From Rhodospirillaceae bacterium (GTDB lineage: Bacteria > Pseudomonadota > Alphaproteobacteria > GCA-2731375), in assembly GCA_018660265.1 (NCBI GenBank), contig JABJKS010000054.1, forward strand, positions 1 through 33,955: 33,955 bases of DNA. Direction: 5' to 3'. The notes beneath the pieces are model-generated. The model was not told the DNA's origin. It saw nothing but the letters and a program-made list of their open reading frames with translations, and made no database searches. Below, in pieces: positions 1 to 33,955 of the stretch; positions within the stretch are counted from its first letter, which is position 1, and every line of letters starts with the position of its first letter. Position numbers and translations under genes: made by a program.

Positions 1-147
1 CACTTGCTTCATCCCCGCCCTCTGCAAAAGCAGAAAGCTTACCACTGGCGGATTTTTACTCCGGCCAACAACCAGACAATCTGGCCGCTTCAGTGGTGGA
101 TTATTGCTCCGGCGTTCTCATGGTCTGTCCATGGCGGTGCGCCGGTC

Positions 148-153
148 TATAAT
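148..153 (+). promoter_or_regulatory. possible -10 box upstream of the CoA-transferase
   Basis: A perfect TATAAT lies 33 bases before the ATG at 187. No convincing -35 box sits 16-18 bases upstream, so this is only a candidate. The rest of bases 1-186 holds no gene that I can support. It has short inverted repeats, for example CCAGA-CAA-TCTGG near 72-84. Confidence 0.3.
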
Positions 154-186
154 GGAGCCAACTGTGTGAAAGGGAGTAGCCGTTGT

Positions 187-1377
187 ATGACCCGTGCGCT
201 TGAAGGAATTACTGTACTTGATTTATCCCGTTATGTGGCCGGGCCCTATTGCGCCCAGATGCTGGGGGATTTCGGGGCCGATGTGATCAAGGTGGAAAAG
301 CCCGTGACGGGCGACAATATGCGCGGGCCCGGCGCGGCGACCGGCGACGATAATCTGTACATGCTGATGTACAATCGCAACAAACGATCCCTTAGCCTGA
401 ACCTGCGCCATGATCGCGGCCGCGAGATCCTGGCCGAGATGATCCGAAAGGCGGATGTGCTGGTGGAAAACTTCCGCCCCGGCACCATGGAGGCCATGGG
501 CCTTGGTTGGGAGCAGGTCGCTGCCCTAAATCCGCGCCTGATCATGGCGCGGATTTCAGGCTTTGGCCAGGATGGCCCCTGGGCCACGCGGCCGGCCTTT
601 GACGCCATTGCCCAGGCCGAAGGCGGCCTGATGCACCTGACCGGCGATAGCGGGGGGGAGGCGACCATGTTCGGTGCCATCGTGATAGATTATTCCACGG
701 GCACCAATGCCGCCCTGGGCGTCATGGCCGCCTTGCATGCCCGCGAACGCACGGGCCGTGGACAGGTTGTCGATGTGACTTTGCTGGATACGGCCATGTC
801 ATTCCTGATGACGGCGGTGGCGGAATATCACCAGGACGGGACGGTTATGGGGCGCATGGGCAACCGTGATCGCTATAGCGCGCCGACCAATTCCTACCGC
901 ACCCGCGACGGTGGCCGATTGCATCTTATGGCGGCGGGGGAAAAGCATTTCGCGGCCTTGGTGGAAATCCTGGGCGAGGAAGAATGCCTGGCCGACCCGC
1001 GCTTTGCCACCCCGCCGGATCGTCTGGAAAATGCCGATTTGGTTGATGAAACCGTGGCCGGTTGGTTGTTACGCCACGATCTGGATTGGTTGATGGCGCG
1101 TCTGGTGGCAGCCGAAATCCCCTGTGCCCGCTTGGCCGATATTGCAGAAGTTGTGGATAACCCGCAGGTCAAACACCGGGGCACGATCATTGATGTTGAT
1201 CACCCTACACATGGCACGGTGTCCATGCAGGGCAACCCAATTCGGCTAACCGATACACCCGTGGAAACCTATCGCCATGTGCCCACCTTGGGTCAACAGA
1301 CAGAGGAAATTCTGGACGAGTGGCTGGATATGGATGCTGACGCCGTCGCGACCTTGCGGGAAGACGGCGTGGTATAA
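187..1377 (+). CDS. CaiB/BaiF family III CoA-transferase
   Basis: Predicted 396-residue family III CoA-transferase, which moves CoA between an acyl-CoA donor and a free carboxylic acid in the cytosol. The N-terminus (LEGITVLDLSRYVAGPYC...LGDFGADVIKVEKP) is the classic family signature. It is followed by NRNKRSLSLNLR and VLVENFRPG. Asp168, in IDYSTGTNAALG, sits where formyl-CoA transferase has its catalytic Asp169. The reading frame is open from base 4, but the ATG at 187 is preferred: the family homology begins there and AAGGGAG lies about 10 bases upstream. The length is normal for the family. The substrate cannot be read from the sequence. The gene stands alone, with a palindromic repeat directly downstream. 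Confidence 0.9.
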   Translation: MTRALEGITVLDLSRYVAGPYCAQMLGDFGADVIKVEKPVTGDNMRGPGAATGDDNLYMLMYNRNKRSLSLNLRHDRGREILAEMIRKADVLVENFRPGTMEAMGLGWEQVAALNPRLIMARISGFGQDGPWATRPAFDAIAQAEGGLMHLTGDSGGEATMFGAIVIDYSTGTNAALGVMAALHARERTGRGQVVDVTLLDTAMSFLMTAVAEYHQDGTVMGRMGNRDRYSAPTNSYRTRDGGRLHLMAAGEKHFAALVEILGEEECLADPRFATPPDRLENADLVDETVAGWLLRHDLDWLMARLVAAEIPCARLADIAEVVDNPQVKHRGTIIDVDHPTHGTVSMQGNPIRLTDTPVETYRHVPTLGQQTEEILDEWLDMDADAVATLREDGVV

Positions 1378-1381
1378 ATCT

Positions 1382-1506
1382 TAGAGCAATTTTCAATTAA
1401 TTGGAATCGCCCCGTCGCTCAATTGGCGCGATCTAAGTGATTGGTTCAGTTGCTCGATTCTTAAGAGTCCCAGCGCCTTGGGCATGTTTGAAAGAAACAT
1501 GCTCTA
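1382..1506. repeat. palindromic intergenic repeat, copy A
   Basis: This fills the gap between two convergent genes. It begins with TAGAGC and ends with GCTCTA. It shares with copy B (5005-5106) the block TTGCTCGATTCTTAAGAGTC at 1450-1469. A hairpin follows with arms 1480-1489 and 1495-1504 and a 5-base loop. Its first hairpin is degenerate compared with copy B. The terminal CTA (1504-1506) is the TAG stop of the minus-strand EAL gene. It looks like a REP/RPE-type element; it may also act as a bidirectional terminator. Confidence 0.75.
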
Positions 1507-2817
1507 GGCTGCTGCGTCGGCTTCTTCGCGGCTGGGGCGGGGCGCGCCGAATAGGAAGCCCTGGCCAAAATCAAAGCCATATTCCAGGACTTCGATGACA
1601 TCATCCTCCTGCTCAATCCGCTCTACCACCAGGGAGATCTCGGATACGGTTGATTTTGCTTTCAAGTTGCGGGGATGCACCCAATCGGAACCATCCGATG
1701 GCAGGGTCAACAACAACGAGATGGGGACCTTGATAAAGCTGAAATGGGCCTGGGCCAGGGCCTGAAAATCAATATCCAGGTCTTCGACCTGATCCATGGA
1801 AAAGCGAAAGCCCAATTCACCTAAGCGGGCCAGTTGCCCCATCACCGTATCGGACAGGTTCGCAACGTCCCGCTGGGTCATCTCAAAAATCAGGCGGGAT
1901 GCAAGATTGGGATTATGGGCCATGAATTCGATGAACTGGTTTAAAAATTCCTCGTCATTCAGGGTATGGTCGGAAATATTGACGAAGAAGTTGACGTCGC
2001 TCTGTCGTTTTTCTGTGCGCCGCAACAATTGCACACAGCGCATCAGCAGCAGGTTATCAATGGTTCCGATCAGGCCCTGTGCCTTGGCGACCTCCAGATA
2101 TTGCCCTGGTGTTACCAGGCGGCCTTCGGAGGTGCGAATGCGGGAGAAGGCTTCGAAATGGCGGGTTCGCCGCTGGGGCAGGCTGACAATAGGCTGGACG
2201 TAGAGATCAACGCGGTTTTCCTCCAACGCCTCGCGGATATGGCCCAGAATTTCCTCCTCTTCGATGGGGCCGCTGATGCTGTCGGGTGCCGTGGCGCGCC
2301 TTGTACCAACACCGGCTGCGGGCGTACCCTCGCCTGCACCCTCTGGCCCCTGGGCATTCCGTCGGCTGTTCTGCCGGGCCAATTTGGTGGTCTGCACATC
2401 GCCGAATTGGCTCAGCTGAGATTGCAAAACCTTCATTTCCCGGACCAGGGCCTGGTTCGCGCCATCGGCGGCATTCTCGACCACGTCGCACAAAATGGCC
2501 ATTTCTTCCCGGGACCGAACCACATCCGCCATCAGGCCACGATTGACTTCACGCAGGTCATCAACCTCGTCAAAGGCGATATCCAATTGATTTGCCAAAT
2601 CCCGCTGTTCCAGGCGGCGGGAAAAAATCTCGTGCATCAGGGCGGCGGTCAGAAACCCGGCCCCGGCAATAATATAGGCTGTCATCGGGCCAAGCTGAGG
2701 CAGTGATTTGGTCATCACAAAGCCGGCCCCGACGGAAAGTATTCCGTATGAGGCAATGATCAATAGATGCGTAATAACAGACATGCGGTCCCAAGGTAGC
2801 AAACTGTGAAGGTCCAC
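1504..2817 (-). CDS. TipF-like degenerate EAL-domain membrane protein
   Basis: Protein of 437 residues with two hydrophobic segments (about 15-35 and 42-60), a coiled coil (about 65-145), a low-complexity linker and a C-terminal EAL domain (about 185-430). The EAL domain is degenerate: EAF-S-R replaces EALxR, SMDQVED replaces the DDFGTG metal-binding motif, and ERIE replaces EGVE, while QGFLFGAPRPS is retained. This architecture matches Caulobacter TipF, a c-di-GMP-binding effector in flagellum assembly, so binding rather than hydrolysis of c-di-GMP is likely; that role is inferred from the family. The GTG start at 2817 has a G-rich stretch just upstream; an ATG at residue 12 is the alternative. 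The stop codon lies inside the palindromic repeat. Confidence 0.7.
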   Translation of the reverse strand: MDLHSLLPWDRMSVITHLLIIASYGILSVGAGFVMTKSLPQLGPMTAYIIAGAGFLTAALMHEIFSRRLEQRDLANQLDIAFDEVDDLREVNRGLMADVVRSREEMAILCDVVENAADGANQALVREMKVLQSQLSQFGDVQTTKLARQNSRRNAQGPEGAGEGTPAAGVGTRRATAPDSISGPIEEEEILGHIREALEENRVDLYVQPIVSLPQRRTRHFEAFSRIRTSEGRLVTPGQYLEVAKAQGLIGTIDNLLLMRCVQLLRRTEKRQSDVNFFVNISDHTLNDEEFLNQFIEFMAHNPNLASRLIFEMTQRDVANLSDTVMGQLARLGELGFRFSMDQVEDLDIDFQALAQAHFSFIKVPISLLLTLPSDGSDWVHPRNLKAKSTVSEISLVVERIEQEDDVIEVLEYGFDFGQGFLFGAPRPSREEADAAA

Positions 2818-2856
2818 AGTTTGCCCCCCGTGGGTTTCAATATGGTTAACAGACCG

Positions 2857-3765
2857 CTAAACCAGATCTCTGGATTCCAGGTAAATATGCCGCACTTCGG
2901 GATAGTTCTCCCGCAACTTGGTTTCCAGCTCCGCCGTCGCGGCCTCTACCTCGCTTGAGGTGAGACCGTCTGCGAAGTCCAGATCCGCGGCCAGCAGTAT
3001 TTCCCGTGGGCCCAGGTGCATGGTGCGGATGTCTGCCGCCCGTACGACCCTGCGGTCACCGTTTAGAAGGGCGCGGCAACCTTCCACAATATGCGGCTCC
3101 GCAGCCTCGCCAATCAACAGGGCCTTGCACTCATAGGCCAGAAACATGGCGACGGAGGCGAGGACAACACCAATGGCGACGGCGGCGGCACCATCGATCC
3201 AGGGCATGTTCAACTGCTGACCCAGAAAGATGCCGCCCATGGCAATGCACAGGCCCAGGATCGCGGCACTGTCTTCGAACAAAACCGTGAACAGCACCGG
3301 GTCCTTGCCACGGCGTACGGCAGCGAAAAAGCCCAAATCGCCTTTTTCCCGCAGAAACTGCCGCAATGCGAAAAAGCTCGCGGCCCCTTCAAATATCAGC
3401 GACAGGCCCAGGACCACATAGCTGATCATGGCGTTTTTGACCGGGCTGGGGTTCTGGATGCCGTGCACCCCTTCATAGATTGAAAAGCCCGCGCCCAGAC
3501 CAAAAATCAGGATGGCGACGACGAAGCTCCAAAAATACAGCTCTTTGCCGTAACCGAAGGGGTGTTGTGCGTCAGGCTGTTTTGCGGCACGATGCATACC
3601 ATACAACAACAATCCCTGATTGCCCGTGTCGACCATGCTATGAATAGCTTCCGACAGCATGGCCGAAGACCCGGTGAACGTTGCCGCCGCAAATTTGGTC
3701 ACGGCAATTGCTAGATTGCCTACCAACGCCGCATACACGGCTATTTTCGAAGAACCACTTGCCAT
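2857..3765 (-). CDS. cation diffusion facilitator (CDF) metal exporter
   Basis: A 302-residue CDF transporter expected to export divalent metals such as Zn2+ across the inner membrane in exchange for protons. About six hydrophobic segments are visible. The second carries SEAIHSMVDTGNQ, with His42 and Asp46 in the metal-site positions. A second acidic site is FEDSAAILG, around Glu164-Asp165. The HPFGYGKE loop and the EDSAAILG motif are of the SLC30A9-like subgroup. The C-terminal cytosolic ferredoxin-like domain ends in VRHIYLESRDLV. It runs divergently from the aminotransferase, with only 42 bases between the two starts, so both promoters must lie in or near that gap. The metal specificity is not readable. 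Confidence 0.88.
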   Translation of the reverse strand: MASGSSKIAVYAALVGNLAIAVTKFAAATFTGSSAMLSEAIHSMVDTGNQGLLLYGMHRAAKQPDAQHPFGYGKELYFWSFVVAILIFGLGAGFSIYEGVHGIQNPSPVKNAMISYVVLGLSLIFEGAASFFALRQFLREKGDLGFFAAVRRGKDPVLFTVLFEDSAAILGLCIAMGGIFLGQQLNMPWIDGAAAVAIGVVLASVAMFLAYECKALLIGEAAEPHIVEGCRALLNGDRRVVRAADIRTMHLGPREILLAADLDFADGLTSSEVEAATAELETKLRENYPEVRHIYLESRDLV

Positions 3766-3807
3766 GGGGCCATGCTATACCAGCAGTGAGCCACCTTGAG
3801 GAGCATT

Positions 3808-5007
3808 ATGAGCGATAAAATTTCTAGCAAATTGGCCCGCAACTTAGAAAGTGGCCCGGTCGGGGCCCGTGACAGTGTGGAGCGTCTGGGGAATTCCCTG
3901 ATCCGGGACGTGGCCAATGCGGGTATGGGGCTCGATGATGTGGTGGCCCTGTGGTATGGGGAACCGGATCTGCCGACACCGGATTTCATTTGCCAGGCCG
4001 CGACGGCCTCCCTGGCCCGGGGGGAAACGTTCTACACCCCGAATTTCGGAATCGATGAATTGCGCGAGGCCCTTGCCGAATATATGACCGGTCTGTATCA
4101 GCGCCCCATCGACAGCGACCGTGTTGCGGTCACCGCCTCGGGGATGAGTGCGACAAACCTGATGCAACAGGTGCTGACAAATCCAGGCGACAATGTGGTT
4201 GTTACGGCACCCGTATGGCCGAACCTGATAGAAACGGTCCGCGTCATGGGGGGGGAGCCACGCTTTGCCTGGCTGCAATTCGGCAACCAGGGCTGGTCGC
4301 TGGACTTGGAGCAGATGTTTTCAATGGTCGATGAGCGCACCCGCGCCATTTTGATCAATTCACCTTCCAACCCCACCGGCTGGGTGATGAGTTTGGAGGA
4401 GATGGCGGAGGTATTGGATTTCTGCCGGGCCCGGGGCATCTGGGTGTTGAGCGATGAAGTCTATGCCCGCATGGTCTTTGATCGCCAAGCAGCGCCGTCG
4501 TTTTTGGAAATTGCCGAACCCGATGACCGCCTGGTGGTGGTCAACAGCTTCTCCAAATCCTGGTGCATGACTGGCTGGCGTCTGGGTTGGCTGACCGCAC
4601 CGCCGGCGCTCATGCCCACATTGGAGAAAATGATCGAATTCCATTATTCCTGCCCGGCGCATTTTTCCCAGGTCGCAGGCATCACGGCTGTGCGGGAGGG
4701 GGAGGATTTCGTGGTCGAAACGGTGGCGCGGTACAAACAGGCCCGCGATCTGGTGATTGATCGGCTACAGGCCCTGCCAAAAGTGCGGGTACATCGCCCC
4801 GACGGGGCCTTCTATGCCTTCTTTGCCGTGGACGGTATGACCGATTCCCTGGCAACCTGTAAGGAAATTCTGGCTGCGACCCATGTCGGCCTGGCCCCCG
4901 GTGCAGCCTTCGGAGACAAAGGTGAAGGCTTTATTCGCCTTTGTTTTGCCTCTACCCTGGATCGATTGGACAATGCCATGGACCGGCTGGAGCCATATTT
5001 GAGCTAG
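3808..5007 (+). CDS. PLP-dependent class I/II aminotransferase
   Basis: Fold-type I aminotransferase of 399 residues. Lys250, in SFSKSWCMTGWRLGW, is the Schiff-base lysine, and INSPSNPTGWV and VLSDEVYARM are the conserved PLP-pocket motifs. The C-terminal GEGFIRLCFA carries the carboxylate-binding Arg. The ATG at 3808 is chosen over the upstream TTG at 3796 because TTGAGGAGC places AGGAG about 7 bases before it. It belongs to the broad aspartate/aromatic aminotransferase group, and the amino donor cannot be named from sequence alone. Its TAG stop is the first three bases of palindromic repeat copy B. Confidence 0.88.
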   Translation: MSDKISSKLARNLESGPVGARDSVERLGNSLIRDVANAGMGLDDVVALWYGEPDLPTPDFICQAATASLARGETFYTPNFGIDELREALAEYMTGLYQRPIDSDRVAVTASGMSATNLMQQVLTNPGDNVVVTAPVWPNLIETVRVMGGEPRFAWLQFGNQGWSLDLEQMFSMVDERTRAILINSPSNPTGWVMSLEEMAEVLDFCRARGIWVLSDEVYARMVFDRQAAPSFLEIAEPDDRLVVVNSFSKSWCMTGWRLGWLTAPPALMPTLEKMIEFHYSCPAHFSQVAGITAVREGEDFVVETVARYKQARDLVIDRLQALPKVRVHRPDGAFYAFFAVDGMTDSLATCKEILAATHVGLAPGAAFGDKGEGFIRLCFASTLDRLDNAMDRLEPYLS

Positions 5008-5106
5008 AGCAATTCCAATCACTTAGAATCGCTTTGCGATTCTAAGTGATTGGAATAATTGCTCGATTCTTAAGAGTCGGAGCATTTCCTAGTCGGAAAT
5101 GCTCTA
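5005..5106. repeat. palindromic intergenic repeat, copy B
   Basis: Well-preserved three-module element. Module 1 is a 21-bp perfect stem (5012-5032 with 5036-5056) closed by a TTT loop. Module 2 is the near-palindrome GATTCTTAAGAGTC (5065-5078). Module 3 is GAGCATTTCC / GGAAATGCTC around a 5-base loop (5080-5104). The ends are TAGAGC and GCTCTA, and the left end supplies the aminotransferase stop codon. It could also terminate transcription before the downstream operon. Confidence 0.8.
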
Positions 5107-5142
5107 AGAGCTATTTTTCGAGCGAGTTTAGGAGACACTTTG

Positions 5143-6120
5143 ATGAAAGTTGTGATCACCGGCGGCGGTGGCTTCATTGGCCGTAAGCTGGCCCATAAGA
5201 TATTGGAACGGGGCGAATTAACCGGTCCATCGGGGCAGCGGGAAGCGGTCACCGAGGTGGTGCTGTTTGACGCGGTTGCGCCCCCGGACGGGGAATTCAC
5301 CGACGAACGTGTGCGTGCGGTGGTGGGCGATATTACCGATGCGGGTCTGGTGGCCAGCGTCATCGATGGGGATACCAACAGCGTCTTTCACCTGGCCGCC
5401 GTGGTCAGTGCCGGGGCCGAGGCTGATTTCGATCTGGGCTATCAGGTCAATCTGGACGGCACCCGCAATGTATTTCAGGCCGCGCGCGCAGCTAACGGCG
5501 TGCCCAGAGTGGTCTTCGCATCTTCCTTGGCCGTCTATGGTGGTGAGGTGCCCGATACGGTGGGGGATCAAACCCCCATTACGCCGGAGACGTCCTATGG
5601 CGCGCAAAAAGTCATGGGTGAATTCCTGATCACCGATTACAGCCGCAAGGGCTATCTTGATGGCCGCGCCATGCGCCTGCCCACCATCGTGGTGCGTCCG
5701 GGCAAGCCGAACAAGGCGGCCTCGGGCTTCGCCTCAGGCATTGTGCGGGAGCCTTTGAACGGCGTCGATATGGCCTGCCCGGTGACGCCCGAATCCCGCA
5801 TGGCCATTATGTCGCCCCGCACCGTGGTGGAATGTTTTATGCATATGCATGAACTGGATGCGGAAAAACTTGGTGCTTCGCGGGCGATTTTGCTGTCAGG
5901 CTTTTCCGTCTCCATGGGGGATGCCGCCGCTGCCGTGAACGCGGTGGAAACCAACCGGGCCCGGGGTAAGATTACTTTTAAGGTCGACCCTGCGACCCAG
6001 GCCATTGTCGATGGCTGGCCCAAGACAACCTATTCGGACAAAGCAGGCGCCCTGGGTTTTCCCAGCGACAGCAATATCGAGGACGTGATCGCGGCCTATA
6101 TTGAAGACGAATTGGATTAG
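5143..6120 (+). CDS. denD: DenD-like D-erythronate dehydrogenase (extended SDR)
   Basis: A 325-residue NAD-dependent extended short-chain dehydrogenase. Residues 5-13 (ITGGGGFIG) form the Rossmann dinucleotide motif, and the catalytic Tyr152 and Lys156 lie in TSYGAQK. The segments DYSRKGYLDGRAMRLPTIVV and RPGKPNKAASGFASGIVREP are hallmarks of DenD-type enzymes, which oxidise four-carbon acid sugars at C2; the exact substrate here is inferred. The start is the ATG with AGGAG 7 bases upstream. An SDR follows 11 bases downstream, so the two are probably co-transcribed. No DUF1537 kinase or class II aldolase partner of the known erythronate pathway is in the window, so a related sugar acid may be the true substrate. 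Confidence 0.75.
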   Translation: MKVVITGGGGFIGRKLAHKILERGELTGPSGQREAVTEVVLFDAVAPPDGEFTDERVRAVVGDITDAGLVASVIDGDTNSVFHLAAVVSAGAEADFDLGYQVNLDGTRNVFQAARAANGVPRVVFASSLAVYGGEVPDTVGDQTPITPETSYGAQKVMGEFLITDYSRKGYLDGRAMRLPTIVVRPGKPNKAASGFASGIVREPLNGVDMACPVTPESRMAIMSPRTVVECFMHMHELDAEKLGASRAILLSGFSVSMGDAAAAVNAVETNRARGKITFKVDPATQAIVDGWPKTTYSDKAGALGFPSDSNIEDVIAAYIEDELD

Positions 6121-6131
6121 AGGAAGTTATT

Positions 6132-6884
6132 ATGAGTGGACGTCTGGCCGGTAAGCGGGCCTTTATCACAGCGGCTGGCATGGGCATTGGCCGGGCCACG
6201 GCGGAAACCTTTCTGCGCGAAGGGGCTCAGGTCATCGCCACCGATATCAATATGGATGCGCTATCTGATCTGAAGCAGGGGGATCTGAAGCATGAGAATG
6301 TCATTGTAGAACACCTGGATGCCCGCGATGGTGCCGCCATCGCCGCAGCCGCTGAACGTCATGGGGCCGTGGATATCTTGTTCAACTGCGCCGGTTTCGT
6401 GCACAACGGCACCTTGTTGGAGGCCACGGAAGATGAATGGGACTTCGCCTTTGATTTGAACGTGAAGTCCATGTACCGGGTCTGCCGCGCCTTTCTGCCG
6501 GCGATGTTGGAGAACGGCGGCGGCAGTATCGTCAACACATCTTCCGTCGCATCCGCCATGAAGGGCATTGTCAGTCGTTGCGTCTATAGCGCTTCAAAGG
6601 CCGCCGTCACCGGCCTGACCAAATCCATCGCCGCCGATTATGTGGGCCAGGGGGTGCGCTGCAACGCCATCGCGCCGGGCACTGTCGATACTCCGTCCTT
6701 GGGCGATCGCATCAATGCGGCGGATGATCCCGTGCAACAGCGCAAGGATTTCATTGCCCGTCAGCCCATGGGACGTTTGGGCACAGCCCAGGAAGTGGCA
6801 AATTTAGTACTGTTCCTGGCCTCGGACGAAAGTGCTTTTTGCACCGGCCAGATTTACACGGTCGATGGTGGCGTCGTAATGTAG
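6132..6884 (+). CDS. SDR oxidoreductase, DHRS6 / 2-keto-3-deoxy-L-fuconate dehydrogenase-like
   Basis: A 250-residue classical SDR. The nucleotide site is ITAAGMGIG (residues 12-20), with Asn86 in NCAG and the catalytic pair Tyr152 and Lys156 in YSASK. The stretches DLNVKSMYRVC and RCNAIAPGTVDTPSL resemble the DHRS6/BDH2 and 2-keto-3-deoxy-L-fuconate dehydrogenase subgroup, which acts on hydroxy acids of sugar or ketone-body pathways. AGAGGAAG lies just before the ATG. It follows the DenD-like gene by 11 bases and precedes an alpha/beta hydrolase, suggesting a small operon for a hydroxy or sugar acid. Confidence 0.8.
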   Translation: MSGRLAGKRAFITAAGMGIGRATAETFLREGAQVIATDINMDALSDLKQGDLKHENVIVEHLDARDGAAIAAAAERHGAVDILFNCAGFVHNGTLLEATEDEWDFAFDLNVKSMYRVCRAFLPAMLENGGGSIVNTSSVASAMKGIVSRCVYSASKAAVTGLTKSIAADYVGQGVRCNAIAPGTVDTPSLGDRINAADDPVQQRKDFIARQPMGRLGTAQEVANLVLFLASDESAFCTGQIYTVDGGVVM

Positions 6885-6940
6885 TCTTCGCCCACCCGCC
6901 CGCCATACCAGAATTCAAATTCACAGGGGATAGATTGACA

Positions 6941-7816
6941 ATGAGTGCAGGAGAACGTTTGCCCGGAACGCCGGTGCCTATGCATAAATGGCCCGGCGCG
7001 GGCGGTCTAATGATTGCCGCCGATACCTGGGGTGATCCGAATGGCCCTTTGGTGGCCTTGTTGCATGGTGGCGGACAGACCCGTCATGCCTGGAAGGGCG
7101 CAGGCGAGACATTGGGTGCGTCGGGTTATCATGCGGTGGCCTTCGATGCGCGAGGGCATGGGGATTCCGATTGGGAACCCGATGGCGATTATGGTGCCGA
7201 TCGTATGGTTGAGGATTTGGCCTGCGTCGCAAAAGCGCTGGGTTCTGAAAGCCCGATCCTGGTTGGCGCTTCAATGGGCGGCGGCACCAGCCTGTTGTCC
7301 ATCGGCACCGACAAGGTGGCTGCCAAGGCACTGGTCCTGGTCGATATGGCTCCGAAGATTGAACCTGCGGGATCCCAGCGCATTCAGGATTTCATGCGCC
7401 AAAAGCCCGATGGCTTCGATACTTTGGAAGAGGTGGCGGAGGCCATCGCGAATTATCAGCCGCAACGCAAACGCCCGCGCAATCTGGATGGTCTGGCCAA
7501 GAATGTACGCCTGGCGGCAAATGGAAAATACCGCTGGCATTGGGACCCCGCCCGCCTTGGCACCCGTGCCGGCATGTCCGCCTATCGGGAGCGTCTGAGG
7601 GAATGTGCCGATACCCTGACCCTGCCGACCTTACTGGTGCGCGGCGGCCTGTCGGATGTGTTAAGCGAAGAGGGCGCGCAAAGCTTTCTGGCGCAATGCC
7701 CCCACGCCGAATACGTCTCGGTCGAAAATGCCGCCCACATGGTGGCTGGAGACCGCAATGACATCTTTGCCGATTCAGTGATCGAATTCCTCAGCCGGGC
7801 CGCCCCGGTCGGATAA
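6941..7816 (+). CDS. alpha/beta hydrolase
   Basis: A 291-residue alpha/beta hydrolase. The oxyanion-hole motif is LLHGGGQT (about 40-47), the nucleophile elbow is GASMGG with Ser111, the acid is probably Asp239 (RGGLSDVL) and the base is His266 (NAAHMV). FDARGHGDS is typical of epoxide hydrolase and esterase-like members. The ATG at 6941 has CAGGGGA about 10 bases upstream; the longer open frame from 6839 overlaps the previous gene and adds nothing family-like. It probably belongs to the DenD-like / SDR transcript, perhaps opening a lactone or ester, but that is inference. Confidence 0.82.
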   Translation: MSAGERLPGTPVPMHKWPGAGGLMIAADTWGDPNGPLVALLHGGGQTRHAWKGAGETLGASGYHAVAFDARGHGDSDWEPDGDYGADRMVEDLACVAKALGSESPILVGASMGGGTSLLSIGTDKVAAKALVLVDMAPKIEPAGSQRIQDFMRQKPDGFDTLEEVAEAIANYQPQRKRPRNLDGLAKNVRLAANGKYRWHWDPARLGTRAGMSAYRERLRECADTLTLPTLLVRGGLSDVLSEEGAQSFLAQCPHAEYVSVENAAHMVAGDRNDIFADSVIEFLSRAAPVG

Positions 7817-7822
7817 GCTCTC

Positions 7823-7839
7823 TCTCGATTTTATCGAGA
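7823..7839. terminator. hairpin between convergent genes
   Basis: TCTCGAT-TTT-ATCGAGA is a perfect 7-bp inverted repeat directly after the hydrolase stop. It may serve both convergent genes, but there is no T-tract. Confidence 0.35.
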
Positions 7840-7870
7840 TGCCGGTGGTTCAGAATAGCCGCGATACGCT

Positions 7871-8638
7871 CTAAGCTACAAGATGTTCCAGAATGTTGCC
7901 GTCGGGATCAAAGCAGGTTGCCTGCAAGGGGCCGTCGACGCTGGTTCCGGCATCGATGTTAATGCTGTGGGAGGTCGTCCGCATGCCTTTATGGGCGGCA
8001 TCAAAGCCACGGACGACAAAGCCAAAAGATTCAAATGGCGTCGCCATGGCCTCAAATCCGGCAGCGTTCCACCAAAAGGCATCATTTTGTTTCTCCAGCG
8101 GCCTCGTCATATCAATGCCCGCGCTGACGAATAGCAGTTTACCGTTCGAAGTCGGTGCGGCCGAGGCGAGGCCGTGGAGGAATTCATAATGGCCCGGGTG
8201 ATCTTGAAATTTTTCCCGGACTTCAGTGGTCCAGCGGGTGGTGACAACCACGCCGGCGCGGAATTTTGAGTGTGCGTCCTTGGCCTCGCCGCCATAGGCC
8301 CGTAGGGTCGCTTCGACACCGTGGGCCATCATCCATTGAAAGGTTTCTATGGGTCGCATGGCCCACTGGATTTCCAACAGCTTGACCCACATTTCCTCCT
8401 GCGCGCCACGCAGGTGGGTGACCTGGATGCCAGGAAGGTCTTTACGAAAGCGCAACAGCTCGTCAATGGTATCGACGACCTTGCTGCCATAACCCATATA
8501 ATTGCCCAGATAGACCAAGCAGTCGCCGGGCTGCAGCTTTTCCGCCAGTCCCGCGTGCAAGGCGCACAAAGCATCTGCCTGGCCGAGAATGGCAGGCACA
8601 GCCCAGATGCGTTGTGTGGCATTCAACGTAATCAGCAT
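7871..8638 (-). CDS. metallophosphatase-fold pseudoenzyme (metal ligands lost)
   Basis: A 255-residue protein that tracks the calcineurin-like Ser/Thr phosphatase layout but lacks its metal site. GDIHG is replaced by PAILG (residues 15-19), GDYVDRG by GNYMGYG (45-51) and LRGNHE by LRGAQE (76-81). VHAGID becomes VSAGID, and the final His motif (GHT) is gone, although INIDAGTSVDG remains. Length and motif order are otherwise normal and the frame is intact, so it reads as a conserved non-catalytic relative rather than a decaying gene. A binding or regulatory role is inferred. Its TAG stop lies in GCTCTA, the same hexamer that ends the palindromic repeats. Confidence 0.7.
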   Translation of the reverse strand: MLITLNATQRIWAVPAILGQADALCALHAGLAEKLQPGDCLVYLGNYMGYGSKVVDTIDELLRFRKDLPGIQVTHLRGAQEEMWVKLLEIQWAMRPIETFQWMMAHGVEATLRAYGGEAKDAHSKFRAGVVVTTRWTTEVREKFQDHPGHYEFLHGLASAAPTSNGKLLFVSAGIDMTRPLEKQNDAFWWNAAGFEAMATPFESFGFVVRGFDAAHKGMRTTSHSINIDAGTSVDGPLQATCFDPDGNILEHLVA

Positions 8639-8720
8639 TGTTGCGATCTATCCAGTACAGACAATCCTTATCTTATAGGGCCTGGACGCGAGATATCCAG
8701 CCCATGGATGGGAACAATGG

Positions 8721-8743
8721 TATAAAATCGGCAATATAAAATC
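8721..8743 (+). promoter_or_regulatory. AT-rich region with repeated TATAAAATC upstream of dapB
   Basis: TATAAAATC occurs at 8721-8729 and again at 8735-8743, 14 bases apart, between the divergent phosphatase-like gene and dapB. Either could provide a -10 box for dapB; no clear -35 box is seen. Confidence 0.3.
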
Positions 8744-8775
8744 ACCGTAAAACCATAAAGCGGGGAGGGCGAGAT

Positions 8776-9582
8776 ATGACGGACCTACAATTTGGCGTGG
8801 TCGGCTGTGCCGGCCGGATGGGCATTAATGTGCTGCGGCAAATCGCGGGCACTAATGGCTGTGCCATTACCGGCGGCAGTGAGCGGCCGGGACATGAAGC
8901 GATTGGCCGGGATTTGGGTGAGCTGGCGGGCCTGGAACATCTGGGTCTGGCGGTGGAAGGTGACCCACGGGAAATGTTCGAACGGGCATCCGTGGTGCTG
9001 GATTTCACTATGCCTGCCGCGACCCTGGCGCACGCCGCTTTGGCGATTGAGACCAAGACCAATCTGGTCATCGGCACCACGGGGATGACGGCGGCTGATG
9101 ATGCGGCAATCGCCCAGGCGGCGGAAAAAATCGCCATTATGCGCGAAGGCAATATGAGCCTGGGCGTCAATGTTCTGGCGCAGTTGACCAAGCAGATGGC
9201 CAGAATGCTGGACGATGATTTCGATATCGAAGTGGTTGAGATGCACCACCGCTATAAGGTTGATGCACCGTCCGGGACGGCGCTGATTTTGGGCCGGGCC
9301 GCCGCGATAGGCCGGGGCGTGGATCATGACGCGGTCGCCATAGGTGGCCGTTATGGCATTACCGGTGAAAGGCGCAAGGGCGACATCGGTTATGCCTCCC
9401 TACGGGGCGGCAATGTGGCGGGCGAGCATACGATTGTTTTTGCCGCCGATGATGAGCGGCTGGAGCTGACCCATAAGGCGACGGACCGGGCGATTTTTGC
9501 CCGTGGCGGTGTCCGTGCGGCCCGCTGGCTGGCGGACAAGGAACCCGGGCTGTATGGCATGGCCGATGTACTGGGGCTGTAA
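8776..9582 (+). CDS. dapB: 4-hydroxy-tetrahydrodipicolinate reductase
   Basis: DapB reduces 4-hydroxy-tetrahydrodipicolinate with NAD(P)H in the diaminopimelate/lysine pathway in the cytosol. The 268 residues match the family length. Residues 10-16 (GCAGRMG) are the nucleotide-binding loop. EMHHRYKVDAPSGTA carries the catalytic His157 and Lys161, equivalent to E. coli His159 and Lys163. FTMPAATL and GTTGM are also conserved. GGGAGGG sits about 6 bases before the ATG. It ends one base before the convergent DUF2244 gene. Confidence 0.96.
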   Translation: MTDLQFGVVGCAGRMGINVLRQIAGTNGCAITGGSERPGHEAIGRDLGELAGLEHLGLAVEGDPREMFERASVVLDFTMPAATLAHAALAIETKTNLVIGTTGMTAADDAAIAQAAEKIAIMREGNMSLGVNVLAQLTKQMARMLDDDFDIEVVEMHHRYKVDAPSGTALILGRAAAIGRGVDHDAVAIGGRYGITGERRKGDIGYASLRGGNVAGEHTIVFAADDERLELTHKATDRAIFARGGVRAARWLADKEPGLYGMADVLGL

Positions 9583-9583
9583 C

Positions 9584-10096
9584 TTAAGTACGCCCAATGC
9601 GTCTGAGGGCACGGCGCAGGGCGGCGGCAAAGCTTTGCCGCTCATCCGGGGCCAGGAAACGCCCCAGGCGGACAATCTTCCCGTGCGAGGTTACAACCAC
9701 ACTGCCATGGCTACCGACATCTTCTGTTTCCTCAACCTCTTCCCGGACCCGGACCCAATAAGGCTGAAACGTCCAGCGCCGTTGCCGGCCACTCGGTTGG
9801 GTGCGATTGATGGACAGCGCCTCAGGCGACAGGGTGACAGTCTCCCGCAGCTGGGCCGCGCGATAACTAAGGCGGAATGCCAGATAAATGGCGGCCACGT
9901 CCAGGCCCAAAAACCCCAGTACGGGCCAGGCCCCCTGCAGGAAAAAGCCGACGCCGACGACCAAGGAAAACAATCCGATAAAGGCCATAAGGATGCGAAA
10001 ACCCCGTGGGCTCAAACTGCGGTTGGGCCGCAGCTCCGCATCGAACAGCAGGCCGCCTTCGCTCTCGCCAATGTCAGGTGCATTTTCAATCCCCAT
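9584..10096 (-). CDS. DUF2244 membrane protein
   Basis: A 170-residue protein with the DUF2244 layout: an N-terminal cytosolic stretch with ELRPNRSLS, two adjacent hydrophobic segments (about 34-55 and 57-78), then a soluble beta-rich C-terminal domain ending in FLAPDERQSFAAALRRAL. Its function is unknown. It is convergent with dapB (one base apart) and divergent from nth with just 17 bases between start codons, so one or both promoters must overlap coding sequence. Confidence 0.8.
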   Translation of the reverse strand: MGIENAPDIGESEGGLLFDAELRPNRSLSPRGFRILMAFIGLFSLVVGVGFFLQGAWPVLGFLGLDVAAIYLAFRLSYRAAQLRETVTLSPEALSINRTQPSGRQRRWTFQPYWVRVREEVEETEDVGSHGSVVVTSHGKIVRLGRFLAPDERQSFAAALRRALRRIGRT

Positions 10097-10113
10097 ACCG
10101 CGCAGTCTAACCC

Positions 10114-10749
10114 ATGAAAAAGGCTAATATCGAGACCTTCTTTGCCCGCCTGCAGGCCGCTGATCCGGAGCCTAAGGGAGAATTGAATTATTCCAATACC
10201 TATACCCTGTTAGTCGCCGTGGTGTTATCTGCCCAGGCCACGGATGTGGGTGTAAACAAGGCCACGAAGGCACTGTTTGAGGCAGTGGACAATCCTGCCG
10301 ACATGGTTGCCTTGGGTGAGGCGAAGTTGAAGCAGCACGTGCGCACCATCGGCTTGTTTAATACCAAAGCCAAGAATGTTATCGCCTTGAGCCGGCGTCT
10401 GTTGGATGAATATGGCGGCGAAGTGCCGGAAACGCGGGAAGAGCTGGAAACCTTGCCCGGCGTAGGCCGCAAGACCGCCAACGTGGTCTGCAACATCGCC
10501 TTCGGCCAGCCGACCATCGCCGTGGACACGCATCTGTTTCGCCTTGGCAACCGCACGGGGCTGGCACCTGGCAAGACGCCGTTGGAGGTGGAGAAAAAAT
10601 TCGTGAAACGGATACCGAAAACATACCTTCTCCACGCCCACCATTGGCTGATCCTGCATGGCCGCTACGTCTGTAAGGCCCGTAAGCCCGATTGCCCGAC
10701 CTGTCTTGTCAACGATGTCTGTAGCTATAAGGCGAAGACGACGGTTTAA
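10114..10749 (+). CDS. nth: endonuclease III
   Basis: Bifunctional DNA glycosylase/AP lyase for oxidised pyrimidines in base-excision repair; 211 residues, as in E. coli. The helix-hairpin-helix LPGVGRKTANVV holds the catalytic Lys120, and AVDTHLFR holds Asp138, both at the E. coli numbers. The 4Fe-4S ligands are Cys187, Cys194, Cys197 and Cys203, in CKARKPDCPTCLVNDVC. No strong ribosome binding site precedes the ATG. Confidence 0.97.
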   Translation: MKKANIETFFARLQAADPEPKGELNYSNTYTLLVAVVLSAQATDVGVNKATKALFEAVDNPADMVALGEAKLKQHVRTIGLFNTKAKNVIALSRRLLDEYGGEVPETREELETLPGVGRKTANVVCNIAFGQPTIAVDTHLFRLGNRTGLAPGKTPLEVEKKFVKRIPKTYLLHAHHWLILHGRYVCKARKPDCPTCLVNDVCSYKAKTTV

Positions 10750-10881
10750 TGAACCAACCATAAGTTTTAGTAAACCAATCTCATGATATGTAGCGCTATT
10801 CGGCGTTTCCCGGTATTTGTAATGTTTTGATAACCATTTTGTCGCTATTTGGGCAAACCAGACAAAAAGGATTAAGCCTTC

Positions 10882-13800
10882 ATGACGCGTGGAGTGCCTG
10901 TCAAGATAGCCATCATTGCGATATTCATCGCCGTATTCATTGCCGTAATCATATTTGCCCTTGATCTTGCTCTACCCGCTGGCGTGGCTGGCGGTGTCCC
11001 ATATGTTCTGGTCATATTACTGGGAATATGGTTGCCAAGCCCTCGCTATGTCATTGGCCTGGCCTTGATCTGCACTGTCTTGACCATCCTTGGCTATCTG
11101 CTATCGCCCGCAGGGGGCGTTGCTTGGATGGAACTTGCCAATCGGGGACTGGCGCTGGTTGTGATCTGGATCAGCGCGTCTTTGATACTTCAGCTATTAG
11201 GCAAAGATCAATCGCTAGGGCAAAGCAATACCCATTTCGACGACCTGATCAAAGGTTCGGTGCAAGGCGTCCTCATTCACCGAAATTTTAAGCCACTCCA
11301 GGTCAATCAGACCTGGGTCGAGATATTTGGTTTCTCTTCGGCAGATGAAGTTCTTGCCCTGGACAGCATCCTCGAGCTGTTTCCCAGTGATGTGCAGAAG
11401 GAATTTCAAGGTTACACGGCGGCGCGTCAACGTGGGGAGAGTATTCCTGGCCGCTATGAGAACGAGGCCATTCGGCGTGACGGTAGAACCATATGGCTCG
11501 AAAGCATTGCACGTGAGGTCGATTGGGCCGGCGAACCCGCCATACAGGCTGTGGTCACCGACATTACGGAGAAGAAGAGAATCGAAGACGAGCTTTTGCA
11601 TAACCAAGAATATCTAGAGGCGACAGTCGCGGAACGGACGCGGGAACTGCATCTGATCACTGAAAATTTGCCTGTCACGATCACGCGCCTGGATATGGAA
11701 TCGCGATACCTCTTCGTCAACCAGCAAGCGGAACAGTGGTTCAATCAAGGTGCGGACCAAATTCTGGGGAAGACAGTTAGAGACGTGCTTGGAGAAGCCG
11801 CCCATGAAACATTGACGTCCTCACTCAACCAGGCTTTCGCTGGAGAGCTGGAAACCGTTGAGGAGGAGGTGACATATCCAGATGGTATCACGCGTTTTGT
11901 TGAATTATCCTACGTGCCCGATACTGACCTCGACGGAAACGTCCAGGGGCTCTTTGGTCTGGCCGTCGATGTCACTCAGCGCAAATTGGTGGAAATAGAA
12001 AGCAAGGAAAACGCAAGGCGGTTCCGCGATTTTTCCGAAACGGCGTCCGACTGGTCCTGGGAGATGGATGCGGACCTACGGTTCACTTATATGTCGGATT
12101 CATTTGCCGAAGTTTTTGGCCGGCCTGCCGAGACGTCCATGGGCAAAACGAGAGAGGATATCTATTTCGAGATTATCGATTCCAGCACACCGGAAGAAAA
12201 GCAAAAATGGCATCAGCACTTCGCCGACCTTAGGGCCCGCCGGCCATTTAGAAATTTCACCCAGCGCTGGACGACACCGGCGGGCGAAACTCGATTTATC
12301 CTCAATAGTGGTAAGCCTTATTTCGACAGGAGCGGTAATTTTGCCGGCTATCGAGGAACCGGATCCAACATTACCGAAAGCGTGCTGGCCGACCAGGCGC
12401 TGCATGAGACCGCAGAACAACTTCGTCTGCTAACCAATGCCTTGCCGGTCGCAATCATATATGTCGATACAGGGGGCCGTTATCAATTCGCCAACCAGAT
12501 GGCGGAAGATTTGGTCAACCTGCCGGATGGCAGCATCGTTGGCCGGGATCAACGCGAGGTCCTGGGTGATGAGATGTACCGGCCTTTAGAGCCTTACGTC
12601 CAGGCCGCGCTGGCTGGTGAGACACAAAATTTTGAGAACCGGGTAAGCTACCCTGATGGCACCACTAGAGATATGGAATTCACCTATGTGCCACATCTGG
12701 GACCGCAGGCTGGGGTTTTAGGTTATTTTACCTTGGGTGTGGATGCCACCGAAAGGCACGCATTGGAAGAACGTGTTCGGCAAGCGCAAAAGATGGAGGT
12801 TGTAGGTCAGCTCACTGGTGGCATCGCCCATGAATTCAACAATTTACTGCAGGTTGTCGCCGGCAATGTCTCATTATTGCAGGACGATGCTCCGCCCGCG
12901 TCGGACACTGGCCGGCAACTTGAGGCGATTGACCGGAATGTGACGCGTGGGGCCGAACTAACCGACCGCCTGCTGTCGTTTTCGCGCAAACAGCCTCTGG
13001 CGCCAAGAATGCTGGACATCGATAAGACACTGACGGAGATGCGGGGCCTGCTGGGGCAGACCCTGGGCGAGACGATTGAGGTAAAGGTCGAACTAACAGC
13101 TGATATCTGGGCAGCGGAGGCCGACGCCGGTCAGTTGGAGAATGCCCTGCTGAATTTGGCGCTGAATGCCCGTGATGCGATGCCGGGCGGCGGCCTCATC
13201 AAACTCTCCGCCGAAAACGCCTCGCTCGACGAGCAGACGGCTGCGATGCACGAGGGGGTGGTCCCAGGTGACTACGTAGTGCTGAGCGTGACAGATACCG
13301 GCAGCGGCATGACACAGGAGGACATCAGCCATGCCTTTGAGCCGTTCTTCACCACCAAGGATGTCGGCAAAGGCACCGGGCTTGGCCTCAGTATGGTTTA
13401 TGGTTTCGCCCAGCAGTCGGGGGGCTTTGCCAAAATCGAAAGTACGGTAGGACAAGGCACGACCATGTACTTGTATCTGCCCCGAATGGCGCAAGCCGAG
13501 GGCGCTGCTGCTGTTGCCCCGGCTACGCGCCCGGACACTGCGTCGAGAGGTAACGGCACCATTCTTCTGGTGGAGGATAATATGGATGTCCGGCAGTCGT
13601 TGGGCGGCCAGCTCATGAGCCTCGGTTACCGGGTGATTGAGGCGGAAGATGGCTCTGGTGCACTGTCGGTACTGTCTAATGGGCCCCAGATCGATCTATT
13701 GTTCACGGATGTCGTCATGCCTGGTGGGATGAGCGGCATCGAGTTGGCGCGTCGTGTATTGCTGCATTGGCCTAACCTGAAAATTCTCTATACCACCGGT

Positions 13801-13914
13801 TACGCCGAGGATATCGTTGCCAAAGCAGGAACATTGCAAGATGACGCCATCATGCTGCGCAAACCCTACGACAAAATCCAACTCGCCGCAGCGATTGCGC
13901 AAATACTAAAATGA
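10882..13914 (+). CDS. hybrid sensor histidine kinase with four PAS domains
   Basis: A 1010-residue inner-membrane hybrid kinase. Four hydrophobic segments (about 8-28, 36-52, 57-74 and 88-106) form a short membrane module, followed by four PAS/PAC units (about 118-235, 257-370, 378-505 and 514-630). The dimerisation domain has His650 in GGIAHEFNN. The ATPase domain shows NLALNARDAMPGG, DTGSGM and GKGTGLGLS. The C-terminal receiver (about 892-1010) has Asp943 in LLFTDVVMPGG and the conserved Lys in LRKPY. PAS2 and PAS4 share wording (LPVxIxxxD, then YPDGxTRxxE), pointing to internal duplication. AAGGAT lies upstream of the ATG. No partner regulator is in the window, so the signal and output are unknown. 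Confidence 0.92.
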   Translation: MTRGVPVKIAIIAIFIAVFIAVIIFALDLALPAGVAGGVPYVLVILLGIWLPSPRYVIGLALICTVLTILGYLLSPAGGVAWMELANRGLALVVIWISASLILQLLGKDQSLGQSNTHFDDLIKGSVQGVLIHRNFKPLQVNQTWVEIFGFSSADEVLALDSILELFPSDVQKEFQGYTAARQRGESIPGRYENEAIRRDGRTIWLESIAREVDWAGEPAIQAVVTDITEKKRIEDELLHNQEYLEATVAERTRELHLITENLPVTITRLDMESRYLFVNQQAEQWFNQGADQILGKTVRDVLGEAAHETLTSSLNQAFAGELETVEEEVTYPDGITRFVELSYVPDTDLDGNVQGLFGLAVDVTQRKLVEIESKENARRFRDFSETASDWSWEMDADLRFTYMSDSFAEVFGRPAETSMGKTREDIYFEIIDSSTPEEKQKWHQHFADLRARRPFRNFTQRWTTPAGETRFILNSGKPYFDRSGNFAGYRGTGSNITESVLADQALHETAEQLRLLTNALPVAIIYVDTGGRYQFANQMAEDLVNLPDGSIVGRDQREVLGDEMYRPLEPYVQAALAGETQNFENRVSYPDGTTRDMEFTYVPHLGPQAGVLGYFTLGVDATERHALEERVRQAQKMEVVGQLTGGIAHEFNNLLQVVAGNVSLLQDDAPPASDTGRQLEAIDRNVTRGAELTDRLLSFSRKQPLAPRMLDIDKTLTEMRGLLGQTLGETIEVKVELTADIWAAEADAGQLENALLNLALNARDAMPGGGLIKLSAENASLDEQTAAMHEGVVPGDYVVLSVTDTGSGMTQEDISHAFEPFFTTKDVGKGTGLGLSMVYGFAQQSGGFAKIESTVGQGTTMYLYLPRMAQAEGAAAVAPATRPDTASRGNGTILLVEDNMDVRQSLGGQLMSLGYRVIEAEDGSGALSVLSNGPQIDLLFTDVVMPGGMSGIELARRVLLHWPNLKILYTTGYAEDIVAKAGTLQDDAIMLRKPYDKIQLAAAIAQILK

Positions 13915-13974
13915 TTTCAGAGGCAAGCGCCATTCGCTTTCTCCGCCACCATGACGTATCTCTGAACCAGGACA

Positions 13975-14727
13975 CTAGTAGGTCGCCCTGCCGCCAGAGA
14001 GATCGAAGACGCCGCCTGTGGAGAAGCTGCAATCTTCTGAGGCCAACCAGGCAACCAGCGAGGCTGCCTCCGCCGTCTTGCCAAGACGTCCCATGGGGAT
14101 GCGGGACAGCATATAGTCCACATGTTCCTGGGTGAGTTGGTCAAAGATCGCGGTACGAATGGCGGCGGGTGTAATGCAGTTGATCAGAACGCCTGCCTCT
14201 GCCGTTTCCTTGGCCAGGGATTTGGTCAAGCCGATCACGCCGGCCTTGGCGGCGGAGTAAGCACAGGCGTTAGGGTTGCCTTCCTTCCCGGCAATGGAGG
14301 CGATGTTGATAATGCGGCCATAGCCATTGCCCAGCATGTGCTGCAGGACGCTTTGGCAACATAGGAAAACTGCGTCCAGGTCCAGGTTGATCACGGAACG
14401 CCATTCTTCGAAACTGTATTCCCAGCTTTTCTTGGCCGGTCCCGTGATGCCGGCATTGCAGACCAGAATGTCAATTTTGCCAAAGGTCGCCAGGGCATTG
14501 TCCCGTGCCGTGGCAACCTGGCCTGGGTCGGTGACATCAACCATGGCACCTTGCAGGCGGTCGCCGACATCATTGGCAGACAACATTTTGTCCAGATTTT
14601 TTTGACTGATGTCCCACATCAAAACAGAGGCACCAGATGCTAGAAAACGTTCGGTAATGGCCTGGCCAATGCCGTCGGCACCGCCGGTGACAATGGCCGA
14701 GCGAGCGTTCAGATCAATATTGTTCAT
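13975..14727 (-). CDS. SDR dehydrogenase, possibly 2-keto-3-deoxy sugar-acid type
   Basis: A 250-residue classical SDR. TGGADGIG (residues 14-21) binds the cofactor, NAG is at 91-93, and Ser144, Tyr157 and Lys161 form the catalytic set. The C-terminal ending FSTGGVFDLSGGRATY resembles enzymes annotated as 2-keto-3-deoxy-L-rhamnonate dehydrogenases, but a generic FabG-like role cannot be excluded. It is the last gene of a three-gene minus-strand unit, 18 bases behind the beta-hydroxyacid dehydrogenase. It converges on the sensor kinase 60 bases away. Confidence 0.82.
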   Translation of the reverse strand: MNNIDLNARSAIVTGGADGIGQAITERFLASGASVLMWDISQKNLDKMLSANDVGDRLQGAMVDVTDPGQVATARDNALATFGKIDILVCNAGITGPAKKSWEYSFEEWRSVINLDLDAVFLCCQSVLQHMLGNGYGRIINIASIAGKEGNPNACAYSAAKAGVIGLTKSLAKETAEAGVLINCITPAAIRTAIFDQLTQEHVDYMLSRIPMGRLGKTAEAASLVAWLASEDCSFSTGGVFDLSGGRATY

Positions 14728-14745
14728 GTCTCTGCTCCTAAAGCC

Positions 14746-15621
14746 TCAACGTTTGTCGCGCACAAAGGGGAAAATTTCCGTGAAATCGGCACCAGGCTCG
14801 GCGGCGGTAAAGCGCTGCCAGATCGGCAGCAGGTTGGTGCTTATAGTATCCGCCGTGCCTGCGGAGGCAACGTTTTCCACGTACAGGCTGATGTCTTTTA
14901 AATACAAGGTGTTGAGGAATTCGGCATCGTAGGTTTCGGTCAATATGCGATTGGGGAATTTATCGGATGAGGCTGTGTTCTGTCCCGATGAAACATTCAG
15001 GACGTCCAGCATGGTCGACATCTCCAACCCCTGGGTCAGGCCAAAGGCAATAGCCTCGGACGTCGCCGTCAGGGCCAGACCGGAGAGGTAATTGTTCAAT
15101 AGCTTCATGGCCTGGGCCTGCCCCGGTGCCTCGCCCACATGGAAAGGTCTTTTCGACATGGCTTGCAGGACTGGCGATAGCGCCTCGAATTCAGCTTTTG
15201 GCCCGGCGAACATCAAGGCGATGGTGCCGGCAGCGGCACCCGCAATACCGCCTGAAACGGGTGCGTCCATGTAGGCCAGATCAGACCCCGCCAGGCGGCT
15301 GTGCACCGCCTTTGCCGCCGCCACACCAATGGTCGAGGTGTCAATAATCGTGGAAACCGCGCGCTGGTTGGTCTCGATAATTTCCTCGGCGACAGAGGCG
15401 GAAATAGCCCCATTGGGCAGGCTGAGAATAATAACCTCAGCCTTCGCGGCAACCGCCCCGACCGAGGCGGCTATAGCGGCGTCCTTGGGCGCGCGTTCCT
15501 TTGTCCCCGCCACATCAAAGCAAATCATGGGAAAGCCCGCAGCAGCCACATTGGCGGCCATGCGGTTGCCCATGGCACCAAGGCCGATAAAGCCAATCGT
15601 TGGTTTCTGATCAGTGGTCAT
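14746..15621 (-). CDS. beta-hydroxyacid dehydrogenase (3-hydroxyisobutyrate dehydrogenase family)
   Basis: A 291-residue NAD(P)-dependent beta-hydroxyacid dehydrogenase. The N-terminal IGFIGLGAMGNRMAAN binds the cofactor, DAPVSGGIAGA is the substrate loop, and Lys173 in AMKLLNNYLSG is the catalytic lysine. This family oxidises 3-hydroxyisobutyrate, tartronate semialdehyde, 6-phosphogluconate-like or related hydroxy acids; the exact one is not readable. It begins two bases after the carboxymuconolactone decarboxylase-like gene and precedes an SDR, so all three are probably translated from one mRNA. Confidence 0.88.
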   Translation of the reverse strand: MTTDQKPTIGFIGLGAMGNRMAANVAAAGFPMICFDVAGTKERAPKDAAIAASVGAVAAKAEVIILSLPNGAISASVAEEIIETNQRAVSTIIDTSTIGVAAAKAVHSRLAGSDLAYMDAPVSGGIAGAAAGTIALMFAGPKAEFEALSPVLQAMSKRPFHVGEAPGQAQAMKLLNNYLSGLALTATSEAIAFGLTQGLEMSTMLDVLNVSSGQNTASSDKFPNRILTETYDAEFLNTLYLKDISLYVENVASAGTADTISTNLLPIWQRFTAAEPGADFTEIFPFVRDKR

Positions 15622-15623
15622 AA

Positions 15624-16004
15624 TTATTTGCCATCCTTCTCATCCAGGACCCTGCGCGCGATGCGAAAGGCTTCCACGCCCGCCGGCATGCCGCAATAGA
15701 TGGTGATTTGCTCCAACACCGCGCGCAATTCATCTTGTGTGCAGCCATTGTTGATGGCACCGCGGAAATGCAGCTCGAACTCCTGCCCTCGTCCCAGCGC
15801 CGCCAGCATGGCAAGATTGATGAGTGAGCGGGTCTTTTTCTCCAACGCCTCGTCACCCCAGACGCCGCCCCAGGCATACTCCGTCACCATTTCCTGGAAA
15901 TGGCGGTTGAAGTCCGTGACATTGTTGACGTTGCGGTTCACATAGTCTTCGCCCAAAACCTCTTTTCTGATGCGTAGACCTTTTTCGTATAATTCTTTGT
16001 CCAT
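15624..16004 (-). CDS. carboxymuconolactone decarboxylase-family protein
   Basis: A 126-residue member of the CMD/AhpD-like family. The region ELHFRGAINNGCTQDEL plus EQITIYCGMPAGVEAFRIA is close to PcaC-type 4-carboxymuconolactone decarboxylases (HxR-A-x-NG-x-T-xDEL and YCG-PA-xx-AF). The start is placed at the ATG at 16004; the longer open frame is not family-like and is antisense to the divergent SDR. It heads the three-gene minus-strand unit. No other beta-ketoadipate pathway gene is present, so a role on a different lactone or acid is plausible. Confidence 0.82.
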   Translation of the reverse strand: MDKELYEKGLRIRKEVLGEDYVNRNVNNVTDFNRHFQEMVTEYAWGGVWGDEALEKKTRSLINLAMLAALGRGQEFELHFRGAINNGCTQDELRAVLEQITIYCGMPAGVEAFRIARRVLDEKDGK

Positions 16005-16122
16005 TTTTGCCCCGTCTCTTGAACTGTGTTTAAAATATCTGCCGCATCTTACGCTTAGGGCAATTGATCTGACCAGCACTCTGCCCCATTCTGTAGCGAG
16101 AAAATTTAATCGGGAGGGACGA

Positions 16123-16914
16123 ATGGGACGCGTAGCAGACAAAGTAGCATTGGTTACAGGCGGCGCATCGGGCATCGGGCGGGCTACGGCGGAATTATTG
16201 GCGCAGGAAGGTGCCATGGTCGTTATCACGGATGTGCAGGATGAAGGCGGGCAGGAGACCGTTGCGACCATAGAGGCGGCAGGCGGCAGGGCGGCCTATC
16301 ACCACCACGATGTGACGGACGAGGGGGATTGGAAGAAGATCATCGCCGAGGTGATTGAGGCGCATGGCAAACTGGACATCCTGGTGAACAACGCCGGCGT
16401 TGGCGGCACCGGCATCCCGGTTGAAGAACTGCCCCTGGAGGCCTGGCGCAACACAATGTCCGTCAACCTTGATGGTGTCTTCCTGGGCGTGAAGCATGGC
16501 GTCGGTGCCATGAAAGACAATGGCAGTGGTGGCGGCAGTGGCGGCGGGGGCGGTTCCATCATCAATACCTCCTCCGTCCTGGGCTTTGTCGGATTGCCCC
16601 ATACGGCGGCTTATACGGCATCGAAAGGCGGCGTTCGATTATTGACCAAGGCGGTTGCCATCGAATGTGCGGCCCGGGGGTTGAATATCCGGGTTAATTC
16701 GGTTCATCCGGGCTTTATCGATACGCCGATGGTCGGCGGGGCCATTCAGCGCGGCGGGCCGGAGCGGCGGGAAGCGATCCTGAAATCTCAGCCTACAGGC
16801 GAAATGGGACGGCCCCAGGATATTGCCGAGGGTATTCTGTATCTGGCATCTGATGCCGCGCGGTTCGTAAGCGGTACGGAGCTGGTCATCGACGGCGGCT
16901 ATTTGGCTCGTTAG
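16123..16914 (+). CDS. SDR oxidoreductase with a Gly/Ser-rich insertion
   Basis: A 263-residue classical SDR of the cyclopentanol / secondary-alcohol dehydrogenase type. TGGASGIG (12-19), NNAG (89-92), Ser151, Tyr164 and Lys168 are intact. Residues 133-145 (NGSGGGSGGGGGS) form a glycine/serine run where relatives usually have only a few residues, between the AMK helix and the SIINTSS strand. CGGGAGGGA precedes the ATG at 16123. The gene is divergent from the decarboxylase-like unit and is followed after 22 bases by a metallo-beta-lactamase-fold gene. Its TAG stop is part of TAGAGC. Confidence 0.85.
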   Translation: MGRVADKVALVTGGASGIGRATAELLAQEGAMVVITDVQDEGGQETVATIEAAGGRAAYHHHDVTDEGDWKKIIAEVIEAHGKLDILVNNAGVGGTGIPVEELPLEAWRNTMSVNLDGVFLGVKHGVGAMKDNGSGGGSGGGGGSIINTSSVLGFVGLPHTAAYTASKGGVRLLTKAVAIECAARGLNIRVNSVHPGFIDTPMVGGAIQRGGPERREAILKSQPTGEMGRPQDIAEGILYLASDAARFVSGTELVIDGGYLAR

Positions 16915-16936
16915 AGCAAATTAAGGGAAGAAGATT

Positions 16937-17752
16937 ATGAGCGGACCTGAAACATACGAACTATTCGCCATTCGGTACGGTAGTGTTGCCGGACGGTTGC
17001 GCCGCGACAATTTCATCATCGCGCCTGACCACCCCGCGGACCCGCATGATGGTCCCATGCCGCTGGATTATTTCGTCTGGGCCATTGTTAACGAAAACCG
17101 TACCATCGTTGTCGATACCGGCTTTGAGTATTCCGAGGCGGAAAAACGCGGGCGGAAGATCACCCGATTACCACGGGATGGGTTGGAAATCATCGGCATC
17201 AATGCCGACACGGTGGAAGATGTGATCATCACTCATTTACACTATGATCATGCCGGCACTCTGGATGATTTTCCCGCCGCCCGCTTTCATCTCCAGGAAA
17301 GTGAGATGAACTACGCCACCGGCAAGCATATGTGTCATGCGCCCTTTGGCCATGCCTATGCGGCCGATCATGTCTGCACCATGGTCCGGCGGGTCTTTGA
17401 TGGGCGGGTGGTTTTCCATGACGGCGATCGGGAAGTCGCGCCGGGCATTTCGGTACATTGGATTGGCGGCCATACGGCGGGTGTGCAATGCGTCCGTGTG
17501 CTGACCAAACGGGGCTGGGTGGTTTTGGCCTCTGACGCGTCACATTTCTACGAGAATATGGAAGGCATTGCGCCGTTTCCCATCGTTTATTCCGCAGCCG
17601 ATATGGTGCAGGGGTATAGCAAAATGCGCGATTTGGCCGACAGCAGCAAACATATTATCCCCGGCCATGACCCCCTGGTCATGCAACGCTATCCAGTGGC
17701 GCAATCAGGTCAGCAGGATGTTATTCGCCTGGATGTCGCACCGAAAGATTAG
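16937..17752 (+). CDS. metallo-beta-lactamase-fold hydrolase, N-acyl-homoserine lactonase-like
   Basis: A 271-residue zinc hydrolase. HLHYDHAG gives His100, His102, Asp104 and His105; the remaining ligands are His179 (GGHTAG), Asp200 (ASDAS) and His244 (PGHD). The dinuclear site is therefore complete. The length and the DYFVWAI...VDTGF start resemble the AttM/AhlD lactonase subgroup, but these homologues also open other lactones. Next to an SDR and a carboxymuconolactone decarboxylase-like unit, a catabolic lactonase is at least as likely as quorum quenching. GGGAAGAAG precedes the ATG. Confidence 0.83.
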   Translation: MSGPETYELFAIRYGSVAGRLRRDNFIIAPDHPADPHDGPMPLDYFVWAIVNENRTIVVDTGFEYSEAEKRGRKITRLPRDGLEIIGINADTVEDVIITHLHYDHAGTLDDFPAARFHLQESEMNYATGKHMCHAPFGHAYAADHVCTMVRRVFDGRVVFHDGDREVAPGISVHWIGGHTAGVQCVRVLTKRGWVVLASDASHFYENMEGIAPFPIVYSAADMVQGYSKMRDLADSSKHIIPGHDPLVMQRYPVAQSGQQDVIRLDVAPKD

Positions 17753-17761
17753 TGCCGGGAA

Positions 17762-17923
17762 TTAGTATTGATGAGCCGTATGCCGGGCTTCAGGGGCCGC
17801 GTTGGAATGGGATTCCTGTGCCACAACAACCGTGGCGCCAAGCAGCAACAGAAAGGCAAACGCGACTTTGGTCCAGCGGCGGTCGGTTTGTCTATCCTGG
17901 TTGGCGGTGTGGTTAACTGACAA
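17762..17923 (-). CDS. small single-pass membrane or exported peptide
   Basis: A 53-codon open frame in an otherwise gene-free 370-base stretch. It starts with TTG, with AAGGG about 8 bases upstream. The peptide has a polar, basic N-terminus (RQTDRRWTK), one hydrophobic segment (about residues 20-36, KVAFAFLLLLGATVVVA), and a short His-rich hydrophilic tail ending in HTAHQY. It could be a signal-anchored small membrane protein or a cleaved peptide (ATVVVA-QES). I do not recognise a family. It lies about 200 bases downstream of, and in the same direction as, the GGDEF-EAL gene. Bases 17924-18122 hold no gene; they contain an imperfect 13-base tandem repeat around TATATCGGC (18096-18117). Confidence 0.4.
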   Translation of the reverse strand: MSVNHTANQDRQTDRRWTKVAFAFLLLLGATVVVAQESHSNAAPEARHTAHQY

Positions 17924-18122
17924 TGTCTTGACCCTTGATTGAACGCTGCCCGGTTTCGGGTCGGCGATTTACGTTAGCGACAAACGTTATATTGGCGCAC
18001 AGCCGTAAATATGCTGTTAACGGCCTTGAATAAATTTCGACAAATGAGGGTCTTCTTGCCGGCACCGCGCTAGCCTGCACCTGCCTACATTGGGTTATAT
18101 CGGCGGGCTATATCGGCTGGGT

Positions 18123-19820
18123 CTACGCCTCCAGCCGCATTTCATCAGTCTTTTGGGCCGTGCCTTCACGCTCCAACCTATCGATCACCGTATAGATTTC
18201 ATCTCCGGCGACTGGTGGACTGAATAGGAACCCTTGCGCGTACCGGCATTGATTGGCGCGCAGGAATTCCAACTGGCCCAGGGTTTCCACCCCCTCGGCA
18301 ACAACGTCCAGGCCCAGGTGCTGCGCCAAGGCGATGATCGTGCGAACAATTGCGCCGTCGGATGGATCATGGGTGACATCGCGGACGAAAGAACGATCGA
18401 TTTTGAGAGCGTCCAAGGGGAATCGCTTTAAGTAGGCCAGTGATGAATAGCCGGTGCCGAAATCATCAATGGTCACACGCACGCCGGCCGCACTCAATCT
18501 CCCAAGGACCCTGGCGGCGAATTCCGGGTCTTGCATGATCGAGCTTTCCGTCAACTCCACTTCCAAAAGGTCGGTCGTTAGGCCATGACCTTTGATCGAA
18601 CATTCCACATGTTCCAAAAGATCGTTCTGATTGAATTGTTGGGCCGACAGGTTCACCGCAACCCGAGCTACCGGCAGACCCTGTTCCTGCCAAGATGTGA
18701 TCTGTGTGCAGGCTAGATCCAGGATCAGATCACCCAATGGCGTCATCAGGCCCAATTCTTCGGCCAGGGGAATGAATTGATCAGGCAGGATAAGGCCCCG
18801 TTCGGGATGATGCCACCGCACCAGTGCCTCCAGCCCAACGACCCTGCCATCCCGCAGGTCCACTTGAGGTTGATAATAGAGGGTGAATTCTTTGTTGTGG
18901 ATCGCCCGTTGCAGGGCAACACCCAGGCCAATACGACGCAAGGCCGCAGTGTTCAGATCCGGTCGATAGAATTGATAATTCTGACCGCCAGCGTTCTTCG
19001 ACTGGTACATGGCGGCATCGGATAAACGCATCAATTCGTCCGCCTCCTCGCCATCCTCCGGGAACAGGGCGATGCCGATGCTGGGGGAGACGGTGGCGAT
19101 GTTGCTTCCGACTATGATCGGCTGCGAAACTTTCTCGACAATTTTGTCGGCAACCGTGGCCGCCGATACCGCGGTGTCCAGGTTCGTCACCAGGGCGATG
19201 AATTCGTCACCGCCAAGGCGGGCTACGGTGTCGCTGTCGCGCAGGCATTCGCGGATGCGACTGGCGACGGTTTTCAAGACCATATCGCCGACCTCATGGC
19301 CCATAGTGTCATTGACGAACTTGAACCGATCCAAATCAATGAACAATACGGCCAGCTCATTTTCATATCGGCGGGATTGGTTGATGGCATGGCTGAGGCG
19401 ATCAAACAATAACGCCCGGTTCGGCAGGCCGGTCAGACTGTCAAAATGGGCCATTTGCGCCCTGCCGATGCCGCATTGCAGGGCGACGGCGAGGCGTTCG
19501 TTGCCAATTTCCGCTTTAACCAAGGTATCTTGAGCCCCAAATTGCACCAGCTGAACAGCCATTTCGGAGGCAAATTGATCCATGAGAGCAACGGTTGGGA
19601 CAAACAGAAAAAGGCCAAGCAATTGCGCCAAGTCAAAACCGGGACCACTGCTGGCATCGTCAAAGTCTATGATCAAGGCGTCAAAGCGTTCATTGCTCAG
19701 CAGATCATTGGCCTCGGCCACGGTTAGAACACGGCTTACCTCAAAGGCTTCCGGGTCCAAAGCGTTTCTAACCGCTGTTTCGGCGTCATCGTCGCCGCCA
19801 ATGAACAAAATTTCAATCAA
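18123..19820 (-). CDS. receiver-like GGDEF-EAL c-di-GMP enzyme
   Basis: A 565-residue cytosolic protein with a receiver-like N-terminal domain (Asp52 in LIIDFDDA) followed by GGDEF and EAL domains. GGDEF (residues 203-207) is intact, and RDSD at 194-197 is correctly spaced for an inhibitory I-site. EAL (331-333), NLSAQQF, ELTES, DDFGTGYSS, KIDRSF, EGVE and QGFLFSPP are also conserved, so both diguanylate cyclase and phosphodiesterase activities are possible. The TTG at 19820 is preferred because AGGGA lies about 9 bases upstream; a TTG eight codons earlier has no such site. Together with the degenerate EAL protein at 1504 it shows c-di-GMP signalling in this organism. Confidence 0.9.
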   Translation of the reverse strand: MIEILFIGGDDDAETAVRNALDPEAFEVSRVLTVAEANDLLSNERFDALIIDFDDASSGPGFDLAQLLGLFLFVPTVALMDQFASEMAVQLVQFGAQDTLVKAEIGNERLAVALQCGIGRAQMAHFDSLTGLPNRALLFDRLSHAINQSRRYENELAVLFIDLDRFKFVNDTMGHEVGDMVLKTVASRIRECLRDSDTVARLGGDEFIALVTNLDTAVSAATVADKIVEKVSQPIIVGSNIATVSPSIGIALFPEDGEEADELMRLSDAAMYQSKNAGGQNYQFYRPDLNTAALRRIGLGVALQRAIHNKEFTLYYQPQVDLRDGRVVGLEALVRWHHPERGLILPDQFIPLAEELGLMTPLGDLILDLACTQITSWQEQGLPVARVAVNLSAQQFNQNDLLEHVECSIKGHGLTTDLLEVELTESSIMQDPEFAARVLGRLSAAGVRVTIDDFGTGYSSLAYLKRFPLDALKIDRSFVRDVTHDPSDGAIVRTIIALAQHLGLDVVAEGVETLGQLEFLRANQCRYAQGFLFSPPVAGDEIYTVIDRLEREGTAQKTDEMRLEA

Positions 19821-19986
19821 GCTAACATTTCCCTGGCACGCCAAAAGCGGGCATCCGAAAGATATCTCTCAGCAATTAAGGTAAACGATAGCGGATGGCC
19901 GGTTAACGTTCAGTTTAAATGGCTGGGTCAGAAATGAATATATTGGCGAAATGCAGAGGCAAAGCGGTCGCGATTGCCTTGCCGAT

Positions 19987-21144
19987 TTACAGTCCCATGG
20001 ATTTGGCGATGATATTGCGCTGAATTTCGTTGGAACCGCCGCCAATGGGGCCAAGGCGGGTATCACGGAACATGCGCTGCATCTCGTGCTCCATGGAATA
20101 GCCTGCGGCCCCCATGATCTGCAGACCTATATTGGCGCAATCGAAGTCGTTCTCCGTGCCGACAATCTTGGCAATGGACGTTTCTACCCGGCAATCCACG
20201 CCCGCATCCATCATTTCGGCTACACGATAGGCCATCAGGCGGGCCAGTTCCGCCTTGATCCGCATATCCGACAGCTTGTGCTGAATAGCCTGAAAGTCAG
20301 AGATCGGCTGGTCAAACTGCACCCGCTCCTTGGCATATTCCTGGGCCAGAGACAGCGCCTTTTGCGCCCCGCCCGCACCGTTGGCTGAAATCGCCAGGCG
20401 TTCCAAATTCAGGCCGCCCATCAGGGCTTTCCAGGCTTTATTTTCGGCCCCGATCATGTTTCGGGCCGGTACCCGGACATCGTCCAGAAAAATCTGATTG
20501 GTGTGGGTGGTGCGCCGCCCCACGGTATCGAGGGGTTGAATGTCGACGCCCTTGGCATTCGTGGGCACCAGAAACTTGGAGAAACCATTGTGCGCCGGTA
20601 CCGCATCCGGGTCCGTCTTTACCACCAGCACGATATAGTCCGCCACATGCGCCGACGTGATCCAGCATTTCGCGCCATTGATAATAAAATCATCCCCCTG
20701 GCGGACTGCATTGGTCTTGATCCCGGCCGCATCGGACCCCGTATGCGGTTCCGTCAGGGCAAAACAAAGATATAGCTCGCCTTTAATCAGGGCCGGCAGA
20801 TACTCACGTTTCATCTCCTCGCTGCCACTGTGCAGGATATGGACGCCGGAATAAACCGGTGTGGTCATGTAGGTGGTGGCCAGGCCCGAGTAGTGATAGG
20901 CCAGGGTCTCCAACAACACGGCAATGTCTTTGTAGCTACCGCCAAGGCCGCCATATTCTTCCGGATAAGGTAGCCCCAGCCAACCGCCCTTGGCCAATGC
21001 CTGATAGGCTTCACGCGGCCATTCCCGGTTTTCATCCATTTCCCGGATGCGGTCCCGGGGCAGCATCCGCTCCGCCAGGCTCAACAGGCTTTCCCGCATT
21101 AGTTTTTGTTCTTCGGTCAGCCCGAAATCGTTCAATAAGGCCAA
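19987..21144 (-). CDS. acyl-CoA dehydrogenase (isovaleryl-CoA dehydrogenase-type base)
   Basis: A 385-residue FAD-dependent acyl-CoA dehydrogenase. CFALTEPHTGSDAAG and CWITSA are the FAD/substrate motifs, and the C-terminus has FRDTRLGPIGGGSNEIQR. The usual MCAD catalytic Glu (EGT) is replaced by Gly369 here, but Glu248 in MGGLNLERL sits at the alternative position used by isovaleryl- and long-chain acyl-CoA dehydrogenases, so the enzyme should be active. The TTG start at 21144 has AGGAGTG 7 bases upstream. The substrate may be branched or long chain; this is inferred only from the position of the base. Confidence 0.9.
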   Translation of the reverse strand: MALLNDFGLTEEQKLMRESLLSLAERMLPRDRIREMDENREWPREAYQALAKGGWLGLPYPEEYGGLGGSYKDIAVLLETLAYHYSGLATTYMTTPVYSGVHILHSGSEEMKREYLPALIKGELYLCFALTEPHTGSDAAGIKTNAVRQGDDFIINGAKCWITSAHVADYIVLVVKTDPDAVPAHNGFSKFLVPTNAKGVDIQPLDTVGRRTTHTNQIFLDDVRVPARNMIGAENKAWKALMGGLNLERLAISANGAGGAQKALSLAQEYAKERVQFDQPISDFQAIQHKLSDMRIKAELARLMAYRVAEMMDAGVDCRVETSIAKIVGTENDFDCANIGLQIMGAAGYSMEHEMQRMFRDTRLGPIGGGSNEIQRNIIAKSMGL

Positions 21145-21204
21145 GATACACTCCTCATAAGCCGGATACTGCGGTGCATTGCGATGGGAACAAGCCGATG
21201 TTTG

Positions 21205-21510
21205 TCAAAATTTCGCGGAAATGGTCTGTCGTTTCAGGGGCTTAATGTCGTCGATGCCCTTACCGATGTCGTGTTCTGCAATTTTCAAATCATAGCTTTT
21301 CTGCAGATTTAGCCAGAAGGCAGGAGAGGTTCCGAACCATTTCCCAAGTCGCAATGCGGTATCGGCGGTAATGCTCCGCTTTCCAGCAATAATCTTGCTA
21401 ACGCGGTTTGCAGGTACGCGGATTTGCCGTGCCAGTTCTGTACCCGAAATCTTAAGGCCCTCTATCTCGTCTTTCAGAATTTCGCCTGGATGTATCGGTG
21501 TTCTGCTCAT
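21205..21510 (-). CDS. higA: HigA-family antitoxin
   Basis: A 101-residue XRE-family protein of the HigA/VapI type. IHPGEILKDEIEGLKISGTELAR opens the helix-turn-helix, and AGKRSITADTALRLGKWFGTSPAFWLNLQ is its hallmark. It neutralises the neighbouring toxin and probably represses the pair by binding the palindrome upstream of the toxin gene. The toxin gene precedes it by 14 bases, the order typical of higBA. Confidence 0.92.
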   Translation of the reverse strand: MSRTPIHPGEILKDEIEGLKISGTELARQIRVPANRVSKIIAGKRSITADTALRLGKWFGTSPAFWLNLQKSYDLKIAEHDIGKGIDDIKPLKRQTISAKF

Positions 21511-21524
21511 GAACCCATCCTCCC

Positions 21525-21803
21525 TCAGTGATAATCGACTATTTCGACATTTTCCGGGCCGTCAGAGGGCCATTCAAAACAAACACGCCATTTCGAGTTT
21601 ATGCGTATACTATACGGCCCTTTTCTGGCACCGCTTAGGGCCTCAAACCTATTGCTCGGCAGCCCGGCAAGGTCATTCAGCGTTTCAGCAGCGTCCAGAA
21701 CTTCCAACCGCTTCTCGCATTGGCGTTCAAAGCTCTGAAATTCTCGTATACGTTCGCCATCGGCAAAAGATCGTGTCTTTTTATCTCGATAGCTCTTAAT
21801 CAT
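21525..21803 (-). CDS. higB: HigB-family mRNA-interferase toxin
   Basis: A 92-residue RelE-superfamily toxin expected to cleave mRNA on the ribosome. It starts MIKSYRDKKTRSFADGE, as HigB proteins do, and contains LPSNRFEALSGARKGPYSIRIN and WRVCFEW-x-VEIVDYH. The ATG at 21803 is chosen. An upstream ATG at 21821 lies inside the palindromic operator and is less likely. The pair sits between two acyl-CoA dehydrogenase genes in the same direction. Confidence 0.9.
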   Translation of the reverse strand: MIKSYRDKKTRSFADGERIREFQSFERQCEKRLEVLDAAETLNDLAGLPSNRFEALSGARKGPYSIRINSKWRVCFEWPSDGPENVEIVDYH

Positions 21804-21814
21804 GATTGGAGATA

Positions 21815-21847
21815 GGTACATTAATGTACCCTGTACGTCAAGGGTAC
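21815..21847 (-). promoter_or_regulatory. higBA operator/promoter region
   Basis: GGTACATTAATGTACC (21815-21830) is a perfect 16-base palindrome. An overlapping second inverted repeat has arms GTACCCT and AGGGTAC (21826-21847, + strand view). On the minus strand TTGACG (21841-21836) could be the -35 box; no good -10 box is visible. GTAC occurs four times in the region. This fits autoregulation by the HigA-type antitoxin. Confidence 0.65.
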
Positions 21848-21862
21848 AAATAGTTGAGTTGC

Positions 21863-23065
21863 TTACATCCCCGCCAGCTTGCTGTAGCCATCCCGCGTTT
21901 GCGGGGTTTTAATGCCCAGGATGCGGCCGGCGATTAAGGTGCGCAGAACCTGCGCCGTACCGCCGCCGATGGTGAACATGCGGGCGTCACGGACCATACG
22001 CTCCAAGGGATTGTGCCGGGAATAGCCTGCCGCACCAAAAACCTGCAGGGCATCGTTGGTGACTTTGATGGCCATCTCGGATGTGAAGACCTTGGCCTGG
22101 GCGGCTGCCAGGGCGTCGGGAAAACCGTCGACAAGGTTCACCGCCGCGCCATGGACCAGGGCGCGGGCGGCACCCAGTTGAATACTCATATCCGCCAGCA
22201 TCCATTGCAGGCCCTGGAATTCAGCGATAGGCCGCCCGAACTGTTCCCGCGCGCCGGCATATTCCAAGGCTTTTTCATAAGCACCCTGGGCCACCCCCAG
22301 AGCCACTGTCGCGGCACCTACGCGCTGCGAATTATAGGCCGTCATCAGATCGGCAAAACCCTTGCGCAGACCGCGCGGGGGTAGCAGCAGGTTTGCGGGC
22401 GGCAGGGCCATATCCTCAAACCGTACCTCCGCCTCTGGGATGCCACGCAGGCCCATGGTGGGGGCGCGGTCGCCGATCACCAGACCCTCTGTCTCGTCGC
22501 GAATGGCGATAAAGCCGCCGATGCCTTCCTCATTCCCGTCTTCATCAAAGACCCGGGCAAAGATCAGATGCAGGCGGGAGACGCCACCCCCCGTGATCCA
22601 ATGTTTTGTACCGTTCAGGATATATTGATTGCCCACTTTATCGGCGCGGGTGGTCATTTCCGTCGCGGCACTGCCCGCATCCGGCTCTGTGATGCAGATG
22701 GCCGGCTTGTCACCAGCCAGAACCAGGTCGGCTGCCAGGCGTTTTTGTTCTTCCGTGCCATAGGTCATGATGGCGCCGATGGCACCCATGTTCGCCTCTA
22801 CCGCGATGCGACCGGAAACGCCACAGACTTTGGCCATTTCCTCTACCACCAGGGCGGCATCGAGATAGTCCTTGCCCTGACCGCCGTACTCTTTCGGGAT
22901 GGTCATGCCGAAAAACCCGGCTTCCTTCAGATCCGTAACGTTGTCCCAGGGGTATTGTTCCGTACGGTCGACGTCCGCGGCGCGCTGGCTGATCGGCCCT
23001 TCGGCGAGTTCCCTGGCCTGTTGCCGCAGTTTTTCCCTATTCTGGTCTAGGTCCTGATCAAGCAT
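21863..23065 (-). CDS. acyl-CoA dehydrogenase-fold protein lacking the catalytic Glu
   Basis: A 400-residue acyl-CoA dehydrogenase-fold flavoprotein. [15 protein letters not shown] and HWITGGG are the FAD motifs, and [21 protein letters not shown] is conserved. The two known places for the catalytic base are not Glu: the C-terminal motif reads [13 protein letters not shown] instead of the EGT form, and the isovaleryl-type position is Gln247 (AYNSQRVG). An Arg is present at 86 ([10 protein letters not shown]). Loss of the base is known in desulfinase-type members that release sulfite from 3-sulfinopropionyl-CoA, so non-dehydrogenase chemistry is possible but unproven. Its start overlaps the end of the LLM flavoprotein gene by 8 bases, implying translational coupling. 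Confidence 0.85.
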
Positions 23066-24062
23066 TGCTGTTTCCTTCTAAAATCTGTTGCGCCTCGACC
23101 AGGACTTCATAGGAATGAACCCTGGCGTCATGGTCGAATATGGCTGAGGCGACCATCAATTCATCCGCCCCGGTGTGGTCTAAAAAGGGTGCCAGCTGGG
23201 CCGCGACATTTGCTGCGGTGCCGACAAAGGAACAGGCGGTCATGGCAGAGACGCGCGCCTTCTCCATGGGGTTCCAATAATCTTCAATATCATCAATGGG
23301 CGGGCGCATACGGCCCCGGGTACCACGAAACATATTGGTGAATTGTTGTTGCGGCGTCGTGAACAAGCGCTTCGCCTCCGCCTCCGTATCGGCGGCGACC
23401 ACATTGACGCCAACCATTGCATAGGGTTGTGCCAGTTGTTCGGACGGGGTGAATTTTTCCCGATAAATTTCCAGCGCCGCCATCAACGCCTCCGGCGCGA
23501 AGTGCGAGGCGAAGGCATAGGGCAGGCCCAGCATGGCCGCCAACTGCGCCCCGAACAACGATGATCCCAATATCCACAATGGAACATTGGTATCTGTGCC
23601 CGGTACAGCCTGGATGGTCTGACCTTCCTGCAACGGGCCCAACAGGGCCTGCAACTCCAACACATCCTGGGGAAAGTTTTCCGCCACCATAGGGTTGCGG
23701 CGCAAGGCCCGCAGGGTCTGTCGATCCGTCCCCGGTGCCCGCCCCAGGCCAAGATCGATGCGCCCCGGATAAAGCGACGCCAAGGTGCCGAATTGTTCCG
23801 CGATGACCAGGGGCGAATGGTTCGGCAGCATGACGCCCCCCGCCCCAACCCGGATAGAGGAGGTGTTTTCCGCGATATATCCAATAGCGACGGAGGTCGC
23901 GGCGGAGGCGATGCCGACCATATTGTGATGCTCCGCCAGCCAATAGCGGTTATAGCCCAGGCGCTCCGCCTGTTGGGCCAGATCTTTGGAGCTGCGCAGA
24001 GAGTCTCCCGGCGTCGAGCCCTCGCGAACCGGAGCCAGATCGAGTACTGAATATTTTGTCAT
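23058..24062 (-). CDS. LLM-class flavin-dependent oxidoreductase (YhbW-like)
   Basis: A 334-residue luciferase-like (beta/alpha)8 flavoprotein. [15 protein letters not shown] at the N-terminus, [19 protein letters not shown] and [11 protein letters not shown] are typical of the YhbW/MsnO8 group. Members use reduced flavin for oxygenation or related chemistry. The substrate is unknown. It lies directly upstream of, and overlaps, the unusual acyl-CoA dehydrogenase-fold gene, and it follows the oxygenase gene by about 40 bases in a minus-strand run. Confidence 0.88.
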
Positions 24063-24103
24063 AGGGGATACTACCTGTGGTGAATTCGGCTTACACGCGT
24101 TGA

Positions 24104-24742
24104 TTAGACGCTCAAATTAAAGGCGATGGAGATGCGCTGGCGGTTGCCCAGATAAGGGCGCACGGCGTGCGACAGCCAGGATGGGAACATCAGGATACGG
24201 CCCGCTTTCGGCGAAATAACCTCGCTGGAGCCCATGGCTAATCCACCCGGCACGTTGATAGCCAACAGCGGGGCATACATGGCGGGCGCAATGCCCCGGG
24301 GGTCCTGTATTTCGAACTCCCCGCCCAGGGCCGGATTTTCATCGATGCCGCCGTCGTCCACATAGTAGGTGCCGGACCAGAAACTGCCTGGATGGGTATG
24401 GAATTCGTTGCCATGGCCCGTACTGTTGACATTGGCCCAGGCGTTTAGTTGCCAATCCACCTTGACTGGTTTGCCTTGGCGGTCGCAGGTCATGCGGGTG
24501 GCAATGGTCTTGGCTTGTTCCAACACCAAGCGGCCGCTCTCGCCGCCCCAATCCGCCAAATCCCAGGTTGATTGCCAGCCGCCAAGATTAGAATGGGCCG
24601 TGCTGGGGTGGCTCGCCATGCGTGCCTCAATGGCCGTGCGCAGGCCTGCATTATTGGCTTCAGGATTGGGCAGCTCGGCTTGTATCACGGGAGTGGGAAA
24701 TAGGCCGTGGCCCTGAATTTGAATTTCTGCTGCTTGCTTCAT
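24104..24742 (-). CDS. TIGR02466-type putative 2-oxoglutarate/Fe(II) oxygenase
   Basis: A 212-residue protein with the signature of the TIGR02466 group: [22 protein letters not shown] (His115 and His117), [10 protein letters not shown] (Glu142 or Asp147) and [27 protein letters not shown] (His192 plus Arg201/Arg203). These provide candidate iron ligands and a 2-oxoglutarate-binding Arg in a cupin-like jelly roll. The substrate is unknown. It starts two bases after the tsaD stop, so the two are very probably co-transcribed. Confidence 0.8.
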
Positions 24743-24744
24743 GA

Positions 24745-25788
24745 CTAAGCTTTCTTGCCCGCAAAGGGCGCCGGTTTGGCATCCGGGTCCAGGGGCCAGC
24801 GGGCCCGGGCTTCTATATCCAGGGGATCATACAGCCCGGCGCTCAGACGTTCCACACCGGCCCAGGCGATCATGGCACCATTGTCCGTGCACAGGCCAGG
24901 GGGTGGCGCGATCAGGCTTAGGCCCCGTTCCTGACACAGGCTGGTCAAACGCTGGCGCAGATGGGTATTCGCCGCCACGCCGCCTGCAATGACCAGGTGG
25001 GACAAATTTGCATGGAAACCTTGGGCAATTTCGATCCCGTTGCCGGCCCGGTCCACCATGACATCGCCGACGGCCAGTTGAAACGCCGCCGCCACGTCTT
25101 CCTTTCGCAGGCCCTCATTGTTGTCCAGCAAGCGGCGGACGGCGGTCTTCAGACCGGAGAAGGAGAAATCGCACCCCTCTCGCCCGGCCATGGGGCGGGG
25201 CAGGTTAATACCGCCTGGGTCGCCCTTTTCCGCCGCGGCCTGCACTGCTGGTCCGCCGGGATAGTCCAGGCCCAGCATCTTGGCCACCTTGTCAAAAGCT
25301 TCCCCCACCGCGTCGTCGATGGTCGTGCCCAACCGGCGATACTGACCCAGCCCTTCGATCAGAACCAGCTGACAATGGCCGCCTGAAACCAACAACAAAA
25401 GATAGGGAAAGGGCAAATCGTCGGTCAGGCGCGGGGTCAGGGCATGGCCTTCCAAATGATTGATGGCCAACAATGGCTTGCCGGTCGCAGCGGCAATGGC
25501 CTTACCCGTGACCAGACCGACCATGACGCCGCCGATCAGGCCTGGCCCGGCCGTGGCGGCGATACCATCCAGATCGGTGAAATTCAGCTCTGCCTCCGCC
25601 ATGGCCTGTTGGATTAAACCGTCGATCTGCTCCACATGGGCCCGTGCGGCGATTTCGGGTACCACGCCGCCATAGGGTCGATGTTCCGCGATCTGGCTCA
25701 ACACCACATTGGCATGAATCCGGCGCGCGTCATCCACCACTGCCGCCGCGGTCTCGTCGCAGGATGTCTCGATGCCCAGAACGATCAT
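24745..25788 (-). CDS. tsaD: tRNA N6-adenosine threonylcarbamoyltransferase
   Basis: TsaD transfers the threonylcarbamoyl group to A37 of ANN-decoding tRNAs, with TsaB and TsaE. The 347 residues start [18 protein letters not shown]; His111 and His115 in NHLEGH bind the metal, at the E. coli numbers. [36 protein letters not shown] and the [13 protein letters not shown] motif are intact. It is divergent from hemC, with 74 bases between the starts, and is followed in operon-like spacing by the putative oxygenase. Confidence 0.96.
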
Positions 25789-25862
25789 GAATTTTCCAAT
25801 AGTGCAGACGGTGCGCGCAAAAATGCTTGCCTCGCGCCCTTGGAGGCCTTAGCACCACAGCT

Positions 25863-26804
25863 ATGAACCTGCAAGACAACATCCGCATCGGAACCCGCGG
25901 CTCCCCCCTGGCATTGGCCCAGGCGGAGGAAGTCAAATCATGCCTGTTGGCGGCGCATACTGCTTTGACGGCCAACGCTGTGGAAATCGTTGTGATCGCC
26001 ACAACCGGTGATCAGATCCAAAGCAAACCACTGAAAGAATTCGGCGGCAAGGGCCTGTTCACCAAAGAGATTGAAGAGGCGCTGTTGGTGGGCGATATCC
26101 ATATGGCCGTCCATTCCATGAAGGATGTCCCAACGGAATTGCCCGCTGGTCTGGGTATTGTCTGTTTGTTGCCCCGTGAGGACCCGCGCGACGGCTTCCT
26201 ATCCCCCATTGCCAAAAGCTTGGCCGATCTGCCCCAGGGCGCTGTCGTCGGTTCCTCCTCCCTACGGCGGGTGGCGCAGGTGCGCCATGTACGCCCCGAT
26301 CTGCAGGTGGTGAATTTTCGCGGTAATGTGAACACCCGCATGCGCAAACTATCCGAAGGCGTGGCCCAGGCGACATTTCTGGCCTGTGCCGGTCTTAATC
26401 GCCTTGGAATGTCTGAACGCATAACGGCGCCGGTGCCGGTGGATGTCATGCTCCCGGCGGTGGCCCAGGCGGTGATCGGTGTTGAAACCCGCCTGGACGA
26501 TGACGCCACCATTGCCTTGCTGCAACCGTTGCATCACCTCGAAACGGACTATTGTGTGGCCGCCGAACGGGCCTTGTTGGCGGCATTGGATGGATCTTGC
26601 CGGACGCCGATCGCCGCATTGGCGGAATTGCAGGGGGATCGCCTGACCCTGCGGGCGCAGATATTGCGGGAGGACGGCAGCGAATCCCTGGAAACCCAGC
26701 GTGAAGGCCCTGTCGTTGACGTGGCGGAGGCTGCCGCCATGGGCCGGGATGCCGGCGAAGAATTGCGTGGCCGGGCCGGGCCGGATTTTTTCACCAGCGT
26801 ATAA
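25863..26804 (+). CDS. hemC: hydroxymethylbilane synthase (porphobilinogen deaminase)
   Basis: HemC polymerises four porphobilinogens to hydroxymethylbilane in heme biosynthesis. In the 313 residues, RIGTRGSPLALAQA opens the domain, HSMKDVPTELP contains catalytic Asp88, SSSLRRVAQ and NFRGNVNTRM are the substrate-binding segments, and Cys246 in LDGSCRTPIA carries the dipyrromethane cofactor. The ATG at 25863 fits the family start; an in-frame TTG at 25827 is the alternative, and GGAGG lies between them. First gene of the hemC-hemD-mic60-hemY unit. Confidence 0.96.
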   Translation: MNLQDNIRIGTRGSPLALAQAEEVKSCLLAAHTALTANAVEIVVIATTGDQIQSKPLKEFGGKGLFTKEIEEALLVGDIHMAVHSMKDVPTELPAGLGIVCLLPREDPRDGFLSPIAKSLADLPQGAVVGSSSLRRVAQVRHVRPDLQVVNFRGNVNTRMRKLSEGVAQATFLACAGLNRLGMSERITAPVPVDVMLPAVAQAVIGVETRLDDDATIALLQPLHHLETDYCVAAERALLAALDGSCRTPIAALAELQGDRLTLRAQILREDGSESLETQREGPVVDVAEAAAMGRDAGEELRGRAGPDFFTSV

Positions 26805-26809
26805 ATTCC

Positions 26810-27520
26810 ATGCGCCTGATCGTCACACGTCCCGTCGCCGAGTCAGAGGCTTTGGCCCACCAGCTCCATGATCGGGGCCATTCCGTGCTGATCGAACCTA
26901 TGTTGCGCATCCAGAATATCGACGATGCCCCCCTCGATATAACAGATGCCGTGGCGTTGTTGATGACGTCTGCTAACGGTGTTCGGGCTTTTGCTGCACA
27001 CACGCCCCGAAGGGATCTGCCCGTCATGGCGGTGGGCGCGGCCACAGGGGCGGCGGCCCGGGACGCAGGTTTTAGGGATGTCGATACGGCAGGCGGCGAT
27101 GTGATCGCCCTGGCAAATATGGTGCGCGATAGGTTCAAGCCTGGAAAAGGCGTGCTGGTGCATGTCGCGGGCAGTGCCGTGGCCGGTGATCTGGCGGGCG
27201 ACCTGGGCCAGGAAGGCGATAGGGGCGGATACATCGTGCGCCGGGCCGTGCTGTATGAGGCAGCGGCCACGACGCAATTAAGTGAAGCTTGCCGCGCGGC
27301 GTTGCAGGCACGGGAAATCGACGGCATCTTATTTTTCTCCCCCCGCAGTGCGGCAACATTTGTTAAACTGTTGTTGCGCGACAATCTGGGGGAGCTTTGT
27401 CGTGATATTGATCTATACGGGCTAAGCCAGGCTGTGGCTGATGCGGCAGGGATATTGCCCTGGCGGTGCCTAAAAATCGCCGCAATGCCGCGCCAGGATG
27501 ACCTGTTGGCATTATTGTAA
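26810..27520 (+). CDS. hemD: uroporphyrinogen-III synthase
   Basis: A 236-residue HemD, which inverts ring D and closes hydroxymethylbilane to uroporphyrinogen III. The sequence is weakly conserved, as is usual, but MRLIVTRPVAESEALAHQL, LLMTSANGVRAF, AVGAATGAAARDAGF and GILFFSPRSAATF are typical. It begins 5 bases after hemC with no clear ribosome binding site, so translational coupling is likely. Its position between hemC and the Mic60-like gene supports the call. Confidence 0.92.
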   Translation: MRLIVTRPVAESEALAHQLHDRGHSVLIEPMLRIQNIDDAPLDITDAVALLMTSANGVRAFAAHTPRRDLPVMAVGAATGAAARDAGFRDVDTAGGDVIALANMVRDRFKPGKGVLVHVAGSAVAGDLAGDLGQEGDRGGYIVRRAVLYEAAATTQLSEACRAALQAREIDGILFFSPRSAATFVKLLLRDNLGELCRDIDLYGLSQAVADAAGILPWRCLKIAAMPRQDDLLALL

Positions 27521-27535
27521 GAATTTGAGAACGGA

Positions 27536-28897
27536 ATGGCTGACGAAAAAGAACCGGGCCCGATTGTCGAGGCGGATATTGAAACCGATACCGATACCGA
27601 TACCGAATCCAATGTGGACGATGTTCAAGTATCCCCGTGGGAGACCGCCCCCGATACTGTAACGGATTCTGTAACGGATGCTGAAACGGATGCTGCCGTA
27701 ACGGATGATACTGTGGTGGAGACTGCCGCTACGGATGATGAACCGGTGCAAAAGAAATCCGGGTCTGGACGCGGAATTTTGTGGCTGCTGGCCGTCCTTA
27801 TCATCATTGGTGGCGGGCTTTATGTCTCTTGGCCCACCTTGCAGCCGCGCCTATTGGGCCTGTTGCCGCAGGCAACCACAGAAGCGGCAACTGAGGCGGC
27901 CAGCCAGGCGGTTGCGGCTTTGGAGGCTTTGCGCGCTCTCGATCACCGGGTGGCTCAGTTAGAGGCGGCGAATGCCCGTTTCGAGGAAGTGGTCGCGACC
28001 CTGAAAGAAACCATCGACGATTATTCAACGCAAATTGCAGATCTTGCCAAAGGTATCGGCGACAGCGATGTGCTGGCGGGCATGGGCGGAAAACTTGCCG
28101 CGTTGGAGCAAACCCTTGCGCAATTAGGCCAGCAGGCGGGCGAAAGTGGGGCTGCGGCCATGCTTGCGCTTTCGGCGGAGGTTGACGCCATGAAGGCACG
28201 CCTGGCGGAACAAAATGTGGCTTCAGGTCAGGCTGAAGCCGCCGCCACACAAGACGATATCATCGCCTTAAAGGTCGAAAACAAGGCCTTGCGCGAAAGC
28301 CTGGGCGCATTGGAAGCCCGTATGGCGCAGCTGGAAGACGCCATGCAACAGTCTGCCCAGGCCCGCCAAAAAGTCGGCGCGGGTGAGGGGCTGGTCTTGG
28401 CCATGGGGCAGTTGCGTCAGTCCGTACTGGCCGGTCGTCCCTATGAGCAGAACCTGGTGGCGGTGACAGCCCTGGTCGGTGATGATGCCGCATTGCAACA
28501 AGCGACAAAGACACTTGTACCTTGGTCGGAAGAAGGTGTGGTCACTTTGCGCGCCCTGTCAGACCAATTTCCCGCTATGGCCCGGGCCGTCTTGCAGGCG
28601 GATCCGGCGGGCGCGGGCGGCTTCTGGCGTCGAACCCTGCATCGGATTACATCGTTGGTGACTATACGCCGGGTGGGTGAGGTTGAAGGCGGTGATGTTG
28701 ATGCGGTTCTGGCCAGGGCGGAACGGCGGTTGGCCAGCGGTGAGCTGGCGGCTGCAGCCGATTTAGTGGCTGCGTTAGACGGCCCGCCGGGTGAAGCAGC
28801 CCAAGCTTGGCTGGGGCAGGCGAACGCCCGTTTGGCGGCGATCGCTGCATTGACTGATATGGAAGCCAGGGCCATCGCCCAGCTGGCGGACGGCTGA
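27536..28897 (+). CDS. Mic60/mitofilin-like inner-membrane protein
   Basis: A 453-residue protein with an acidic, Thr/Asp-rich N-terminus (about 1-75), one transmembrane segment (about 80-102), a long periplasmic coiled coil (about 115-275) and a C-terminal helical mitofilin-like domain (about 285-453, with YEQNLVAVTAL and FWRRTLHRITSLVTIRRV). Alphaproteobacterial Mic60 homologues beside heme genes are known and shape intracytoplasmic membranes like the mitochondrial MICOS subunit; the role here is inferred. The N-terminal repeats come from tandem ACCGAT (27584-27601) and AACGGAT units (27661-27706). GAGAACGGA lies before the ATG. It overlaps the hemY start by one base. Confidence 0.85.
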   Translation: MADEKEPGPIVEADIETDTDTDTESNVDDVQVSPWETAPDTVTDSVTDAETDAAVTDDTVVETAATDDEPVQKKSGSGRGILWLLAVLIIIGGGLYVSWPTLQPRLLGLLPQATTEAATEAASQAVAALEALRALDHRVAQLEAANARFEEVVATLKETIDDYSTQIADLAKGIGDSDVLAGMGGKLAALEQTLAQLGQQAGESGAAAMLALSAEVDAMKARLAEQNVASGQAEAAATQDDIIALKVENKALRESLGALEARMAQLEDAMQQSAQARQKVGAGEGLVLAMGQLRQSVLAGRPYEQNLVAVTALVGDDAALQQATKTLVPWSEEGVVTLRALSDQFPAMARAVLQADPAGAGGFWRRTLHRITSLVTIRRVGEVEGGDVDAVLARAERRLASGELAAAADLVAALDGPPGEAAQAWLGQANARLAAIAALTDMEARAIAQLADG

Positions 28898-30342
28898 TGC
28901 TGCGGGCGTTGCTGGTATTTCTGGGCCTGGCCGCACTTGGTGTGGCAGGGGCCTGGCTGGCGGATCATCCGGGCCGAATATCCCTGCAATGGGCTGGTCG
29001 GCAGATCGAGACGTCGACGGCCGTTGCCGTGACCGCCCTTGTGGTGGTGATTATTATTGTCGCGGCATTGTATCGATTTTGGCGCTGGGTGGCCTCTTCA
29101 CCCATGGCATTGAGTTCCATGCGCAGCGAAGGGCGGCGGCGCAAGGGCTATCAAAGTCTGTCATCGGGCCTGGTGGCCGTTGCCGCGGGCGATGTGGGTC
29201 AGGCGAAAAAGCTGGCCCAGCGCACGGCGCAATTGCTGGATGATCCATCGCTGACGTTATTGCTGTCTGCCCAGGCGGCCCAGTTGGAGGGTGATGAGGC
29301 GGGCGCACGGGCACATTTTCAGGCCATGCGGGATCGCCCCGAGACGGAATTTCTGGGCCTGCGCGGCCTATTGGTACAGGCCACCCGGGCCGGTGATCAG
29401 GCGGAGGCGTTAAATTTGGCCCGGCGTGCTTTTGCCCTGCGGCCTGATACCCCTTGGGTTGGCCAGGAATTGTTTTCGCTTGAAGCGGCTGCGGGTGACT
29501 GGGCGGCAGCGGAAAAAACCCTGGCCCATAGCATCAAACGCAAAATTCTGGCGGGACCGGAAGCAACCCGCCGTCAGGCGGTTGTTCTGTTCGCCCAGGC
29601 CCAAGCCGCAGGGGAAAAAGGGGCCAGCAAACAGGCCCTGGATCTGGCGCGAAAGGCGCATGCGCAATTGCCGGAATTCAGCCCGGCCACGGCCCTGGCC
29701 GGTCGCCTACATGGGGCGGCGGGGGATATGCGCAAGGCCCGGCGTCTGTTGCAGGATGGTTGGCGCAAGGCCGCGCACCCGGACATTTTGGCCGCCTGGT
29801 TGGACATCCATTCCAGTGACGACCCTGAAAAACGTCTGGATGCCGTACAAAAACTGATCGTCCAGCATGAAGGCGATGCTGAAAGCCGTATGGCCCTGGC
29901 CAAGGCCGCCCTGGAGGCGGGCGAATTCGATATGGCGCGGGCGCAGTTGACCGCGTTGATGGACGGTGCGCCTACGGCACGGGTGGCGCGGCTGTTCTCG
30001 GACCTGGAAGATGCGGACGATGGTGATGTTGCCGCTGCCCGGCAATGGTTGCGTGAAGCCGCCCGCCTGCCCGGTGATGACACCTGGGTCTGTCAAAGTT
30101 GTGGCCGGCAAAGCGGGTCCTGGCAGCCCCATTGCCCTGATTGCGGCAGCTTCGATGCCTTCGCCTGGGCACAACCCCCCGGTGCCGGTGCTGTTTTGGC
30201 CTACAGTCCGGCGGCAGAAGAGGTCGAGGCCGCAGTAGATGGAAATGTGGATGGAAATGTTGACGCAAAGCCAGACGCAAAAATTGAGATCCTGCCGCCC
30301 GGTACCCTGCCCCCGGATGTGGAGCCCGACGCTAAGGCTTAA
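28897..30342 (+). CDS. hemY: HemY-like TPR membrane protein with zinc ribbon
   Basis: A 481-residue protein with two N-terminal hydrophobic segments (about 3-22 and 42-62; the HemY_N pattern ending RFWRW), a TPR-rich helical body (about 90-390), and a rubredoxin-like zinc ribbon with Cys399, Cys402, Cys413 and Cys416 (WVCQSCG-x-HCPDCGSFD). The tail is acidic with a DGNVDGNVDAKPDAK repeat. This is the HemY of heme operons, not the protoporphyrinogen oxidase of that name; it may act as an assembly factor. The TGATG overlap couples it to the Mic60-like gene. It converges on the MFS gene two bases away. Confidence 0.88.
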   Translation: MLRALLVFLGLAALGVAGAWLADHPGRISLQWAGRQIETSTAVAVTALVVVIIIVAALYRFWRWVASSPMALSSMRSEGRRRKGYQSLSSGLVAVAAGDVGQAKKLAQRTAQLLDDPSLTLLLSAQAAQLEGDEAGARAHFQAMRDRPETEFLGLRGLLVQATRAGDQAEALNLARRAFALRPDTPWVGQELFSLEAAAGDWAAAEKTLAHSIKRKILAGPEATRRQAVVLFAQAQAAGEKGASKQALDLARKAHAQLPEFSPATALAGRLHGAAGDMRKARRLLQDGWRKAAHPDILAAWLDIHSSDDPEKRLDAVQKLIVQHEGDAESRMALAKAALEAGEFDMARAQLTALMDGAPTARVARLFSDLEDADDGDVAAARQWLREAARLPGDDTWVCQSCGRQSGSWQPHCPDCGSFDAFAWAQPPGAGAVLAYSPAAEEVEAAVDGNVDGNVDAKPDAKIEILPPGTLPPDVEPDAKA

Positions 30343-30344
30343 GT

Positions 30345-31637
30345 CTAAACCTTGCTTTTCGGTCCTAACGGCAACAATACCAGGGCCAGGTTGGCGGCCA
30401 GCAATCCCCCGGCCAGGAAATAGAAAACCGCCGGCAGGCCCCATTTATCGGCGATTATGCCGCCAATAATAGGCGCCAGCGTGGCCAGCAAGGCCTGACT
30501 GCCGAACATCAGGGAGGTGGCGGAACCGGCCAAATTCGGCGGCGTCAGGTCCATCATCCAGGAATGGATCACCGGGCGGACGGCAAACAGGACAAAGCCC
30601 AGGACTGAAATGCCGACAATGAACGTACCCGTATGGCCGACGGCGACCAGACCGGCGATAACGACGGTGGACGCAGATAGCCCGGCCAGGACGATGGGCC
30701 GGCGGCCAATCCTGTCCGACCAGGCCCCGGCGATGGGGGCGGCAATGACCCCCGCTGCCTGCATTGAGGCCAGTGCCAGGCCCAGCAACAACGGCCCCGC
30801 GCCCAGGTCATTGGTCAGATACAGGGGCAGGAATGCCAGCAGGCCCGCCTGGGCCATGGTCCGCAGGGCGGCGACCAGACACAGGCTTAAAACCGCACGG
30901 TCGCGCACCAGGTTGGCCAGGCCACGCCAATAGGCGGCCATGCTCATGCCTTCGCCACCGCCTTTATTCTGGGCCTCAGTCGTAGATGTAGCTGTTGATG
31001 TAGACGTGTCCGTAGCTGGGTCGCTGCTGGTCGTGCGGGGCAGGGCGGTGAACAGAACCAGGGCGATTAACAGGGTGGGAATAGCCGCCGTCATGGCAGC
31101 CTGGGGCCAGCTTAACCAGACCAGGGCCGCGCCAATGGCCAGGGGGGCCAGGGCATCACCGCTGTTGGCACCAAGGGCATGAATGGACAGGGCATAACCC
31201 CGTTGTTCGGGAAAGCGCCGGGATAAATACGAGATCGCGGCCGGGTGCCACAAATTGTTGGTCACCCCGATCAGCACCACCAAAGGCAACAAGCCCCAAA
31301 CGCCATTGGCCATGCCAAACCCGCCCAGGGACAGCGCGCCAATACACAACGAGGCGACCAATATAGGTACCCGCCGGCCCGTTACATCGACCAGCAAACC
31401 GCTGAATAAATTGGTGCTGAAGGCCGAGATATGCACCGCCGAGACCAACAGCCCGGCTTGCGTATAGCTCAACTCCAACTCCCGCGCGATAAAAGGCAAC
31501 AGCAGATAGAAGGTGCCGATCAACCAATGCGTCGCCCCATGGCCCATGCCCACCAAAACAACGGGCCGCTGTTCCCGCCAATGCAGGCCGGTCAAACGTT
31601 GAACCACAGATATGGGCGGGGTCACGGGTGGGGACAT
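30345..31637 (-). CDS. MFS transporter, fosmidomycin-resistance-like
   Basis: A 430-residue major facilitator with 12 predicted transmembrane segments. GMGHGATHWLIGTFYLLLP, GLLVDVTGRR and NNLWHPAAISYLSRRFPEQRGYALSIHALGAN resemble the Fsr (fosmidomycin resistance) group, but the substrate cannot be assigned. A Thr/Ser-rich stretch (TDTSTSTATSTTEAQNKGGG) fills the central loop and comes from a short-repeat DNA region (+ strand 30977-31017). It converges on hemY. Confidence 0.85.
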   Translation of the reverse strand: MSPPVTPPISVVQRLTGLHWREQRPVVLVGMGHGATHWLIGTFYLLLPFIARELELSYTQAGLLVSAVHISAFSTNLFSGLLVDVTGRRVPILVASLCIGALSLGGFGMANGVWGLLPLVVLIGVTNNLWHPAAISYLSRRFPEQRGYALSIHALGANSGDALAPLAIGAALVWLSWPQAAMTAAIPTLLIALVLFTALPRTTSSDPATDTSTSTATSTTEAQNKGGGEGMSMAAYWRGLANLVRDRAVLSLCLVAALRTMAQAGLLAFLPLYLTNDLGAGPLLLGLALASMQAAGVIAAPIAGAWSDRIGRRPIVLAGLSASTVVIAGLVAVGHTGTFIVGISVLGFVLFAVRPVIHSWMMDLTPPNLAGSATSLMFGSQALLATLAPIIGGIIADKWGLPAVFYFLAGGLLAANLALVLLPLGPKSKV

Positions 31638-31726
31638 TAATGAGGTCTTTCAGATATTTAAATAACGGTCATGGCGGATCATCGCATAACCGACCCGGCA
31701 ACGAAACGGGCACGCATCCTAGGCCA

Positions 31727-31755
31727 TTGCAAAAGCCGGCAACCCGGTCTATTAC
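31727..31755 (+). promoter_or_regulatory. sigma-70-type promoter of the tRNA-Thr gene
   Basis: TTGCAA (31727-31732), a 17-base spacer and TATTAC (31750-31755) lie 12 bases before the first tRNA base. Confidence 0.75.
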
Positions 31756-31767
31756 GGCGCATATGGA

Positions 31768-31843
31768 GCCGCCTTAGCTCAGTTGGTAGAGCATCGCATT
31801 CGTAATGCGGAGGCCAGGTGTTCGAGTCACCTAGGCGGCACCA
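31768..31843 (+). tRNA. tRNA-Thr (anticodon CGT)
   Basis: A complete cloverleaf: acceptor GCCGCCT pairs with AGGCGGC (31833-31839); the D arm is GCTC-AGTTGGTA-GAGC. The anticodon stem is TCGCA/TGCGG with loop TTCGTAA, so the anticodon CGT (31801-31803) reads ACG. The T arm is AGGTG-TTCGAGT-CACCT, and CCA is encoded (31841-31843), followed by a T-run. It is the probable target of the integrase downstream. Confidence 0.97.
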
Positions 31844-32099
31844 TTTTTTCCCCTTATAAATCAATGGCTTAACCTTCAGAATGCGGAGGTCACCAGGATT
31901 TTTTCGACTATTAACCATTATTAGATAAGTGACTGATTATAAACGATTATAATTTTTTATAAAAAATTACGAATAATTATATGCGACATCGATGCGACAT
32001 CGCCGGCCCCGGGCCGGTGCGTTTGTTCTCTTTTTGGTCACGGTTTTGCCGGGCCTCGATGTCACAAATTAAAAGGGTGCGGGGTTTTTTGTGCGGCGA
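31844..32099. other. AT-rich spacer between tRNA-Thr and the integrase; candidate att region
   Basis: No gene seen in these 256 bases. It contains AATGCGGAGG (31880-31889), repeating ten bases of the tRNA (31804-31813), GATTATAA twice (31935-31942 and 31945-31952), a perfect tandem ATGCGACATCG (31981-32002), and a GC inverted repeat CCGGCCC-C-GGGCCGG (32004-32018). Small repeats like these are common at integrase-binding arm sites. The expected copy of the tRNA 3' end at the far side of the element lies outside the window. Confidence 0.4.
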
Positions 32100-33302
32100 T
32101 TAATCCGCTGGGGCATCGCCAAGCACATATGCCTCGACCCGGGCCATAAAGGCCGCCTCTTGCGCCGGATCCCTCTCGAGCAAATGGCCATAGGTATTGT
32201 AGGTCATCTGAATATCGCCGTGGCCGAGCCACGCTTGCAGTTGCTTCATATCACAGTGCTGGCGGATCCAGGCCGAGGCGGCAAAATGTCGCATCCCATG
32301 CAGGGGCATATCGATCGCCAGTTTGATGGCGGCGGGATCCGCTTTGGTGGGCGCTGGGACAACCAGCCCGGCGGCGGTGAGAACGGGTAGCACCAAGCGG
32401 CGGCGGAGATTGTTGAGGGCTTGCGGGCGGCCCGCCTGGTTGGGGAACACCAGGCCGTCGGGGTTGGGCGTAGCGGCCAGTTGCCATTCCCGCAAAGTGG
32501 TGACGCAAGCATCGGGCAAGGGAATGACCCGATAGGCGGCCTCGGATTTGCACGGGCCTATGATGCCAAAGCGATCGGCCCGCTGGTTGATCTCTACCCG
32601 TGCGCCTGGCAGATCCAGATTAGACCAGGCCAGGCCGCGCAGTTCCGAGGCGCGCAAACCAGCCGACCAGGCCAGGGTTAACAGCGGTTTGGCGCGGCGC
32701 GCCAGGCGGGCCAGCTTGGCGTCATTGTGGGTGGTGTTGAGCCATTTGGAGAGTAGCCGGATCTGGGCCACCGAGGGGATCGCCACCCGGGCCTTGCGCT
32801 TGGTGGCGGTGGGCAATTTGGTCGGCCTGGCGGCATTGCGGCCCACCTGGCCCCGGGCCTCGGCGTAATTTAACAGCATCACCAGATCGGTGCGGACCAT
32901 TCGCACTAGGGCCATAGAGGTGCCGGCCTCGAGCCGTTGATCCAGAAAAATTTGCACCTCGGGTGGTTTGAGGCGGGAAAGTTTGATTTGGCCGAGGTGC
33001 GGGATGATGTGATCGCGGGATCGCTGGCGATAACCGGCCAGGGTGGTGGCCTCGAAGCCCCGGGCCTCGGCGTTTTTGAGCCATGCCTTGGTGGCCTGGG
33101 CCACTGTTGGGGCGTATGCATCGGGGGTATGGATGCCGGTGACCAGTTCGGCCATGATCTCGGCCCGGGCCGTCTCGGCCTCTTTTTTCATCCCGAACAT
33201 GCGGGTGCGGCGTTTGCCCTCATCATCGTTATAGGTGAGGATCCAGCCCTCGCCCGGGTTGCCGGTGCGGGTGGTCCAGGTGCGTTTTCGGATCGTACTC
33301 AT
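32100..33302 (-). CDS. tyrosine-type site-specific integrase
   Basis: A 400-residue phage/island integrase: N-terminal arm-binding region, core-binding SAM-like domain (about 64-160) and C-terminal catalytic domain. The catalytic set is Arg217 (GLRASEL), His335 and Arg338 (HGMRHF), His361 (GHGDIQ) and Tyr371 (YNTYGHL). The ATG at 33302 is chosen because GAAGGA lies just upstream; the frame runs on upstream without family similarity. It points toward the tRNA, the usual orientation for islands inserted at tRNA 3' ends. Confidence 0.93.
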   Translation of the reverse strand: MSTIRKRTWTTRTGNPGEGWILTYNDDEGKRRTRMFGMKKEAETARAEIMAELVTGIHTPDAYAPTVAQATKAWLKNAEARGFEATTLAGYRQRSRDHIIPHLGQIKLSRLKPPEVQIFLDQRLEAGTSMALVRMVRTDLVMLLNYAEARGQVGRNAARPTKLPTATKRKARVAIPSVAQIRLLSKWLNTTHNDAKLARLARRAKPLLTLAWSAGLRASELRGLAWSNLDLPGARVEINQRADRFGIIGPCKSEAAYRVIPLPDACVTTLREWQLAATPNPDGLVFPNQAGRPQALNNLRRRLVLPVLTAAGLVVPAPTKADPAAIKLAIDMPLHGMRHFAASAWIRQHCDMKQLQAWLGHGDIQMTYNTYGHLLERDPAQEAAFMARVEAYVLGDAPAD

Positions 33303-33330
33303 GTGAGTATCCTTCCCAATTCGTGGCTGC

Positions 33331-33561
33331 TTAATTGCCCGGCAGTTCGGACGCCTGCAATATTGGGTATGTTTCAGCGTCATGGGCGGCATTGGCAAGG
33401 GCCTGGATCACGTCCTCAGGGCCTTCGTCCGTTCGGCAAGTGAAATCAGCAGGTTCCTGACGCCAGGTAATGGCCTTGCCATCGTCGTCAATAGTGACCT
33501 CATGAAGGCCGTAGAATGGCTGGGGCGCGGTGTCGTGGAATATCAATCTGTATTGGGTCAT
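33331..33561 (-). CDS. small hypothetical protein of the integrated element
   Basis: A 76-residue acidic protein (MTQYRLIFHDTAPQPFYGL...) with no membrane segment. It lies 28 bases upstream of the integrase start and 15 bases after the upstream gene in the same direction, so it probably belongs to the same transcript. Its wording resembles short conserved hypothetical proteins found with alphaproteobacterial integrases. The function is unknown and the ribosome binding site is weak. Confidence 0.6.
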   Translation of the reverse strand: MTQYRLIFHDTAPQPFYGLHEVTIDDDGKAITWRQEPADFTCRTDEGPEDVIQALANAAHDAETYPILQASELPGN

Positions 33562-33576
33562 GGTTTCATGGCTCGA

Positions 33577-33955
33577 CTAGGATGGCCCCTTTTTGAATTT
33601 ATTGAGCAGATCGAAGTAGGTGACGACGCCGATGTCATCTTTCACCACACCGTCGTTGGCTGGCATGAAAATTCGGGTGACCACGGCCTCAATCTCCGCT
33701 TCTTTGATATGATCTGCCGCCCGAAGCGCCAAAAACGTCCTTATTGCGGCGACCCGTTCGCCGGCGTCATTACCTAAATGCAAATATCCGTTTGCCCTGT
33801 TCAAGGGAATTCGAACCAATGCAACGATTAGTCCGAGAGCCAGACCTAAAACTGCGACCCGGCCCCATTCCCCGGCCTCCGAGGGCAATAGAAGCAGCAA
33901 CCGTATCCAACCATATTCTTCGGCAATATCAAACGCTCCACTCCCGACCCAGTAA
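33577..33955 (-). CDS. partial membrane protein, DUF6161-like C-terminus
   Basis: The reading frame stays open to the window edge, so only the C-terminal 126 residues are seen and the start lies outside. A hydrophobic segment (RVAVLGLALGLIVALVRIPL) is followed by LHLGNDAGERVAAIRTFLAL and IFMPANDGVVKDDIGVVTYFDLLNKFKK, a tail resembling the DUF6161 family as I recall it. The biochemical function is unknown. It heads the visible minus-strand genes of the putative integrated element. A TTG at 33900 should not be taken as the start. Confidence 0.6.
   Translation of the reverse strand, partial: YWVGSGAFDIAEEYGWIRLLLLLPSEAGEWGRVAVLGLALGLIVALVRIPLNRANGYLHLGNDAGERVAAIRTFLALRAADHIKEAEIEAVVTRIFMPANDGVVKDDIGVVTYFDLLNKFKKGPS

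Follow-up and report, generated by a model that had tools for sequence, protein, structure and literature searches.

STYX and the receptor PTP pseudophosphatases are built on the fold of the Cys-based phosphatases, which is unrelated to the PPP fold. According to excerpts of two papers, such inactive phosphatases work by competition, allostery or scaffolding (PMC2175518, PMC10211241), and the idea of a phosphatase without activity is what they have in common with the protein considered here. The same idea has been applied within the PPP family itself, since an excerpt of PMC2175518 deals with kinetoplastid PPP sequences whose catalytic residues are substituted and which were proposed to be inactive; these proteins, however, are eukaryotic and lineage-specific, and all pseudophosphatases described in the excerpts of PMC2175518 and PMC10211241 are eukaryotic. 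Among the matches listed in a literature search that left most subscription papers outside its scope, a bacterial PPP pseudophosphatase did not appear, nor did any phosphoesterase linked to carD, and in a paper on Caulobacter CdnL (PMC5324124) words that start with phosphatase, phosphoesterase or ferredoxin do not occur.

The gene under study lies in the window, by which is meant the whole stretch of 33,955 nucleotides that was analysed, taken from an alphaproteobacterial Rhodospirillaceae bacterium (contig JABJKS010000054.1). The gene and its five former phosphatase motifs are located as follows:

7871..8638, minus strand: pseudophosphatase gene, an open 255-aa frame with a predicted PPP fold and six of six metal ligands replaced
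8582..8596, minus strand: motif 1, residues 15-19, PAILG replacing GDxHG
8486..8506, minus strand: motif 2, residues 45-51, GNYMGYG replacing GDYxDRG
8396..8407, minus strand: motif 3, residues 78-81, GAQE replacing GNHE
8111..8128, minus strand: motif 4, residues 171-176, VSAGID, the intact homologues having VHAG
8000..8011, minus strand: motif 5, residues 210-213, RGFD replacing HGHS/T

The minus-strand frame runs uninterrupted from ATG to stop over 255 aa; the plus strand of the same interval contains stops in the same frame. A natural reference is provided by the window's own genome, which encodes a PPP paralogue with intact motifs (L002:1480-2166, minus strand) that shares 26% identity with the window protein (BLASTP E 7e-11). 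This paralogue has complete GDIHG, GDYIDRG, GNHE, VHAG and HGHS motifs and matches Pfam PF00149 (Metallophos) at 5e-14, whereas the window protein has no Pfam match, PF00149 included, and no match to any NCBIfam family at E 0.1. The metal ligands of PPP enzymes, which we take to be D16, H18, D46, N79, H172 and H212 in the window protein's numbering (two Asp, one Asn and three His), have all been exchanged when compared with L002 (D16 to A, H18 to L, D46 to N, N79 to A, H172 to S and H212 to F), leaving none of the six. Of the residues presumed to be catalytic in active PPP enzymes, the His of GNHE has become Gln, and the Asp and Arg of DRG have become Gly and Tyr, respectively. The first-pass annotation, made from the sequence of the window, had claimed an uninterrupted, full-length phosphatase-fold frame, which is borne out, together with five motif changes that are all present when L002 is used for comparison: GDIHG to PAILG, a second motif turned into GNYMGYG (the L002 counterpart being GDYIDRG), GNHE to GAQE, VHAGID to VSAGID (VHAG to VSAG against L002) and the loss of the last His motif (VHGHS to VRGFD).

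When solved structures were searched with the single sequence of the window protein, no match was obtained at E 1 or lower. An AlphaFold2 model built from an alignment of 110 orthologues reached a mean pLDDT of 95.0 and a pTM of 0.92, and its best solved structural match is 5vjv (Z 21.5, rmsd 3.0 over 222 residues), with 2qjc (Z 19.3, rmsd 2.7, 196 residues) and the lambda phosphatase 1g5b (Z 18.9, rmsd 3.3, 205 residues) also matching. The window protein can thus be confidently predicted to adopt a PPP-type fold, and, as judged from sequence and model together, it fits the definition of a pseudophosphatase, that is, a phosphatase fold without catalytic residues. It is in this last respect that it differs from its structural relatives: 5vjv (Rhizobiales-like phosphatase 2) and 2qjc share the PPP fold but keep GDIHG in their own aligned segments and were deposited under enzyme names, whereas the window protein has no ligands left.

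The 110 distinct orthologues, the window protein included, comprise 42 from 96 whole genomes and 68 further distinct proteins, the latter drawn from the best 80 of 237 loci found in a scan of titled genomes after duplicates had been dropped; three more orthologues (G331, G364 and G375) stand outside this set. In the 96 genomes searched, including the window's own, orthologues were found in 42 at E 6.4e-27 or lower, and 15 weaker matches correspond to second copies or lone homologues; none of these 57 matches contains an internal stop, and each of the 110 orthologues is readable as a single open frame. Beyond the window's own family, 81 families of the class were sampled and 27 of them have the gene. 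It also occurs in all 11 searched genomes of the window's genus and in the related genome G011, and these 12 genomes together are referred to here as the window's lineage. A draw of 299 genomes from the phylum yielded eight orthologues, one of which is the window's own and none of which lies outside the class, plus a ninth match (G227) that is an intact homologue. Magnetospirillum, Paramagnetospirillum, Sneathiella, Telmatospirillum, Terasakiella and Aestuariispira appear in the titles among the best 80 of the 237 relatives, which mark the class as Alphaproteobacteria, and no plasmid-borne relative was found at E 1e-20 with a Paramagnetospirillum member (L080) as query. Nine genomes (G000, G015, G039, G042, G067, G070, G074, G091 and G092) carry both an orthologue and an intact homologue.

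The intact group consists of 16 rows, namely L002, the 14 other weaker matches and L132 from the phylum draw. D16, D46, D49, N79, H80, H210 and H212 are kept in all 16 in the alignment, and a search with motif patterns found the complete set in 14, L183 and L190 each being without one pattern. The Asp of motif 1 and the Asn of motif 3 (residues 16 and 79) are missing in all 110 orthologues; residue 46, the first Asp of motif 2, has become Asn in 95 and is still Asp in 13, and the second Asp (residue 49) is Gly throughout. The Arg of DRG is retained in 24/110, the motif 3 His (residue 80) is Gln in 107/110, while the adjoining Glu81 is retained in every member, and in motif 5 the first His (residue 210) is Arg in 107/110 and the second (residue 212) is retained in four. 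More often preserved are the His of motif 1 (residue 18, 85/110) and that of motif 4 (residue 172, 66/110), neither of which is found in any of the 12 members of the window's lineage. Counted per protein, no ligand is kept in any of these 12, and among the 98 orthologues outside the lineage three ligands are kept in six, two in 60, one in 30 and none in two, so that the maximum is three of six. Five of the six three-ligand members (L067, L079, L082, L083 and L084) show the pattern A-H-D-A-H-S at the six positions, and L067, L079 and L083 belong to Magnetospirillum by title.

A tree was computed from 69 rows, of which 53 are family members out of the 110 and 16 are the intact homologues, L002 among them; the family and the intact homologues form separate groups on it with 100% SH-aLRT. 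Residues such as W102, Y115, H150, E81, Q184 and D229 are common to both. The number of changes between kept and lost that the tree needs is one each for residues 16 and 79, two for residue 46, three for residue 212, five for residue 18 and eleven for residue 172, and these counts point to an early loss of the catalytic site as the most likely course. Since no orthologue keeps more than three of the six ligands, and Asp16 and Asn79 are missing in all, the inactivation appears to be old and family-wide; we infer from the sequences that loss of the metal site goes back to the family's base. The two histidines at positions 18 and 172, still kept by much of the family, were most likely lost repeatedly, both of them being gone in the window's lineage, whose stem, at 0.91, exceeds every other internal branch within the family. 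The coordinated loss of all sites that had been claimed for this gene therefore needs qualification: all six ligands are indeed gone here, but the inactivation would be an old family-wide event rather than one that took place in this gene, with the last two histidines going in addition within the window's lineage.

Selection on the gene was gauged against its divergent neighbour, dapB, which adjoins it in nine of the 12 lineage loci and is not the usual context of the family:

8776..9582, plus strand: dapB (dihydrodipicolinate reductase), divergent neighbour of the pseudophosphatase gene

The 66 pairs among the 12 lineage members have a median dN/dS of 0.126, compared with 0.142 for the 36 pairs of dapB from the nine loci in which it lies alongside, and the nearest pair gives 0.079 against 0.069 for dapB; single values are rough because synonymous distances are large (dS between 1.09 and 2.98 in the 11 pairs involving the window gene). 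The pseudophosphatase gene is under purifying selection in the window's lineage, about as strong as that on dapB. It might be argued that the gene is decaying, given that the longest internal branch of the family leads to this lineage and that both remaining histidines are gone in 12/12 members, but decay is ruled out by the dN/dS values and by the full-length frames in all 12, and can be given hardly any credence. Moreover, the open frames of all 110 orthologues and the core losses common to them make the substitutions more than a matter of chance. Both checks proposed in the first-pass annotation, that is, whether orthologues retain normal metal motifs and whether the substitutions look neutral, thus speak for its pseudophosphatase reading, as normal motifs occur in none of the 110 orthologues and the median over 66 pairs is not that of neutral decay. 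Further along the window, at 10882-13914 on the plus strand, lies a gene for a hybrid histidine kinase of 1010 aa, in which several PAS domains are combined with HisKA, HATPase and a receiver domain.

The explanation that we consider very probable is that the gene product belongs to an old alphaproteobacterial family of PPP-fold pseudophosphatases, non-catalytic and retained for binding. Judging from the substitutions, the protein would be devoid of phosphatase activity, and its conservation without catalytic residues makes a binding role most likely; action by binding instead of catalysis is favoured because the metal site appears lost while the family is kept intact, usually beside carD. According to this explanation, the metal site would have been lost early, at the base of the family, with the PPP fold retained, and the former catalytic cleft, in which the now invariant or near-invariant Gly49, Gln80, Glu81 and Arg210 would be located, may offer a metal-free binding site to a ligand or a protein surface. 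At four positions (12, 49, 80 and 210), the 16 intact homologues share one invariant residue and the family has a different, near-invariant one. Three of these four replacements sit in former active-site motifs, a count (post hoc hypergeometric P 0.011) that agrees with reuse of the cleft; when family-specific conserved residues were tested more broadly for enrichment in the former motifs, the result was not significant (4/16, P 0.20).

Conservation of this kind also bears on whether the protein could still be an enzyme with a different chemistry, working from an active site at a new location or from a non-canonical metal site made up of, for example, Glu81, Glu82, His150, Arg77 and Arg210. 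Eleven polar non-ligand residues (H28, R65, R77, Q80, E81, E82, K86, H150, Q184, D186 and R210) are 97-100% conserved, as such an enzyme would lead one to expect; however, E81, H150 and Q184 are common to the intact homologues, and may for that reason be residues of the fold, and the leading sequence and fold matches are PPP relatives, with no other convincing enzyme family among them, which leaves this alternative improbable. Almost equally unlikely is a narrower form of the binding explanation, in which the protein would sense nucleotides without metal, having descended from a diadenosine polyphosphate hydrolase of the ApaH/PrpE type. Of all NCBIfam models, that for symmetrical bis(5'-nucleosyl)-tetraphosphatase is hit by the most members (45/110 at E 0.1 or lower), the best NCBIfam match of any member being to the ApaH model at 5.2e-7, and 2qjc, a putative diadenosine tetraphosphatase, comes first in both the profile search and Foldseek. 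The window protein itself, though, is not among the proteins so matched at E 0.1, and general PPP ancestry fits the matches equally well, as other phosphatases score similarly or higher. PF00149 is matched by 13/110 family members at E 0.1 or lower, with 8.9e-4 as the best value.

Gene order points to a possible partner. In 91 of the 98 orthologues outside the lineage, a same-strand carD/CdnL gene precedes the pseudophosphatase gene by 2-331 bp (limit 400 bp), and in two further ones carD is found within 1.4 kb; it was not found in the remaining five loci (L042, L072, L074, L107 and L109). In one of these, L107 of Desertibaculum subflavum, the pseudophosphatase gene directly follows fdxA. Near the 98 orthologues there is also fdxA in at least 82 loci, an rpoH-type sigma factor gene in at least 30 and an M48 peptidase gene in at least 28, these counts being lower bounds because the flanks reach at most about 3 kb and are often shorter. 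Pfam confirms the names CarD, ferredoxin, sigma factor and TerB for the copies in the window's genome, and M48 peptidase is a putative name obtained by reading the sequence. The carD-adjacent position was presumably ancestral for the family. No carD was found beside the gene in the 11 genomes of the genus or in G011, and the window's genome has TerB, fdxA, carD and the rpoH-type sigma factor gene in this order on another contig (C54, L165:1709-4730), without the pseudophosphatase gene. In G010, too, carD stands between fdxA and rpoH without it, whereas in G012, from another genus of the window's family, the gene still has carD on one side and rpoH on the other. The most parsimonious course is that it gave up its place beside carD before the window's genus and G011 split. 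In a sub-clade of the genus (G002, G007 and G010), it lies beside neither carD nor dapB in the stretches examined, and in G010 (L047) the frames upstream encode a putative acyl-CoA dehydrogenase and a short-chain dehydrogenase, named from their translations.

A second narrower form of the binding explanation, according to which the protein interacts with or regulates CarD/CdnL and RNA polymerase, draws on this arrangement, with carD upstream in 91/98 and fdxA and rpoH-type genes as recurrent neighbours, and on an excerpt of PMC11034885 that places CdnL of Caulobacter under post-translational control. By gene order, the CarD/CdnL-RNA polymerase system would be the most likely partner, a tentative assignment that we hold to be doubtful, and the carD link may be one of conserved gene order only. 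In 12 genomes without the gene, chosen for a carD-type match, carD is present, with an rpoH-type gene downstream in six, so that CarD does not always need the protein; the window's lineage keeps the gene and loses the linkage, and CarD shows no matching change in rate. On a carD tree (52 of 53 requested rows, L015 being left out), the lineage stem measures 0.24 and is not unusually long, compared with 0.91 for the pseudophosphatase; co-acceleration of CarD with the relocated gene was not seen. The same neighbours without the gene, the broken link and the unchanged rate of CarD all weaken a role at RNA polymerase.

Going further, the family of the carD-rpoH locus might tune RNA polymerase through CarD/CdnL, with a nucleotide or phospho-ligand held in the metal-free cleft and arginines (e.g., Arg77 and Arg210) taking the place of the metal ions, which seems a long shot. 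As a non-catalytic, binding PPP protein, which is the explanation preferred here, the gene would represent a bacterial family that extends to 27 of 81 other sampled families and that, outside the window's lineage, lies mostly beside the gene of a global RNA polymerase regulator, with cultured relatives such as Magnetospirillum and Sneathiella carrying a member.
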